Source: Chlorobaculum parvum NCIB 8327 (GTDB lineage: Bacteria; Bacteroidota; Chlorobiia; Chlorobiales; Chlorobiaceae). Taken from it: 64,000 nucleotides of DNA. Position 1 is the first letter of the stretch; every line of letters starts with the position of its first letter. Below are positions 1-64,000 of the stretch, in pieces. The DNA lies in assembly GCF_000020505.1 (NCBI RefSeq), contig NC_011027.1, forward strand, positions 480,001-544,000. Reading direction: 5' to 3'. The position numbers and the translations under genes are program-made. Under the pieces are notes generated by a model. It was given only the letters and a program-made list of their open reading frames with translations, was not told the origin of the DNA and did no database searches.

Positions 1-429
1 CAGGGCGAGCTCACCTGGCCGAAGCGCTTCGAGGAGGGGCTGCGCCACGTGCGTGAAATCGTTGGGCGCGTGTGGCTTTACATCGTGGCTGGCGTGGCGC
101 TCGGGGCGGGCATTCACGGCTACGTGCCGCAGGATTTCATGGCTTCGCTGATGGGCAAGAGCGAGTGGTGGAGCGTTCCTGCTGCGGTGCTGCTCGGTGT
201 GCCGATGTACTCCAATGCGGCGGGCATCGTGCCGGTGGTCGAAGCGCTGATTGGCAAAGGCGCTGCGCTTGGCACCGTGATGGCCTTCATGATGAGCGTC
301 ATCGCGCTCTCGGCGCCCGAAATGCTCATCCTTCGCAAAGTGCTCCGCCCGACGCTCATCGCAGTGTTCGCCAGCGTCGTTGCAGCGGGAATCCTTGCGG
401 TTGGGTATGTGTTCAATCTGGTGTTATAA
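1..429 (+). CDS. ArsP/YraQ-type permease, C-terminal part (cut by window start)
   Basis: The reading frame is open from base 1, so the gene begins before the window and only the last 142 residues are visible. They form hydrophobic membrane segments with the family-typical stretch MYSNAAGIVPVVEAL and a later SAPEMLILRKVL. I read this as the PF03773 (DUF318) permease family, which includes YraQ-like proteins and the organoarsenical exporter ArsP. An arsenate reductase gene lies 408 bases downstream on the same strand, which fits an arsenic role, but the substrate is inference. The cysteine-rich N-terminal part that would help decide lies outside the window. Confidence 0.75.
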   Translation, partial: QGELTWPKRFEEGLRHVREIVGRVWLYIVAGVALGAGIHGYVPQDFMASLMGKSEWWSVPAAVLLGVPMYSNAAGIVPVVEALIGKGAALGTVMAFMMSVIALSAPEMLILRKVLRPTLIAVFASVVAAGILAVGYVFNLVL

Positions 430-519
430 AGTTGATAACTGCCAGTTGATAGTCGACGGAATTGCCCATCTTCTCCTGTCAGAATAGGAATCGAGCGATT
501 TCGTCGGTTCGCGTGGATT

Positions 520-600
520 TGTAGGGGCGAACCTGTGTGTTCGCCCTTCCCCAGCTCGGCATGTCCGGCAAAGGGCAGACACACAGGCCTGCCCCTACAG
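520..600. repeat. TGTAGGGGC-type inverted repeat, copy 1
   Basis: The left end reads gtaggggcgaacctgtgtg and the right end acacaggcctgcccctac, about 80 bp overall with a non-paired middle. Near-identical ends occur at 6222-6312, and a compact version lies at 51318-51351. All three copies are between genes, as expected of a mobile hairpin repeat (REP/MITE-like). Confidence 0.8.
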
Positions 601-679
601 GAAAGGGGACTGCATGGCTCTGCTGAACGATCCCTATGAAGAGGTTGGGCTGAAGCCCTTGATTTTTTAGTTCTATTAT

Positions 680-752
680 CCCGGCTTAAAAGCCGGGGCA
701 ACAGAAACGCAAAATATATAGAATGTCAAGAGGGTTAAAACCCTCCTGAATG
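680..752. repeat. Double-hairpin repeat, copy 1
   Basis: Two stem-loops follow each other: cccggcttaaaagccggg (680-697) and gagggttaaaaccctc (730-745), the second followed by ctgaat. The same pair in the same order is at 43805-43877 with loop changes, so this is a repeat family rather than a one-off terminator. Confidence 0.75.
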
Positions 753-837
753 TAAGATTGGGTTCTGCGATTTCGATAAAATCTGACGACGGCTTTTTGT
801 TCCTTCTGTTTGAAACAATCCCATAACTATTCATCCC

Positions 838-1269
838 ATGTCCAATCAATCCATCCTGATTCTCTGCACCGGCAACTCGTGCCGCAGCCAGATGGCCGAG
901 GGGTTTTTGAAAGCGTATGATCCTTCTCTTGAAGTACATTCGGCGGGCACTCGTCCTTCAGAAATGGTGCATCCGCTTGCCGTACAGGTCATGAAAGAGG
1001 TGGGGATCGACCTGTCATCGCATCGCCCGAAAAGTCTGAACGCTTTTCTCGATCGTCCGTTCGATTACGTTATCACGGTGTGCGACAACGCCAAAGAGTC
1101 GTGCCCGATCTTTACCGGCAAGGTGGGGCAGCGGTTGCATCTCGGTTTCGACGATCCGGCGGAGGCGACCGGTTCCGAGCAGGAGGTGCTGGCAGTATTC
1201 CGGCGGGTGCGGGACGAAATCGCTGCACGCTTCCGGCAATTTTTTGACGAAAATCTTCGTCGGGGCTAA
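838..1269 (+). CDS. arsC: Arsenate reductase, thioredoxin-coupled (low-Mr phosphatase fold)
   Basis: This 143-residue protein reduces arsenate to arsenite in the cytoplasm. The phosphatase-type P-loop CTGNSCRS starts at Cys10. The redox cysteines that relay electrons to thioredoxin are Cys82 and Cys89 (VCDNAKESC), the same numbering as the S. aureus pI258 enzyme. That cysteine triad separates it from plain tyrosine phosphatases, which lack Cys82/Cys89. The length matches the family. The ATG follows an AT-rich leader. The permease fragment upstream is on the same strand, but repeats separate the two, so co-transcription is uncertain. Confidence 0.9.
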   Translation: MSNQSILILCTGNSCRSQMAEGFLKAYDPSLEVHSAGTRPSEMVHPLAVQVMKEVGIDLSSHRPKSLNAFLDRPFDYVITVCDNAKESCPIFTGKVGQRLHLGFDDPAEATGSEQEVLAVFRRVRDEIAARFRQFFDENLRRG

Positions 1270-1365
1270 ACGGTCGGGGTGTCCTTCAATGGGAGTTTTT
1301 TCTTATACTTGAAGGCCGGAGAGCTACGTCCGGGCACCAGTAAACGATGAACCAATCAAAGCTCG

Positions 1366-2082
1366 ATGGCCGAACCTATTCTCAGACTCAAAGGTATCCG
1401 CAGGGAACTCGAACTCTCGAAGGATGTTCGCCAGACGATCATTCCCAATCTTTCGCTCGACATCTTCAAGGGTGAGTTCGTGGCCATTACCGGGCCGTCC
1501 GGTTCGGGCAAATCCACGCTGCTCTACATCATGGGCGGGCTCGACAAGCCGACCTTTGGCGAGGTGTGGCTCGACGGGCAGGAGATCACCGCTATCAGCG
1601 AGGCCGAGATGACCGTCATCCGCAACGAAAAGATCGGTTTCATCTACCAGTTCCACTTCCTGCTTCCAGAGTTCAATTCGCTTGAAAACGTGATGATGCC
1701 GATGCTGATTCAGCGCAGGTTCAGCAAGAAGGAGATTCGAGACCGGGCCAAACACCTGCTCGACATGGTGGGTCTCGAAAACAAATACACCAACAAGCCC
1801 AGCCAGCTCTCCGGCGGCCAGCAGCAGCGTGTCGCTATCGCTCGGGCGCTGGCAAATGAGCCGAAGGTGTTGCTCGGCGACGAGCCGACCGGCAACCTCG
1901 ATTCGCGCTCGGCCAACAACGTCTATGAGCTGTTCGACCGCCTGAACCGTGAGCTGAACCAGACCGTCATTGTTGTCACGCACGACGAGGATTTCGCCAA
2001 CCGCGCGGGCCGCCGCATTCACCTTGTTGACGGCAAAATCGAAAGCGACACCAACGGTTCCCGGCGCTCGGCTTCGGCGTGA
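1366..2082 (+). CDS. LolD/MacB-type ABC transporter ATPase
   Basis: This is a 238-residue cytoplasmic ATPase with every ABC motif in order: Walker [10 protein letters not shown] near residue 43, the Q-loop in [13 protein letters not shown], signature LSGGQQQR, Walker [13 protein letters not shown] and the switch histidine in VTHDE. The Q-loop sequence followed by SLENV is typical of the LolD/FtsE/MacB branch, which drives lipoprotein release or MacB-type export rather than solute import. No permease lies beside it; the next gene, 48 bp downstream, is cruA. The partner must be elsewhere, so the substrate is not inferred. Confidence 0.88.
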
Positions 2083-2130
2083 ATCTGTCCCTGATACCGC
2101 ATCCTGAAACCACCAATACTCCGCACACCC

Positions 2131-3663
2131 ATGCTCGAACAGATCAGGAACACTCATCCGCTTGTCTATAAAAATCTGAGCGCTCTGCCGAACGGTGAAC
2201 AGCAGCTTCGCGCGATTCTGGCCCTCGACCGCTACTGGGAAAGTCTCGACCTGCCGGTGCCGGAGGTGATCAAGGAGGGCACTCGGCTGCCCGCCGGGGT
2301 GAACATCGAGGGGGAGTTCGACATTCTCTACGCAGGCGGCACGCTGGGCCTCTTGCACGCAGCGGTGATGTCGAAGCAGTACGACCGCAAGGTGCTGGTG
2401 ATCGATCGCGCCGCGCCGGGGCGCACCACGCGCGACTGGAACATCTCGCGCGGTGAGCTGCTGCGCCTCGCCGATACCGGGGTGTTCACGGTGGAGGAGC
2501 TGGACTCGACCATCGTGCGGCGCTACAAAACCGGTTGGGTCGAGTTCCACGTTCCGCCTCCACGACAGAAGCGGCTTTACATGGACGAGGTGCTCGACTG
2601 CGCGGTCGATGCCGACAAGCTGCTCGGCATGGCGCGCGACAAGCTGCTGGAGCGCCCCGGCTCGCAGGTGCTGGGCCGCACCACCTTCGTCTGCTGCTAC
2701 CGCTTCCCGAGCCACCTCGTCGTGCAGGCTGAGGACGCATCCGGCAAGACGATCTACTTCCGGACGAAGGTGCTGGTCGATGCGATGGGCATCCTCTCGC
2801 CGGTGGCGATGCAGCTCAACCACGGACGCCCGCAGACCCACGTCTGCCCGACGGTCGGCACCATCGCCAGCGGGTTCGAAGGGGTCGATTTCGAAGTCGG
2901 TGAAATCCTCGCCAGCACCGAACCGGCCGAACGCTCGAATGGGCGCGGACGCCAGCTCATCTGGGAGGGATTCCCGGCCAAAGACGACGAGTACATCACC
3001 TACCTCTTTTTTTACGACAAAGTTGATTCCCGCAACGACAAGTCGCTGCTCGCGCTCTTTGAGGCCTACTTCCGCAAGCTGCCGGAGTACAAAAAGCCGG
3101 GGCCGAACTTCACCATCCACCGTCCCGTGTTCGGCATTATACCGGCGTGGTCGCATGATGGCGCGGGGTGTACGCGGGTGGTGTCGGACGAGCGCATCGT
3201 GCTGCTCGGCGATGCGGCTACGCTCTCCTCGTCGCTTACCTTCTGCGGCTTCGGCTCGCTGGTGCGTAACCTCGGGCGCATGACCTCCGGGCTCGACAAG
3301 GCGATGCGCGAAGAGCGGCTCGGCCAGTCGGAGCTGCTCGCCATCAGTGCCTACGAGCCGAATGTGGCCACGATGGCCAACCTCATGAAGTACATGTGTG
3401 ACAACCCCGACACCGACGACCCGAACTTCGTCAACGAGATGATGAACGAGGTGATGATCGTGCTCGACGAGCTTCCGCAGCACTACCGCCAGGCGATGTT
3501 CCGTGACGAGATGAAGGTAGACGAGCTGGTGACAGTGATGCTGAAAGTGGCGTGGCGCTATCCGAAAATCCTCAAGGCAACGTGGGACAAGCTCGGCGTC
3601 GGCGGATCGGTCGGCTTCGTGAAAAACCTTGCCGGATGGGCGATGAACCAGTCGGCGAAATAG
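2131..3663 (+). CDS. cruA: CruA-type lycopene cyclase (FAD flavoprotein)
   Basis: This is a 510-residue flavoprotein. An N-terminal region of about 60 residues is followed by a dinucleotide-binding fold at about 64-95 (DILYAGGTLGLLHAAVMS, then VLVIDR). The glycine pattern GGTLG is that of the CruA/CruP family rather than classical GxGxxG. A second FAD-contact segment, VLLGDAATLSSSLTFCGFG, lies about two thirds along. In green sulfur bacteria CruA cyclises the ends of lycopene on the way to gamma-carotene and chlorobactene. The family call comes from recalled family features, not alignment. A CruP-like paralogue of unknown activity is the main alternative. The gene is followed by a repeat-rich gap. 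Confidence 0.78.
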   Translation: MLEQIRNTHPLVYKNLSALPNGEQQLRAILALDRYWESLDLPVPEVIKEGTRLPAGVNIEGEFDILYAGGTLGLLHAAVMSKQYDRKVLVIDRAAPGRTTRDWNISRGELLRLADTGVFTVEELDSTIVRRYKTGWVEFHVPPPRQKRLYMDEVLDCAVDADKLLGMARDKLLERPGSQVLGRTTFVCCYRFPSHLVVQAEDASGKTIYFRTKVLVDAMGILSPVAMQLNHGRPQTHVCPTVGTIASGFEGVDFEVGEILASTEPAERSNGRGRQLIWEGFPAKDDEYITYLFFYDKVDSRNDKSLLALFEAYFRKLPEYKKPGPNFTIHRPVFGIIPAWSHDGAGCTRVVSDERIVLLGDAATLSSSLTFCGFGSLVRNLGRMTSGLDKAMREERLGQSELLAISAYEPNVATMANLMKYMCDNPDTDDPNFVNEMMNEVMIVLDELPQHYRQAMFRDEMKVDELVTVMLKVAWRYPKILKATWDKLGVGGSVGFVKNLAGWAMNQSAK

Positions 3664-6175
<2,512 letters not shown>

Positions 6176-6221
6176 GGTTTTCCTGTGATTTGTCGATATT
6201 GAAATCGAACGACGGATTATT

Positions 6222-6312
6222 TGTAGGGGCGAACCTGTGTGTTCGCCCTCGGTGAAATGTGAATGTCGGTGTCAGCACAAAGAAGGGCAGACACGCAGGT
6301 CTGCCCCTACAG
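6222..6312. repeat. TGTAGGGGC-type inverted repeat, copy 2
   Basis: The left end tgtaggggcgaacctgtgtg and right end acgcaggtctgcccctaca match copy 1 at 520-600 almost base for base, with an unrelated middle of about 35 bases. It lies between ligA and an AT-rich accessory gene. Confidence 0.8.
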
Positions 6313-6365
6313 AATATTTGGGATCTTTGATGTGAGTTTTTTATCCATGTAGAATTAAAATAATC

Positions 6366-7055
6366 ATGAATTCTACTATGCGTATACAAACAGATATTGA
6401 TAGACCAATACTATTTAGAACTGTCGATAAAGATGTATATCAAAGTACCATTAAAGACGGGTCGATATGGTTAAGGTCAAGTCATTATTACCGAAAAATT
6501 GAAGACCAAACTCGTACAGATCGATCTGAAGGCATTAATGGATCAAAATCTTCAATACCGCTACACTTTAAGGTAAGAGAGGGTAACACAATTCGCATTC
6601 AGGGGCCGGGGATTATTGGCTGTGAAATTATTCCTCACTACATCATGTCTTTGCATGGTGCTGCTATATCAGATGATTGTCGCCATGAGTTTGGTGGCTA
6701 TACATTTGGGGTTAAATGTATAAGGAGATTGAGCGCAGAAATCTTATATCAAGCATCAAGACAAATAGATGTTCATGGCTATCGCTATGGTCAAGTTGCG
6801 TATCAATATACGGCTCTTTCAATGTCATATGATAGGAGAAATGTAGCCATTGGTCTTGGAGGAAATCCAGAGGTAGGTGTTAAATCATTGGATACAGATG
6901 TTCTTCGAAAAGAACCAGTCGAACCATTTATATTTCAAGATGAATGGCGGATTGTGATTTTTCCTTTGAAATATCTTGACAATGATTCTATGAAACCACT
7001 AAAAATAAATGTTAGCCCGGAGCACTTTTTTGAATACATAAGTCCAAAATCATAA
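6366..7055 (+). CDS. AT-rich hypothetical protein, DUF2971-like architecture
   Basis: The product is 229 residues. I do not firmly recognise it. The layout, with an early ILFRTVDKD, then GSIWLRSSHYYRKIED, and a late FQDEWRIVIFP, resembles DUF2971 proteins (short N-terminal strand, 'LRSS' segment, late EWR), but this is an impression. There is no signal peptide or membrane segment. Base composition is far more AT-rich than ligA before it and the LOG gene after it, which suggests acquisition by transfer. The stop codon ends only 3 bp before the next ATG, so the two genes are probably translated from one message. Activity is unknown. Confidence 0.65.
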   Translation: MNSTMRIQTDIDRPILFRTVDKDVYQSTIKDGSIWLRSSHYYRKIEDQTRTDRSEGINGSKSSIPLHFKVREGNTIRIQGPGIIGCEIIPHYIMSLHGAAISDDCRHEFGGYTFGVKCIRRLSAEILYQASRQIDVHGYRYGQVAYQYTALSMSYDRRNVAIGLGGNPEVGVKSLDTDVLRKEPVEPFIFQDEWRIVIFPLKYLDNDSMKPLKINVSPEHFFEYISPKS

Positions 7056-7058
7056 TTC

Positions 7059-7676
7059 ATGGAACCGAATTATCGTGTAACCATTTTCGGGTCGGCCCGG
7101 ATCAGTGAGGGGGACGAGGCTTACCGGGATGTTTTTGAAATCGCCAAGGGGCTGGCTGCCGAGGGGTTCGACATTGTGACCGGCGGCGGGCCGGGGTTGA
7201 TGCAGGCGGCGAATGCCGGGTCAAAGAGCGTGTCGAATGGCGGCAAGTCGATCGGGCTGAACATCAAGCTGCCACACGAGCAGTGCCCGAATCCGTATCT
7301 CGACATCAAGGAGGAGTTCGACCGGTTCAGCGGTCGGCTCGATACTTTCATGTCCATGTCCGACGCCGTGGTCGTCGCGCCCGGCGGTATCGGCACCTTG
7401 CTCGAACTCTTCTACTCCTGGCAGCTCGTGCAGGTGCAGCACCTCTGCGAAACGCCGATCATCCTCTTCGGCGAAATCTGGACCAGCCTGCTTCTCTGGC
7501 TCGAAACCGAAGTCATGCCCCGCCACCTCTTCGAGCGCCACGACATGTACACCATTTTCCACGTCATGGAGCCGTCGGAGGTGGTCGATTTGATCATCAA
7601 AATTCACAAAGAGCGGCCAAAGACAGAGAATGTCTGCCGCAATTTTTCGAAGTATCGGGTGAAAGGGGAGGAGTAG
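7059..7676 (+). CDS. LOG-family protein (Rossmann nucleotide phosphoribohydrolase fold)
   Basis: This 205-residue cytoplasmic protein has the LOG family signatures: [13 protein letters not shown] near residue 45 and the catalytic-site motif [11 protein letters not shown] near residue 107. Characterised members release the base from nucleoside 5'-monophosphates (cytokinin-activating phosphoribohydrolase), although they are often mislabelled lysine decarboxylases. Some LOG-like (SLOG) domains act as nucleotide sensors in conflict systems. The gene has the GC-rich composition of the core genome but follows an AT-rich gene by 3 bp. The natural substrate here is unknown. Confidence 0.85.
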
Positions 7677-7701
7677 GTCGGTTGAGACTTTTGGGACGAG
7701 T

Positions 7702-7714
7702 GGGACTTTTGGGA
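7702..7714. repeat. Left arm of inverted repeat flanking the four-helix-bundle gene
   Basis: The sequence gggacttttggga is the reverse complement (12 bases) of tcccaaaagtcc at 8382-8393, just beyond the other end of the gene at 7792-8352. A second direct copy of gacttttgggac is at 7686-7697. Confidence 0.5.
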
Positions 7715-7791
7715 CAGGGGGGAGGATGGCGAGGTTGTGGCGGGTTTTGTATATTGCGAGCAATACCCCACAATTTCCAGATTGACAACGT

Positions 7792-8352
7792 ATGGCCGGT
7801 TCGGCGCGGATTATTTTGCCGCATGGCAACTACAAGAAGCTGCACTCCTACCGGAAAAGCGCGATTATTTACGACTTGACGGTTCGGTTCTGCCAGAGGT
7901 TTCTTTCGCGCCGCGACCGCACGGTTGACCAGATGGTTCAGGCTGCACGCTCTGGCAAGCAGAATATTGTCGAGGGTTGCATGGCTTCCGGAACCTCGAA
8001 AGAGATGGAGATCAAGCTGGTCAATGTAGCCAGAGCGAGCCTCGAAGAGTTGCTGGAGGATTATTTCGATTTCCTGCGAACTCGCAATCTACCGGTTTGG
8101 GGGAAAAATTCACGAGAGGCGCTGTTCGTCAGAAAGCTCTCACGCGAGAGCGGCGTGAGTTACGAATCGTTTCGCGAGTTTGTTGAAACCCGTCCCGCCG
8201 AAGTGGTGGCCAACATCGCCATTTGCCTGATCCACCAGGCAAGTTTTCTACTCAAACGTCAGCTCGAAACACTCGAACAACAATTCCTCGAAGCGGGCGG
8301 CATCCGCGAGCGAATGACCAAAGCCCGCCTCGAATACCGTCAGCGCAGGTAA
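7792..8352 (+). CDS. Four-helix-bundle suffix-domain protein (S23/IVP-related)
   Basis: The 186-residue protein begins with a short segment (HGNYKKLHSYRKSAIIYDLT), followed by four long helices. The second region contains MVQAARSGKQNIVEGCMAS, which matches the SxQ-NIxEG pattern of bacterial four-helix-bundle proteins related to the proteins encoded in 23S rRNA intervening sequences. The longer form with an N-terminal lead is known as the 'four helix bundle suffix' family. No enzyme activity is known. ATG 7792 gives the family-typical start. The gene is bracketed by a 12-bp inverted repeat and sits convergent to menG. Confidence 0.8.
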   Translation: MAGSARIILPHGNYKKLHSYRKSAIIYDLTVRFCQRFLSRRDRTVDQMVQAARSGKQNIVEGCMASGTSKEMEIKLVNVARASLEELLEDYFDFLRTRNLPVWGKNSREALFVRKLSRESGVSYESFREFVETRPAEVVANIAICLIHQASFLLKRQLETLEQQFLEAGGIRERMTKARLEYRQRR

Positions 8353-8381
8353 AAGTTTCACTGTCCTATCAGTTCTACTCA

Positions 8382-8393
8382 TCCCAAAAGTCC
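8382..8393. repeat. Right arm of inverted repeat flanking the four-helix-bundle gene
   Basis: The sequence tcccaaaagtcc is the reverse complement of bases within 7702-7714. Together the arms bracket a unit of about 690 bp that contains only the four-helix-bundle gene. Confidence 0.5.
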
Positions 8394-8401
8394 TATTTCC
8401 C

Positions 8402-9127
8402 CTACTTCGTCGCCACGTACAGAATTGAAGTTTCAAACGTCATCGGGAAGAATTCGGCCTTTTTGAAGCCAGCCTGCTTCAGAATTTTCGTGAAGGCTTC
8501 GGCCTGGGGGAACTGCTCGACCGAGTTGGGGAGGTAGTCGTAGGCGAAGGTCGATTTGCTGAACATGCCTGCAATTTTCGGCAGGACGTTCTTGAAGTAG
8601 ATCAGGTAGAGCTTTTTCATCACCGGGTTACGCGGAATCATCGGCTCGATGATGTAGGCGCAGCCGCCGGGCTTGAGGACGCGGTGGAACTCTTTCATGC
8701 CCTGCGCGAGGTCTTCGAAGTTGCGGACGCCGAAGCCGGCGCTGACGACGTGGAAGCTCTGGTCGGCGAAGGGCATCTTTTCAGCGAAGCCTTCATGGAA
8801 CTCGATGTTCGGGTACTTCTTGCGCGCGATGGCGAGCATCTCGGGCGAGAGGTCATAGCCGGTCACTTTCGCACCGGGGATCTTTGCCATCGATGCGGCC
8901 AGGTCGCCCGTGCCGGTGGCGACGTCGAGAATTTTCGGCTCGCGTTCGCCTTCCACCTGCTTGCGCGCCTTTTTAGCGGCAACCACTCTCCAGTAGTTAT
9001 CGATGCCAAGGCTCAAGAGGTGGTTGAGGAAGTCGTAGGTCGGCGCAACCTCGTCGAACATGTTTCGGATCGAGGAGCGTGACTTGGTCTGTATGAGGGA
9101 CTTTGCGGTCTCTTTGGAACTGCTCAT
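8402..9127 (-). CDS. menG: Demethylmenaquinone C-methyltransferase
   Basis: MenG/UbiE uses S-adenosylmethionine to add the ring methyl group in the last step of menaquinone synthesis. The 241-residue length is typical. The UbiE family start [16 protein letters not shown] is present, followed by the SAM-binding loop [12 protein letters not shown] near residue 67 and the second family signature, [15 protein letters not shown]. Green sulfur bacteria make menaquinone rather than ubiquinone, so menG is the better symbol. It starts 5 bp after hisI on the same strand, so the two are probably one transcript. It converges with the four-helix-bundle gene. Confidence 0.93.
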
Positions 9128-9132
9128 CGGTG

Positions 9133-9546
9133 TCAGCTTTTCTTGCCGTAAACCTCTTCGGGATCGAACATCAGCGTGTCGCAGATTTCCATCTGTTCGC
9201 CATCCGTGGTCTTTCTGTAGAAGCAGGAGTGGTAGCCTACGTGGCAGGCGCCACCTTTCTGCGAAACCTTGAGCAGCAGCGTGTCGCCGTCGCAGTCGAT
9301 CATAATATCGTGCACATCCTGCATGTTGCCGGACGATTCACCCTTGAGCCAGAGCTTGTTGCGGCTGCGGCTCCAGTAGCAGGCCTTTTTCTTTTCGAGG
9401 GTCATTTTGAGGCTTTCGAGGTTCATCCAGGCCATCATCAGCACCTTGCCGGTTTCGTGATCCTGCACGATGGCAGGCACCAGGCCGCGGTCATCGAATT
9501 TCACCGTTTCGAGAAAGCTCTTCTGCGTATCTTGATTCTCGCTCAT
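9133..9546 (-). CDS. hisI: Phosphoribosyl-AMP cyclohydrolase (histidine biosynthesis)
   Basis: HisI opens the adenine ring of phosphoribosyl-AMP, the third step of histidine synthesis. The protein is 137 residues, the single-domain form without the HisE pyrophosphohydrolase half. Signature stretches are [30 protein letters not shown], and the metal site DCDGDTLLL with cysteines in [14 protein letters not shown]. It leads a two-gene unit with menG. Other his genes in the window (hisH, hisA) lie 11 kb away on the plus strand. Confidence 0.95.
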
Positions 9547-9597
9547 TGAAGCAGTAGATTAGAATTTTTTCCGTAACGCCCGCAATGTTTTGCGCGC

Positions 9598-9625
9598 TTG
9601 ACAGGTTGTGTAAGCAGGCTATAGC
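9598..9625 (+). promoter_or_regulatory. Candidate sigma-70 promoter before the RND-type adaptor gene
   Basis: TTGACA at 9598-9603 and TATAGC at 9620-9625 are separated by 16 bases, in the 221-bp gap between divergent hisI and the adaptor gene at 9768. A second TTGACA-like box occurs at about 9642. This would give a leader of about 135 bases. It is a pattern match only. Confidence 0.35.
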
Positions 9626-9767
9626 AGGCAGACATTAAAGATTGACAAAAATCTTGAAAAACCAAGATGACGGTCGAAAAAAAGTAAGTGACAGTGAAAA
9701 GCCTTTCAAGTTGTGCCGCTGGTAGCCGGCATAATGTGTAACCGATAAATTCCTGACCCCTGACGAC

Positions 9768-10856
9768 ATGCAGAATCTGCAGAAAATGCTTCCGAAGTTT
9801 TCGATAGCCTTTGTGATTGTGTTTGTGGCTGTCTCCGCTTATCTGCTGACCCGCGGTAACACGGTTGAAGTCGAGGCCGCAAAGATCACGAGATCGGAGT
9901 TGGTCGAGGCGGTTTATGCTACTGGCTATGTCGAGGCGGAGAACATTGCTGCGCTCAGTGCCGAGTTTTCGGGAACAGTGCGCACTGTCGGGGCGCTTGA
10001 AGGAGAACGCGTCAAAAAGGGCGAGGAGATCATCGTGTTCGACAGCCCGCAGCCCCGTCTTGCCGTCGAGGAGGCGCGCGCGGCGGTGGCCGAGGAGCAG
10101 GCCGCGGCCAGGGACGACATCCTCAAACTGCAGCGCAACCGGATGCTTTTCAAGGCGGGAGCGATTTCTCGCCAGCAGCTTGACGAGGCGGAACGCAACA
10201 GCGCTCAGTCGCTCGAATCGCTCCGGCAGCGACAGTTGCAGCTCCGCAGCCGCGAGGATGACCTGACGAAGCTCTCCGTCGTTGCGCCGTTCGACGGGAT
10301 GCTGACTCTCCAGAAGGTCAAGGCGGGTGACTATGTCCAGGCCAATACCGAAGTGGCCGAAGTGGCCGATACTTCCAGCTACCTCGTGGTTGTCGAAGTC
10401 GATGAGCTTGACGTGCCTCGCCTGCGCACCGGCCTGAACGCCGTGATCGCCTTCGACTCGATGCCCGACAAGCGCTTCGATGCCACCGTCGTGCGCATCG
10501 TTCCGCAAACCGATCGGGTGACCAAGACCTCGCGGGTTTATCTTCGCCTGAACAAACCGGTTGAGGCGATTCAGGGCGGCATGACCGCTACGGCCAACAT
10601 CATCTATAACGTCAAAAAGGGGACACTTCTGGCCAGGAAAAGCTCTGTGTTCGAGCAGGATCGGAAAGCGTATGTCTGGAAGATCGTTAGCGGAAAGTTG
10701 AAGAAGCAGGCGGTTCGCACCGGTGACAGCGATCTGACCTTCATCGAGATTCTTGACGGTCTCGCCGAGGGTGATCAGGTGGTCACTTCGCCCCAGGAGA
10801 ACTACCGCGATGGCATGGAGACGCGCATCGTGGAGGATCGCAAAAAGAGCTCCTGA
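9768..10856 (+). CDS. Periplasmic adaptor (membrane fusion) protein of an efflux system
   Basis: The 362-residue protein has one N-terminal membrane anchor (about residues 7-27, SIAFVIVFVAVSAYLL). It then has the AcrA/HlyD layout: a first lipoyl half near GTVRTVGALEGERVKKGEEI, an alpha-helical hairpin rich in E/A/R/Q (about 100-165), a second lipoyl half (APFDGMLTLQKVKAGDYV), and beta-barrel and membrane-proximal domains. Such proteins bridge an inner-membrane pump to an outer-membrane channel. No RND pump, MacB permease or TolC-like gene follows, so the partner is unknown. The next gene begins 19 bp downstream and is ferrochelatase-like. Confidence 0.85.
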   Translation: MQNLQKMLPKFSIAFVIVFVAVSAYLLTRGNTVEVEAAKITRSELVEAVYATGYVEAENIAALSAEFSGTVRTVGALEGERVKKGEEIIVFDSPQPRLAVEEARAAVAEEQAAARDDILKLQRNRMLFKAGAISRQQLDEAERNSAQSLESLRQRQLQLRSREDDLTKLSVVAPFDGMLTLQKVKAGDYVQANTEVAEVADTSSYLVVVEVDELDVPRLRTGLNAVIAFDSMPDKRFDATVVRIVPQTDRVTKTSRVYLRLNKPVEAIQGGMTATANIIYNVKKGTLLARKSSVFEQDRKAYVWKIVSGKLKKQAVRTGDSDLTFIEILDGLAEGDQVVTSPQENYRDGMETRIVEDRKKSS

Positions 10857-10875
10857 ACTGAATAGGAGAGCCGCG

Positions 10876-11877
10876 ATGCCTGCAAAACGGATAGCTGTGA
10901 TTCTTGCCGCGCATGGCGAAGCTGAAACTTCGGGTTTCCTTGAGAATTACCGGGTGAGTCTCCACACCCTCCAGCGGGCTTCCGAGCTTATTGCCGTTCC
11001 CGCGCCGTTGCAGCACTTTATTTCGTTCAGTTCCTCTCTTCGCAAAAAAGCTGCCAGTCGTGGCGGATCGCCGCAGAATTTGTTGACCCGGCGGCAGGCC
11101 TCCGCGCTTCAGAAGCTGCTCGACCAGCGCTTTCCGGCGTCGTGCCCGGGCATTTCGTTCGAGGTCATGGCGGCGTTTTCGGCATCCGAGCCCTCTGTCG
11201 AAGCGCTTGTCGGCAAGACCCGTCTGTACGATGGACGGATTGTGATGCCGATGGCTCCAGTCGATAACGCCCTGATCTGCGGTTTGCTTTGCGCTTATCT
11301 CGCCGAGACAGCCTCGCCCTCCGAGCTTGCGCGCACAAGGGTGATCGGCAGGCTTTGGAGCGATGAGGCGTTGCATCATGCCTATCTCGACTATCTGTTC
11401 GGACACGGCAGTCTTCCGCCTGTCAGTCAGAAAGAGCGCAATGCACTGATGCTGCTTTTCCACGGAACGCTGGTTGAAGATCGCAATGGTCAGCCGCCGT
11501 CATTCCATACCGGACAGACGGAGACCGCCTCGTTCGCTCGACGGTTGATGGAGCTGATTGAAGCCGATCCCCGGAATCCGTGGGGCACGGTGACGACCGC
11601 GTATCTGAACCACGATGTTGGTGGACGGTGGAGCACGCCGCCCTTCGGGGATGCCTGCCGGGCGCTTGATGGCAAGGGGCTAAGGCATGTGTCGCTTTTC
11701 GCCGCCGGGTACTTTTCTGACGGCAACGAAACTACCGGTCGGGAGCAGCAGTGTTCGGCCTTTGATCCGGATGCTCAGGTCGAAACGATTCCCTGCCTGA
11801 ACGATTCGCCCCGCTTCATCTCCTTTCTCGCCGGCCGGGTGGTGGCTGCTACTCGGCAAATCCTTGCTTTTTCGTGA
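10876..11877 (+). CDS. Ferrochelatase-family protein (divergent)
   Basis: The product is 333 residues. The start ATG 10876 is preceded by AGGAG. Ferrochelatases insert Fe2+ into protoporphyrin IX. The core layout can be followed: LLFHGTLVED near residue 195 matches the catalytic histidine loop (family form S-x-HG-x-P), and VSLFAAGYFSDGNET matches the metal-site segment (family form GFVSD-x-xET), with the glutamate kept. The N-terminus (VILAAHGEAETSGF) differs from the usual 'LLNLGTPD' start. It may be a true HemH, a paralogue for another tetrapyrrole, or a non-catalytic relative. It could be co-transcribed with the adaptor gene upstream. Confidence 0.65.
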   Translation: MPAKRIAVILAAHGEAETSGFLENYRVSLHTLQRASELIAVPAPLQHFISFSSSLRKKAASRGGSPQNLLTRRQASALQKLLDQRFPASCPGISFEVMAAFSASEPSVEALVGKTRLYDGRIVMPMAPVDNALICGLLCAYLAETASPSELARTRVIGRLWSDEALHHAYLDYLFGHGSLPPVSQKERNALMLLFHGTLVEDRNGQPPSFHTGQTETASFARRLMELIEADPRNPWGTVTTAYLNHDVGGRWSTPPFGDACRALDGKGLRHVSLFAAGYFSDGNETTGREQQCSAFDPDAQVETIPCLNDSPRFISFLAGRVVAATRQILAFS

Positions 11878-12060
11878 TATTCGATACCCCCGGCTGTATG
11901 AATCCTGCATTCATGATTTATATTGATTAATGCGGAAAATTTCTCCGAGCAACGAGTGGCGTGCCCGTCACCGCTTCCCGCCTGAAAGCCCGCTGCCGAA
12001 TTCTGAATATCATCCTGCCGCTTTCACGAAAGGCGCAGAGACCAACTACAAGGATTTCTT

Positions 12061-13413
12061 ATGGAGCACAGCAGGGAAACGATCGCGATGCTGATCGATG
12101 CCGATAACTCTCCAAGCGACAAAATCGATTTCATTCTCTCCGAAATGGCCAAGTACGGCGTGGTCAACATCCGGCGAGCGTACGGCAACTGGAAGAGCCA
12201 TTCGCTGAAGGGGTGGGAAGACAAACTGCACGATTACGCTATCCGGCCAATCCAGCAGTTCGATTACACCAAGGGGAAGAACGCCACCGACATGGCGATG
12301 ACCATCGATGCGATGGATCTGCTCTACAGCAAAAAGCTCGATGCGTTCTGCATTGTTTCGAGCGACAGCGATTTCACGCCGCTGGTGATGCGTATTCTCT
12401 CCGAGGGTTTGAACGTCTACGGTTTCGGGCAGAAGTCGGCGCCTGCGCCGTTCGTCAATGCCTGCTCCACGTTCCTGTATGTTGAATCGTTCTGTGGCGG
12501 CCAGGAAAAGACGAAGAACGACAGTGGTCGCCGCAAGAGCAGCCAGGAGCTGAAGCAGGACAGCAAGCTCCTGACGCTGGTCAGAAACGCCGTTGACAGC
12601 GCTCAGGAGGAGGACGGCTGGTCGAATCTGGCAAAGATCGGCAAGCACATCTCGAACCAGGCGTCGTTCGATCCGCGCAACTACGGATTCAAGCGCCTCT
12701 CCGATTTGATCCGCTCCATCGATCTGTTCGAGATCGAGTTCCGCAACAACAACTCCGAACTCTACATCCGCGACAAGCGTAAGGCGCGCAAATTCGAGGG
12801 TGCGCCTGTCGAGGGCGCGGCATCGTCCGACGTGGAGGCTTCGAGTCCGGCTGCATCGGGATCGGAGGTCGCCAAGCCTGCTGAAGCTGAAGCATCATCG
12901 CCTTCGCATGGCTCGTCGAGACCGGCGTATTCCCGGCCAGCAACTGTGGAGGTTAAGCCGGATTCTGATCATTCATCCGAGCCGGAAACGATTTCTGCAA
13001 AGCCAGCCGAGGCGGAAGCAACTGCGCCAGTTGCGGAAAAATCGGAGCCTCTTTCCCCGAAGGCTGTCGATCCGGAGCCGGTGGTCGCAACGCCTGCCGA
13101 ACCGGAAGCTTCCGCAACGTCATCCTCAACCGAAGCCAAGCCGAAAAGGGCGACGAGGTCACGAACGACCAAGCCTCGGTCAACTTCTGCCAGAAAGACG
13201 AAAACGACCACGGCTGAAAAAGAGAACGAGGCTCCAAAGGCTGCTGAAGAAGTCAGTGTTACGGCGCCCGAGCCTGCGGAGCCCGAGGCGGCTCAGAGTT
13301 CGGCAGAAACGCCAGAGCCCGAGAAAAAGCCAAAACGAACAACACGTCGCCGCACGACTCGTAAAAAGAGCGAGCCAGAGAGCGCATCTGCACCAGCCGA
13401 ACCAGAAGGGTAG
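12061..13413 (+). CDS. NYN-domain putative RNase with OST-HTH (LOTUS) domain and basic/acidic tail
   Basis: The product is 450 residues in three parts. Residues 1-150 are a NYN (PIN-like) domain: AMLIDADNSP carries the first acidic site, KNATDMAMTIDAMDLL the middle one and FCIVSSDSDFTPLV the last. Residues 167-243 look like an OST-HTH/LOTUS RNA-binding domain (WSNLAKIGKHIS ... YGFKRLSDLI ... ELYIRDK). The remainder is a disordered tail of Ala/Pro/Glu with two basic blocks sharing KPKR-x-TR-x-RTT. NYN-LOTUS proteins are predicted endoribonucleases. The tail resembles histone-H1-like nucleic-acid-binding tails. The RNA target is unknown. A Shine-Dalgarno-like AAGGA precedes the start. Confidence 0.85.
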   Translation: MEHSRETIAMLIDADNSPSDKIDFILSEMAKYGVVNIRRAYGNWKSHSLKGWEDKLHDYAIRPIQQFDYTKGKNATDMAMTIDAMDLLYSKKLDAFCIVSSDSDFTPLVMRILSEGLNVYGFGQKSAPAPFVNACSTFLYVESFCGGQEKTKNDSGRRKSSQELKQDSKLLTLVRNAVDSAQEEDGWSNLAKIGKHISNQASFDPRNYGFKRLSDLIRSIDLFEIEFRNNNSELYIRDKRKARKFEGAPVEGAASSDVEASSPAASGSEVAKPAEAEASSPSHGSSRPAYSRPATVEVKPDSDHSSEPETISAKPAEAEATAPVAEKSEPLSPKAVDPEPVVATPAEPEASATSSSTEAKPKRATRSRTTKPRSTSARKTKTTTAEKENEAPKAAEEVSVTAPEPAEPEAAQSSAETPEPEKKPKRTTRRRTTRKKSEPESASAPAEPEG

Positions 13414-13479
13414 AAAAGGACGTGCATCTTACTGGGCTTAGAGGAAAGAAGAAGTAGCGCTGATTTTCCAGGATTTTTG

Positions 13480-14454
13480 ATGTTCAGCTATCGAAGGGGC
13501 GGTTTGCGAACCGTCCTTTCGATTTTGGGCAAAACGGCTTTTTATTGCATGGACAATCTCATTCTTATTGCGGTCTCTTTTACGGCGGGTCTGCTCATGC
13601 GCCGTTTCAGTCGTATGCCGGAGCAGACCCCTTTGGCGATGAATGCGTTCATTATTTACGTTTCATTGCCGGCCATGGTGCTGTTTTATCTTCACGGCCT
13701 CGATTTCAGCCCGGCGATGTTCCTGCCCGCTTCGATGCCGTGGTTGACTTTCGGGCTTTCAGCGCTCTTCTTTGTCGTTGTTGGTCGGCTGCTCAAGCTT
13801 CCGCGCGCGACAGTCGGGTCACTGATTCTCTGCGGCGGGCTGGGCAATACCTCGTTTTTCGGTTTTCCTATGATCGAGGCGTTTTACGGGAAGCAGGGGA
13901 TCGCGCACGGCATCATCATCGACCAGCTCGGCAGCTTCATGGTGGTCTCGATTCTCGGCGTCACCGTAGCCGGGGTCTATTCGCATGGAAGTGCGGACGC
14001 GAGAAGCATCGTCAAGCGGGTGCTGTTGTTCCCCTCGTTCATCGCTCTGATTGCGGCCGTGCTGCTCAACGATGTGGCCTATCCCGACTGGTTTCTGAAT
14101 CTTATCAGACGCCTGAGTGACATGCTTGCCCCGATGGCGCTTTTCTCGGTCGGCTTTCAGTTCAATCCGGGGCACATCGGCAAAAGCCGAAACACGCTCG
14201 CGCTGGGGCTTGCTTTCAAGCTTGCTGTGGTGCCTGCGGTGATGTTTCTGGTTTATGTGATGGTTGCGGGAATGCACGGCCTGCCTGCGCGGATCACCAT
14301 TTTCGAAGCGGCCATGCCAACCATGATAACCGGCGGCATTATCGCTGCCGAGCACCGGCTCGATCCGCCCCTTGCCAACCTCATGGTGTCGCTCGGGTTG
14401 CTGGTCTCGTTCGTGACGCTTGCGATCTGGACGCTGCTTCTCGGTGGTGTCTGA
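13480..14454 (+). CDS. AEC-family auxin-efflux-carrier-type permease
   Basis: This is an inner-membrane protein of about ten segments in the bile/arsenite/riboflavin transporter-like fold of the AEC family (PF03547). Typical features are an N-terminal NLILIAVSFTAGLLMRR, the glycine/asparagine-rich GGLGNTSFFGFP about a third along, and a late AAMPTMITGGIIAAEH. ATG 13480 has AGGA upstream, but the family usually begins directly with the first helix, which favours ATG 13549 (MDNLILI), so the first 23 residues are uncertain. The substrate is unknown. It converges with cbiO, 18 bp away. Confidence 0.85.
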   Translation: MFSYRRGGLRTVLSILGKTAFYCMDNLILIAVSFTAGLLMRRFSRMPEQTPLAMNAFIIYVSLPAMVLFYLHGLDFSPAMFLPASMPWLTFGLSALFFVVVGRLLKLPRATVGSLILCGGLGNTSFFGFPMIEAFYGKQGIAHGIIIDQLGSFMVVSILGVTVAGVYSHGSADARSIVKRVLLFPSFIALIAAVLLNDVAYPDWFLNLIRRLSDMLAPMALFSVGFQFNPGHIGKSRNTLALGLAFKLAVVPAVMFLVYVMVAGMHGLPARITIFEAAMPTMITGGIIAAEHRLDPPLANLMVSLGLLVSFVTLAIWTLLLGGV

Positions 14455-14472
14455 TTGGCTGGTTGGGAGTTC

Positions 14473-15192
14473 TTACGCCTGTAATCTCAGCGGAAGTTCG
14501 AGGCCGTTGGCTTCGAGCAGGTCACGATCTGCGAGAATTTCTTTTGTCGGGCCGTCGGCGACGATTTTTCCTTTGTTCAGAATGCAGACCCGATCGCATG
14601 TGTCCCAGATGAAATCGAGGTCGTGCGAGACGGTCACCCTTGTCATCGGCAACTCGTTCACCAGCTCGATGAGTTTGCGGCGGTTGCGCGGGTCGAGGTC
14701 GGAGGTCGGCTCGTCCATCACGAGCAGCTCCGGCTGCATGACGAGTACCGCCGTGATGGCGGCAAACCGTTTCTGGCCTTGCGACAGGTGTGCAGGTGGC
14801 TTGTCGCGCAGCTCCCAGAGTCCAAACATCCGGAGCAACTGTTTGGCTTTGGCGCGGCTTTCGTCCTCATTCATGCCGAGGTTTATAGGGCCGAAGAGCA
14901 CGTCGTCATAGAGCCTCGCCATGAAAAGCTGGTCGTCCGGTTTCTGGAACACCAGCCCCACCTTTTTTCGGATTTGCTCAACTGTTTTTTTGTCCGCCTT
15001 CACCTCTCCAATCCGAATAGATCCCTCCTGCGGCAGGAACCAGCCGTTGAGATGGTTGACAAGGGTCGATTTGCCCGCGCCGTTCGATCCTGCAATGCCG
15101 AGCGACTCGCCCTTGCCGAGCTGAAGGTCGATGCCGTCAAGCGCGCGTGTGCCGTCGGGATAGGTATAGGCGAGTTGTTCGATGGCGATCAA
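14473..15192 (-). CDS. cbiO: Energy-coupling-factor ATPase of the Ni/Co uptake system
   Basis: This 239-residue cytoplasmic ATPase powers the CbiMQO-type importer. Motifs: Walker A GSNGAGKST near 36, Q-loop VGLVFQKPDDQLF (the QxPDxQ form typical of ECF ATPases), signature LSQGQKR, Walker B LLVMDEPTSDLD, and switch histidine TVSHD. It is the last gene of the OMP-cbiM-cbiQ-cbiO run, 23 bp after cbiQ. With NikR and a NikR-type dyad upstream, nickel is at least as likely as cobalt, so nikO would be an equal name. Confidence 0.92.
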   Translation of the reverse strand: MIAIEQLAYTYPDGTRALDGIDLQLGKGESLGIAGSNGAGKSTLVNHLNGWFLPQEGSIRIGEVKADKKTVEQIRKKVGLVFQKPDDQLFMARLYDDVLFGPINLGMNEDESRAKAKQLLRMFGLWELRDKPPAHLSQGQKRFAAITAVLVMQPELLVMDEPTSDLDPRNRRKLIELVNELPMTRVTVSHDLDFIWDTCDRVCILNKGKIVADGPTKEILADRDLLEANGLELPLRLQA

Positions 15193-15215
15193 GCTGATAC
15201 TCTCCGGTTAGTGAT

Positions 15216-15971
15216 TCAGAAAAGATACCGGATCAGGCCGAAAAGCGTTCCGGCAATGGCGACGGCGGCAAGGTCGTTTGCTTTGAGGGCGAGGGCTGGG
15301 CGTTGTTCGGCAAGCGCCGTGCGGAAACCTCGCGCGTTCATGGCCATGTAAATCCGTTCGGCGCGTGCGGTCGTCCGGATGAGCAGCGAACCGATAAGTT
15401 TCGCGGTGACGAGCGCGCCTTTGCCGTGGCCATCGAAGCTTCGCAGGTCGCGCGCTTTCTGCATCATTCCGGCCTCCTCGGCAAGCAGAAAGCTGTAGCG
15501 GTACACGAGCAGCAGTTGTGTGACGAACACCTCCGGCACGCCGAGGCCGCGCAAGGCCGTGCCGAACCGGTGGAACGGCATGACGGCCATGAGCCAGAGC
15601 AGGGTGGAGAGGGTGAGCAGGGTTTTCAGCACGATGACCGTCGCCGAAATCATACCTCCGGTGATGCTGAATCCGGCAATGGTCAACGCGGTTGTGCGGT
15701 CAAGAAAGAGATTCCCTGCGGCCATGAACGCGATGAAGGGCGAGACGATGACGAGCCGTTTGAGTATCGGCACAAGCTGGACGGGTGCGGCGGTGAAGAG
15801 CAGCAGCGGAATGGCTGCGAAGGCGAGCACTCCGGCAAGATCGAATTTCGGGATGGAGACGACGACAATGATGAATATGGCGAGAATGATAATCGCTGAG
15901 CCGTCTCCGACAGGCAGTCTGTACGATGAAGCTGAATCGTGCAGACTGCCGATGGTGAAGCGATCCGTCAC
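15216..15971 (-). CDS. cbiQ: Energy-coupling-factor transmembrane protein CbiQ
   Basis: The 251-residue membrane protein scaffolds the ECF importer and couples ATP hydrolysis to CbiM. It has about five hydrophobic segments. The cytoplasmic coupling motif of the family, A-R-x-x-R-S-x-x-x-x-x-x-G, appears here as KARDLRSFDGHGKG and later as RAERIYMAMNARGF. The start overlaps the end of cbiM by 4 bp, which indicates tight translational coupling. Confidence 0.9.
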   Translation of the reverse strand: MTDRFTIGSLHDSASSYRLPVGDGSAIIILAIFIIVVVSIPKFDLAGVLAFAAIPLLLFTAAPVQLVPILKRLVIVSPFIAFMAAGNLFLDRTTALTIAGFSITGGMISATVIVLKTLLTLSTLLWLMAVMPFHRFGTALRGLGVPEVFVTQLLLVYRYSFLLAEEAGMMQKARDLRSFDGHGKGALVTAKLIGSLLIRTTARAERIYMAMNARGFRTALAEQRPALALKANDLAAVAIAGTLFGLIRYLF

Positions 15972-16996
15972 GATTGCGTTGCCGCCGCTGAGTTGTTGCG
16001 GCGGTTGCGGAACAACAGACCTGCAGCGCCGGAAAGCAGCAGCACCATCAGGCTTCCGGCGATGCCGGAGAACGAAGTGCCGACGTTGACGGGTGAGTTC
16101 GGCGATGTGGTTTGATTGTCCGTATGCCTGAAGTCGTAGTCCGGCAGGATGGCCGCCTGTTCCTGAAGTCCGGCCAGCAGCTCGTGAGCATGTTCATCAG
16201 GCGAGGCCAGCTCCTCTTTGCCGGTCACTTTTGCAATCGACCACTCCAGTCCATCCGGGTTTGACGATGCGAACCAGGAGAGCGTACCGCCGATGGCGAG
16301 CGCGGCCACGAAGAGGCTTGCAGTCACGAAGCCGGTTTTCGGTGCGCGAATTTCGGAGGTTGTCTGCAGAAGCCCCGGTTCGGTCGAACGGATGAAGGCG
16401 AGCACGCCCCAGGTCAGCACGCCTTCGGTGATGCCGATGGCGGCGTGGATCGGTAGCATGAAAAGCATGAAGGTGTTGAACGGCAGGTCGGAGATGCCGG
16501 ACATGGTGGTTTGGAGTACCACCGAGAAGGCTCCGGCAAGCAGCCCGAGTGTGGCGGCGGCGATGCTTGCCGTGGCGAGGCGCACCGGAGAATCTCCACT
16601 CCCCGCGATGGGCCGATAGATGAATGGCCAGGCGATGAAGGCCGGGATGAAGGCCATGTTGAAGATGTTGCAGCCCAGCGCGAGCAGTCCGCCGTCCGCG
16701 AAAAAGAGCGCCTGGATTACCAGCACCGAGGCAAGCGTGATGAAAGCCCGCCACGGCCCGAGCAGCACGGCGAGCAGCAGTCCGCCGCCGATATGCCCGC
16801 TCGATCCCGTGCCCGGAATGGTGAAGTTGATCATTTGTGCGGCGAACACGAACGCGCCGAGTACGCCCATCAGCACGGTTTTCGAACCGTCCGAATCGGC
16901 GGCGGTTTTTCGGGCCGACCAGCCGATCATTCCGGCGCTGACCGCCCAGAACGTGCCGCCGACAACCGGTGAGAGCAATGCGTCTGACATGTGCAT
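15968..16996 (-). CDS. cbiM: CbiM-type metal-binding component fused to a CbiN-like PDGLE domain
   Basis: The 342-residue protein is the substrate-specificity subunit. The N-terminus MHMSDALLSPVVGG places His2 at the metal site, as in all CbiM/NikM proteins, which fixes the start at 16996. The CbiM core with SSGHIGGGLLLAVLLGPW spans about 1-215. A linker and membrane helix lead to SNPDGLEWS (PDGLE domain, CbiN/NikN-like), a periplasmic loop, and a last helix ending in positively charged residues. Fusion of M and N functions explains the absence of a separate cbiN. Substrate is Ni2+ or Co2+; NikR nearby favours nickel, while the B12-dependent pigment enzymes of these bacteria make cobalt plausible. 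Confidence 0.92.
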   Translation of the reverse strand: MHMSDALLSPVVGGTFWAVSAGMIGWSARKTAADSDGSKTVLMGVLGAFVFAAQMINFTIPGTGSSGHIGGGLLLAVLLGPWRAFITLASVLVIQALFFADGGLLALGCNIFNMAFIPAFIAWPFIYRPIAGSGDSPVRLATASIAAATLGLLAGAFSVVLQTTMSGISDLPFNTFMLFMLPIHAAIGITEGVLTWGVLAFIRSTEPGLLQTTSEIRAPKTGFVTASLFVAALAIGGTLSWFASSNPDGLEWSIAKVTGKEELASPDEHAHELLAGLQEQAAILPDYDFRHTDNQTTSPNSPVNVGTSFSGIAGSLMVLLLSGAAGLLFRNRRNNSAAATQS

Positions 16997-17019
16997 GGTT
17001 CGTTCTCCCGTGGTTTGGT

Positions 17020-17814
17020 TCAGAAGCGTATCGTTGCGCCGGCGAGCAGCGTCGTATCGGTTTCAGCGTCGTTCAGGCCGCTCCGGATGCCGATATCGAG
17101 GTCGGTATAGTCGCTGACCGCGTAGATCAGGCCGCCGATAATGTAGGCCGGATCGGTATCAGCATCCTTGTCCGAATTGGTCTCGATGCCGATATCGCCT
17201 ACAGCTCTGAGCTTGTCGGTCACGTTCAGTTCACCAGCCATCGATGCGTACCAGATATTTTTTCTCGACGTTTCGCTGAGTTCGTCGAGCTTGTATTCGT
17301 TGTGCCTGTAGCCAAGGTTGAAGTGAAAGGTGGCCAGTTTGGCTTCGCGCGTGGCGATGAGCGTTACGTCACCCGAAACCTTGCCGGTGCCGAGGCCTTT
17401 ATCGTCATCGCCGGTCGGCAGGGTGAGTCCGGGTTTGAGCGCGAGGCTGAAGCCGGTGTCCGGCATCTCGTAAAAGCGCCATTTGATTTGCAGAGCCAGA
17501 TCGCCATAGCCGCTTTCATCGGCCACTTTGACGCCATTCTCTTTTTCGGTGTACCACTCCCAGGGAAGACCGGCGACCAGGTCGATGTTGCTGGTCAGGC
17601 CGTAGGTGAAGGTGGTCCCAATGGCTCCGCCGGTCAACTTGTATGAGGTTCCTCCCTCGGTTTCCTTGTCTCGGGCGGATTCAAATCCGATTTCAATCTG
17701 GCTGTGCCCTTTGCCCTGGGTTCCGGTGTCGTCGGTCTGGAGCGGCATGGCAGCAAAAGTCTGCGTTGAACAGAGCATGAGCGCCGAGGTGAGAAGCTGG
17801 ATTTTTTTCTTCAT
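17020..17814 (-). CDS. Outer-membrane beta-barrel protein (MetA/transporter-like) heading the metal-uptake operon
   Basis: From ATG 17814 the product is 264 residues with a clear signal peptide (MKKKIQLLTSALMLCSTQTFA). The frame is open for 20 more upstream codons, but that start would drop the signal peptide inside the protein and run through the operator. The mature part has alternating short strands (GFSLALKPGLTLPTGDDD, FHFNLGYRHNEY) and ends in a phenylalanine (TIRF), typical of outer-membrane barrels. The closest family I recognise is PF13557 (MetA-pathway/DUF3078-like barrels). It lies 23 bp before cbiM, behind a NikR-type dyad, so a metal-complex porin role is inferred. Confidence 0.75.
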   Translation of the reverse strand: MKKKIQLLTSALMLCSTQTFAAMPLQTDDTGTQGKGHSQIEIGFESARDKETEGGTSYKLTGGAIGTTFTYGLTSNIDLVAGLPWEWYTEKENGVKVADESGYGDLALQIKWRFYEMPDTGFSLALKPGLTLPTGDDDKGLGTGKVSGDVTLIATREAKLATFHFNLGYRHNEYKLDELSETSRKNIWYASMAGELNVTDKLRAVGDIGIETNSDKDADTDPAYIIGGLIYAVSDYTDLDIGIRSGLNDAETDTTLLAGATIRF

Positions 17815-17836
17815 GGAGCGGCTGTTCTTGATTGAT

Positions 17837-17865
17837 GATAGCATGAAAATAAGAATAGTGCTATC
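17837..17865 (-). promoter_or_regulatory. NikR-type operator dyad
   Basis: GATAGCA at 17837-17843 and TGCTATC at 17859-17865 form a perfect 7-bp inverted repeat with a 15-base spacer. Half-site centres are 22 bp apart, the same geometry as the E. coli NikR site (GTATGA-N16-TCATAC). It lies 22 bp upstream of the start of the outer-membrane-protein/cbiMQO operon and downstream of nikR itself. Base identity differs from E. coli, so the assignment rests on geometry and context. Confidence 0.6.
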
Positions 17866-17928
17866 GCCAGACAATACGTAACGGGGTTGAATCGGTTGCT
17901 GTCGAAAAATATTGCAGCTTCGCGACGG

Positions 17929-18333
17929 TCAATCAGCGGATGAGAGGGAGAGGTCGAGATGCTTGACACCGACCAGCACCTTGAGGGCGCTCGAAAGCTT
18001 TTCGATGTCCGGGGCGTTGCCCTTGACGGCGATCACTTCGAGGCAGTTCTCGTGGTCGAGGTGTACGTGCTGGGTCGAGATGATGAGGTCGTGGAAGTCG
18101 TGCTGGATGTCGATGAGGCGGTTGACCAGCTCGCGTTTGTGGTGGTCGTAAGTCATGACGATGGCTCCGGCTACCAACCCGCCTTCGGCGGTGGTTTTGC
18201 GGAGCAGCTCGTTGCGAATGAGGTCCCTGAGGGCTTCCGACCGGCTCTGATAGCCTTGGCCTTTGATGTGCCGGTCGAAAGCCTCGATCAGTTCCCTGTC
18301 GAGCGAAATGCCGAAGCGGTACAGGTCGCTCAC
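17929..18333 (-). CDS. nikR: Nickel-responsive regulator NikR
   Basis: The 134-residue protein has an N-terminal ribbon-helix-helix DNA-binding domain (LYRFGISLDRELIEAFD ... YQSRSEALRDLIR) and a C-terminal ACT-like metal-sensing domain. The square-planar nickel ligands are all present: His78, His89, His91 and Cys97, matching His76/87/89/Cys95 of E. coli NikR. It represses or controls nickel uptake genes. It begins 4 bp after the end of nfnL and is followed by the dyad and the metal-uptake operon, which is its obvious target. Confidence 0.94.
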   Translation of the reverse strand: MSDLYRFGISLDRELIEAFDRHIKGQGYQSRSEALRDLIRNELLRKTTAEGGLVAGAIVMTYDHHKRELVNRLIDIQHDFHDLIISTQHVHLDHENCLEVIAVKGNAPDIEKLSSALKVLVGVKHLDLSLSSAD

Positions 18334-18337
18334 GCGC

Positions 18338-19786
18338 TTACCACTCGTCGTAGTTCTTTGCCGTGCCGCCGAGCTTTTCGTGGATGGCAGCGGCAGCCGT
18401 GCGGCCAGCGCCCATGGCGAGAATCACCGTTGCGCCGCCCGTGACGATGTCACCACCGGCATAGACGCCCTCTTTGGAGGTCTGCATGGTGTTGACGTCA
18501 ACCACGATGGTCTCGCGCTTGCTGACCTCGATGTCGGGTGTGGTCTGGTGGATGAGCGGGTTGGAGCCGTTGCCGATGGAGATGATCGCCATGTCGATGG
18601 GCAGGATGTACTCCGAGCCTTCGACCGGCACCGGGCGGCGGCGTCCCGAATCGTCAGGCGCGCCAAGCTCCATTTTCTGGCACTTCGCGCCGGTGAGCCA
18701 CGCCTGGTCGTTACCGACGAATTCGAGCGGGGTGGTCAGCAGCAGGAACTCGATGCCCTCCTCCTTGGCGTTGTGAATCTCCTCTTCGCGGGCCGGCATC
18801 TCTTTTTCGGAGCGGCGATAGACGATGTAGGCATGCTCCGCGCCGAGCCGTTTGGCCGTGCGGACGGCGTCCATTGCGGTGTTGCCGCCACCGAAGACCG
18901 CCACGCTCTTGCCCTTGCAGTCGAACACCGGAGTGTCGTTGTTCGGGAAGTCGTAGGCCTTCATGAGGTTAACCCTCGTGAGGAACTCGTTGGCCGAAAG
19001 CACGCCGACGAGGTTCTCGCCGGGGATGCCCATGAACCACGGCAGACCGGCGCCGACGCCGATGAAAACCGCGTCGAAACCTTCCTCTTCCATCAGTTCG
19101 TCGATGGTGATGGTGCGTCCGACGACAACGTCAGTGCGGAACTCGATGCCCATGCGGCGCAGGCCGTCAAGCTCCTCGCGCACGATCTCTTTCGGCAGAC
19201 GGAACTCCGGAATGCCGTACATCAGCACGCCGCCAAGCTCGTGCAGCGCTTCGAAAATCACCACCTTGTGGCCGTACTGGGCCAGGTCGTTGGCGCAGCT
19301 CAGGCTGGCCGGGCCGCTGCCGACGACGGCGACTTTCTTGCCGGTCGAGGGGGCGATTTTCGGATCGATCTTCTGGCCGCTGGTGCGTTCGTAGTCGCCG
19401 ACGAAGCGTTCGAGGTTGCCGATGGCTACCGGCTCGTGCTTCTTGCCGATCACGCACACCTTCTCGCACTGGTCTTCCTGCGGGCAGACGCGGCCGCAGA
19501 TCGACGGCAGCACGTTGTCCTCCTTGATCTTCCTGACCGCGCCCATGAAGTCGCCTTCGGCGATGAGCTTGATGAACTGGTCGATCTTGATATTGACCGG
19601 GCAGCCTGCGATGCAGACCGGGTCCTTGCACTGGATGCAGCGCAGCGCTTCCTGCTGTGCCTGTTCCGGAGTCAGTCCGAGGTTGACCTCCTTGAAGTTG
19701 CCGACGCGCACCTCTGGATCCTGTGCGGGCATCTTCTGGCGGGGGATGGCCATGCGTTCCTTGGCCGTGATAGTACGAGCGTCCAT
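18338..19786 (-). CDS. nfnL: NfnL/GltD-type NADPH-dependent Fe-S flavoprotein
   Basis: The 482-residue protein has an N-terminal bis-[4Fe-4S] region (CIQCKDPVCIAGCP, then CGRVCPQEDQCEKVC) and two dinucleotide-binding folds, the FAD one starting KKVAVVGSGPASLSCA and the NADPH one at GKSVAVFGGGNTAMDA. This is the glutamate-synthase small-subunit family. Because the gene beside it encodes the dihydroorotate-dehydrogenase-B-like partner, the pair is most likely NfnSL (NADH-dependent reduced ferredoxin:NADP+ oxidoreductase, electron-bifurcating) or the closely related SudAB. A stand-alone GltD is less likely because no GltB large subunit is visible. Confidence 0.82.
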   Translation of the reverse strand: MDARTITAKERMAIPRQKMPAQDPEVRVGNFKEVNLGLTPEQAQQEALRCIQCKDPVCIAGCPVNIKIDQFIKLIAEGDFMGAVRKIKEDNVLPSICGRVCPQEDQCEKVCVIGKKHEPVAIGNLERFVGDYERTSGQKIDPKIAPSTGKKVAVVGSGPASLSCANDLAQYGHKVVIFEALHELGGVLMYGIPEFRLPKEIVREELDGLRRMGIEFRTDVVVGRTITIDELMEEEGFDAVFIGVGAGLPWFMGIPGENLVGVLSANEFLTRVNLMKAYDFPNNDTPVFDCKGKSVAVFGGGNTAMDAVRTAKRLGAEHAYIVYRRSEKEMPAREEEIHNAKEEGIEFLLLTTPLEFVGNDQAWLTGAKCQKMELGAPDDSGRRRPVPVEGSEYILPIDMAIISIGNGSNPLIHQTTPDIEVSKRETIVVDVNTMQTSKEGVYAGGDIVTGGATVILAMGAGRTAAAAIHEKLGGTAKNYDEW

Positions 19787-19835
19787 GATTACGATTGCGG
19801 GTTTAGCTTTAAAACTTGATTTCGTAACAGCTCAG

Positions 19836-19868
19836 CCCGACGGAGGCCGTTCGACCGGCTCCGTCGGG
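19836..19868 (-). repeat. Strong hairpin between nfnS and nfnL
   Basis: The arms cccgacggag(g)ccg and cggctccgtcggg pair over 13 bp with one bulged base and a 6-base loop, in the 111-bp gap between the two subunit genes. There is no T-run on either strand, so it may adjust subunit ratio by attenuation or RNA processing rather than stop transcription fully. Confidence 0.55.
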
Positions 19869-19897
19869 TTGGCGGAATTGTATGAAAAAGAGTGTTC

Positions 19898-20743
19898 TCA
19901 GCCCTGTCCGTGCAGCTTGCAGGCGTGTTCGAAAGCTTCGCCGGCCTCTTTCTCTTCGTGCTGGTAGATTCTGTTCCGATCGGCCAGGTTTTTGAAATCG
20001 ACCTGATGGGCGTCGAATTCCGGGCCGTCGATGCAGGCGAACTTGATTTCGTTGCCGATCGTGACGCGGCAGCCACCGCACATGCCGGTGCCGTCGATCA
20101 TGATGGGGTTGAGGCTGACCACGGTTTTGATGCCGTGCGGGCGGGTGACATCGGCCACAGCTTTCATCATCGGAATCGGGCCGATGGCGAGCACGAAGTC
20201 GATCTTCTTGCCGGAGTCGATCAGCTCCTGAAGCTTCTGGGTGACGAAGCCGTTGAAGCCGTACGAGCCGTCATCGGTGGTGATGTAGGCCTCGTCGCTG
20301 ACCGCCTTCATCTCGTCTTCGAGAATCACCAGGTCTTTCGAGCGCGCACCGTTGATGGTGATCACATAGTTGCCCGCCTCCTTGAGCGCCTTGGCCGTCG
20401 GGTAGGCGATGGCCGTACCGACGCCGCCGCCGATGCTGACTGCGGTACCGAAATTCTCGATATGCGAAGGGGTGCCGAGCGGGCCGACCACGTCGGCGAT
20501 CGAGTCACCAGCCTCCTTGCGGTTCAGCTCGCGAGTCGATTTGCCAGCGCCCTGGGCGATGATGGTGATGGTGCCTTTTTCAGGATCGGAATCGGCGATG
20601 GTCAGCGGAACGCGCTCACCGTTCGGATTGATCCTGACGATGACGAACTGGCCCGCTTTTCGCTTTTTTGCGATCATCGGGGCCTCGATCTCGAATTTTT
20701 TGATATTTTCAGCTAAAAAAATAGCGGAAACAATCCTGTACAT
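19898..20743 (-). CDS. nfnS: NfnS/SudB-type FAD/NAD-binding, [2Fe-2S] subunit
   Basis: From ATG 20743 (MYRIVSAIFLAENIKKFEIEAP) the product is 281 residues, the family length; the frame is open for 24 codons further upstream, but those are not family-like. The N-terminal ferredoxin-reductase FAD domain has the RVPLTI segment, followed by an NAD-binding fold (AVSIGGGVGTAIAYP). The C-terminal GTGMCGGCRVTIG with a later FACIDGPEFDAH supplies the cysteines for a [2Fe-2S] cluster. It is transcribed first, ahead of nfnL. Together they would link NADH, NADPH and reduced ferredoxin, which fits a reverse-TCA autotroph. Confidence 0.82.
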   Translation of the reverse strand: MYRIVSAIFLAENIKKFEIEAPMIAKKRKAGQFVIVRINPNGERVPLTIADSDPEKGTITIIAQGAGKSTRELNRKEAGDSIADVVGPLGTPSHIENFGTAVSIGGGVGTAIAYPTAKALKEAGNYVITINGARSKDLVILEDEMKAVSDEAYITTDDGSYGFNGFVTQKLQELIDSGKKIDFVLAIGPIPMMKAVADVTRPHGIKTVVSLNPIMIDGTGMCGGCRVTIGNEIKFACIDGPEFDAHQVDFKNLADRNRIYQHEEKEAGEAFEHACKLHGQG

Positions 20744-20933
20744 TGTTCTTTCGATTTCTCGTGATATGTGGATTGGAATGGTTTTCAGGGAAGTTTGGAA
20801 CAAATCGAAAACCAACGGAAGGTTGTATAATACGGCAAGAACTTCTTAATTGAAAGCCGTGTTCACGCTTTTTCGACCTGTGGGTGCTTTTTTCTCCATC
20901 CGGTGGTCATCAGTCACGCTTAATTTTCTGTTC

Positions 20934-21542
20934 ATGATATTTATTGCCGATTACGGCGCCGGAAATCTCAGGTCGGTGCACAAGGCGTTCGAGTTTCTCA
21001 GTATCGATGCGGTTGTCAGCGACAAGGCTTCGGAGATGAGCCGTTACGAAAAGGTGCTCATTCCAGGCGTTGGCGCTTATGGCCCTGCGATGGAGGCGTT
21101 CAACCAGCATGGTTTCGGCGATGCGATCGGGGAGCACATCGACAAGGGGCGGAGCGTGCTCGGCATCTGCCTCGGCATGCAGCTCTTTCTGACCGAAAGC
21201 GAAGAGATGGGCACGAATCAGGGGCTCGATCTCGTACCCGGAAAGGTGCTTCATTTTCCGCGTGGCGGTGACAAAATTCCGCAGATCGGCTGGAACACGA
21301 TCAATCTGTGCCGCAAAGAGTCGGTGCTGTTCCGCGGTATTCCGGACGAGTCGTGGTTCTACTTCGTCCACTCCTACTATTGCAGCCCCGTCGATCCGGC
21401 AAGTATCGCTGCCACGACCGAGTACGCCGGAAAAAAGTTTTGTTCGGCCATTGAAAAAAATGGTATTTTCGCAGTTCAGTTCCACCCGGAAAAGAGCTCC
21501 GAAGCGGGCTTGCTGGTGTTGAAGAATTTTGCAGAGTTTTAA
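20934..21542 (+). CDS. hisH: Imidazole glycerol phosphate synthase, glutaminase subunit
   Basis: HisH releases ammonia from glutamine for HisF in histidine synthesis. The 202-residue product from ATG 20934 starts with the family sequence MIFIADYGAGNLRSV, so I did not use the longer frame beginning at 20850. The nucleophile cysteine lies in LGICLGMQLF, and the His-x-Glu pair is in VQFHPEKS. It is followed 20 bp later by hisA, while hisF is not in the window. Confidence 0.95.
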   Translation: MIFIADYGAGNLRSVHKAFEFLSIDAVVSDKASEMSRYEKVLIPGVGAYGPAMEAFNQHGFGDAIGEHIDKGRSVLGICLGMQLFLTESEEMGTNQGLDLVPGKVLHFPRGGDKIPQIGWNTINLCRKESVLFRGIPDESWFYFVHSYYCSPVDPASIAATTEYAGKKFCSAIEKNGIFAVQFHPEKSSEAGLLVLKNFAEF

Positions 21543-21562
21543 GCTGTTGAGGGGTTTACGCT

Positions 21563-22345
21563 ATGTTGATCATACCCGCTATCGATATTAAGGAAGGCAA
21601 GTGCGTCAGACTGACCAGGGGTGATTTTGCTCAGAAAAAGATTTATCTCGACAATCCTGCTGACATGGCGATTATCTGGCGGAAACAGAACGCCAAGATG
21701 CTCCATGTGGTCGATCTCGATGCGGCTCTGACCGGTGAGATGGTCAACTTCGAGAAGATTCGCGAGATTGTGGAACTGCTCGATATTCCGATCCAGGTCG
21801 GCGGCGGCATTCGCTCGGTCGAAGCGGTCGAAAAGTATCTCAGCATCGGCGTCAGCCGTGTGGTCATTGGCTCAGCGGCGGTTACCAATCCAAGCCTTGT
21901 GGCCGATCTCCTCAAAAAGTATCGTCCCTCGCAGATCGTCGTCGGCATCGATGCCGAGCACGGCGTGCCAAAAATCAAGGGGTGGACCGAGAGCAGCAAC
22001 ATGCAGGATTACGAGCTGGCTCTTGAAATGAAGAAACTTGGCGTCGAGAGGATTATCTATACCGACATCACCCGCGATGGCATGTTGCAGGGCGTCGGAT
22101 ACGAAACCACCAAGCGTTTTGCCGAAAAGGCGGGCATGAAGATCACCGCATCGGGCGGCGTGAGCACTTCTGATGACCTCCACAAACTCAGGTCGCTCGA
22201 ACGGTTTGGCGTCGATTCGGTCATTATCGGCAAAGCTCTCTACGAGTGCAACTTCCCGTGCCAGGAGCTCTGGTACGCTTACGAGCAGGATTTGGGCATC
22301 GACGGCGAATTCTCCACGGCCCGAAAGAAAGAGTGCTGCCGCTGA
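21563..22345 (+). CDS. hisA: ProFAR isomerase (histidine biosynthesis)
   Basis: HisA isomerises ProFAR to PRFAR, the step before HisH/HisF. The 260-residue TIM barrel has the family features: catalytic aspartate in IPAIDIKEGKCVRLTRG, the first phosphate loop VGGGIRSVEAV, the second catalytic aspartate in YTDITRDGMLQG, and the second phosphate loop ASGGVSTSDDL. The C-terminal 15 residues (TARKKECCR region) extend slightly past the usual end. It lies 20 bp after hisH. Confidence 0.96.
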   Translation: MLIIPAIDIKEGKCVRLTRGDFAQKKIYLDNPADMAIIWRKQNAKMLHVVDLDAALTGEMVNFEKIREIVELLDIPIQVGGGIRSVEAVEKYLSIGVSRVVIGSAAVTNPSLVADLLKKYRPSQIVVGIDAEHGVPKIKGWTESSNMQDYELALEMKKLGVERIIYTDITRDGMLQGVGYETTKRFAEKAGMKITASGGVSTSDDLHKLRSLERFGVDSVIIGKALYECNFPCQELWYAYEQDLGIDGEFSTARKKECCR

Positions 22346-22386
22346 GCCCGGACGAATCCTCGCGCTTGCAACCATCATCAGTCATC

Positions 22387-23013
22387 GTGCAGGAACAGGA
22401 CCGACAACTTCTCCAGTCTGTCGAAGCGCTTATCTTCGCTTCTGAAGAACCCGTCACGCCGCAGGCTATCTGCCAGATTATCGGCGGAGAGTTCAGCTAT
22501 CCCGATCTTCAATCGGCCGTTGAGGCGCTCAATCAGGAGTACGAGGCGACCGGCCGCACCTTTCGCATTCATTTTCTTGCCGGCGGCTATCGCTTTCTGA
22601 CTGATCCGGACCACGGCGATCTCGTGCGGCAATTGCTCGCGCCGGTGATTCAGCGCCGTCTTTCACGCTCAATGCTGGAAGTGCTTTCCGTGATTGCCTG
22701 GCATCAGCCGGTGACGAAAGGGGATATTCAGCAGATTCGCGGTGTCAGCCCCGATTACGCTATCGACCGGCTGCTTTCGCGCGGCCTCGTTGAAGTGCGC
22801 GGGCGGGCGGACTCTCCCGGCAGGCCGCTGCAGTACGGCACGACGGCCGGGTTTCTCGATCTGTTCCACCTGCCGAGTTTGAAAGATCTTCCCAAGTTAC
22901 GAGAAATAAAAGAGATACTGCAAGAGCACGAAGAGCAGGAGTATCTGGCTGCTGGCGGTGAGCAATCGCCAGCCGATAACGATGAACCCGCCCAAATGGA
23001 GGCACCCGAATGA
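22387..23013 (+). CDS. scpB: Segregation and condensation protein B
   Basis: ScpB is the winged-helix partner of ScpA in the SMC condensin complex; smc itself is at 36-39.6 kb. The product is 208 residues with the family start ALIFASEEPVT, the central VLSVIAWHQPVTKGDIQQIRG and the second winged helix ending LFHLPSLKDLP. No ATG is available at the right place. I chose GTG 22387; an in-frame TTG at 22366 is the alternative, and neither has a strong ribosome-binding site. It overlaps the next gene by 4 bp. Confidence 0.88.
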   Translation: MQEQDRQLLQSVEALIFASEEPVTPQAICQIIGGEFSYPDLQSAVEALNQEYEATGRTFRIHFLAGGYRFLTDPDHGDLVRQLLAPVIQRRLSRSMLEVLSVIAWHQPVTKGDIQQIRGVSPDYAIDRLLSRGLVEVRGRADSPGRPLQYGTTAGFLDLFHLPSLKDLPKLREIKEILQEHEEQEYLAAGGEQSPADNDEPAQMEAPE

Positions 23014-23753
23014 AGCGATCCGCTCAGGATGAGAAGGTCAGAATCAACAAATATCTCGCCATGTGTGGCATTGCGTCGCGCCGCGCCGCCGACCAGCTCG
23101 TGCTCGAAGGGCGGGTCATGGTCAACGGCCACGTTGCCGACCAGCCGGGCTTGCAGATCGATCCGAAGCACGATGAGGTGATCGTCGATGGGCGGCACAT
23201 GGCGCAGCCTGAGCACAAGAAGGTTTACATTCTTTTCAACAAGCCGCGCAACGTCATCACTACGAGCCACGACGAGCGTGATCGCCAGCAAATTCTCGAC
23301 TTTGTCGATGTGCCTGAACGGGTTTTTCCGGTCGGACGGCTCGACCGCAAGAGCACCGGCCTGCTTATTCTCACCAACGACGGCACGCTGGCGCATCGCT
23401 TGATGCACCCTTCGTCGCTGGTGCAGAAAGAGTATCTCGCCGAACTGGATGCGAAGTTTCCGGGCTCGATGCTCTCCAAGCTGACCAGCGGCATGAGGCT
23501 CAAGGATACGGGCGAAAAGGTGAGCCCGTGCCGTGCCAAAATTCTTGATGACGGCATGAGCGTGCTGGTGAGCATCCACGAAGGCAAAAATCATCAGGTG
23601 CGCCGCATGTTCAGCACACTCGGTTTCGAGGTCAAGCGGCTCGACCGCGTGGCCTATGCCGGACTGACCCCCGGAGAACTCCGGCGTGGCGAATGGCGCT
23701 ACCTGAGCCGCAAGGAGGTCGAGCACCTCTATCGGTTATGTGGCAAGGATTGA
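23010..23753 (+). CDS. rluB: RluB/RsuA-family rRNA pseudouridine synthase
   Basis: The 247-residue protein has an N-terminal S4 RNA-binding domain (RINKYLAMCGIASRRAADQLV) and a catalytic domain with the nucleophilic aspartate in FPVGRLDRKSTGLLILTNDG. The family converts uridine to pseudouridine in 23S (RluB) or 16S (RsuA) rRNA. The ATGA overlap with scpB reproduces the widespread scpB-rluB pairing, which supports the RluB name. Start ATG 23010 is fixed by that overlap. Confidence 0.9.
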   Translation: MKRSAQDEKVRINKYLAMCGIASRRAADQLVLEGRVMVNGHVADQPGLQIDPKHDEVIVDGRHMAQPEHKKVYILFNKPRNVITTSHDERDRQQILDFVDVPERVFPVGRLDRKSTGLLILTNDGTLAHRLMHPSSLVQKEYLAELDAKFPGSMLSKLTSGMRLKDTGEKVSPCRAKILDDGMSVLVSIHEGKNHQVRRMFSTLGFEVKRLDRVAYAGLTPGELRRGEWRYLSRKEVEHLYRLCGKD

Positions 23754-23860
23754 GTATATTGGCGGTGAAATTTTGGGCTGCTTCGCAAGTTAATCGTTGA
23801 GATCAACACGACGATCGGAGTGTAAGCCCACTTGTTCTGCCAAACCATCGGCCCCTAACG

Positions 23861-25861
23861 ATGATGTTCCAGCCATACCCTTTTTCCCGCCGACTGGCTT
23901 CGGCGGCAGCGCTTTGCGTGTTTATTTTCTTACCGTTTTCAGCTCTGGCGGATGAATCCATTCAGGAGCTGCTCGATCGTTCCGAACCTGAGAGCAATGC
24001 CGAGGAGCTGTTCGGTGTGCTCGAAGATCTGCGCGGGCAGCGTATTTCGGTCAACCTTGCCACCGAAGAGCAGCTGCTCGGACTGCCCCTGCTGACTCCT
24101 GCTGATGCGGCGAAGATCATCGACTGGCGCCGACAGCGTGGCCCGATCACCTCGGCAGCTGAACTCGAAAAGATCATCGGCAAGAAGAGCGCGGAGCGTC
24201 TGTCCGGCTTTTTCTCATTCGAACTGCCAACAAAGCAAGAGGAAAAAAAGGTTTCCCAACGCATTCGCGGCAGCCTCATCAGCCGGGTCTACCGGGAGAG
24301 TCCGCCGCGCGCCGGTATCGAAAACGGCAAGTACGCCGGGGAGAACCGACACCTCTACAATCGGCTTCAGGCAAGTACTCTACAGTATGGTTTCACCGTG
24401 CTTCAGGACAGCGATGTCGGTGAAGCGGATTTTGACGATTTCATCTCGTTCAGCGCCTATGCCCGGCGCATCGGTATTCTCGACCAGGCGGTCATCGGTA
24501 ATTACCGACTCAGTTTTGGCCAGGGGCTGTTGTTCGGTCAGGGGCGATATTTCAGCAAAGGCACCGATGCCATCGATGGCGTGCAGCTCTCTTCCCGGCC
24601 GCTTCGCCCCTACGCTTCGGCCGCTGAATACGGCTTCCTGCAGGGCGCTGCCGTGACGCTTTCGCCCGGGGATTTTGAAATGACTGCGTTTACCTCATCC
24701 AATAAAGTGGATGCCAGTATCGACGATGGTGTGGTGACGAGCATTTCGACGAGCGGCTATCACCGAACTGCTTCCGAAATCGAAAAAAAAGACAATCTCA
24801 CCGAGCGGGTCAGCGGCCTCAACCTTCGCTACCGGTATCGCAGCGATGACCTCGACGCCGTTGTCGGCGCGACCTGGGCCGATTATCGTTACGGACTTCC
24901 GTTCGACCGGCTCGATGGCGATCGCGGCGGACAGCTCGCATCGGTCGATGCCAGCGCGGTCTATCAGAACGTCCAGCTTTTCGGTGAGGCCGCTTTCTCC
25001 GATACTCCCGGCGCAGTCTCCTGGCTTGCCGGTGCGCAGGCCGAGCTGGCCAAAGGCGTTACTGGCGTGGTTTCGATGCGGGAGTATGCTGTCGATTACG
25101 TCTCGCCGTTCGCCGGAGCTTTCGCCGAGCGTGGCGACGATGCTTCGAACGAGGAGGGTTTCTACACCGGACTTAGTGCCGATGTGCTCGATAACCTGAA
25201 TCTTGCCGCGTCGTACGATCTCTTCCGGTTTCCCGAGCTCGATCCGGATCGCTACGCCCTGCCCTCGTCAGGCCACGAAGCCCGGTTGTATGCCACCTGG
25301 AAGCCGAGCCGCTCGATAACTCTGGAGGGGCTCTATCAGCATCAGGAGAAAGAGGAGACGAAAACCCAGACCGGCCCCGACACCTATCGTGAGTATGTGA
25401 TGCCGGTGCCCAAAACCACCAACAGGGTGCAGCTCAGCCTGAAAGCCCGCTGCTCATCGAGCCTTATCCTGAAGTCGCGAGTTGCATTCAAAAGCGTCGA
25501 GAGCTCGTTCGTCAGTGGCCTTGAAACCGAACAAGGGCGGCTTTTTTACCAGCAGATCAACTGGAAACGCGGCCCATTCACCCTCAAAACCCGCCTCGCT
25601 TTTTTCGATACCGACAGTTACGATGCCGCCCTTTACGCCTACGAGGACGACCTGCCGCTGGTCTACACACTCAGCACCTACTACGGTCAGGGAAAAGCGT
25701 GGTTTATTCTGCTCGACTACAAGCCGTTGAAGAATTTCAGGCTTACCGCCAAATACGAAACCACCTGGTACAGTGATCGTGACACATACAGCAGCGGCAA
25801 CGACCTGCGCGACACCTCATCGCCAAGCTCGTTTGAGTTGGGCGCGCTGCTGCGGTTCTGA
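23861..25861 (+). CDS. Secreted helix-hairpin-helix protein with predicted outer-membrane beta-barrel
   Basis: The product is 666 residues. A signal peptide (about 1-30, ending SALA) is followed by ComEA-like helix-hairpin-helix motifs at about 55-120: VNLATEEQLLGLPLLTPADA and a second one around GPITSAAELEKIIGKK. The remaining 540 residues are rich in alternating aromatic strands (RLYATWKPSRSITLEGLY, FRLTAKYETTWYSD) and end in ELGALLRF, the C-terminal phenylalanine of outer-membrane barrels. Similar HhH-plus-barrel proteins occur in Bacteroidota/Chlorobiota, function unknown. DNA binding at the cell surface, as in ComEA uptake, is a hypothesis. A strong terminator follows. Confidence 0.75.
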   Translation: MMFQPYPFSRRLASAAALCVFIFLPFSALADESIQELLDRSEPESNAEELFGVLEDLRGQRISVNLATEEQLLGLPLLTPADAAKIIDWRRQRGPITSAAELEKIIGKKSAERLSGFFSFELPTKQEEKKVSQRIRGSLISRVYRESPPRAGIENGKYAGENRHLYNRLQASTLQYGFTVLQDSDVGEADFDDFISFSAYARRIGILDQAVIGNYRLSFGQGLLFGQGRYFSKGTDAIDGVQLSSRPLRPYASAAEYGFLQGAAVTLSPGDFEMTAFTSSNKVDASIDDGVVTSISTSGYHRTASEIEKKDNLTERVSGLNLRYRYRSDDLDAVVGATWADYRYGLPFDRLDGDRGGQLASVDASAVYQNVQLFGEAAFSDTPGAVSWLAGAQAELAKGVTGVVSMREYAVDYVSPFAGAFAERGDDASNEEGFYTGLSADVLDNLNLAASYDLFRFPELDPDRYALPSSGHEARLYATWKPSRSITLEGLYQHQEKEETKTQTGPDTYREYVMPVPKTTNRVQLSLKARCSSSLILKSRVAFKSVESSFVSGLETEQGRLFYQQINWKRGPFTLKTRLAFFDTDSYDAALYAYEDDLPLVYTLSTYYGQGKAWFILLDYKPLKNFRLTAKYETTWYSDRDTYSSGNDLRDTSSPSSFELGALLRF

Positions 25862-25885
25862 GGAAGATTATGGGCATCCAGAGAG

Positions 25886-25927
25886 CAAAAAGCAGCGTTT
25901 TTTCGTCACGCTGCTTTTTTGTTTTTT
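25886..25927 (+). terminator. Rho-independent terminator
   Basis: The stem aaaagcagcg/cgctgctttt (25887-25896 and 25909-25918) is followed by T-rich sequence up to 25927, 25 bases after the stop of the HhH/barrel gene. Confidence 0.85.
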
Positions 25928-25971
25928 AGAGTGTTGTCCTTCACGATAATTGAGATGGAGATAGATAGAGA

Positions 25972-26610
25972 ATGCAAGAACTATGGGTTCACGCCCTGAC
26001 CGTGTTTATGGGGTTTTTCGCCATTATGAACCCCATTGCCAACGTGCCGATATTTCTGAGCCTCACGGAGGGTGACGATGAAAAGACGACGGCAATGGTG
26101 GCGTCACGCGCGCTGTTGCTGGCGTTTCTGATCGTGTCGGTTTTTTCGGTGGCCGGGAAGATCATCTTCGATCTTTTCGGCATTACGCTGCCGGCATTTC
26201 AGATTACGGGCGGATTGCTGGTGTTTCTGATCGGCTTTCACATGCTGCAGGGCGATCAGTCCAGCGTGCAGCATCCGAGCGACAAGGATAAGAAAAAATC
26301 CCTCGAAGCCGCGCTCAGCGTCACGGTCTCCCCGCTGGCGATGCCAATCCTCGCCGGGCCGGGCACGATCGCCACGGCGATGAACTTTTCGACCGGCGAG
26401 AACTTCATGGACATGGCCGTGACGATTGTGGTGTTCGGCGTACTTTGCCTCATTACCTATGTGCTGTTTGTCTCGGGAGAGAAGTTTGTCACCTACATCG
26501 GAGCCAGCGCGTTAGGCGTTATTACGCGAATGATGGGTTTGATTCTCGCTGTCATCGGGTCTCAGATGGTAATTACGGGAGTACACGGAGCGTTCGGGCT
26601 GGCTGGGTGA
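25972..26610 (+). CDS. MarC-family integral membrane protein
   Basis: This 212-residue inner-membrane protein has about six hydrophobic segments. Family signatures are the N-terminal FMGFFAIMNPIANVPIFLSL, the loop-helix SPLAMPILAGPGTIATAM and the C-terminal GVITRMMGLILAVIGSQMV. MarC/UPF0056 proteins were once linked to multiple-antibiotic resistance, but that role was withdrawn and the function is unknown. It begins after the terminator and ends 23 bp before the AT-rich HEPN gene. Confidence 0.92.
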   Translation: MQELWVHALTVFMGFFAIMNPIANVPIFLSLTEGDDEKTTAMVASRALLLAFLIVSVFSVAGKIIFDLFGITLPAFQITGGLLVFLIGFHMLQGDQSSVQHPSDKDKKKSLEAALSVTVSPLAMPILAGPGTIATAMNFSTGENFMDMAVTIVVFGVLCLITYVLFVSGEKFVTYIGASALGVITRMMGLILAVIGSQMVITGVHGAFGLAG

Positions 26611-26633
26611 ATTTTTGATAAAAAAGCGGTTTT

Positions 26634-28148
26634 ATGCACAATGTATCCCTTAATGATCTTGCTCGATTAATAGACCAGGCAATTGACTCCGGAAATAAGG
26701 CTGCAATTCAGAAATCTATAGAGGTACTTGATGAAGTCTTAGAATGTGAGCTGAATGCCTTGGGTATTGCTCAAATTAATTATTATAAAGCTAATTGTTT
26801 TGCTGCTATCCGAAATATAAAAGGTACGGATAAGTTATGGGATTGGGATGATCTTGAAATGGAAAAAGAAATATATTTTCTTCGAATTGCAAAGAATTCT
26901 ATATCTGATATTCCTTTTGAGCAAGATGGCACTGATTTGCGTTTCAGGATATTGACAAATCTTGCGAATGCATTGAACCATATAGGTAGATTCGCTGAGG
27001 CAATTGCTTTGTGGGATGAGGTGTTGGGAGTATTGCCAAATTATTCGATGTCTATAGGAAATCGAGGTTTGGCATTGTACAGGTATGGGGCCTGCCTTTA
27101 TGATTCTGGCCATCGAAGTCTTTTCTTTAATGAGAGTTACCATCAAATAAAGCGTTCTCTTGAGATTGGCTTAGAGGAGCACGCGGTTGAGGGGATGAGA
27201 TGCTGGATGAACCACCTATTAGAAATTTATGATTGGGAAAGATTCCATTTTAAGCCTCAAGTAGAATCGCGCGGCAGATCAAAGCAAGAAAAGTTTTATC
27301 GTACGTGGTGTTTGAATAATAGGCTTTTTCTTAACCCTCTAAATGATTTATGGAAGGAAGATGTCGCTGCTAATGACATTCTAACATTTCCCTCCGTGAT
27401 GGTCAAATTGACAGATTTTCCTCATGGAACACCTCCTGAATTTTATGGTATATATAATCAACTGAAGCAGGAGTATGTCAGCGCTCGTTTCGTTTTGTTT
27501 GATGCAATTGATGATTCAAAAAAGCGTTTGCACTTTTCTGATAAAAAAGTGAAACTGTATGATATGCTTGATTATCGAGTATATCGGCTTTGGGTTGAAA
27601 AACTTAAAATGGCATTTCTTGGCGCACATGCAATTTTTGATAAAATAGCTTACTTGGTTAACTCTTACTGGGAATTGGGTTTAAATGTTAGACGGATAAA
27701 TTATAAGACATGTTGGTTTAGTGAGGGACGGGCTGATTTAGGTTTGGCAATGCCATTTAAATCTTCAAAAAACTGGGCATTGAGAGGATTGTATTGGGTA
27801 AGTAAAGAGTTTATTGGTGAGAAAGAGAAAAATAGTCCTCTTCAACCTGAAGCGTGGCATATCTCAGAAATTCGCAACCATATAGCACATAAATACTTAA
27901 AGGTTTATGATCATTATCTAGTTGATGCGAAGCAATTGCGAGTTCATAAGGGGCATGATTGGGAATATCCAATTAGTGATCGCGAATTGATTAGTCAAAC
28001 ATTAAATCTTTTAAAGTTGGTGCGAAATGCATTGATATATTTATCATTGGCAGCGCATAACGAGGAACAAAGAAAACGGGAAGAAGTTGATAAGGGTCTA
28101 ATAGGGGAATTTCAGCTTGTTGAGGTTGAAGATAAATATCGTATATAG
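26634..28148 (+). CDS. LA2681-type HEPN-domain protein (predicted RNase), AT-rich
   Basis: This 504-residue protein has an N-terminal TPR-like helical region (for example TNLANALNHIGRFAEAIALW near 105-125) and a C-terminal HEPN domain. The catalytic HEPN signature R-x4-H is present as RNHIAH, Arg414 and His419, in ISEIRNHIAHKYLKV. The overall pattern, including DAIDDSKKRLHFSDKKVKLYD, matches the LA2681-like HEPN family. HEPN proteins with intact R-x4-H are usually metal-independent RNases in toxin, abortive-infection or stress systems. Base composition is strongly AT-rich compared with both neighbours, pointing to transfer. No antitoxin or partner gene is adjacent. Confidence 0.82.
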   Translation: MHNVSLNDLARLIDQAIDSGNKAAIQKSIEVLDEVLECELNALGIAQINYYKANCFAAIRNIKGTDKLWDWDDLEMEKEIYFLRIAKNSISDIPFEQDGTDLRFRILTNLANALNHIGRFAEAIALWDEVLGVLPNYSMSIGNRGLALYRYGACLYDSGHRSLFFNESYHQIKRSLEIGLEEHAVEGMRCWMNHLLEIYDWERFHFKPQVESRGRSKQEKFYRTWCLNNRLFLNPLNDLWKEDVAANDILTFPSVMVKLTDFPHGTPPEFYGIYNQLKQEYVSARFVLFDAIDDSKKRLHFSDKKVKLYDMLDYRVYRLWVEKLKMAFLGAHAIFDKIAYLVNSYWELGLNVRRINYKTCWFSEGRADLGLAMPFKSSKNWALRGLYWVSKEFIGEKEKNSPLQPEAWHISEIRNHIAHKYLKVYDHYLVDAKQLRVHKGHDWEYPISDRELISQTLNLLKLVRNALIYLSLAAHNEEQRKREEVDKGLIGEFQLVEVEDKYRI

Positions 28149-28218
28149 GTACACAAAACTTGAAAAATAGCTGTACGACAAAAATAGAGATTTATTACTA
28201 TATCTTTCCCTCACCCCT

Positions 28219-29163
28219 CTATCCCGCCGCCTTGACCAATCTATCACGTATCGCTCGTCCAATGCCCTCCTCTGGCGGTAGCTCGCAATAAATCGTTCTT
28301 ATCCCTTCCGCATCGCAGGTTCTGAAAAAGCCGAACAGCACACGGGCGTATTCGTCCAGGTCGTGGCATTGGAGGGATTTTGTGGCTCCGGCTGGCGGAG
28401 TTGAGAGGCCGATCCAGGCAGCTTTTTGTTCAGTCGGCAGGCTTGATGGCGCGGTTTCGACGAGGATGATTTCGGCTTCGGGGCTGTAGTGGCGGTATTT
28501 CTGGCCAGGGCTTTTCGGGGCTTCTCCCTCCCGGCAGGTTGTCGCGACTTTTATATCCGGCACAATCTCTTGTAGTGCTTCGAGGCTGATGGCTCCGCTG
28601 CGGAGCAGGAGCGGTGGCTTGACGGAGCAGTCGACAATGGTCGATTCGAGGCCGATGGTGCTTGGCTCGCCGCGCAAGAGGCAGGCGATTTTGCCGCCGA
28701 GGTCGTGATAGACAGTTTTCCAGTCCGTCGGGCTTGGACGGCCTGAAACGTTGGCCGATGGCGCGGCGACCGGGTGCTTGCAGTGCCGCAGAAACTCCGC
28801 GGCTTGTGAGTGCGCCGGGCAGCGCACGCCGACGGTCGGCAATCCGGCGGAGACGATGTCGGGCACCGAGTCGCGTTTTTTCAGCACGATGGTCAGCGGC
28901 CCTGGGAAGTAGCGCTCGATGAGGCGCTGTGCAGCTTCGTTGATCTCTCTCGCCACTTCGCCAACTCGGTCGGGCGAGGCGACGTGCACGATGAGCGGAT
29001 TGTCCGATGGCCGTCCCTTAGCCCTGAAAATTCCGGCCACCGCGTCTGGATTGAACGCATCGGCTCCGAGGCCATAGACGGTTTCGGTCGGAAAGGCGAC
29101 CGTCTCGCCCCGGTTGAGGTGGCTTGCGGCCTCTTCGGGCTTGTCGGTCACGAGAGTCTGCAT
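28219..29163 (-). CDS. Threonylcarbamoyl-AMP synthase, Sua5 type
   Basis: The 314-residue protein makes threonylcarbamoyl-AMP from threonine, bicarbonate and ATP for the tRNA t6A37 modification. The TsaC/YrdC domain (about 1-200) shows FPTETVYGLGADA, FRAKGRPSDNPLIVH and APSANVSGRPSPT. A Ser/Pro linker (KSPGQKYRHYSPEAE) leads to the extra C-terminal Sua5 domain, which separates this long form from E. coli TsaC. It is downstream of the kinase-like gene by 16 bp on the same strand. Confidence 0.93.
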   Translation of the reverse strand: MQTLVTDKPEEAASHLNRGETVAFPTETVYGLGADAFNPDAVAGIFRAKGRPSDNPLIVHVASPDRVGEVAREINEAAQRLIERYFPGPLTIVLKKRDSVPDIVSAGLPTVGVRCPAHSQAAEFLRHCKHPVAAPSANVSGRPSPTDWKTVYHDLGGKIACLLRGEPSTIGLESTIVDCSVKPPLLLRSGAISLEALQEIVPDIKVATTCREGEAPKSPGQKYRHYSPEAEIILVETAPSSLPTEQKAAWIGLSTPPAGATKSLQCHDLDEYARVLFGFFRTCDAEGIRTIYCELPPEEGIGRAIRDRLVKAAG

Positions 29164-29179
29164 CGGTCGAAGGAGGCGG

Positions 29180-29860
29180 TCAGTGAACGAGTGCGTTCAT
29201 CGCTTCGGGGAAAAACCAGGTGTAGCAAAGCATTGCAGTGATTGCTCCGGCCATCGGCACGCTGAGATTGTCGTCAATCCTGAACTCGCCGATTTTCAGC
29301 ACCAGCGCTTCGGTGACGGTTCCGGCAACCGCCATGACAAGGCCAACCGGAAACAGCATTCCGGGAATGATGGTGACGATGGGGATGGCGCTCACAAAAA
29401 AAGCCAGACTTCCTTCAAGGCTTTTCTGCCCGAAATGGTGTCGTCCGAACTTTTTGCCTACCAGTGCGGCTACGGTATCGGAGACCGAGACCATCGCAAA
29501 TGCACCCACGGCAATCGTTTTCGGGAAAAAGAGGATCAGCAGGAACGCGGCCAGCGTGATCCAGGTCGCTCCGTTCAGATGCAGCCGCTCTTTGTTCAGC
29601 TCATGGTCGCGAAGCATGCTGTCGAAAGTTGCATGATACCAGGTCGAAATCGACGGGACGACATTCTTGAGCACATCGACGAGAAGAAATCCCGCTGTGA
29701 CGGGAGCGAGAATCAGGAGAGCCTGTTTTTTACCGATGTGCCAGTAAATCAGCGGAATCAGAAGCGAGGAAAGGTGAATGGCCTTGCGAGCGAATTCGTG
29801 CCTGAAATGCAATTTGTCAGGCTTTGTTTCGACCTTTGCGTTTTTAAACGATCGATTCAT
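29180..29860 (-). CDS. SEC59/DGK1/VTE5-family polyprenol or phytol kinase-like membrane protein
   Basis: This 226-residue membrane protein has about six helices. The family core is SVSDTVAALVGKKFGRHHFGQKSLEGS near 135-165, with the later IDDNLSVPMAGA. Members phosphorylate dolichol, diacylglycerol or phytol using CTP. In photosynthetic organisms the VTE5 branch recycles phytol released from chlorophyll. In a green sulfur bacterium with farnesol- and phytol-esterified pigments, an isoprenoid-alcohol kinase role is plausible, but this is inference from family and organism. It is divergent from the Ppx/GppA gene. Confidence 0.82.
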   Translation of the reverse strand: MNRSFKNAKVETKPDKLHFRHEFARKAIHLSSLLIPLIYWHIGKKQALLILAPVTAGFLLVDVLKNVVPSISTWYHATFDSMLRDHELNKERLHLNGATWITLAAFLLILFFPKTIAVGAFAMVSVSDTVAALVGKKFGRHHFGQKSLEGSLAFFVSAIPIVTIIPGMLFPVGLVMAVAGTVTEALVLKIGEFRIDDNLSVPMAGAITAMLCYTWFFPEAMNALVH

Positions 29861-30188
29861 CTCGCCAGAGTGGTTCAGGATGGTTTGTCATTCACAGTCG
29901 GGCACAAAGCATACGCAGGCTGAATATACACTGAAAATCCCGGATGATGAAAGATTGGTCGTTGCCCTTGGCCGGGGATGCGTTTTTCGGTTAAATCGCT
30001 TATTTTAACCCCCGACAGGGCATCTCTGAAAAGTGTCGTGAGCGCTTTGAGTGCAAGGCGGATGGAGCGCAGAACCCGGAGCGTACTTGAAGTGCGCGAG
30101 GATTTCGAGCACTAGCCAACGCAGCAATCGGAGCACGCAACAGGTTTTCAGAGACGTTCGACAGTATCTCGTTACCATTCTCAACAGC
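29861..30188. other. 328-bp divergent intergenic region with palindromic repeat element
   Basis: The region lies between the divergently transcribed kinase-like gene and the Ppx/GppA gene. Most of the right half is the 132-bp palindromic element at 30023-30154. The left half (29861-30005) is the likely promoter area of the minus-strand gene. I see no other gene. Confidence 0.6.
30023..30154. mobile_element. 132-bp imperfect palindrome with 10-bp terminal inverted repeats (MITE-like)
   Basis: The ends are tctctgaaaa (30023-30032) and ttttcagaga (30145-30154), exact inverted repeats. The exact centre holds gcgtacttgaagtgcgc (30081-30097), itself a short palindrome, so the whole unit can fold into one long imperfect hairpin. 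Reading frames cross it but show no protein-like character. It resembles short non-autonomous repeat elements. The family should have more copies elsewhere in the genome. Confidence 0.6.
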
Positions 30189-31742
30189 ATGTCAACAGAG
30201 AAACTAAGGGTAGCCGCCATCGACCTCGGCACCAACTCCTTTCACATGGTTATTGTCGAGGAGAGCGAGGCCAAAGGAATCGTCGAGATCGACCGGGTCA
30301 AGGATATGATCTGTATCGGCCGGGGCAGCATTTCGACCAAGAAGCTCGATAAGGGGGCGATGGAGGCCGGTGTGGCCGCGCTTCGGAACTTCCTGGTGCT
30401 GGCGACGCAGCACGAAGTGCCCGTTCGGAACATCATCGCTTTCGCCACCAGTGCCATTCGCGAGGCTGACAACCGGCAGGAGTTCATCGATATGGTTCGG
30501 CGTGAGACCGGGCTTGAGGTCAAGATCATCTCCGGCAAGGAGGAGGCGCAGTTCATCTATTACGGCGTGCGCAATGCCGTAACCTTGCGCGACAAGCCCG
30601 ATCTGCTGTTCGACATCGGCGGCGGTTCGGTGGAGTTCATCATTGCCGACAAAGGCAAAGCGCATCTGCTTGAAAGCCGCAAGATCGGCGTGGCGAGGAT
30701 GATGGAGCGGTTCCTGACCACCGATCCGGTCTCGGAGCACGAACGGAAGCTTTTGGAGCAGTTTTTTGCTTCCGAGATCTTCGATTCGGCTGAAAAAGCG
30801 CGCGAGCTTGGCGTGACCCGCGCGATTGCCTCTTCCGGCACTGCCGAGAACATCGCCCGCATGATTCGCGCGGGCAAGGATGCCGAGGGCGGGGATGCGC
30901 TGAACCAGACCGGCTTTACCCGGCAGGAGTTCGAGAATTTCTATAAATCGGTGATCTCGATGGACCGCGCTGCGCGTCGCAAGCTGACCGGTCTGGACGA
31001 GAAGCGGGTCGATCTGATTGTGCCCGGCCTGATTCTGATCAACGTCATTTTTCGGGAGTTCAACCTCAGGGAGGTGGTTATTTCCGATTCGGCGTTGCGC
31101 GAGGGGATGGTGGTGCACTACATCGCCTCCATGCGTGGGCGAAAGGGGAGTTGCCCGCTCGATATTCGCCGTCAGAGCGTTATCGAACTGGCCCATCGCT
31201 GCAACTGGCACGAGCCGCATTCGCGGCAGGTGGCGCGGCTGTCGCTGATGCTGTTCGACCAGCTCAAACCGTTGCACGGCCTCAAGCCGCACTACCGCGA
31301 GCTGCTCGAATACGCCGCGCTGCTGCACAATATCGGCGTATTTATCTCGATCTCAGCGCACCACAAGCACTCCCAGTATATCATCATGAACAGCGATCTC
31401 CGTGGCTTTGCGCCGACGGAGATCGATATTATCGGCAACGTCGCTCGCTACCACCGCAAGCAGCCGCCGACGGAAAAGCATCCGCTCTACAGCCAGCTCA
31501 AGCCTTCGCATCGCCGCGCAGTCGATGTGCTGTCGGGGATTTTGCGCGTGGCCAACGGGCTCGAACGCGGGCACCGGCAGAACGTGCAATCGATTACCAT
31601 GCGTGACGAGCCGAAGCGCATCGTCATCAACGCGCTGGCTCGCTATGAACCCGACATCGAGCTGTGGGCGGTGAGCGGCCACAAGGAGTGGCTCGAAGAG
31701 GTGCTTGGCAAGCCGATCGTGATCGAGGCTTCGCTGCAGTGA
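30189..31742 (+). CDS. Ppx/GppA-family exopolyphosphatase / pppGpp phosphatase
   Basis: The 517-residue protein from ATG 30189 (MSTEKLRVAAIDLGTNSFHMV) has the actin-like ASKHA fold: phosphate-1 loop AAIDLGTNSFHM, phosphate-2 loop DIGGGSVEFI, and a C-terminal HD-type helical domain (about 330-517; ELLEYAALLHNIGVFIS contains the HN variant of the HD site). Ppx hydrolyses polyphosphate, and GppA converts pppGpp to ppGpp. The two activities cannot be separated from sequence here. The longer frame upstream runs through the repeat element and was not used. The stop overlaps the next ATG (tgatg). Confidence 0.9.
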   Translation: MSTEKLRVAAIDLGTNSFHMVIVEESEAKGIVEIDRVKDMICIGRGSISTKKLDKGAMEAGVAALRNFLVLATQHEVPVRNIIAFATSAIREADNRQEFIDMVRRETGLEVKIISGKEEAQFIYYGVRNAVTLRDKPDLLFDIGGGSVEFIIADKGKAHLLESRKIGVARMMERFLTTDPVSEHERKLLEQFFASEIFDSAEKARELGVTRAIASSGTAENIARMIRAGKDAEGGDALNQTGFTRQEFENFYKSVISMDRAARRKLTGLDEKRVDLIVPGLILINVIFREFNLREVVISDSALREGMVVHYIASMRGRKGSCPLDIRRQSVIELAHRCNWHEPHSRQVARLSLMLFDQLKPLHGLKPHYRELLEYAALLHNIGVFISISAHHKHSQYIIMNSDLRGFAPTEIDIIGNVARYHRKQPPTEKHPLYSQLKPSHRRAVDVLSGILRVANGLERGHRQNVQSITMRDEPKRIVINALARYEPDIELWAVSGHKEWLEEVLGKPIVIEASLQ

Positions 31743-33562
31743 TGGCGCTGTACGATGAGCTTTCCAGACCGGGTTCGCTCTGGTTTGAATCCACCTGTCC
31801 GGACGCGCGCTACGGCGAATCCCTCCTTTTTACCGATCCGGTCGAAATCCTGACGCTCCATTCCGGTGATGACATCCGGGCCTGGTTTGAAAGCCTTGAG
31901 TCGCGGCTTGAAAAAGGGTATGCGCTGGCCGGATGGCTCGGTTACGAAGCGGGCTATCTGCTTGATTCGGCGCTTGACAGGTGCGCCTGGCCTGACGAGG
32001 GGCGGACGCTGCTCGGATGGTTCGGTGTCTATCGTGCTCCGAAGCGGATCGGCCGTGAGCAGATCGATGCAGCGGACGAGCAGGCGGCCGTGCGCAAGTG
32101 CGCGGTTTCCGGGTTCGGCTTCGAGTTTGACGAAGCTGAGTATTGCCAGCGCATCGACCGGCTCAAAGATGAAATTGCAGCGGGCAACGTCTATCAGGTC
32201 AACTTTACCGGGCGTTGCGGTTTCACGTTTGACGGCTCTCCGGAGGCGCTCTACGTTGCCATGAAGCGCCGCCAACCCTCGCCGTGGTCGGCCATGCTCA
32301 ACACCGGCGACCGGCTGGTGCTCTCCTTTTCGCCCGAGCTGTTTTTTGTTCGTGAGGGGCGCTTGATCGAAACCATGCCGATGAAGGGTACCGCGCCGAG
32401 AATGACAAGCGCTGAGGAGGATCGTGCCGCTCGTGAAGGGTTGGCGAAGTGCGAAAAGAACCGGGCGGAGAACCTGATGATTGTCGATCTTCTGCGCAAC
32501 GATCTTGGGCGCATCTGCGAGACCGGGTCGGTACAGGCATCCGACCTGTTCGAGACGCAGACCTATCCGACCCTGCACCAGATGGTTTCGACCATTCGTG
32601 GCGAGCTTCGCGACGAGACCCGCCTGCACGACCTGTTCCGGGCGCTGTTCCCCTGCGGTTCGGTGACCGGTGCGCCGAAAGTGCGGGCGATGAAGCTGAT
32701 CCGCGAGCTGGAACGCAGCCCGCGAGGCGTCTATACCGGCGCGGTCGGTTTCATGCTGCCGGGCGGGCGAACGGCCTTCAACGTGGCGATCCGAACTATC
32801 GAGCTACAGGGACGGCGCGGCGTGTATGGCACTGGCAGCGGTATCGTCTGGGACTCGGAGCCGCAGCAGGAGTTCCGGGAGTGTATGCTCAAGACCGAGA
32901 TTCTCTCCGGACTTGTTCCATCATCCCCTGGCATTTTCGAGACTATCCAGTGGAATGGATTCGACTATCTGCTGCTCGACGACCATCTCGACCGGCTTTT
33001 TGCATCGGCACAAGCGCTTGGGATCAAGGTTGACCAGAGTGCCGTGCTTGATGAGCTGGATGCAAAGGCGGAGGAGCTTCGGGCGCTTGGCGGTCGTCAC
33101 CGCGTCAGATTGACGCTTGGCCACAACGGCGACGTGCTGGTGGAATCGGAGCCATTTACGCTCGACTTGTCCGGCAACTCTGTCCGGGTGTGCATCGCCA
33201 GCGAACGGGTCGATTCCGCCGATTCGCTGCTTCATTACAAGACGACGGCCCGTAATCGCTACGATCAGGCGCTGATGCAGGCGATGGGCAAAGGATTTGG
33301 CGAGGTGCTGTTCCTGAACGAGCGTGGAGAGTTGACCGAAGGGGCCATCAGCAATGTGCTGCTTCGGATCGACGGTAGCTGGTTTACACCACCCGAATCA
33401 TCCGGGCTGCTCAACGGCGTGTTCCGGCGTTACCTCTTGCGCACTCGTCCCTGGATCAAAGAACGATCGCTTACCCTCGACGATCTTCGCCGTGCCGAGA
33501 TCGTGTTGATCTGCAATTCTCTGCGGGGGATGCGCCGTGCCGAGGTCGATATTTCCGAATGA
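31742..33562 (+). CDS. PabB-PabC fusion: aminodeoxychorismate synthase component I plus class-IV aminotransferase/lyase
   Basis: This is a 606-residue two-domain enzyme for p-aminobenzoate, a folate precursor. Residues about 1-390 are the chorismate-binding PabB domain (IAAGNVYQVNFTGR, ETMPMKGTAPR, LLRNDLGRICE, GSVTGAPKVRAM). Residues about 395-606 are a fold-type IV PLP domain like aminodeoxychorismate lyase, with the PLP lysine at Lys500 in HYKTTARNRYDQAL and ERGELTEGAISNVLL near the end. The start overlaps the Ppx stop by one base. The glutaminase PabA is not in the window; folP for the same pathway is at 39.7 kb. Confidence 0.9.
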   Translation: MALYDELSRPGSLWFESTCPDARYGESLLFTDPVEILTLHSGDDIRAWFESLESRLEKGYALAGWLGYEAGYLLDSALDRCAWPDEGRTLLGWFGVYRAPKRIGREQIDAADEQAAVRKCAVSGFGFEFDEAEYCQRIDRLKDEIAAGNVYQVNFTGRCGFTFDGSPEALYVAMKRRQPSPWSAMLNTGDRLVLSFSPELFFVREGRLIETMPMKGTAPRMTSAEEDRAAREGLAKCEKNRAENLMIVDLLRNDLGRICETGSVQASDLFETQTYPTLHQMVSTIRGELRDETRLHDLFRALFPCGSVTGAPKVRAMKLIRELERSPRGVYTGAVGFMLPGGRTAFNVAIRTIELQGRRGVYGTGSGIVWDSEPQQEFRECMLKTEILSGLVPSSPGIFETIQWNGFDYLLLDDHLDRLFASAQALGIKVDQSAVLDELDAKAEELRALGGRHRVRLTLGHNGDVLVESEPFTLDLSGNSVRVCIASERVDSADSLLHYKTTARNRYDQALMQAMGKGFGEVLFLNERGELTEGAISNVLLRIDGSWFTPPESSGLLNGVFRRYLLRTRPWIKERSLTLDDLRRAEIVLICNSLRGMRRAEVDISE

Positions 33563-33647
33563 TCGCTTCTCAGAGGTTGAAGCGCAACCAGCAGCGCCGT
33601 ATATTGATACCAGAAATCGTTTTAGCAACCGCTAACCTCCTCCAGCC

Positions 33648-34106
33648 ATGAGAGACCACACGCCGAATTTCAAAATGCTCGAACTTTCCGACGAGAGCAA
33701 GCGACTCATCAAAGATACGGTCACCCAGCTTTTGGAAAAGCTTTCCGGCGATGGTCAGCTTACTCCGGATGCGCGTCTTGAGTTCTGGGTCGAGATCCCC
33801 GGCGTGAAGCATCCCCGCGGGACCTTCCGGGGCGGCTGCCTCATGCCCGACAGCTATCTCTGTCTCTCAGACTGGTTCAAGGCTGGAACTCCGGCAATCG
33901 AAGCTGGTGAGGAGTATGCCGAGAAAGAGCATCCGCTCGACGAGGCTTGGGCTGACCTGCTTGACGAGTTGTACTACCAGATCGAAATTTTCACCTCGAT
34001 GGCCACAGCCAATCAGGGGATTACGATCGAACTCTGGGCTGGTACCCGGAATCGCCCTGAGTGCGAGTGGCTTTATGCCGTGGATAAAAAGATCGAGTTG
34101 CCGTAA
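33648..34106 (+). CDS. Conserved-looking hypothetical protein
   Basis: This is a 152-residue acidic, soluble protein with no signal peptide or membrane segment. I do not recognise its family. It has a helical N-terminus (LSDESKRLIKDTVTQLLEKL), a central mixed region (RLEFWVEIPGVKHPRGTFRGG), an acidic helical stretch rich in E/D/W/Y (EHPLDEAWADLLDELYYQIE), and a strand-rich end. Codon use matches the core genome. The ATG is preceded by a weak ribosome-binding region and it stands alone before a hairpin. Confidence 0.75.
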   Translation: MRDHTPNFKMLELSDESKRLIKDTVTQLLEKLSGDGQLTPDARLEFWVEIPGVKHPRGTFRGGCLMPDSYLCLSDWFKAGTPAIEAGEEYAEKEHPLDEAWADLLDELYYQIEIFTSMATANQGITIELWAGTRNRPECEWLYAVDKKIELP

Positions 34107-34158
34107 GAGAAAGAAGCGAACAAAAGAATGGAAAAGAGCGCTTGTTGCTCTTGACGGC

Positions 34159-34186
34159 AAGGGCGACCAGTTGGTCGCCCTTGATG
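34159..34186 (+). terminator. Hairpin between convergent genes
   Basis: The stem aagggcgacca/tggtcgccctt (34159-34169 and 34172-34182) has a perfect 11-bp pairing and a 2-base loop, with only a weak T-rich tail (gatgtttt). It lies between the unknown gene at 33648 and nth and may serve both strands. Confidence 0.6.
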
Positions 34187-34194
34187 TTTTGTGA

Positions 34195-34839
34195 CTACGA
34201 AAGCACTTTTTCAGGCCAGTCGCAAGCTTCGATGATTGGGCACTTGCTGCACTCCGGCTTCTTTGCCTTGCAGGTGTAGCGTCCGTGCAGGACGAGGTAG
34301 TGGTGGAAGTCGATCATTCTCGATTCGGGAATGATTTTGAGTAGCGCCTCTTCGGTCTGTTCCGGCTTCGAGGTTTTGCAGAGGCCGATGCGGTTCGAGA
34401 CGCGGTGCACGTGCGTATCGACCGGCATGGTCGGCACGCCGAATGCATTGCTCAGCACCACGTTGGCCGTCTTCCTTCCAACCCCCGGCAGGCTTTCCAG
34501 CGCTTCGCGTGAAGCCGGAACATCGCCGCCGAACTCATCGACAAGCCGCTGGCTCATAGCGAGAATATTTTTCGCCTTGTTGTTGTAGTAGTTGATCGGA
34601 CGGATGATGGTTTTGATGTCATCCACATCCATGCGGCTCATCGCTTCGGCGTCGGGTGCGGCTTTGAACAGTTCGACCGTGAGCTGGTTGACCTTTTTGT
34701 CGGTCGCCTGCGCGGCCATGATGGTGGCCACCAGAAGCTGGAACGGAGTTTCGTAGTCCAGCTCGCTTTTCGGGTTCGGCCAGACGGCCGTGAGCGCCTT
34801 GTCGATGAAGGCGATCTTTTCGGGGACGGTCATGCTCAT
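34195..34839 (-). CDS. nth: Endonuclease III (DNA glycosylase/AP lyase)
   Basis: Nth removes oxidised pyrimidines and cleaves the abasic site. The 214-residue protein has the helix-hairpin-helix LPGVGRKTAN with catalytic Lys123, the catalytic Asp141 in PVDTHVHRVSNR, and the C-terminal [4Fe-4S] motif C-x6-C-x2-C-x5-C (CKAKKPECSKCPIIEAC). It is last in a minus-strand run smc-HAD-nusB-nth with gaps of 2-15 bp. Confidence 0.96.
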   Translation of the reverse strand: MSMTVPEKIAFIDKALTAVWPNPKSELDYETPFQLLVATIMAAQATDKKVNQLTVELFKAAPDAEAMSRMDVDDIKTIIRPINYYNNKAKNILAMSQRLVDEFGGDVPASREALESLPGVGRKTANVVLSNAFGVPTMPVDTHVHRVSNRIGLCKTSKPEQTEEALLKIIPESRMIDFHHYLVLHGRYTCKAKKPECSKCPIIEACDWPEKVLS

Positions 34840-34854
34840 GGCTTTTGGCGCGCG

Positions 34855-35349
34855 TTAGCGGTTGCTTTCCGACTTCTGCATCTTCGACTCGGTGTGGTCG
34901 ATCAGGCCGCGTCCGCACTTCTGGATGCGTCCCTCGGCTTTCAGGTCGTTGAAAATGGCGTCGAGAATGCCATTGACAAACTTGCTGCTCTTTTCGGTGC
35001 TGTTGAACTTCTTGGCAATTTCAATCGCTTCGTTGATCGAAACCTTCGGCGGAATGTCTTCGCAGTAGAGGATTTCGGCAAGGGCCATGCGCAGGATGTT
35101 TTTGTCGATGATCGCAATGCGGTTCATGTCCCAGTTGAAGGTGTGCTTGGCTATATGTCGGTCGATCTCTTCGCGATGGTCGATGATGCTTTTCATCAGG
35201 TGGTTGAAGAACTTCATCGCGTTCGGGTCGTCTGCCATCTCCTTGGTCAGCAGCCAGTTGGTCGCCGAGTCGGTATCGACATCCCGGAGTTCAAGCGTGT
35301 AAAGCGCCTGAATGATTTTTTCTCTGAGCTGCCGTCGGTAGGTCTTCAT
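34855..35349 (-). CDS. nusB: Transcription antitermination factor NusB
   Basis: The 164-residue protein belongs to the NusB family of all-helical RNA-binding proteins that join the rRNA antitermination complex. Typical stretches are [17 protein letters not shown] at the start, and [46 protein letters not shown] (family core) in the middle, ending FVNGILDAI. The C-terminal 20 residues ([13 protein letters not shown]) are an extra polar tail. It lies 9 bp after the HAD gene and 15 bp before nth. Confidence 0.94.
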
Positions 35350-35358
35350 GATGCGGAA

Positions 35359-36060
35359 TTAAGAGTGTTTTGGTGTAAGGATGCTGGCGAGAACTTCATC
35401 GGTCTCGGCAAAATTTCTGAACAGCGTTCCGGGTTTGTGCCGGGCCAGCTCCTCCATCGTAAAATTGCCGGTCGCTACGGCGATCGAGCGGGCATCGAGT
35501 TCGCGCGCGCAACGGATGTCGTGTTCGGTGTCGCCGATAATAACGATTTGCGAGGAGGAATAGTTTGCTCCGGTCATGCGCCGGGCCCGTTCGAGCGCGA
35601 TATGGGGAAGTTCGTTGCGGTCGAGCGCGTCGTCTGCGAAGGCGCCGAACGGAAAGTAGTGGTCGATCTCCGGGAGTTTGAGCTTGTGGCGTCCCGAGCC
35701 TTCGAAGTTGCCGGTCAACAGGCCGAGCAGGATATCGCTTCGAACTGAAAGGGTGTCGAGCAGTTCGCGTACCCCTTCGAGCAGGGTGATGTCTTCACGC
35801 CGTGCGCGTTCGCGGAAAAGGGCGATGTAGGCTTCCTTGGCTTTATCGAACTTGTCTGCAATTTCGGCACGTTCGAGTCCGACGTTGGAGAGCACTTCGT
35901 AGATGATTGCCCCGTCCATCTTGCCGGAGAAGTCGTGACTGCCGGTGCTGCCTTCGGTGCCGTACACCTCGATGAGCGCGTCGGCCAGCACGCGTCGGTT
36001 CATGCTTCCGACTTTCAGAAGGGTTCCATCGATGTCGAACAGAACAAGTGTGCGGGACAT
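35359..36060 (-). CDS. HAD-family hydrolase (phosphoglycolate-phosphatase-like)
   Basis: The 233-residue protein has HAD motif I LVLFDIDGTLL (Asp9 and Asp11), a helical cap following it (class I), motif II LLGLLTGNF, and motif IV IVIGDTEHDIRCA. Members remove phosphate from small metabolites such as phosphoglycolate, or act as beta-phosphoglucomutases. The substrate cannot be deduced. It starts 2 bp after the end of smc, which suggests coupled translation. Confidence 0.88.
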   Translation of the reverse strand: MSRTLVLFDIDGTLLKVGSMNRRVLADALIEVYGTEGSTGSHDFSGKMDGAIIYEVLSNVGLERAEIADKFDKAKEAYIALFRERARREDITLLEGVRELLDTLSVRSDILLGLLTGNFEGSGRHKLKLPEIDHYFPFGAFADDALDRNELPHIALERARRMTGANYSSSQIVIIGDTEHDIRCARELDARSIAVATGNFTMEELARHKPGTLFRNFAETDEVLASILTPKHS

Positions 36061-36062
36061 AA

Positions 36063-39000
36063 TCAGGATGCTGTTTCCTCAGAGCGTGCGTTTTCGATCT
36101 TGACCGGAATGAGTTTTGAAACTCCTTCCTCTTCCATCGTGACGCCGTAAAGTGCCTGGCACGAGGCCATGCTCTTTTTGTTGTGCGTAACGATAATAAA
36201 TTGAGTGTTATTCTCAAATTTTTTCAGAAGCTTGATGAAACGCCCGACGTTGGCGTCGTCGAGCGGCGCATCGACCTCGTCGAGGATGCAGAAGGGGCTC
36301 GGCTTGACCAGGTAGATCGCAAACAGCAGCGACAGCGCGGTCAGCGCTTTTTCGCCGCCGCTGAGCTGCTCGATGGCCAGTGGCTTCTTGCCGCGCGGCT
36401 TGGCGACGATCTGGATGTGCGCTTCGAGCGGATCGTCCTCCGCCGTGTGGATCAACAGATCAACCTCGTCTTCAGGGTCGAACAGGTCGTGGAAAATCCG
36501 GATGAAGTTCTTCCGCACCTGGTCGAAGGTTTCCCGGAATTTTTCGAGCGCCGTACGGTTGATCTCCTCGATGGTCTCCCTGAGCTGCTTTTCGGCGCTG
36601 ACCAGATCCTCTTTCTGAGCAGTCAGGAAGTCGAGGCGCTCCTTTTCGGCATCGTACTCCTCCAGCGCCAGTTCGTTCACACCACCGAACTGCTCTTTCT
36701 GTTTTTGCAGGTAGGCGAGTCGCTCCTTCGATTTTTCGAGATCGAACCCTTCGGGCAGGTGCGCCGGGATCGGGTCGAGCTCGACGCCGTAGCGCTCCAT
36801 GACTGTGGTTTGCAGATGGTTGATGCCCTGCTCGAGTTTGACTTTACTGTTGCTGAACTCGGAGAGCATTTGCTGAGAAAGGTCGTGCTTGCGCCGCAGA
36901 TCCCGGAGGTTGGACAGCGCGTCATGGTTTTTGGTCTGGAGGTCGCGGTATGAGGACTCCAGTTCGTTGAGCGCCTGTTGCTGTTTTGCCGAGACAATCA
37001 GCGTTTTTTCATGTTCGGCGGCGGTCTGGGTGATGGCCTGGCCGAGCACCTCGATCTCTTTTTCAGCACGTCCGATCTGATGCTGCATGCCGCTGATTTC
37101 GTCGCTGAGCGTGACGATTGCCTGTTGGCAGGCTTCAGCTTTGAAGCTGTGTTTTTCGAGATCGAGCTGCGCGTCGCGGAAGCGGCCCTGCTGCGCCTGA
37201 AGCTCGGCGTGCAGCTTCCGACTGCGCTCCTCCTCTGCGGAGAGTGCCTCCTGCATGGTGTTCACCTCCTGCTGGCCGTGCTCAAGCTTTTCTTCGAGCT
37301 GGCGGATTTCCGGTAGCAGGTTCTCCAGCTCGCTTTCCGCTGTCCGGATCGACGCTTTGATAGCCTCCATCTCTTTGCCTGTACGTTCGATCTGGTCGGC
37401 TCCCGAGCGCTCTTCGGCTTCGAACCGGGCAAGCGCTTTTTCGAACGCGGCGATCTCCTGGTTGACCGCTGAGGCCTCTCGTCTGATTTTTTGCGGATCG
37501 ATGGCGTTCAGCTCGTTCCGGAGTTCCGTCAGCGTTTTTTCGGCTTCGGCAATGTTGGCAACCACCTCGTTCATGTTCTGCTGCAACTGGTCGCGTTCGG
37601 CCTTTTTGCCGAGCCGCAGGCTGTCGCTGCCCTTGGGACTGCCGCCGAAGAGTACGCCGCGCCGCGTGAACTTTTCGCCGCTGGCAGTGATGAAGAGCGC
37701 TTCGGGGTGGTGTTCGGCAAGGCGTTCGGCGGTATCGAGATTGTCCACCACGTAGCGATGCTGCAGGAGCAGCTGTAACGCTCGGGCGAGCTCGTCCGGC
37801 CCCTGCACCAGATCGACCGCCCGTTGTGCACCTTCGATTTCGGCGTAGTCGATACCGTTGCCGTTGGCGATCATGTCGAGCACGAGGAAGTGCACCTTGC
37901 CCTTGTCGGCTCTGGTGAGGTTCGAGATGGCCTTTTTTGCCTCGTCGAGCGTGTGGCAGAGGTAGTAGCCGAGGCTTTCGCCAAAGGCTGCGTTGAGTGC
38001 TTTTTTATGGCGCTCTTCGACCGAAATCAGATCCGACAGGCAGCCGAGTCCCGGTTTGCCGTCACGCTGCTTTTCGAGGAATGCCACCCCTTCGGGCAGG
38101 CCTTCGAACTTTTCGAGAATCGAGTCGCACAGCCTGATCTGGTTGTTCAGGTGGTTGTGCTCGCTCTTGCGGGTCAGCAGCTCCTCTTTCTGTTTTTCAA
38201 CCTCTTCCGACATGCTTGCCCTGCGCTGGAGCAGGCGCTCCTCCTCCTCTTTGAGGTTTTCGAGCGTTCGCAGCTTCTCTTCGAGCTGTCCGGAGGTGCG
38301 GAGCCTGTCGGGTTCGAAGCGTTCGAGCGACTGCTCCAGCTCGCGCTTGCGCTGTTCGAGCCGGGCGAGCGAGCCTTCGAGGTGCTCTTTGCGCGTGCGG
38401 AGCGACTGGCGGGTGAGGTTCAGCTTGTTGATCGCCTGTTGCTGCTCGGCGGTTGAACGGCGTTCATCGTGCAGTCGCTTCCGGCCTTCGTCGAGCGCCG
38501 AGTTCAGTGCCGCTTCCTGCTGCTTGAGCTTCTCGAACGCTTCGAGAGCGCTTGCGCACGCCTCCTCCAGCGGCGTTTTCCGTTTGGACAACTCCTTTGA
38601 CAACGCCTCCTGTTCGAGCCTTCGGCGGCCTTTATCGGCTATCGAATAGTTCAGCCTGTCGATGGTCTGGCGCAGGCTTTTCTGCTTCTCCTGCTCCTGC
38701 AGCAACTGCTTTTCGAGGGTGTGCACGAGCTGGTTGGTGGCGTTCAGCTCCTTCTGCTCTTCGGCGAGTTTTCGTTCGAGATCGAGCTGTCGCAGTTCGG
38801 ACTCCTGTTGTGAGCTGTCGAGTTTGGCGATGGTGGCTGCAAGTTCGTGGCACTGGCGTTCCTCGGCGGCGATGGAGTCGAGCAGCGGCTTGAGCTTTTG
38901 CAGGTGCTCGTCCATCGAGAGCGCCGACAGGGTCAGGTCGAGCGTTCGCAGCTCCTCTTTGATCTCTTTGTACCGCTCGGCTTTGCGTACCTGAAGTTTG

Positions 39001-39614
39001 AGTGAGCGCACCTTCTTTTCCACCTCGGCCAGCACGTCATCCACGCGGGCCAGGTCGCGCGAGGCACTTTCGAGCTGGCGGAAGGTCTGCTTGCGGCGCT
39101 GCTTGTAGCGGGTGATGCCGGCGGCTTCTTCAAACAGCTTCAGGCGTTCCTCGCTCTTGTTGCTGATGATCTCCTCGATCATCTTCAGCTCGATAACCGA
39201 ATAGGCGTCGCTGCCCATGCCGGTGTCGGCGAAGAGGTCGAGGATGTCCTTGAGGCGGCAGGGCACCATGTTGAGCAGGTAGTCGCTGTCGCCGTTGCGA
39301 TAGAGGCGCCGCGTGATGGTGACCTCGGTGTACTCGGTCGGCAGGACGTTGCGCGTGTTCTCGATGGTGAGGGAGACCTCGGTGAAGCTGAGAGGTTTGA
39401 GCCGTTTGGTGCCGTTGAAGATGATGCTCTCCATTTTTGGTGAGCGGAGCAGCATCGATTTCTGCTCGCCGAGCACCCAGCGGATGGCATCGACAACGTT
39501 CGTTTTGCCGCACCCGTTCGGCCCGACAATGGCGGTGAGACCCTTGTCGAAGTGTATCCTGACCCTGTGGGCGAAGCTTTTGAAACCGAAAAGTTCGATT
39601 TTCGACAGGTACAT
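36063..39614 (-). CDS. smc: Chromosome segregation protein SMC
   Basis: The 1183-residue ATPase is the core of the bacterial condensin. The N-terminal head has Walker A GPNGCGKTN near residue 33. Two very long coiled coils (about 165-500 and 680-1020) surround a hinge (about 510-670, GLGCLSDLISVEERHKKALNAA). The C-terminal head has the signature LSGGEKALTALSLLFAIY and Walker B FCILDEVDAPLDDAN. Length and order are standard. Its partner scpB is at 22.4 kb. It heads the smc-HAD-nusB-nth operon. Confidence 0.97.
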   Translation of the reverse strand: MYLSKIELFGFKSFAHRVRIHFDKGLTAIVGPNGCGKTNVVDAIRWVLGEQKSMLLRSPKMESIIFNGTKRLKPLSFTEVSLTIENTRNVLPTEYTEVTITRRLYRNGDSDYLLNMVPCRLKDILDLFADTGMGSDAYSVIELKMIEEIISNKSEERLKLFEEAAGITRYKQRRKQTFRQLESASRDLARVDDVLAEVEKKVRSLKLQVRKAERYKEIKEELRTLDLTLSALSMDEHLQKLKPLLDSIAAEERQCHELAATIAKLDSSQQESELRQLDLERKLAEEQKELNATNQLVHTLEKQLLQEQEKQKSLRQTIDRLNYSIADKGRRRLEQEALSKELSKRKTPLEEACASALEAFEKLKQQEAALNSALDEGRKRLHDERRSTAEQQQAINKLNLTRQSLRTRKEHLEGSLARLEQRKRELEQSLERFEPDRLRTSGQLEEKLRTLENLKEEEERLLQRRASMSEEVEKQKEELLTRKSEHNHLNNQIRLCDSILEKFEGLPEGVAFLEKQRDGKPGLGCLSDLISVEERHKKALNAAFGESLGYYLCHTLDEAKKAISNLTRADKGKVHFLVLDMIANGNGIDYAEIEGAQRAVDLVQGPDELARALQLLLQHRYVVDNLDTAERLAEHHPEALFITASGEKFTRRGVLFGGSPKGSDSLRLGKKAERDQLQQNMNEVVANIAEAEKTLTELRNELNAIDPQKIRREASAVNQEIAAFEKALARFEAEERSGADQIERTGKEMEAIKASIRTAESELENLLPEIRQLEEKLEHGQQEVNTMQEALSAEEERSRKLHAELQAQQGRFRDAQLDLEKHSFKAEACQQAIVTLSDEISGMQHQIGRAEKEIEVLGQAITQTAAEHEKTLIVSAKQQQALNELESSYRDLQTKNHDALSNLRDLRRKHDLSQQMLSEFSNSKVKLEQGINHLQTTVMERYGVELDPIPAHLPEGFDLEKSKERLAYLQKQKEQFGGVNELALEEYDAEKERLDFLTAQKEDLVSAEKQLRETIEEINRTALEKFRETFDQVRKNFIRIFHDLFDPEDEVDLLIHTAEDDPLEAHIQIVAKPRGKKPLAIEQLSGGEKALTALSLLFAIYLVKPSPFCILDEVDAPLDDANVGRFIKLLKKFENNTQFIIVTHNKKSMASCQALYGVTMEEEGVSKLIPVKIENARSEETAS

Positions 39615-39724
39615 GAACGGGGTATTAACGGTCTCCGAAAGAGCGACGGCGTCCGAGCGAACGTCGCTGTCGGACGAAAGTTAACAAAAAATCGACGAAC
39701 CGGACAACGGAGCGTTTACGCCGA

Positions 39725-40630
39725 TCACTCTGAAGCGCGGCGGGTTGCGAGCACGATGGCGCGGGCTTCGACGGCGGCCTTGACGTCGTGCACGCGCAGG
39801 ATGTCCGCGCCGTTCATGAGCGCGATGGTGTTGGCGCTGATGGTGGCGAAGAGCCGTTCCGACGGCGGTGGCGCGTCCTCGCCGGGGCGCCTGATCGCCT
39901 GGCCGAGAAACGACTTGCGCGAAAGCCCGGCAAGCACCGGCCACCCGAGTTCGTGCAGCTCGTCGAGCCGCGCGAGCAGCCGGTAGTTCTCCTCGACGCT
40001 CTTGCCGAATCCCAACCCTGGATCGAGCACGATCGACTCGATGCCGTAGCTTGTTGCCAGCTCGACCGAGCGGCGCAGGAAGCTGGTTACGCGGCTCATC
40101 ACCTCTTCGTCTTTTGCGCCGGTCTCCTGGCTCCAGCGCAGGCTGTCGGGCCGTGCTGGGGTGTGCATCAATACCACGCCGCTCTGGTGCCGTGCGCATA
40201 CCTCCGGCATCGCCGGATCGAAGCTGAAGCCGGAGATGTCGTTGACAATGTTGGCTCCGGCGAGGAGTGCTTTGTTGGCCACCTCGGCTTTGTAGGTGTC
40301 AATCGAAATCAGCACGCCGCTGCGCTTGCGCAGCAGTTCGATAAACGGTACGGTTCGCCTTATCTCCTCCTCCGTGCTGACCGGGTCGGCTCCGGGGCGG
40401 GTCGATTCGCCTCCCACGTCGATGATCTCCGCTCCGGCGTGCACCATCGCCATCGCCGACTCCAGCGCGCGTTCGAGCTGCGCCTCATTGCCGGTCGAAC
40501 CGTACACGCCGCCGTCGAAAAACGAATCAGGCGTCAGGTTGACCACGCCCATGATGGCGGGGGTCGAAAGGTCGAGAATCTTTCCGGCGCAATCGAGCCG
40601 GTAGCGGTTGCTGTCGATGGAGTTGGTCAT
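39725..40630 (-). CDS. folP: Dihydropteroate synthase
   Basis: FolP condenses p-aminobenzoate with dihydropterin pyrophosphate in folate synthesis and is the target of sulfonamides. The 301-residue TIM-barrel protein shows the two family signatures, IMGVVNLTPDSFFDGG near 25-40 and GAEIIDVGGESTRPGA near 60-75, with VNDISGF and LDPGLGFGKS further on. It is encoded 6 bp downstream of the M50 protease gene. The PabB-PabC fusion at 31.7 kb makes its substrate. Confidence 0.96.
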   Translation of the reverse strand: MTNSIDSNRYRLDCAGKILDLSTPAIMGVVNLTPDSFFDGGVYGSTGNEAQLERALESAMAMVHAGAEIIDVGGESTRPGADPVSTEEEIRRTVPFIELLRKRSGVLISIDTYKAEVANKALLAGANIVNDISGFSFDPAMPEVCARHQSGVVLMHTPARPDSLRWSQETGAKDEEVMSRVTSFLRRSVELATSYGIESIVLDPGLGFGKSVEENYRLLARLDELHELGWPVLAGLSRKSFLGQAIRRPGEDAPPPSERLFATISANTIALMNGADILRVHDVKAAVEARAIVLATRRASE

Positions 40631-40636
40631 GGCGGA

Positions 40637-41644
40637 TCAGAGAATGTCGAACGGCATCGGGGTGAAGGTCAGGACGAACAGGGCGATGCAGAGCCATCCG
40701 GCGATGGTACGCCCCATCGAGAGGCGCTGGCGAACCGAGACTGCCGGGTGGCGTGTGCCGATAAACTGTTTCAGGATGAACGCCCACACAATCCAGCCCG
40801 GCCAGGAGTGCCGGAGCACAGACTCCGGAATCGGCAAGGTCAGCGAGGGCAGGAAGATGCCCGCCAGCTCCACGGCGAATGAGGGGAGGCCGAGGATGAT
40901 GATGGCGATCAGGAACCCGTTGGCGATTTTGCGGTGCCCTGCGTCGCCGAACATCGCATAGATTACGTGCCCGCCGTCAAGCTGGCCCACAGGCAGCAGG
41001 TTCAGCGCGGTCACGAAGCAGGCGAGCCAGCCGGTGAAAAGAAACGGATAGCGGTACAGCTCGGTCATCGGTGGCACGGCTTTCGAAGAAAAAAACGATT
41101 CGAGCAGGACGAAGAGCAGATTCTTGCCAAAAACGAGCGTGCCATGCGGTGATGGCAGGGTGGCGACCGGCGTGATGTACGGCGCTGGAGGCAGCATCAG
41201 GAATCCATACACCAGCAATCCGAGGGCGACCGTGAATCCGGCCAGCGGCCCTGCCGAGCCGGTGTCGAACAGAATGCGCGTGCTGCTGATCGGCTCCTTG
41301 ATGCGAATCACCGCACCCATCGTACCGATATTCAGAAAATTCGGGAACGGCGGAATGGGAATGTAGTAGGGCAGGGTCGCTCGCAGGCGATGGCGCATGG
41401 CCGTGAAAAAGTGGCCGAACTCGTGCACGGTCAGGAATCCGAGCAGCGAAAGCGAGTAGGGCAGGCCCGCTTTCAGAAAAAGCATCAATTCAGAGCCGGT
41501 CGTGATGACCATCGTTTTGCCAGCCCACTCCGCCCCTGCCCAGGTGGTGGTGAACAGCGTGACGAGGAACAGAAACAGGTGCAGCGGATAGCTCCGGAGC
41601 TTTGGCCAGGGGCTGTCAGGCTTCGGAAAAACTGAATTCTTCAC
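40637..41644 (-). CDS. Site-2-protease-family (M50) membrane metalloprotease
   Basis: The 335-residue membrane protein has about seven helices. The zinc site is H74-E-x-x-H78 in FLTVHEFGHFF, and the third ligand region is NLLPVGQLDGGHVIYAMFGD (the N-P-x-D-G-like motif). A charged loop with proline-rich YYIPIPPFPNFLNIG follows the active-site helix, as in the plant-type EGY/S2P branch. Such proteases cut transmembrane segments of regulators. No anti-sigma substrate is adjacent. It shares a strand with folP (6 bp gap). Confidence 0.9.
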   Translation of the reverse strand: MKNSVFPKPDSPWPKLRSYPLHLFLFLVTLFTTTWAGAEWAGKTMVITTGSELMLFLKAGLPYSLSLLGFLTVHEFGHFFTAMRHRLRATLPYYIPIPPFPNFLNIGTMGAVIRIKEPISSTRILFDTGSAGPLAGFTVALGLLVYGFLMLPPAPYITPVATLPSPHGTLVFGKNLLFVLLESFFSSKAVPPMTELYRYPFLFTGWLACFVTALNLLPVGQLDGGHVIYAMFGDAGHRKIANGFLIAIIILGLPSFAVELAGIFLPSLTLPIPESVLRHSWPGWIVWAFILKQFIGTRHPAVSVRQRLSMGRTIAGWLCIALFVLTFTPMPFDIL

Positions 41645-41705
41645 TTCGCGTTGCTTCGTTCAGAATGACAAATGTTTGAGACAGCCCCCTTACCCGATTG
41701 CGCGA

Positions 41706-42155
41706 TCAGGGTTTTTCCTCGTGTTCCGCATCTTCGTCGCCGAAGGTTGCGGCCAGTCCCTTGACCAGCTCATCCTTTTCGGCGTCGGTCAGCTTCGCTT
41801 CGGGATGCGCCGGCATGTAAAACCACGGCGGCATTTTTCCTTCCCTCAATTCGCCGGCGGCTTCATCGCCATCGTTCTTGCCTGGGCGTCCCCACTCGGA
41901 GACGTTGAACTTCGAGCGTCCGACCTTGACGTCAAGATTGATGATCCACGAAAGCGGGGCGATGTTGCTGTACCACGGCCAGATGGTTTCGTTGGAGTGG
42001 CAGTTCGCGCAGGAGCGTTTGAACAGCTCTTCCGTCCGCGGGCTATCCCATTGGGGAGTGCCGGTTACCGGAGGGTTCTCGTGGCTGGGGCGCGGGATTA
42101 ACTGAATCAGGATGAGGACGACAACAACCACCGTCAGTGCTTTGGCGATGTTCAT
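41706..42155 (-). CDS. Haem-binding domain protein (single CxxCH), membrane-anchored
   Basis: The 149-residue protein has an N-terminal membrane anchor or signal (about 5-22, [15 protein letters not shown]) and a single c-type haem site CANCHSNET near residue 49. The following [18 protein letters not shown] is typical of the Haem_bd (PF14376) family. It should face the periplasm. [13 protein letters not shown] may provide the distal methionine ligand. The redox partner is unknown. It is upstream of the M50 protease gene by 61 bp on the same strand. Confidence 0.88.
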
Positions 42156-42225
42156 GGGCGTGTTCTCCGATTGATGGACGATGACTGAATTGACTAAAAG
42201 TAAAATCTTTCTCCCGCTTTACCAA

Positions 42226-43206
42226 TCATGTGCCAGCATCGTTTAGCGGGACATGCAGGATGGTCATCGGCCAGGAGCAGGTTACCCGATGCGTCTCATT
42301 GCCTGTGGCGATGGCGGCGATGATATCAAGTTCGATTCCGGAATAAAATTTTCTGGCCGAGGTCAGGCCGTCAAGCGTAAAATCTCCGATGCCCTGAAGG
42401 CTCGCCACCAGCGGTACGCCGCCAATGAGCAGCAGACTGCGGAACCCATCGAGGCCGATGAACGCCGATGCGCCGTGCCGCTTCGCCTGGGCGATCATGA
42501 GCGCGAGCTGGCCGGGTGTGAAGTGGTGCAGGCTTTGCGAAATGACCACCAGATCAGCCGAGCCGGGTTCGATCCCTTCGAAGTCAAACGCATTCAGGCG
42601 TCTGAAGCTTAATGGCAGGTTTTTTTCTCTTGCCAGCCGGTTGCCTTCGCTGATCATTTCGGGTACGATGTCCGAAGCGGTGATCCTGACTTCGATGCCC
42701 GCCTTTTGTGCTCTTTCTGCCAGAGCAAAGGCCAGTCCACCCGATCCGGCGGCCAGTTCGAGGATGCCCACCGTTTTGCCCGAGCGTCCCAGCTTTTCAG
42801 TCAAAGGCATGAGCAGATCGCACTGATGCTCGTAAGAGAATGTCATCCGGTTCATCCGGTCGAGCGCCCTGACCGATTCGAGCCGTTCTTCGCCGGGTTT
42901 GGTTTCGTCATCCATGTTCTCGCGTTCGTTGGTTCTGACCGTCTGGTCGATCAGTTCGGAGATGACAAACCCCGGACCAAGCTCTTTCGACACCTCGAAC
43001 CGTTCAGCACGAAACCGCTCCATGAACCGGTCGGTGAGCTGCTCGAGTTCATCGATGTTCGTCCATTCCGGAGGGAACTCGCCGCGTGAGCGAAGATCGT
43101 TGAGCGTCTTGTATCCGGCGGTTTCCAGTTGAAGCATGGCTTTCCGGGTTGTGGCCTGCGCAGGTGGCCGTGTGACAAAAAAAGGAACCGAAGGGGTGCG
43201 GAACAT
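42226..43206 (-). CDS. SAM-dependent methyltransferase, class I
   Basis: The product is 326 residues. The SAM-binding loop is VGILELAAGSGGLAFALAER near residue 147, followed by VRITASDIVPEMI (acidic end of strand 2) and SADLVVISQSLHHFTPGQ (motif III with HH). An N-terminal helical extension of about 125 residues is unusual for small-molecule methyltransferases. The substrate is unknown. The start could instead be ATG 43137, which has a GGAAAG just upstream and removes 23 poorly characterised residues. Confidence 0.82.
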   Translation of the reverse strand: MFRTPSVPFFVTRPPAQATTRKAMLQLETAGYKTLNDLRSRGEFPPEWTNIDELEQLTDRFMERFRAERFEVSKELGPGFVISELIDQTVRTNERENMDDETKPGEERLESVRALDRMNRMTFSYEHQCDLLMPLTEKLGRSGKTVGILELAAGSGGLAFALAERAQKAGIEVRITASDIVPEMISEGNRLAREKNLPLSFRRLNAFDFEGIEPGSADLVVISQSLHHFTPGQLALMIAQAKRHGASAFIGLDGFRSLLLIGGVPLVASLQGIGDFTLDGLTSARKFYSGIELDIIAAIATGNETHRVTCSWPMTILHVPLNDAGT

Positions 43207-43332
43207 GCCATGAAATATACACTGCCCCGCTTGGAAATCGAAGCTGTCGGGCCTTTTCGTCAGACAGCGGAATTTTTTGCGAAAACAAAATCCACCGGGA
43301 ATTTTTGCGATTCTGTTTGTTTTTCGATAAAC

Positions 43333-43351
43333 TGATACTAAATTAGTATCA
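43333..43351 (+). promoter_or_regulatory. Perfect palindrome, probable Rrf2/IscR-type operator
   Basis: TGATACTA (43333-43340) and TAGTATCA (43344-43351) are exact inverted repeats around AAT, 15 bp before the start of the Rrf2 gene. The ATACT-N5-AGTAT core is of the kind bound by Rrf2-family Fe-S regulators. It probably serves for self-regulation and for control of the downstream genes. Confidence 0.7.
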
Positions 43352-43365
43352 GAAATTCAACGATT

Positions 43366-43794
43366 ATGAAAGTACTCAACAAAGAAACAGACTACGCCGT
43401 CCGGGCGCTCATCTCCCTTGGCATGAAATCCGATGGCTGGGTTTCGGCGCGGGCGATTTCAGACGAGCAGGCGATACCCTACCAGTTCCTTCGCCGCATT
43501 CTGCAGGAGCTGATCCGCAACGGGCTGGTGGAGTCGAAAGAGGGCGCTGGCGGCGGCGTGAAGCTCGCAAAAGAGCCCGGCGAAATCGGCGTGGCCGATG
43601 TGATCGAAATCTTTCAGGGCAAGGTGCAGCTTTCGGAGTGCATGTTCCGCAAGCAGCTCTGCTCGAACCGCGCCAACTGCGTATTGCGCCACGAAATCAT
43701 GCGCATCGAAAAGATGGTGAATAACGAGTTTTCAAAGGTGACCATCGGCAAGCTGATCGATGATCTGAAGGCGGTGGAAGCGATGAAGGGCTGA
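43366..43794 (+). CDS. Rrf2-family Fe-S transcriptional regulator (IscR/NsrR-like)
   Basis: The 142-residue protein has an N-terminal winged helix (TDYAVRALISLG ... IPYQFLRRILQELIRNGLVESKEGAGGG). It also has the three cluster cysteines Cys92, Cys99 and Cys105 in ECMFRKQLCSNRANC, close to Cys92/98/104 of E. coli IscR. The genes after it (ferredoxin, TPR, Hcp) are typical nitric-oxide-stress genes, which suggests an NsrR- or HcpR-like sensor rather than IscR. A perfect palindrome lies immediately upstream, consistent with autoregulation. Confidence 0.9.
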   Translation: MKVLNKETDYAVRALISLGMKSDGWVSARAISDEQAIPYQFLRRILQELIRNGLVESKEGAGGGVKLAKEPGEIGVADVIEIFQGKVQLSECMFRKQLCSNRANCVLRHEIMRIEKMVNNEFSKVTIGKLIDDLKAVEAMKG

Positions 43795-43804
43795 GTTACA
43801 GGTT

Positions 43805-43877
43805 CCCCGGCTTGAAAGCCGGGGCAATAAGAATGTAAGAGAGCTGAATGTCCGGAGGGTTGAAACCCTCCTGAATA
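43805..43877. repeat. Double-hairpin repeat, copy 2
   Basis: The stem-loops ccccggcttgaaagccgggg (43805-43824) and gagggttgaaaccctc (43855-43870), followed by ctgaat, match copy 1 at 680-752. This copy lies between the Rrf2 gene and the ferredoxin gene, inside the presumed operon. Confidence 0.75.
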
Positions 43878-43896
43878 AAAAAAAACAGGAAACACG

Positions 43897-44766
43897 ATGA
43901 AACGGCAGATCATAACGATAGATGAACGAAAATGCACCGGCTGCGCCGAGTGCATTCCGGCGTGTCCAGAGGGGGCGCTTCAGGTGATCGACGGCAAGGC
44001 GCGGCTGGTGAGCGACCTCTTCTGCGACGGCCTCGGCGCGTGCATCGGGCACTGCCCGACCGGCGCGATGCAGGTCGAGACCCGCGAAGCCGAGCCGTAC
44101 GACGAGCGGCGCGTGATGGCCGAGAGCATCGTAAAGGCCGGGCCGAACGTGATTGCAGCGCATCTGCGTCATCTTCAGGAGCACGGCGAGATGGGCTATT
44201 TGCAAACGGCGCTCGACTATCTCCGCGAGCAGTGCATTGCCAATCCGCTTGAAGCGCAGGCTGCCAACGGTCACGCGCATCACGGCGGCGGATGTCCCGG
44301 CAGCCGCACGATGGATTTCCGGAGCAACGGTCACGCCGCGCCATCGGTAGTTGCGGCTTCGTCCGAACCCTCTCCGAGTGCGTTGCGCCAATGGCCGGTG
44401 CAGCTGCATCTGGTCAGCCCGATCGCACCGTACTTCCGCGACGCCGATGTGTTGCTCGCCGCCGACTGCGTGGCCTTCGCGATGGGCGACTTTCACAGCC
44501 GTCTGCTCGACGGCAGCGCGCTTGCCGTCGCCTGCCCGAAGCTCGACAGCGGCATGGATCGCTATCTCGAAAAGCTCGTCGCCATGATCGATATGGCCGA
44601 AGTGAAAAGCATCACCGTGGCCATTATGGAGGTGCCCTGCTGCAGTGGCCTGACGGCGTTGGTGATGCAGGCGCTTGAAAAGGCAAGCCGCACGGTGCCG
44701 GTCAAACGTATTGTCGTCAGCGTGACCGGCAAGGTGCTGGCCGAGGAGGAGATTGTTTCATGCTGA
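43897..44766 (+). CDS. 4Fe-4S ferredoxin-domain protein of the hcp operon
   Basis: The 289-residue protein begins with two [4Fe-4S] motifs: CTGCAECIPACPEG and CDGLGACIGHCPTG (first cysteine at Cys13). A linker rich in His/Gly (NGHAHHGGGCPGSR) leads to a C-terminal domain with VLLAADCVAFAMGDFH and MEVPCCSGLTALVMQA, which carries more cysteines. This protein type accompanies hybrid cluster protein in anaerobes and is probably its electron donor. That role is inferred from the operon. The last codons overlap the next ATG. Confidence 0.85.
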   Translation: MKRQIITIDERKCTGCAECIPACPEGALQVIDGKARLVSDLFCDGLGACIGHCPTGAMQVETREAEPYDERRVMAESIVKAGPNVIAAHLRHLQEHGEMGYLQTALDYLREQCIANPLEAQAANGHAHHGGGCPGSRTMDFRSNGHAAPSVVAASSEPSPSALRQWPVQLHLVSPIAPYFRDADVLLAADCVAFAMGDFHSRLLDGSALAVACPKLDSGMDRYLEKLVAMIDMAEVKSITVAIMEVPCCSGLTALVMQALEKASRTVPVKRIVVSVTGKVLAEEEIVSC

Positions 44767-45197
44767 AGGATGCGCTCGGTGCATGGCGTGGCTCTGAGGA
44801 GGAGATCAGCCGCCTGATCGAAGCCGACCCGCTCAACGCCGATGCCTGGTGCAGCCGCGCCGGAGTCAGGAGCGCCGCTGGTGACCTGGCGGGTGCGCTG
44901 GACGACCTGACGATGGCCATCAAGCTCGGTCTGCGCTATCGGGAGCGGATTGTGGCCTGGGGTAATCGTGGGATGATTCGTTACGAAACCGGCGACTACG
45001 AAGGGGCGGTCGAGGATTTCAGCGCCGTCATCGAAGCGCGTCCCCGCAAATCCATCATGAAGGCAGCTCTCATGCAGAGGGCGCTTGCAAAACAGAAGCT
45101 TGGTGATATGAACGGAGCCTCAGCTGACAGGCAGTTGGCCCGCATTCTGTCACCGGAGTTGAACAAACAACAGAACCAAAAGGAGAACATAGCATGA
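44760..45197 (+). CDS. TPR-repeat protein in the hcp operon
   Basis: The 145-residue protein is made of about three tetratricopeptide repeats, for example [44 protein letters not shown] and [20 protein letters not shown]. It has no signal peptide. TPRs bind other proteins, so an assembly or scaffold role for the ferredoxin or Hcp is possible. The ATG overlaps the end of the ferredoxin gene by 7 bp, and its stop overlaps the hcp start by 4 bp, so all three are translationally coupled. Confidence 0.8.
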
Positions 45198-46822
45198 CTA
45201 TGCATTGCGATCAATGTCAGGAGAGTATCAAGGGGACGGGTTGTTTCGTTCGTGGCGTGTGCGGCAAGGATGAGAGGACCGCGGCGCTTCAGGATGTGCT
45301 CGTTTACGCGACCGAGGGCATCGCTTTATGCGCCGAAGCGCTTCCGCAGCCGCTCGACCGGAAGTACGGGCGCTTCATCAGCGAGTGCCTGTTCGTGACC
45401 GTCACCAATACCAATTTCGATGACGTATCCATCGAGGTGCAGATCCAAAAGGCGCTCGCCATGCGCGATGAAATCAAAACGCTCACCGGAACCACGCCGG
45501 AGCACGACGCCGCGACCTGGAGTGGCAGCACCCGCGAAGAGTTCCTCGGCAAGGCGATGGCATCCAGCATCGACAGCCTGAGCGCAGACCCCGATCTTCG
45601 TTCGCTCAAGAGCCTTCTTCTTTACGGCATTAAGGGCCTTGCCGCTTACACCGACCACGCCGCCGTGCTTGGCTACAACGACGACGACATCTACGCCTTT
45701 TACGTCAAGGGCCTGTCCGCCCTGACCAAAGAGCTTTCCGCCGACGAGCTGCTCGGCCTCGTGATGGAGTGCGGGGCGACCGCCGTCAAGGCGATGGCAC
45801 TGCTCGACAAGGCGAACACCGAAACCTACGGCAATCCGGAGATCACCACGGTCAAGACCGGCGTCGGCACCCGCCCCGGCATCCTCATCTCCGGCCACGA
45901 TCTGCGCGACATGGAAGACCTCCTCAAGCAGACCGAAGGCGCCGGCGTGGACGTGTACACCCACTGCGAAATGCTGCCAGCGCACTACTACCCGGCATTC
46001 AAGAAGTACGACCACTTCGTCGGCAACTACGGAAACTCTTGGTGGTCGCAGGATCAGGAGTTCGAGAGCTTCAACGGTCCGATTCTTATGACCACCAACT
46101 GCATCGTGCCGGTGCGTGAGTCCTATCGCAACCGTATGTTCACCACCGGCATGGCGGGTTATCCCGGCCTCAAGCACATTCCGGCGCGCGCTGAAGGCGG
46201 CCAGAAGGATTTTTCGGAAATCGTCGAGCTGGCCAAAACCTGCAAGGCTCCGACCATGCTTGAAAACGGCGAGATCGTCGGCGGCTTCGCCCACACCCAG
46301 GTGCTGGCGCTGGCCGACAAGGTGGTCGATGCGGTCAAATCGGGCGCGATCAAGCGCTTCGTGGTCATGGCCGGTTGCGACGGACGCCACGCCACGCGCA
46401 AGTACTACACCGACGTAGCCGAAGCGCTGCCAAAGGACACGATTATCCTCACCGCCGGATGCGCCAAGTACCGCTACAACAAGTTGCCGCTCGGCGACAT
46501 CGGTGGCATTCCGCGCGTACTTGACGCCGGTCAGTGCAACGACAGCTACTCGCTGGCCGTGATCGCCATGAAACTTCAGGAGGTGTTCGGCCTCGACGAC
46601 ATCAACGACCTGCCGATCTCCTACGACATCGCCTGGTACGAGCAGAAAGCGGTCACGGTGCTGCTCGCCCTCCTCTACCTCGGAGTCAAAGGCATCAGGC
46701 TCGGCCCAACACTTCCCGAGTTCCTCACCCCGAACATCGCTACCGCGCTGGTGAAGACGTTCGATCTCAAGCCGATTGGCACGGTTGATGCCGATGTAGA
46801 GGCGATGATGGCAGGGAACTGA
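45194..46822 (+). CDS. hcp: Hybrid cluster protein (hydroxylamine / NO reductase)
   Basis: The 542-residue prismane protein carries an N-terminal cysteine set C-x2-C-x8-C-x5-C ([19 protein letters not shown]), which marks the class I form found in strict anaerobes. Ligands of the hybrid 4Fe-2S-2O cluster are in [48 protein letters not shown] and [10 protein letters not shown]. Hcp reduces hydroxylamine in vitro and nitric oxide physiologically. It is the last gene of the Rrf2-controlled operon and is followed by a terminator. Confidence 0.97.
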
Positions 46823-46850
46823 GGAGGATTGACTGGATAGCAAAACTACG

Positions 46851-46878
46851 ACGGCGGACCTCGGTCCGCCGTTTGTGG
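46851..46878. terminator. Bidirectional-looking terminator between hcp and the GHKL gene
   Basis: The perfect 10-bp stem acggcggacc/ggtccgccgt (46851-46860 and 46863-46872) has a 2-base loop. A short T-rich tail follows on the plus strand and gtagtttt on the minus strand. It separates two convergent genes. Confidence 0.75.
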
Positions 46879-46919
46879 TTATGGGCTAACACAGGATATT
46901 AACTCCGTTTTACAAGTGA

Positions 46920-47912
46920 CTACCCCCATAGACCATGTGTACTCATTGACGCTGAATGTCGAATACCTGTTCTTGTGAATGTCTCTTGTTCTCCTTGCTC
47001 TACTATGGATTGAAGCACGTTAGGAAAGTATTCGGCGTTTTTAAGAGAAACGACCAATCTAATTCCCGTGCCTGAATAATTTAAAGTATTTATGTTTTCG
47101 TGCTTTGGGTAACAAGACAGTATGTTGCCTGAGCTGCAGATTTCGAACGCGCCCATTTTTTTGCCAAGTTCTGATAAGACATACAGCCCAAAACCACTAT
47201 TAGCCCAGCGATTTTTGCTTTCTAAGTTTAATGCTCTAGAAACACCAGGAAGCAGAGCATACCGAAGCGCATGCTGTGGTTCCACCACGCAATCCGCAGA
47301 ACGCAACGATTCATATATTCCGATGCCGGTATCAAGTATGGCTATTTCGACTTGGTTCGAATACTTCTGTGCCATAATCACGCAATAGTTTGCGTGAGAG
47401 TGCTCATAAACATTTCGGATGATTTCTCGGAAGCAGTACCCGACTAGAAGTTTAGAGTAATCATCATTTACAATGATTGTTGCTAGTTTATCACACTTGC
47501 GTTTTATAGTGTCTTGGAACTGTATGTCTTCGGCTTTCTTGATTAAGTTTTCGAATTTTATTTCTGTGATCGGGATATAGGTGTTTGAACCCGGAGCAAT
47601 TCCCGTTTTGTTGCCATAGGAAAGCCTTACAAAATGAAAGAATCCGAAATACTTGAGGTATGACAACGCATTACTTGTTGATTTAATAATTTGATTTTCC
47701 CCAATCAAGTGCGTCGTAAGGCCTCGTTCAGCTCGATTCAGTACGAAAATGCGAAGAGATTCAGCAATTAAAAGGGTGCCGAATGGTTTGACGAAGTCGA
47801 TGGAACGAACATCGACTCCGACATCAGGAGCATTAATGAGTTCCTGATGGCGGCGATTAAGGGAAATTGCTCCCAGCGTATTCCAATGCTGCGGACATGC
47901 TACAGTTTCCAT
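46920..47912 (-). CDS. AT-rich protein with C-terminal GHKL ATPase domain and STAS-like N-terminus
   Basis: The product is 330 residues from ATG 47912 (a TTG lies one codon earlier). The C-terminal half is a histidine-kinase-type ATPase domain: N-box FREIIRNVYEHSH with Glu163 and Asn167, G1 box ILDTGIGIYES with Asp194 and Gly198, and a G2-like NSGFGLYVLSELG. There is no phospho-acceptor histidine domain. Residues about 30-100 (VDVRSIDFVKPFGTLLIAESL) resemble a STAS fold, as in anti-sigma/STAS switch proteins. Composition is AT-rich unlike the flanking genes. Function and partners are unknown. Confidence 0.72.
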   Translation of the reverse strand: METVACPQHWNTLGAISLNRRHQELINAPDVGVDVRSIDFVKPFGTLLIAESLRIFVLNRAERGLTTHLIGENQIIKSTSNALSYLKYFGFFHFVRLSYGNKTGIAPGSNTYIPITEIKFENLIKKAEDIQFQDTIKRKCDKLATIIVNDDYSKLLVGYCFREIIRNVYEHSHANYCVIMAQKYSNQVEIAILDTGIGIYESLRSADCVVEPQHALRYALLPGVSRALNLESKNRWANSGFGLYVLSELGKKMGAFEICSSGNILSCYPKHENINTLNYSGTGIRLVVSLKNAEYFPNVLQSIVEQGEQETFTRTGIRHSASMSTHGLWG

Positions 47913-48233
47913 CAAACTTTAGTTGACGTTGATTTTATGGTTTCTTTATAAAGGATAACCAGTTATGATTTTTTTCAATATCGGTTATTGTGCTTATACC
48001 TTATGACTGAACTGTTTGAAAATTAATATATCGAAAAAAAGGAGTTTTTGCTCTTTCGTTATTCTTTAAGAGGCGATTATTTTTTCATGTCATAAATCCA
48101 AAGTACAACTTCTATCAAATCGCAAATTTCAATTACAAAACTATCAGCGCATTGATATCTTGCATCGCGCATTACAAGAACATATCTTATGTCGAAGCTG
48201 CTCCGGTGTTGTTTGCCGGGGCAGCTTTTTTTG
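47913..48233. other. 321-bp AT-rich intergenic region
   Basis: No gene of normal length is visible. Upstream of the GHKL gene it must contain that gene's promoter. On the plus strand it ends in a Rho-independent terminator (48195-48232) with no plus-strand gene before it, which raises the possibility of a small RNA. Confidence 0.5.
48195..48232 (+). terminator. Orphan plus-strand Rho-independent terminator
   Basis: The stem aagctgctccgg/ccggggcagctt (48195-48206 and 48216-48227, one G-T pair) is followed immediately by seven T on the plus strand. The nearest upstream genes are on the minus strand, so the RNA it terminates is not accounted for. Confidence 0.7.
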
Positions 48234-49157
48234 TTACGCCTCGCTTTCTACAGCCGTTGCCTTTTCGTTCCAGTGGCGTGCGAGCGCGATGCCGGAGAGG
48301 TTGTGCCACAAGCTGAAGAGTGCGCCCGGCAGCGCCGAGAGCGGCTGGAAGAACTGATTGGCCAGCGTTACGCCCAGTCCCGAATTCTGCATTCCGATTT
48401 CGATGGCAATGGTACGCCTGTCGATAACTTCACATCGAGCCAGAGTTGCAACCGCATAGCCGGCGGCAAGACCACCGAGGTTGTGCAGCACGACAGCCGC
48501 AATCACCGTCGCCGGAAAAGCGAGCACGCGTTCGGCGTTCAGCGCCATCACGCAGGCGATGATGAGCGTGATCGCGATGACGGAGATCGATGGCAGAACA
48601 GTTTCGAGCTGCGCCGTCTGTTTCGCAAAAAAGTGACGGAGCAACAGACCGCCGAAAAGCGGAAGCGCGACGAGCTGAAAAACCGAGAGAAAGAGGTCGC
48701 TGAATGAGACATCGATCGATTTCTGAAGCAGCAGGTAAATAATCGTCGGGGTGAGCACGGGCGCAAGCATCGTTGAAAACATGGTCATGGTCACCGAAAG
48801 GGGTACATTCCCTTTTGAGATGTAGACGATGACGTTGGAAGCGGTTCCGCCCGGACAACTGCCGACAAGAACCATGCCGATCATCAGCTCTTCAGGGAGC
48901 CGCAACATGTTGCCGATGAGCATCGCCAGTCCCGGCATGACGGTGTACTGCACAACCGCAGCGAGCAGAACAATGTTTCTTTTTCGCCAGACATCCCTGA
49001 AATCACCTGTACTGATTGTTGTCCCCATGCCGAACATGATCAGCGCCAAAAGCGGCGCGATAAAAGGCTTGACCCAGATGAACGAAGGCGGAAACAGCAG
49101 AGCGACGAGGGAAGCCGATAATGCAACAAGAAGAAAATGACGGTTCAGCGCGTTCAT
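48234..49157 (-). CDS. BASS-family (bile acid:Na+ symporter-like) transporter
   Basis: This 307-residue inner-membrane protein has about nine to ten helices. The family features are GTTISTGDFRDVWRK after the second helix, the crossover-region motif VLVGSCPGGTASNVIVYISKGNVPLSV, and a second inverted-repeat half ending GLGVTLANQFF. BASS members take up bile acids, pyruvate, pantothenate or other organic anions with Na+. The substrate is unknown here. It is a single gene on the minus strand, divergent from the BchE-family gene. Confidence 0.9.
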   Translation of the reverse strand: MNALNRHFLLVALSASLVALLFPPSFIWVKPFIAPLLALIMFGMGTTISTGDFRDVWRKRNIVLLAAVVQYTVMPGLAMLIGNMLRLPEELMIGMVLVGSCPGGTASNVIVYISKGNVPLSVTMTMFSTMLAPVLTPTIIYLLLQKSIDVSFSDLFLSVFQLVALPLFGGLLLRHFFAKQTAQLETVLPSISVIAITLIIACVMALNAERVLAFPATVIAAVVLHNLGGLAAGYAVATLARCEVIDRRTIAIEIGMQNSGLGVTLANQFFQPLSALPGALFSLWHNLSGIALARHWNEKATAVESEA

Positions 49158-49474
49158 AGGGGATGAGTTGCCGGGTTCCGGATAGAGCTTGTAATGCCTG
49201 TAAGGTAACGGTTTAGCCCTGAAAAAAGCATCAGGTGTTACTGCTGCATTACTTATCGAGCATTTCGATTCCCATTTTCATCGGCATCCTTTCCGGACAG
49301 TGAGGCCATAATTTCCAGCTGCTGAGGAGGCAGTGTGCTCGTATCCATCCCATTTTTCATATTAATCACGTATCTTCTAGCGGAGTGTAGGCCTAATCTT
49401 CGGGGTTAGCTTATCGCATCGTTATCCTTCCATATTTCCTTGATCTGAACCCAATCCGGAACTAATCCCACCGT
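49158..49474. other. 317-bp intergenic region
   Basis: This is the divergent region between the BASS gene and the BchE-family gene. It contains a 35-codon minus-strand frame (49253-49360) without a clear ribosome-binding site. There is no clear terminator or repeat. Promoters of both flanking genes should lie here. Confidence 0.5.
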
Positions 49475-51283
49475 ATGGCGTACTACAAACACATCTGCTT
49501 TGTCGAAGCTCCGCAGGCGATTGTTACGCCGTTTCCGAGGTATATCAGCGACTGCATCGGCGTCTGCTATCTGGCGGCTGCTGTCGAGGACATCGTCGAG
49601 AGCATGGCGATGCCGGAGAACTATTACAACGACGGGATTTTCGAGAGCTTCGAGACGTTGTTGAAATCGCGGCGTTTCGATCTCGTCGCCATCTCGTCGA
49701 TGACTGGCGGGTTCAACAATGCAGAGAAGCTGGCGCGGATTGCGAAAAAGCATGGCGTGACGGTGGTGATGGGCGGGTTCCATCCGACCGCTCTGCCCGA
49801 AAAGGTGCTCGATCTCGGCTGCGTCGATCTGGTGGTGGTCGGCGAAGGGGAGGCGACCTTCCGCGAGCTGGTCGAAAAAGGCCCCTCGCGTGACGTGAAA
49901 GGACTCTGCTGGAAGGAGAACGGCGCGTTCGTCCATACCGGCATCCGCGAGCTTATCAAGGATGTGGATTCGATCCGGTTTCCGCTCCGTTCGCTCCGCC
50001 CGAAGCGGTTCGGGGAGAAGAGCAGCGACTACACGATCGACACGATTTATACGTCGCGCGGCTGTCCGTGGGTTTGCTCCTTCTGCGCGAACGACAAGAT
50101 GCACAAGCACTGGCGCGGACGGAGTGCTGAGAACGTGGTCGAGGAGATCGCGCAGTTGCACGACCGCAAAAAGAAGAAGCTGCTGAAAATCTGGGATGCG
50201 AACTTCCTGACCAACATCAGGCGCGTCGAGCGGATTTGCGATCTGATGATCGAGCGCGGGTTGACCAACTTCCGGATCGTCACCGAGACGCGGGCCAAGG
50301 ATGTGATCCGCGCCGAGCGCATTCTGCCGAAGCTGCGCAAAATCGGCCTGAGCAAGGTGGGTCTCGGCATCGAGAGTCCGAACCCGAAGACGCTCGCCCT
50401 GATGAACAAGGAGAACTCGCTCGACGAGGTGACGACCGCGATCAAGCTGCTGAACCAGTATGGCGTCGGCTCGGAGGGGTACTTCATCGTTGGCCACTAT
50501 TCGGAGAGCGTCGAGGATACGATGCCCTATCCGAAGTTCGCCCGAGCGCTCGGCCTGCGCCAGACGCTCTTCATGGCGATGACCCCCTATCCCGGCACCA
50601 GGATTTTCGACGAGTACGCCCGCGACAACAACATCACCTCCTTCGACTGGGATCTGTACAACAACTTCGTGCCGGTGATCCGCACGGCGCACATGGAGAA
50701 CCGCGACATCATGCGCATGATGGTCTACTGCAACGTGGCCTTCTGCGACTACCGCTCCGTGCTCAAGCGCGACGACAATCGCGGCGTGCTGCTCACGTTC
50801 CTGAAGGATTTGTTCCAGCTCGTGTTCCTGCTGAAGGTCAACAAAACGCTCGACCGCAAGGAGGCTTCGCAGATCGTCTTCGAGGCGTTCGAGCTGTGGC
50901 TCGGCACCAATCCGAAGCTCGACTACACCAAAACGCCGCCCCCGTTGCCTCTCAAAGAGCCGACCGGCGTGTGCCTCGCGCACGCGGCATCGGGCAACCG
51001 GATCGACTTCGTCGTCGAGCAGGCGGGCGACCGTCGGGTGCTCAAGCTGCGTGAGGTAGCGTCGAGCGAGCCGACAAAGTTTCCTGTCGTAAGTCTCGAC
51101 GAGGTGGTCGATGCGGCCTTTTCGCTCTCGATGGACGCGCTCATGCGTCTGCTCTATCGCAATGAACTGATGCGCAACAACCCGCGCCTCACATCCCGCC
51201 AGGTGCTCGCGCTCTTCGCCGACCGCGACATCCGCAAAGTCGCGATGCGTTTCTGGCGGTTGTACCGAGGCTGTATGCGGTGA
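49475..51283 (+). CDS. B12-binding-domain radical SAM protein (BchE family)
   Basis: The 602-residue protein has an N-terminal cobalamin-binding-like Rossmann domain (about 1-150; GVTVVMGGFHPTALPEK, then VVVGEGEATFREL). The radical SAM core carries Cys197, Cys201 and Cys204 in SRGCPWVCSFCAND. The later YGVGSEGYFIVGHYSES is usual for the family, and a long C-terminal domain follows. BchE makes the isocyclic ring, and BchQ/BchR methylate C8 and C12 of green-sulfur bacteriochlorophylls. All three share this layout. I cannot tell which, or whether this is another member. Confidence 0.82.
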   Translation: MAYYKHICFVEAPQAIVTPFPRYISDCIGVCYLAAAVEDIVESMAMPENYYNDGIFESFETLLKSRRFDLVAISSMTGGFNNAEKLARIAKKHGVTVVMGGFHPTALPEKVLDLGCVDLVVVGEGEATFRELVEKGPSRDVKGLCWKENGAFVHTGIRELIKDVDSIRFPLRSLRPKRFGEKSSDYTIDTIYTSRGCPWVCSFCANDKMHKHWRGRSAENVVEEIAQLHDRKKKKLLKIWDANFLTNIRRVERICDLMIERGLTNFRIVTETRAKDVIRAERILPKLRKIGLSKVGLGIESPNPKTLALMNKENSLDEVTTAIKLLNQYGVGSEGYFIVGHYSESVEDTMPYPKFARALGLRQTLFMAMTPYPGTRIFDEYARDNNITSFDWDLYNNFVPVIRTAHMENRDIMRMMVYCNVAFCDYRSVLKRDDNRGVLLTFLKDLFQLVFLLKVNKTLDRKEASQIVFEAFELWLGTNPKLDYTKTPPPLPLKEPTGVCLAHAASGNRIDFVVEQAGDRRVLKLREVASSEPTKFPVVSLDEVVDAAFSLSMDALMRLLYRNELMRNNPRLTSRQVLALFADRDIRKVAMRFWRLYRGCMR

Positions 51284-51317
51284 TAAAGGTTTGGACGACG
51301 ATGTTGTTCTAAAGCCT

Positions 51318-51351
51318 TTGTAGGGGCAGACACATAGGTCTGCCCCTACAA
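51318..51351. repeat. TGTAGGGGC-type inverted repeat, compact copy 3
   Basis: This is a near-perfect palindrome: ttgtaggggcagac, a short middle, then gtctgcccctacaa. The ends match the right-hand halves of copies at 520-600 and 6222-6312, but the non-paired middle is missing, as if two right halves were joined. Confidence 0.8.
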
Positions 51352-51430
51352 GAAATTCATAATGACGAGGTTCGATCCCGATTCCAATTCGGATCACGGG
51401 AAAAACCATTACAAAGACGTAGCTGACTTT

Positions 51431-52096
51431 ATGATCGAAGCGATTCTCTGGGATAATGACGGGCTTTTGGTTGACAGTGAGACGGTGTTCTTCGAAATGA
51501 CGCGGCGCTTTTTCGCTGATGCCGGATTGACGATCGATGAGGAGTTCTGGGGCATCGAGTATCTCGGTAACGCCCGGCACAGCGGCGAGCTGGCTCGTGA
51601 ACTTGGCCTTGCTGAAGAGCTGGTGCGTCCACTGCTTGACCGGCGCAACGCGGCGTTTGTCGAGCGCTTGCAGCAGCCCGTGCCGTTGATGCCGAAGGTG
51701 CGCGAAACCATCGAAGCACTCTCCGGCACGGTTCGGCTGGCGGTCGTGACTGGCAGTGACCGCGACAAGGTGATGCTGATGCACGCGGCGCATGGCCTGC
51801 TCGACCATTTCGAGGTGATTGTGACCAGTGACGAGGTCAAAAACCCAAAACCTCATCCGGAACCGTATTTCAAAGCGATGGAGCTGCTCGGCGTTGAGCC
51901 GGAGCGCTGCCTGGCGGTCGAGGATTCGCGTCGCGGGCTCGATTCAGCGGTGGCTGCCGGGCTGCGTTGCATCGCGGTGCCCAACGCGCTGACCCGCGTG
52001 CAGCGGTTCGATAGCGCACATGCGGTCGAGGCTGATGTATCCGGCGTGCTGAAGCATGTCAACGCCGGAAAGTGCCCGGCCGGGGGAGGTTGGTAA
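51431..52096 (+). CDS. HAD-family phosphatase (beta-phosphoglucomutase-like)
   Basis: From ATG 51431 the product is 221 residues. HAD motif I is present as ILWDNDGLLVDSE, with Asn in place of the more common Phe/Met position but both aspartates kept. A four-helix cap follows, then motif II AVVTGSD, the lysine segment EVKNPKPHPEPYF and motif IV LAVEDSRRGLDSA. The frame is open from 51362, but the added residues are polar and lie next to the repeat, so I used the later ATG. Substrate is likely a sugar phosphate, not determinable. Confidence 0.87.
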   Translation: MIEAILWDNDGLLVDSETVFFEMTRRFFADAGLTIDEEFWGIEYLGNARHSGELARELGLAEELVRPLLDRRNAAFVERLQQPVPLMPKVRETIEALSGTVRLAVVTGSDRDKVMLMHAAHGLLDHFEVIVTSDEVKNPKPHPEPYFKAMELLGVEPERCLAVEDSRRGLDSAVAAGLRCIAVPNALTRVQRFDSAHAVEADVSGVLKHVNAGKCPAGGGW

Positions 52097-52101
52097 GCCC
52101 C

Positions 52102-54105
52102 TCAGATCTTTTCAACTTTACTGCTCAGCACACGGTCGATCGCGCGGAGGAAGTCGTCGATGCCGAACGGCTTCTGGATAAAATCCACTCCATCCCTGAG
52201 TTTTTTCTGACCGTTGACGTTCTCCGGTGCATGAGCTGACATGAACAGGCACTTCAAGGCCGGATTTTTCTTCTGGAGCTCCTGGCTCAGCTCGATGCCG
52301 TTCATCGTTGGCAGTACCACGTCGGTTACGAGCAGATCGATCCGGTACTCATGGGTTTCGGCTGCGCCTAAACACTCGTGTGCATCAATTGCCGTCAAGA
52401 CCGTAAAGTCGTTACTTTCGAGAATATCCTGCACCAGTTTGAGGATGTAGGGTTCGTCCTCGACCACCATGATCGTCGCTTTAGTCTCCAGTTCAGTCTG
52501 CGGTTTATCCGCAGGTACGTCCGTTTCCTGCGGTTCCTGATGCCGGGGGAGCCAGATCTCAAAAGTCGTGCCTTTGCCGGGTTCTGAGTTGCATTCGATA
52601 TGGCCATTGTTCTGCCTCACAATGCCATAGACGGTTGAAAGGCCAAGTCCGGTACCTTTGCCCACCTCTTTGGTGGTGAAGAATGGTTCGTAGATGTGGG
52701 GCAAGACTGTAGCTTCGATGCCGCTGCCGTTATCGGTGACCGACAGTTTTGCATAGTGCCCTGGTGAGAGCCCGGGCGTGCCGGTTTTGCCATCGTCCGG
52801 ATCGAACCGTACGCCTCCGCATTTGACCGTGATGCGTCCACTTCCCTCGATGGCGTCACGTGCGTTGATGAGCAGGTTGGAGAGAATCTGTTCAAGCTGC
52901 GTTGGGTCGAACTTTACCTGGATCGGCTCTTCGCACAGATGCCATTCGAGCTGGATGTTGTCGTCGAGGAGGCGTTGGTGCAGGTGCAGGCTCTCCGAAA
53001 TCGCCTCGGTCAGGTTGAACACCTGGGGCATCGCTACCTGCTTGCGCGCGAAGGCGAGCAACTGGCGGGTGAGGTCTGCAGAGCGAGTCGCGAGCGTGTG
53101 AATATCCCTGATGTTCGATACGGTGGGGTGGGCTGGGTCGAGCTTTTTGAGCACCAGCTCCGTGTTGCCGATGATGGCTGCAAGGGCGTTGTTGAAATCA
53201 TGCGCGATACCTCCGGCAAGCTGGCCGACGAGTTCCATTTTCTGGAGCTGGAGTAACTGCTCTTGCAGCTTTTTCTGTTGCTGTTCTGCTTTTTTCAGTT
53301 CGGTGATTTCGGTCACAACAGCCACGATACAAGGCTCATTGTCGATGATGGTCCGTTTGCCGCGGATCATGGCCCATTTATAAGGGGGACCGTTTTTGTG
53401 GAACATCCTGTACTCGCCGCTTTCCTCGGTGTCGAACTGGAGGATGTTATGTACTTTCCGTTTGATTTCAGGTAAATCGTCGGGATGTACGCGTCTGAGG
53501 GGATTGATGCCCAGCATCTCGTTGTCGCTCAAGCCGTTTATGGTGTCGCGTGAAAAGCGGTTCCAGCCGACCAGTCGCATCCGTGCATCGATGATGATGA
53601 TCGATGCCGGTATGGCGTCATACAGTTCCGTTGCGGCTGCAAGGCTGTTCGATTCGTCTGATTGAGGTGCCTGTTGGGTGCTGCGTTCACTGACGGTCAG
53701 GAGGAGGTTGCCGATGCCGCCGTCGAACGATTCGAGCGGATAGAGCGTGTAACTGTAGGCGACGCCGTCCTGAACGCTGTCGAATCGTTTCGGTTGAGCG
53801 GTGCGCACCACCTCTTCGGCCATTGCCTTTCGGGTCTCAAGGTCGATGATCTTTTTCGACTCGTGATCGCCGGGCAAGAACTTTCGGCGGTCGGTTGGGA
53901 GGTTGTCTCTGAATAAGCCGTCAGGGCACAGAAGCTTGCCTTCCCGATCCAGAATGAACACCGGTTTCGGAACGTTGCATGGAGCCGAAGCGAGCAGCTC
54001 GTCGAGTTGCAGGTTCGGCAAGAGCGGTTCATGCAGGTTTTCAGGCATTGGAGTCGATTGATAGCAGCTGAACGTTACCAGCTCAGGTTTCTTGGGGTTC
54101 TGCAC
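52102..54105 (-). CDS. PAS-domain hybrid sensor histidine kinase with C-terminal receiver
   Basis: The 667-residue protein lacks membrane segments, so it should sense cytoplasmic signals. The N-terminal ~150 residues are a weakly defined sensory region. A PAS domain spans about 155-270 (IIIIDARMRLVGWNRFS ... YRMFHKNG), followed by a short coiled coil. The HisKA box has phospho-acceptor His302 in GGIAHDFNNALA, and the ATPase domain shows VTDNGSGIEATV and GKGTGLGLSTVYG. The receiver domain has Asp595 in LLVTDVVLPTMNG. No response regulator gene is adjacent, so the downstream target is unknown. Confidence 0.92.
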   Translation of the reverse strand: MQNPKKPELVTFSCYQSTPMPENLHEPLLPNLQLDELLASAPCNVPKPVFILDREGKLLCPDGLFRDNLPTDRRKFLPGDHESKKIIDLETRKAMAEEVVRTAQPKRFDSVQDGVAYSYTLYPLESFDGGIGNLLLTVSERSTQQAPQSDESNSLAAATELYDAIPASIIIIDARMRLVGWNRFSRDTINGLSDNEMLGINPLRRVHPDDLPEIKRKVHNILQFDTEESGEYRMFHKNGPPYKWAMIRGKRTIIDNEPCIVAVVTEITELKKAEQQQKKLQEQLLQLQKMELVGQLAGGIAHDFNNALAAIIGNTELVLKKLDPAHPTVSNIRDIHTLATRSADLTRQLLAFARKQVAMPQVFNLTEAISESLHLHQRLLDDNIQLEWHLCEEPIQVKFDPTQLEQILSNLLINARDAIEGSGRITVKCGGVRFDPDDGKTGTPGLSPGHYAKLSVTDNGSGIEATVLPHIYEPFFTTKEVGKGTGLGLSTVYGIVRQNNGHIECNSEPGKGTTFEIWLPRHQEPQETDVPADKPQTELETKATIMVVEDEPYILKLVQDILESNDFTVLTAIDAHECLGAAETHEYRIDLLVTDVVLPTMNGIELSQELQKKNPALKCLFMSAHAPENVNGQKKLRDGVDFIQKPFGIDDFLRAIDRVLSSKVEKI

Positions 54106-54324
54106 ATGAGCGTTATCTGACTTTTAATCTATGCATTTTCCTGCATAAAAATACACGGCGTTAATAGAAACGCCGGTCGTTCAGTTCAGCAACGGAGTAC
54201 CAGTTATCGGCGATTGCAACCCATTGTGGTTGACAATCCGGTGGGCTTTGGCCGCGGTTATATCCCGGAAAAAAATTGTATTATCCTTGTCGTTTGATTG
54301 TTAATTGTTTATCCATTTTACCCC

Positions 54325-55566
54325 ATGCAGGACTCATCTCACGCGAGCATTCGCGACGTTTTCAGTCTTCCGGTTATTGTGGCCGCTCTCGGTTATTTCG
54401 TGGATATTTATGACCTCGTGCTGTTCAGCATCGTGCGCGTGCCGAGCCTCAAAGCGTTCGGTTTGCAAGGGCAGGAGTTGATCGATTACGGCGTCTATCT
54501 GCTCAACATGCAGATGATCGGAATGCTGGTTGGCGGTGTGCTGTGGGGTTGGCTGGGTGACGTGAAGGGGCGCCTGAAGATCATGTTCGGTTCGATCCTG
54601 ATCTACTCGCTGGCCAATATCGCCAACGGTTTTGCTGGATCGCTGGAGGCCTATGCCGTGCTGCGCTTCATCGCGGGAGTGGGTCTTGCCGGAGAACTGG
54701 GGGCAGGTATCACGCTGGTTTCGGAGATTCTGCACACGAAAATCCGCGGCTACGGCACGATGCTGGTGGCCTCGATCGGCGTGACTGGCGCGATTCTGGC
54801 CAATGCGGTGGCGACCCACTACGACTGGCGTACAGCTTTCTTTATCGGCGGTGCGCTTGGACTGGTGCTGCTGGTGGCTCGGTTCAAGGTTTCCGAGTCG
54901 GGCATGTTCCAGAAGATCGAGTCCAAAGCGGCAGTCAGCAAAGGCAATCTGCTGGCGCTCTTCACCAGCCGCGAGCGCTTTTTCCGCTACCTGAACTCGA
55001 TCCTCATCGGCGTGCCGATCTGGTTCGTGGTGGGCGTGCTCATCACCTTTTCGCCCGAATTCGCCACGGCGCTCGGCATCAAGGGTACGATCTCTGCAGG
55101 TAACGCTGTGATGTTCTGCTACCTCGGCCTGGTGTTCGGCGACCTGTCGAGTGGCCTGTTGAGCCAGGTACTGCAGAGCCGCAAAAAGGCGGTGCTGGTG
55201 TTCCTTGTGCTGAACATCATCTCCATTGCGGTCTATTTCATGCAGCGTGGAGCGACGCCGACCGCTTTCTACTGGGTTTCGTTCGCGCTCGGATTTTCGG
55301 GCGGATACTGGGCCATTTTTGTGACGGTGGCCGCCGAACAGTTCGGTACCAATCTGCGAGCAACGGTAGCCACTACCGTGCCGAACCTCGTGCGCGGCAT
55401 GGTGGTGCCGATCACGATGCTTTTCCAGTTCACTCGCGGCCAGTTCGGTCTCGAAGGCGGCGCGATTATCGTGGGGGTAATCTGCATGGTCGCGGCGTTT
55501 GTTTCACTCGCCGCGCTGGAGGAGACCTTCCACAAAGACCTCGATTATTTCGAGGAGTTTATGTGA
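54325..55566 (+). CDS. Major facilitator superfamily transporter (sugar/metabolite:H+ symporter type)
   Basis: From ATG 54325 the product is 413 residues with about twelve membrane segments. The loop 2-3 signature GWLGDVKGRLKIMFG (family form G-x-x-x-D-x-x-G-R-x) and RFIAGVGLAGELGAGITLVSEI place it in the MFS subgroup of metabolite:H+ symporters. A central cytoplasmic loop (KVSESGMFQKIESKAAV) separates the halves. Substrate is unknown. Nine earlier codons are in frame, but MQDSSHAS is the better start. Confidence 0.88.
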   Translation: MQDSSHASIRDVFSLPVIVAALGYFVDIYDLVLFSIVRVPSLKAFGLQGQELIDYGVYLLNMQMIGMLVGGVLWGWLGDVKGRLKIMFGSILIYSLANIANGFAGSLEAYAVLRFIAGVGLAGELGAGITLVSEILHTKIRGYGTMLVASIGVTGAILANAVATHYDWRTAFFIGGALGLVLLVARFKVSESGMFQKIESKAAVSKGNLLALFTSRERFFRYLNSILIGVPIWFVVGVLITFSPEFATALGIKGTISAGNAVMFCYLGLVFGDLSSGLLSQVLQSRKKAVLVFLVLNIISIAVYFMQRGATPTAFYWVSFALGFSGGYWAIFVTVAAEQFGTNLRATVATTVPNLVRGMVVPITMLFQFTRGQFGLEGGAIIVGVICMVAAFVSLAALEETFHKDLDYFEEFM

Positions 55567-56051
55567 CGCCGGGATTGGGTCGTATTAGCCCAATTGTGCT
55601 TATTGGTCTAATGGGTCAAACAAGTCTTATGGGTTCCATAGGACTTGTCTGACCCATACGTCTCATGTGACTTTGTTTCCACTCCTCATCTTTATGTCCT
55701 GCCAATGTTTAAAATGATAGCCTGTTTCCTCTGTTTTTGATGCTTTGGAATCAGTATGATGCAGGGTATTAAAAATGGTAGGTAAGTAACCTTTTGTGTG
55801 GGGTGATAATTATTAGGTTTGGAAGACGCCCGGTGGCTTTTCTACGTAGCCATGACCCGTGCTGAAAGGGCCCTTTGGATATTCTCATCCGTTAACAACC
55901 GTCGTCAGTCGCCATCAAGGTTTATTCAAGAGATCGGTTTGCAAGAAAGCTGATGGACAACAATCTGACAAAACTATGCCTTGATCGATACAGTCGGTGT
56001 CGTGTCTTATGCTTTGGTTGATTGGCCGATGTTCTAAACTGAGGAGTCACA
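55567..56051. other. 485-bp intergenic region
   Basis: The left part holds a long hairpin (55612-55656). The right part (55800-55930) has small stems such as ggtggct/agccatgacc but nothing I recognise as a riboswitch. No coding frame of interest is present. The exonuclease gene starts after gaggag at 56040-56046. Confidence 0.5.
55612..55656. terminator. Long stem-loop after the MFS gene
   Basis: The arms tgggtcaaacaagtcttatg and cataggacttgtctgaccca pair over 20 bp with two G-T pairs and a loop of about 5 bases. No T-run follows directly. It may act as an end-of-message structure for the MFS gene, or it may be a repeat element. Confidence 0.55.
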
Positions 56052-56876
56052 ATGTACAAGTTCATCACAGATAACGTAGTTGTTTTCGATGTCGAGTGGG
56101 TTCCGGATCCGGCGTCAGGCAGGCGTATTTACAAGATCCCGGATACAGCCTCTGATGATGAAGTCCTTGACGTCATGTGGCGAGAGGGTGGTGCAACACC
56201 GGATGACCCTCGCCCATATCTGAAAACGGTGATGTGCAGGGTCGTCTCCATTGCTGCGCTTGTTCGAAAAATGGTGCGAGACGAAGTAACTCTTAAGCTC
56301 ATATCTCTACCCGGCCTGGATGTTAGCGAGCAAGCGGAAGGGGAAATTATCCGACAGTTTTTGGAAGCCGTCGGGAAACAAAGAGCACAGATCGTAGGGT
56401 TCAATTCGTCAAATGCCGATCTGCCTATTCTGTACCAAAGAGCCCTTGCGAACAGGGTAAGTGCACCGACTTTTTGTCATCGCCCTGACAAGCCTTGGGA
56501 AGGTGTGGATTACTTTAACAGATATAGCGATTTTAGCATCGATTTGAAGGATCTGGTTGGTGGCTACGGAAAAGCGATGCCATCGCTCCACGAATTAGCA
56601 TCTTCACTTGGAATTCCAGGCAAAATGGGAACCGATGGTGCTGACGTAATCGATTTATGGCGATCAGGCGATATTAGGAAAATTGTCGAGTACAATCAGT
56701 TCGATGCGATCTCGACCTACCTTGTATGGCTGAGAACCGCCTATTTTTCCGGAATGCTGACGGAAGATGAATTCGTGCAGGAAGAGCATACGTTAGAAAC
56801 TCTTCTGCTTCAGGAGATTGAGAGCGGTTCGGAGCATCTGGCCCTTTTTCTCGATGCGTGGAAAACATTACGCTAG
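56052..56876 (+). CDS. PolB-like 3'-5' exonuclease
   Basis: This 274-residue protein has the DnaQ/RNase-H-fold exonuclease layout of PF10108 (predicted 3'-5' exonuclease related to the PolB proofreading domain). ExoI is VVVFDVEWVPD with the Asp and Glu, ExoII is IVGFNSSNADLPIL and ExoIII is EYNQFDAISTYLVW. It has no polymerase domain. Its role may be in DNA repair or RNA processing. The ATG is preceded by gaggag at 56040. It is more AT-rich than the average gene here, but less so than the three clear outliers. Confidence 0.87.
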   Translation: MYKFITDNVVVFDVEWVPDPASGRRIYKIPDTASDDEVLDVMWREGGATPDDPRPYLKTVMCRVVSIAALVRKMVRDEVTLKLISLPGLDVSEQAEGEIIRQFLEAVGKQRAQIVGFNSSNADLPILYQRALANRVSAPTFCHRPDKPWEGVDYFNRYSDFSIDLKDLVGGYGKAMPSLHELASSLGIPGKMGTDGADVIDLWRSGDIRKIVEYNQFDAISTYLVWLRTAYFSGMLTEDEFVQEEHTLETLLLQEIESGSEHLALFLDAWKTLR

Positions 56877-57139
56877 TCGACTGAATAAATGATTGTCGTA
56901 AGGCGGAAGAGAGTAGGGGGTGTTGTTCAGTAAGCGCGATAACTCAATTTTGAAATACTGTCAGCAATCCTTCTTGAGTAGGTGGATTATATCACAATTT
57001 GCATGGTTTGAAAACCAGAACGGGTTTCCGGGACTGCTTTTTCGATCACGATTGCAAGCTCGATTTCGATTTGGACTACGATTGGGTGATTGAATTTCTC
57101 ACAAAGAAACTATCTGAACCATTTGTTCTATGTGCCTTC

Positions 57140-57841
57140 CTACTTCCGGCTTCGCAGCTCATTGATCAGCTCCATCTGAATCTCCTGGATTTCCACCAGC
57201 CGCTCCCATTGCTTTGAGAGCAGGTGGTCGACTTTCTGGTGGAGCTGCCGGATTTCGAGTTCGGCTTTCAGGTTGACTTTGTAGTCGTAAATGGCGCGTT
57301 GTCGGTCGCGTTCCTCCTGTCGGTTCTGACTCATCATGATGACCGGAGCCTGTATGGCGGCGAGGGTCGAAAGCACGAGGTTGAGCAGAATGAAGGGGTA
57401 GGGGTCGAACGGTTTGGCCAGAATTGCCACGACGTTGACGGCCATCCATGCGGCGATGAAGACGCCGAAGATGATGATGAATTTCCAGCTTCCGCCAAAC
57501 TCAGCGATGCCGTCCGCCATGCGTTGGCCGAGAGTGAGATTTTTGTCGAACTCGATGTCCGGGTTTTCCGACAAAATTTCGTGCTTGCGCAGCCCTTCGA
57601 TCACATCCCGCTCAAGCTCCGTCAGCTCGCCCTTCTCCTCCTCCAGCAGCGATTCGACGTAGAGGTGCTGGAACTGTTGCAGGTCGTTCAGGCAGATCCA
57701 GCCGTTTTCATCCCAGCTTCCGGTTTTTTCCCGGATGATTTTCGAGACGACAGGCCTGACGACGATGGCCCGCCGGAGCTGCGAGGGTCTCTTTTCTCCG
57801 CAAATCTGGCAGGTGTGCGCGTGCGTATCGGTCGTGCTCAT
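57140..57841 (-). CDS. DUF1003 membrane protein
   Basis: The 233-residue protein has an N-terminal Cys pair (TCQICGEKR), possibly a small metal knuckle, and the DUF1003 core: QRMADGIAEFGGSWKFIIIF, a first membrane helix, FDPYPFILLNLVLSTLAAIQAPVIMMSQNRQ (the diagnostic helix-loop), and a C-terminal cytoplasmic coiled coil ending IQMELINELRSRK. The function of the family is unknown. It lies 27 bp after uvrA on the same strand. Confidence 0.92.
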   Translation of the reverse strand: MSTTDTHAHTCQICGEKRPSQLRRAIVVRPVVSKIIREKTGSWDENGWICLNDLQQFQHLYVESLLEEEKGELTELERDVIEGLRKHEILSENPDIEFDKNLTLGQRMADGIAEFGGSWKFIIIFGVFIAAWMAVNVVAILAKPFDPYPFILLNLVLSTLAAIQAPVIMMSQNRQEERDRQRAIYDYKVNLKAELEIRQLHQKVDHLLSKQWERLVEIQEIQMELINELRSRK

Positions 57842-57868
57842 GGTGGTCTCGTGTTGAGTTTTCTTCGG

Positions 57869-60724
<2,856 letters not shown>

Positions 60725-60945
60725 TCGCTGTATCGTGAAACCCTGAAAATGTTTATCCTTCAATCTATCAATGTTCTCCGAAACATCAACCCTGAAAAAC
60801 GGCTTTCCCGCTTCAAACGGTTCCGGTTATGATAAGGTTTCAGGAGGGTTACAATGGCTGTGAAAATTCGTTTGGAAGCATATATTTCAACCGTCCGTCA
60901 TGAGGCGGATTAACCATTTTTGAACCGATAAATTATAGTACGAAC

Positions 60946-61116
60946 ATGGAGATCATGTACAAACAGAAGGCGGAGCCCGGCAAGCAGTGCCAGGAGTGCC
61001 AGAGCTTTACCGTCAATCCCTCGAATCCGTCCGTCGGTACCTGCTTCGGCAAGGATGTCGTCGCTGAAGGCGGTTGTATGTTTTTCAAGCCCAAGGAAGA
61101 GAATCCCCAAGCCTGA
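60946..61116 (+). CDS. Small four-cysteine protein (predicted Fe-S or Zn site)
   Basis: A 56-residue frame opens at ATG 60946. Its four cysteines are spaced C-x2-C-x14-C-x10-C in KQCQECQSF ... GTCFGKDVV ... GGCMFFKPK. This spacing, with G-x-C and C-x-F-x-P at the end, resembles small HiPIP-like Fe-S subunits of some glycyl-radical decarboxylases (HpdC/BssB type), but no such enzyme is nearby. Codon use is GC-rich like the core genome, which supports a real gene. It is alone between uvrA and an SpoIIAA-like gene. Function is unknown. Confidence 0.7.
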   Translation: MEIMYKQKAEPGKQCQECQSFTVNPSNPSVGTCFGKDVVAEGGCMFFKPKEENPQA

Positions 61117-61536
61117 TACAGTGAACTGACCATCTGTTTGAGAATTGCAATCGAAAACCATGCCCCTGCAAATTCATGGCTTTTGATTGCATGATGTACA
61201 GTTCTTTTATTGCAGGGGTTCCGGCTGGTTGTTATCGAAAAACACCACTGGAACCCCTGCTGTGTTTCTAGGCAGGCGCCTCTGAATAGTGCCATAAGTC
61301 CGGCATTTCCTGCCAAGCCATTCTCGTGATTCCATCTTTTTTGTTGATATATATTGCCGTTAGTTTACGGTACTATATTGTTAACGGCCTATAAGTTTTT
61401 TATTATGATGAATTACCGACCTGTTCCCCCAATTTTCAAGTGTGCAAATTATATCAGTCTCTTTCCATGATTCATAATAGCTCTGTGCTGTGGATCGATC
61501 GACCAAACGCTTTTTTCTGAAAAAGAGGAAGAAGTC
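61117..61536. other. 420-bp AT-rich intergenic region
   Basis: I see no gene. Weak dyads occur, such as gccgtta (61356-61362) with taacggc (61382-61388) followed by aagtttttt, which might be a weak terminator. The end of the region carries gaggaagaag at 61527, a likely ribosome-binding site for the next gene. Confidence 0.5.
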
Positions 61537-61908
61537 ATGCATGTTATTGAAAACCACTCCTCTTTTTTGTGTGTCAACTTTCAGGGTTCCGTAGATCAGG
61601 AACAACTGTTTAAGGCATTGCGAGAAATTTTTCTCCACCCCGAATATCCTCACAAGAACTCCATCTGGATGTTCGAAGGGTGCGAGTGCGATTTCTCGAA
61701 TATCAGCCTGTACGATCTCTTTGAGATGATCAAAGCCTATTATCCCCGCAAGGCGACCAGGACAAAGACGGCGATTGTGACTTCGACCGGTACGCATCAC
61801 GCCATGGCACAGCTTTTCTGTGAGGAGGCGGGGCATCAGGCCTTCGTTTTTTCAATGCGCGCCTTTTTGGATCGGGCTGAAGCCGAATCCTGGGTGATAG
61901 AGAAGTGA
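61537..61908 (+). CDS. SpoIIAA/STAS-like small protein
   Basis: The 123-residue soluble protein has an N-terminal strand pair (FLCVNFQGSVDQEQLFKALREI), a central WMFEGCECDFSNISLYDLFEMIKAYY, and the ending MRAFLDRAEAESWVIEK. That layout resembles the SpoIIAA-like/STAS-SEC14 fold (DUF3478 type), where the last segment often reads 'F-x-D-x-x-x-A-x-x-W'. The function is not known. A clear ribosome-binding site is present. Confidence 0.7.
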   Translation: MHVIENHSSFLCVNFQGSVDQEQLFKALREIFLHPEYPHKNSIWMFEGCECDFSNISLYDLFEMIKAYYPRKATRTKTAIVTSTGTHHAMAQLFCEEAGHQAFVFSMRAFLDRAEAESWVIEK

Positions 61909-62178
61909 AATCAAGTTTGGGCTTTTCAGAAAAACAGGATGTTCCGCATTATGATGAGCGCCGATATTCCGGTAATTCTCTGATAAACCAAGCTGGGGAC
62001 AGCAGGGTGCTGGCGTTGACCGATCTTTTTGTATATTTTATGAACTGTCTGTAATGAAAGCAGTTACCTGCGGACATGCTGAAACGTTATTTCCCTTGAT
62101 TTGACGAGATGCTAACAGGTTTTTCAGTGTGCTCTGCCGAACTCTACAATCCTGATCATAAACCTTGACGGAGCAACC

Positions 62179-62367
62179 ATGAAGAAAAATATGGGGCAAA
62201 AAGATCGTACCGTTCGTGCAATCCTTGGCGTGGTCATGTTGGTCTATGCCGTTGTATTTCAGAATCTTGTCGGGCTCATCGGATTGATCCCTCTTGTAAC
62301 GGCTATCGTCGGTTACTGCCCTCTTTATGAGGTGCTCGAAGTAACCTCCAACAAATACGCCGACTGA
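62179..62367 (+). CDS. DUF2892 (YgaP-like) small membrane protein
   Basis: The 62-residue protein begins KKNMGQKDRTVRAILG, has two membrane helices (VVMLVYAVVF and GLIGLIPLVTAIVGY) and ends with the family's CPLYEVL. This is the DUF2892/YgaP transmembrane fold, found free or fused to rhodanese domains. No rhodanese is adjacent. The role is unknown; a link to sulfur metabolism is only suggested by YgaP. Confidence 0.85.
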   Translation: MKKNMGQKDRTVRAILGVVMLVYAVVFQNLVGLIGLIPLVTAIVGYCPLYEVLEVTSNKYAD

Positions 62368-62426
62368 GGCTTCCGTCATCCGGCTTTTCCTGATCCGGAA
62401 AAGCTCCGCAAGGCGTTCAATGTTTT

Positions 62427-62456
62427 AGGGAGATCGATTTCGATCTCCCTTTTTTT
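62427..62456 (+). terminator. Rho-independent terminator
   Basis: The perfect 11-bp stem agggagatcga/tcgatctccct (62427-62437 and 62440-62450) has a 2-base loop and is followed by TTTTTT. It lies 60 bases after the DUF2892 stop. Confidence 0.9.
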
Positions 62457-62657
62457 GTTTCCTCCCGAAACGGCGGTTTGCAGCCGTGTTCGTGCCGCGC
62501 CGCGCCGCTTTTTCTTTTCGTTCTACAGGCTGATGCACGAAACTTTTCAGCGCCAATCCGCTTTTCATTTTTTGCGCTGTGGTGCAGATCATCTTTATCG
62601 TGTTTTTCTGCAAAGGCATCGGGAGATTTTAGCCGTTAACTTTTGATACGAAACAGC

Positions 62658-64000
62658 ATGGATGGACAGGGGAGGAAGAGCAAGGAGTACGAGCACAAGC
62701 CGGTCGAAGAGACGCTTGCAGAGCTGAAGGTTGACCGCAATCTCGGGTTAGATGACAAGGCGGTTTCAGAGCGCCGGAGCCGGTTCGGCTTCAACGAGAT
62801 CGAGGAGAAGGAGGAAGCGCTGTGGCACCGGATTTTCCGGCGATTCTGGGGGCCGATTCCGTGGATGATCGAGGTGGCGGCGATCCTCTCCGCAGCGGTG
62901 CAGAAGTGGGAGGATTTCAGCATCATTCTCGTGATGCTGCTGGTCAACGCGGGTCTCGATTTCATGCAGGAGCACCGGGCGCTTAACGCGCTGAAGGCGC
63001 TGAAGCAGCGGCTTTCCAAGGAGGTGACGGTTCGGCGCAATGGCCAGTTCGTGCGGGTTCCGGTGCGCGAGCTGGTGCCGGGCGACATCGTGAAAATCCG
63101 CATCGGCGACATCGTGCCCGCCGACGTGCAGTTGCTCGACGGTGACTATCTGCTCATCGACCAGGCGGCGCTCACCGGCGAGTCGCTGCCGGTGACGCGC
63201 AAAACCGGCGCTGTAGCGTTCGCCAACACCATCGTCAAGCAGGGCGAAATGCTCGCCGTGGTGCTCAACACCGGCATGAACACCAGCTTCTCGTCCGTCG
63301 TCGCCCTTGTTGCTGAGGCGCAGCGGCAGGAGCGCAGCCACTTCCAGAAGATGGTGATCCAGATCGGCAACTTCCTCATCATGGTGACGCTCGTGCTGGT
63401 GCTGCTGATTGTCATGGTCTCGCTCTTCCGCCACGAGCCGCTGATCGACATCGTTCGCTTCGCGCTTGTGCTGAGCGTGGCGGCGATTCCTGTCGCCTTG
63501 CCCGCTGTGCTCTCGGTGACGATGGCAGTCGGCGCGATGAATCTCGCCAAACGGCAGGCGATCGTCTCCCGACTGACGGCTATCGAGGAGTTGGCCGGGG
63601 TCGATATTTTCTGCACCGACAAGACCGGTACGCTCACCAAAAACCAGATGGAGGTGGCCAATCCTGAGGTGCTCGAAGGATTCACCGAACAGGAGCTGTT
63701 CCTCTACGCCGCGCTCGCCTCGCGACCCGAAAACAACGATCCGGTCGAGCTGCCGATTTTCAGTTATCTCGACACGAAGCTAAAGTCAGTTGACTGGAAA
63801 TCGTGGAAGCAGACGAGCTTCACGCCCTTCGATCCGGTCAGCAAACGTACGGAGGCCGACGCCGAAAAGGATGGGCGGCGGCTGCATGTTGTCAAAGGCG
63901 CTCCGCAGGTGGTGATCGAAATGGCCGGACTGGATGATGCGGTCAGCCGCAAGATCAACGACTCTGTGAACGAACTGGCCTCGAAAGGCTATCGCACGCT
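62658..64000 (+). CDS. P-type ATPase, plasma-membrane H+-ATPase type (3' end outside window)
   Basis: The frame is open from ATG 62658 to the window end, about 447 residues. Visible parts are the actuator domain with TGES in ALTGESLPVT, the M4 proline segment VAAIPVALPAVLSV, and the phosphorylation site Asp321 in FCTDKTGTLTKNQM. The nucleotide-binding domain begins in FTPFDPVSKRTEA and KGAP. AAIPVALPAV and PFDPVSKRTEA are characteristic of type IIIA proton pumps of plants, fungi and some prokaryotes. It would export H+ across the inner membrane. The regulatory C-terminus is not visible. Confidence 0.9.
   Translation, partial: MDGQGRKSKEYEHKPVEETLAELKVDRNLGLDDKAVSERRSRFGFNEIEEKEEALWHRIFRRFWGPIPWMIEVAAILSAAVQKWEDFSIILVMLLVNAGLDFMQEHRALNALKALKQRLSKEVTVRRNGQFVRVPVRELVPGDIVKIRIGDIVPADVQLLDGDYLLIDQAALTGESLPVTRKTGAVAFANTIVKQGEMLAVVLNTGMNTSFSSVVALVAEAQRQERSHFQKMVIQIGNFLIMVTLVLVLLIVMVSLFRHEPLIDIVRFALVLSVAAIPVALPAVLSVTMAVGAMNLAKRQAIVSRLTAIEELAGVDIFCTDKTGTLTKNQMEVANPEVLEGFTEQELFLYAALASRPENNDPVELPIFSYLDTKLKSVDWKSWKQTSFTPFDPVSKRTEADAEKDGRRLHVVKGAPQVVIEMAGLDDAVSRKINDSVNELASKGYRT

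Follow-up and report, generated by a model that had tools for sequence, protein, structure and literature searches.

A predicted NikR operator ahead of an outer-membrane barrel and a nickel-type ECF importer in Chlorobaculum parvum, and barrel relatives beside metal importers in several phyla

Analysis of a 64-kb stretch of the Chlorobaculum parvum NCIB 8327 genome (hereafter the window; coordinates count from its first base) and of related genomes revealed, ahead of an outer-membrane barrel gene and an importer operon, a dyad whose half-sites are NikR-like and which overlaps a single sigma70-like promoter arrangement; its presence follows that of NikR. We consider it probable that the NikR-type dyad and promoter drive a nickel-starvation operon, barrel-nikMN-nikQ-nikO, in which the barrel acts as the metal entry channel. 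Comparison established the predicted operator, its promoter geometry, the gene order, the barrel fold and the linkage of barrel and importer, beyond which we infer repression by Ni-NikR and passage of metal. Specifically, nickel-loaded NikR would occupy the dyad and block the promoter, and barrel and importer would be made together when nickel falls. The barrel, a 12-stranded TonB-independent COG4313-type channel, would pass nickel ion or a small complex across the outer membrane; from there, the ECF importer would move nickel through the inner membrane for [NiFe]-hydrogenase. A wider reading, toward which we lean with more reserve, is that a cross-phylum COG4313 subfamily serves as the TonB-independent partner of divalent-metal importers, doing likewise for cobalt and ferrous iron after repeated duplication into operons for nickel (NikR), for cobalt (cobalamin riboswitch) and for ferrous iron (feoA-feoB), where it would have adopted the switch of each.

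Gene order and promoter geometry around the dyad

All genes of the run lie on the minus strand in the order nfnA (20815-19898, the upstream end of the run described here), nfnB (19786-18338), nikR (17929..18333), dyad, barrel (17020..17814), cbiM with a fused PDGLE domain (15968..16996), cbiQ (15216..15971) and cbiO (14473..15192). The nickel-responsive repressor NikR contains both the RHH DNA-binding domain (PF01402, 2.7e-10) and the NikR_C nickel domain (PF08753, 2.8e-31), scores 148.9 bits against a cut-off of 105 with NCBIfam NF003381, and was aligned with the solved NikR structures 2bj1, 2ca9 and 1q5v. Its QH...HVH...C residues align with the nickel ligands in 1q5v and 2bj1; in E. coli NikR, we take these ligands to be H76, H87, H89 and C95. 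The importer comprises a CbiM/NikM substrate component (PF01891, 9.2e-55), whose N-terminal Met-His and a later His align with those of 4m58, its fused NikN-like PDGLE domain (PF13190, 9.4e-31), a CbiQ/NikQ transmembrane T component (PF02361, 3.4e-26) and a CbiO/NikO ATPase (ABC_tran, 1e-29), for which ECF ATPase models score 233 and 218 bits, under their equivalog cut-offs. The M, T and A components and the N function of an ECF nickel/cobalt importer (Nik/CbiMNQO) are thus all present. The order of a barrel heading cbiM-cbiQ-cbiO, as claimed in an earlier note on this DNA, was confirmed, but the importer, with its PDGLE domain, is better named nickel type (NikMN-like) than CbiMQO, given that a separate cobalt-type CbiM system is encoded elsewhere in this genome (see below).

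The gaps between barrel and cbiM and between cbiQ and cbiO are 23 bp each, and cbiM and cbiQ overlap by 4 bp, a spacing that fits one operon. As the earlier note had stated, nikR is the next gene upstream, at 18333-17929 and 114 bp from the barrel. It starts only 4 bp past nfnB, so its transcript is probably shared with nfnB rather than started at the dyad promoter. In the retrieved nikR loci, nfnA-nfnB-nikR stay linked with two exceptions (L138 and L144), even where the importer lies elsewhere (L140, L145, L149, L152 and L153).

The predicted operator, the perfect 7-bp inverted repeat GATAGCA-N15-TGCTATC, occupies 17837..17865 on the minus strand, just upstream of the barrel gene as had been reported, with 22 bp between its end and the start codon (ATG at 17814). 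It is the single exact copy in the 2.29-Mb genome, with spacers of N13 to N17 allowed, and a search of the same genome for further NikR-type sites found none besides this one. However, the stand-alone weight given to the repeat had been too great: the window holds eight perfect 7-bp repeats with N15, against a rough expectation of ~4 (64000/4^7), which would suit a chance palindrome. On its own, the dyad is at chance level, and its meaning rests on comparison between genomes. The window arms agree by inspection with the half-site GTGTTAC at 5 and 4 of 7 positions.

A -10-like hexamer, TATTTT (17846..17851), lies inside the dyad, where TTATTTT is conserved in the spacer, and a -35-like hexamer, TTGTCT (17869..17874), stands 17 bp before it (both on the minus strand). 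A simple promoter/terminator scan of the window did not list this TTG-17 bp-TATTTT arrangement; across genomes, 37 of 40 sites have a TTG at precisely this 17-bp distance ahead of the TATTTT position. One arm of the dyad falls within the promoter spacer and the other directly after the -10, which would be the geometry expected for a repressor blocking RNA polymerase. A terminator or riboswitch at the dyad was also considered and rejected, as the window gave no Rfam match and no T-run follows the dyad.

Conservation of the dyad and the assignment to nickel

The comparison set comprised 61 Chlorobiaceae genomes, 43 of which encode NikR, and for these 43 the scan covered the 200 bases that precede the leading gene of each nickel-type importer operon. 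We found a dyad with at most one mismatch in all 43, versus 1 of the 11 NikR-negative genomes with a nickel-type importer (Fisher p = 4.6e-10, a value that is descriptive and uncorrected for kinship, because the genomes are related and the motif was derived from part of those later counted). Scored against RTRRCAC-N13-RTGYYAY or its forward counterpart RTGYYAY-N13-RTRRCAC, 40 of the NikR-positive sites match exactly and three with one mismatch; 41 are reversed and two forward (G075 and G027). Among 2580 order-1 resampled control sequences, exact matches never occurred and one-mismatch matches made up 0.3%. The dyad thus proved to be conserved upstream of orthologous operons, the check that the earlier note had proposed for its NikR-type label, with the correction that the conserved core (17838-17864 in the window) lies one base inside the arms first described.

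The lone NikR-negative genome with a dyad (G064) has a one-mismatch match before cbiM/nikM, and the whole 1.5-kb upstream flanks of the 11 NikR-negative importers yielded no other, although these stretches precede cbiM/nikM itself and the operator of an earlier gene could escape past the flank. Broken down by importer type, the dyad occurs in 37/37 genomes with NikR versus 0/3 without for the type found in the window, and in 6/6 versus 1/8 for the NikM2 type. Two drafts were excluded from these counts, namely G014, in which nikR was not detected and the contig ends ~170 bases before the barrel, and G011 (77% complete); G014 does carry the dyad. Together with five genomes without a hydrogenase match, of which four have no CbiM match and one (G036) has a cobalt-type CbiM, they make up the remaining seven NikR-negative genomes. 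At the whole-genome level, the promoter-containing pattern matched 41 sites in 36 of the 61 genomes and none in the control. A looser scan with two mismatches matched all 61 genomes and the control about as often, so only strict dyad matches are informative.

The dyad follows the importer rather than nikR: it is in place in G082, G074, G066 and G034, where nikR lies elsewhere (on a different contig and followed by other genes), and it is retained in G032 and G067, where the barrel is absent or decayed. Across the family, the dyad has invariant positions in its arms, and spacer positions 8-10, 12 and 20 are more variable. This pattern, kept in all NikR-positive genomes, refutes the chance palindrome, to which we now give virtually no credence. 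It is also very improbable that the dyad is the target of another regulator or an RNA hairpin. The pairing with NikR is read from sequence, and two of the 41 pattern sites (G009 C123 and G062 C94) stand without a query importer next to them; nevertheless, the dyad tracks NikR over 54 genomes, including those in which nikR lies elsewhere, and its absence from all 20 iron, cobalt or orphan barrels tested argues against a regulator other than NikR. The lack of a T-run and of an Rfam family also speaks against a hairpin, and the arms resemble the published NikR half-site as given in the available text of PMC545781.

A second site lies between barrel and cbiM in G061, G068, G075 and G080, two of these sites reading more like direct repeats, and the quasi-palindromic GTGNCAC form may let half-sites flip. 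One locus (L042 in G006) has two barrels in tandem, each with its own dyad, and another (L050 in G018) has a tandem pair of dyads before the barrel.

NikR was absent from all five genomes without a match to the NiFe-hydrogenase profile PF00374 and present in 43 of the 56 with one (p = 0.0014, uncorrected for kinship; the match in G075 is weak). The hydrogenase match of G003 is without the first 51 profile positions. The C. parvum genome itself contains, at locus L069, a second CbiM system of cobalt type, whose transport domain begins with MHIMEG and which has a second barrel beside CbiM. A cobalamin riboswitch is located ~400 bp upstream of this barrel, from which it is separated by a 119-aa open frame. 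Since cobalt appears to have its own riboswitch-linked system, nickel is the likely metal of the NikR-linked importer, a preference over cobalt that draws also on the NikR-type operator.

The barrel and its metal-importer neighbors

The barrel (264 aa, with a signal peptide at about residues 1-21 by inspection) matches PF13557 at 7.8e-24 and 85.5 bits versus a cut-off of 22. Its AlphaFold2 model (pLDDT 86.9, pTM 0.80) has 12-13 strand elements, the first at residue 38, in keeping with a 12-stranded barrel of the 4rl8 fold. The top fold match was FapF (Z 24.0), which is a secretion channel, closely followed by the COG4313 channel 4rl8 (Z 23.8, 2.8 A over 241 residues, 14% identity) and then by KdgM/NanC porins (Z 19-21). 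Neither a plug domain nor a 22-strand barrel, the marks of TonB-dependent transporters, was found, PF13557 being the only domain detected at E 0.001, and a PDB sequence search with the barrels returned no relative. The protein is acidic (39 D+E versus 22 K+R after residue 21).

Within Chlorobiaceae, the barrel is the first gene in 37 of the 43 NikR-linked importer operons (in G022, its coding sequence is split over two frames), so that the linkage with cbiM claimed for C. parvum does hold in its relatives. The other six operons lack it, and none of the 11 NikR-negative nickel-type importers has a barrel within its 1.5-kb flank, which indicates that the barrel is not indispensable. It is kept in G018, G063 and G073, whose importers belong to a different NikM type (39-42% identical to that of the window), and in G067 a mere remnant precedes cbiM (by eye). 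In L036 (G003), an intact dyad and barrel precede a damaged importer: cbiM breaks off at about residue 64, no cbiQ was found and cbiO is spread over two frames.

Paralogues of the barrel occur with other metals. In nine Chlorobiaceae loci, one stands directly before a cobalt-type cbiM, and a cobalamin riboswitch was found upstream in all eight searched (L068 was left out); L155 duplicates L051. Four loci (L060, L061, L062 and L219) have a paralogue before feoA-feoB, and these share an upstream AT-rich 23-bp element, TTATTTRGAYTAATTNNAAATAA. With at most one mismatch, this element occurs at nine sites in the 61 genomes and at none in the control, with a FeoA match at eight of the nine loci. In L253 and L260, an LbtU-family siderophore porin lies between the element and feoA; the first 25 residues of the L253 porin resemble those of feo-linked PF13557 barrels, as if one had replaced the other. 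On the barrel tree, cobalt barrels form one clade (100/100), iron barrels fall among the nickel ones and L219 sits on a long branch. At least eight Chlorobiaceae barrels have no importer as direct neighbor, with more in L209, L210, L212, L214, L218 and L226. We did not infer a copper link for barrels near a CopA-type ATPase (L057, L211, L212 and L218), and because other genes intervene in L211 and L212 we did not treat this neighborhood as an operon.

A scan of GTDB genomes returned 344 barrel relatives. Among the best 80 of these, 36 loci lie outside Chlorobi, in 32 assemblies (four give two loci each) that include Nitrospirota, delta-proteobacterial lineages, Nitrospinota and Desantisbacteria, with 45-51% identity to the window barrel. 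Within 3 kb, 17 of the 36 loci have a nickel/cobalt ECF importer (eight of them also NikR) and 13 have Feo genes (~2 kb away in L338); L301 and L327 show a cobalamin riboswitch with HupE/CbiD or CbiK, other cobalt/B12 genes that bring the loci with a metal context to 32 of 36 in this set of best matches. For the other four, no metal gene was recognized near the barrel in L310 and L337, and in L297 and L333, from two Nitrospirota assemblies, the barrel lies between cheA-like and chemoreceptor-like genes (L333 by sequence only). Rfam detected a cobalamin riboswitch in 9 of the 16 outside loci submitted, and in seven of these nine it ends 16-39 bases before the barrel match. Among 10 nickel-type outside loci, the best-scoring upstream NikR-like dyad (N12-14) showed no mismatch in four, one in two, two in two and three to four in two, versus never and 0.6% for zero and one mismatch in 1000 resampled sequences. 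Syntrophaceae and Smithella relatives have the forward form of the NikR signal before the same barrel. The scope is wider than the earlier note had it, taking in cobalt and iron importers and other phyla as well.

In a tree of 55 barrels, the four context labels need 20 changes (minimum 3; shuffled mean 28.4), and Chlorobi and outside rows split on two sides of one branch; the metal appears to switch often inside each side, and metal context seldom. By rough contrast, no query importer lay within ~5 kb of six more distant barrels (L220-L225), which are weakly related and come from other families of the phylum to which the window belongs; the queries were mostly Chlorobi proteins. The recurrence of relatives next to importers of nickel, cobalt or iron in several phyla suggests that scarce metals probably have a dedicated doorway in this barrel. 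It is most likely a channel through which scarce divalent metals cross the outer membrane independently of TonB, and which has been repeatedly re-assigned among nickel, cobalt and iron.

The main doubt concerns the cargo, because the COG4313 channels characterized so far are tied to hydrophobic compounds. The dyad could be a NikR operator even if the barrel carries a hydrophobic or organic compound and is kept in the operon by history, and the description of Pput2725 as nearly closed (available text of PMC4493636) would agree with this. We regard such a cargo as unlikely, given metal importers as neighbors in several phyla, the 20 metal changes and the metal context of so many outside loci. 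A variant of the metal-channel reading, which we entertain tentatively, is that metals cross the barrel bound to ligands (e.g., in nickel-histidine or thiol complexes) and not as free ions. Sulfidic water should contain very little free nickel, a scarcity that would favor such complexes, and in L253 and L260 the position of the barrel before feoA is occupied by a siderophore porin; on the other hand, nickel, cobalt and iron are all represented in the barrel family, and no common chelator seems evident.

In its boldest form, the metal-channel reading would make the processed N terminus of the barrel, Ala-His-Pro-Leu-x-Thr-Asp-Asp (cleavage site by inspection), a relay site for metal, similar to the Met-His at the N terminus of NikM/CbiM. 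By analogy with Pput2725, this N terminus is expected inside the lumen, and its His is found in 36/36 members outside Chlorobi. However, Met replaces that His in the window barrel and in some of its relatives, and L220, a relative with no detected importer, also has the His, both of which count against a relay.

Comparison with known systems

The closest parallel lies in the NikR-nikMNQO regulons of delta-proteobacteria, with the half-site GTGTTAC at N13/14 (Rodionov et al. 2004, PMC545781), which share NikR, an ECF nickel importer and the type and spacing of half-site with the operon described here. Two GTGTTAC-like half-sites at N13/14, with at most one mismatch to our derived motif, precede the importer operon in all 43 NikR-positive genomes, and the arms of the G073 site match fully; arms and spacing equal the reversed Desulfotalea psychrophila signal, GTAACAC-N13-GTGTTAC (PMC545781). 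The available part of that article deals with delta-proteobacteria only and names nikK and nikL, but no outer-membrane barrel, as extra components. For green sulfur bacteria, our predicted operator would define a nickel regulon in which both half-site orientations occur within one bacterial family. For Chlorobi, nickel-type Nik/CbiMNQO appears to be listed for seven of nine genomes and NiFe-hydrogenase for eight (Zhang et al. 2009, PMC2667541); in the main text of that study, as available, the term "outer membrane" occurs 0 times and neither operator nor barrel is mentioned. Among the literature matches listed, none of the titles and abstract openings ties PF13557/COG4313 barrels to nickel, cobalt or Feo importers.

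HopV, HopW and FecA3 of Helicobacter pylori belong to protein families other than the PF13557 barrel, and we know of no operon that joins the NikR-regulated outer-membrane proteins of this species to an ECF importer. The resemblance lies in NikR control, which the accessible text of PMC5385501 describes for all three; of these, HopV is predicted to form a barrel of non-TonB type, and findings on its loss suggest that the cell then contains less nickel. The COG4313 channel Pput2725 (4rl8) is likewise a 12-stranded barrel, but it is implicated in hydrophobic uptake and encoded among aromatic-degradation genes, and its narrow lumen and poor conductance accompany the argument, in the part of that report available, that it carries hydrophobic molecules (PMC4493636). 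Metal-linked barrels would correct a misleading family name (phenol degradation), and a barrel family that appears to switch metal partners across phyla would offer a directly testable set of dedicated channels.

According to the available portions of two sources, siderophore-free entry of nickel, cobalt and ferrous iron across the outer membrane is commonly credited to general porins (PMC7726332, PMC5378763). The latter also describes Francisella FupA, which provides a high-affinity outer-membrane route for ferrous iron ahead of FeoB. FupA differs from the barrel in size (557 residues), in belonging to a family described as unique to Francisella and in expression independent of iron and Fur, but it resembles our proposal in placing an outer-membrane step ahead of an inner-membrane metal importer.
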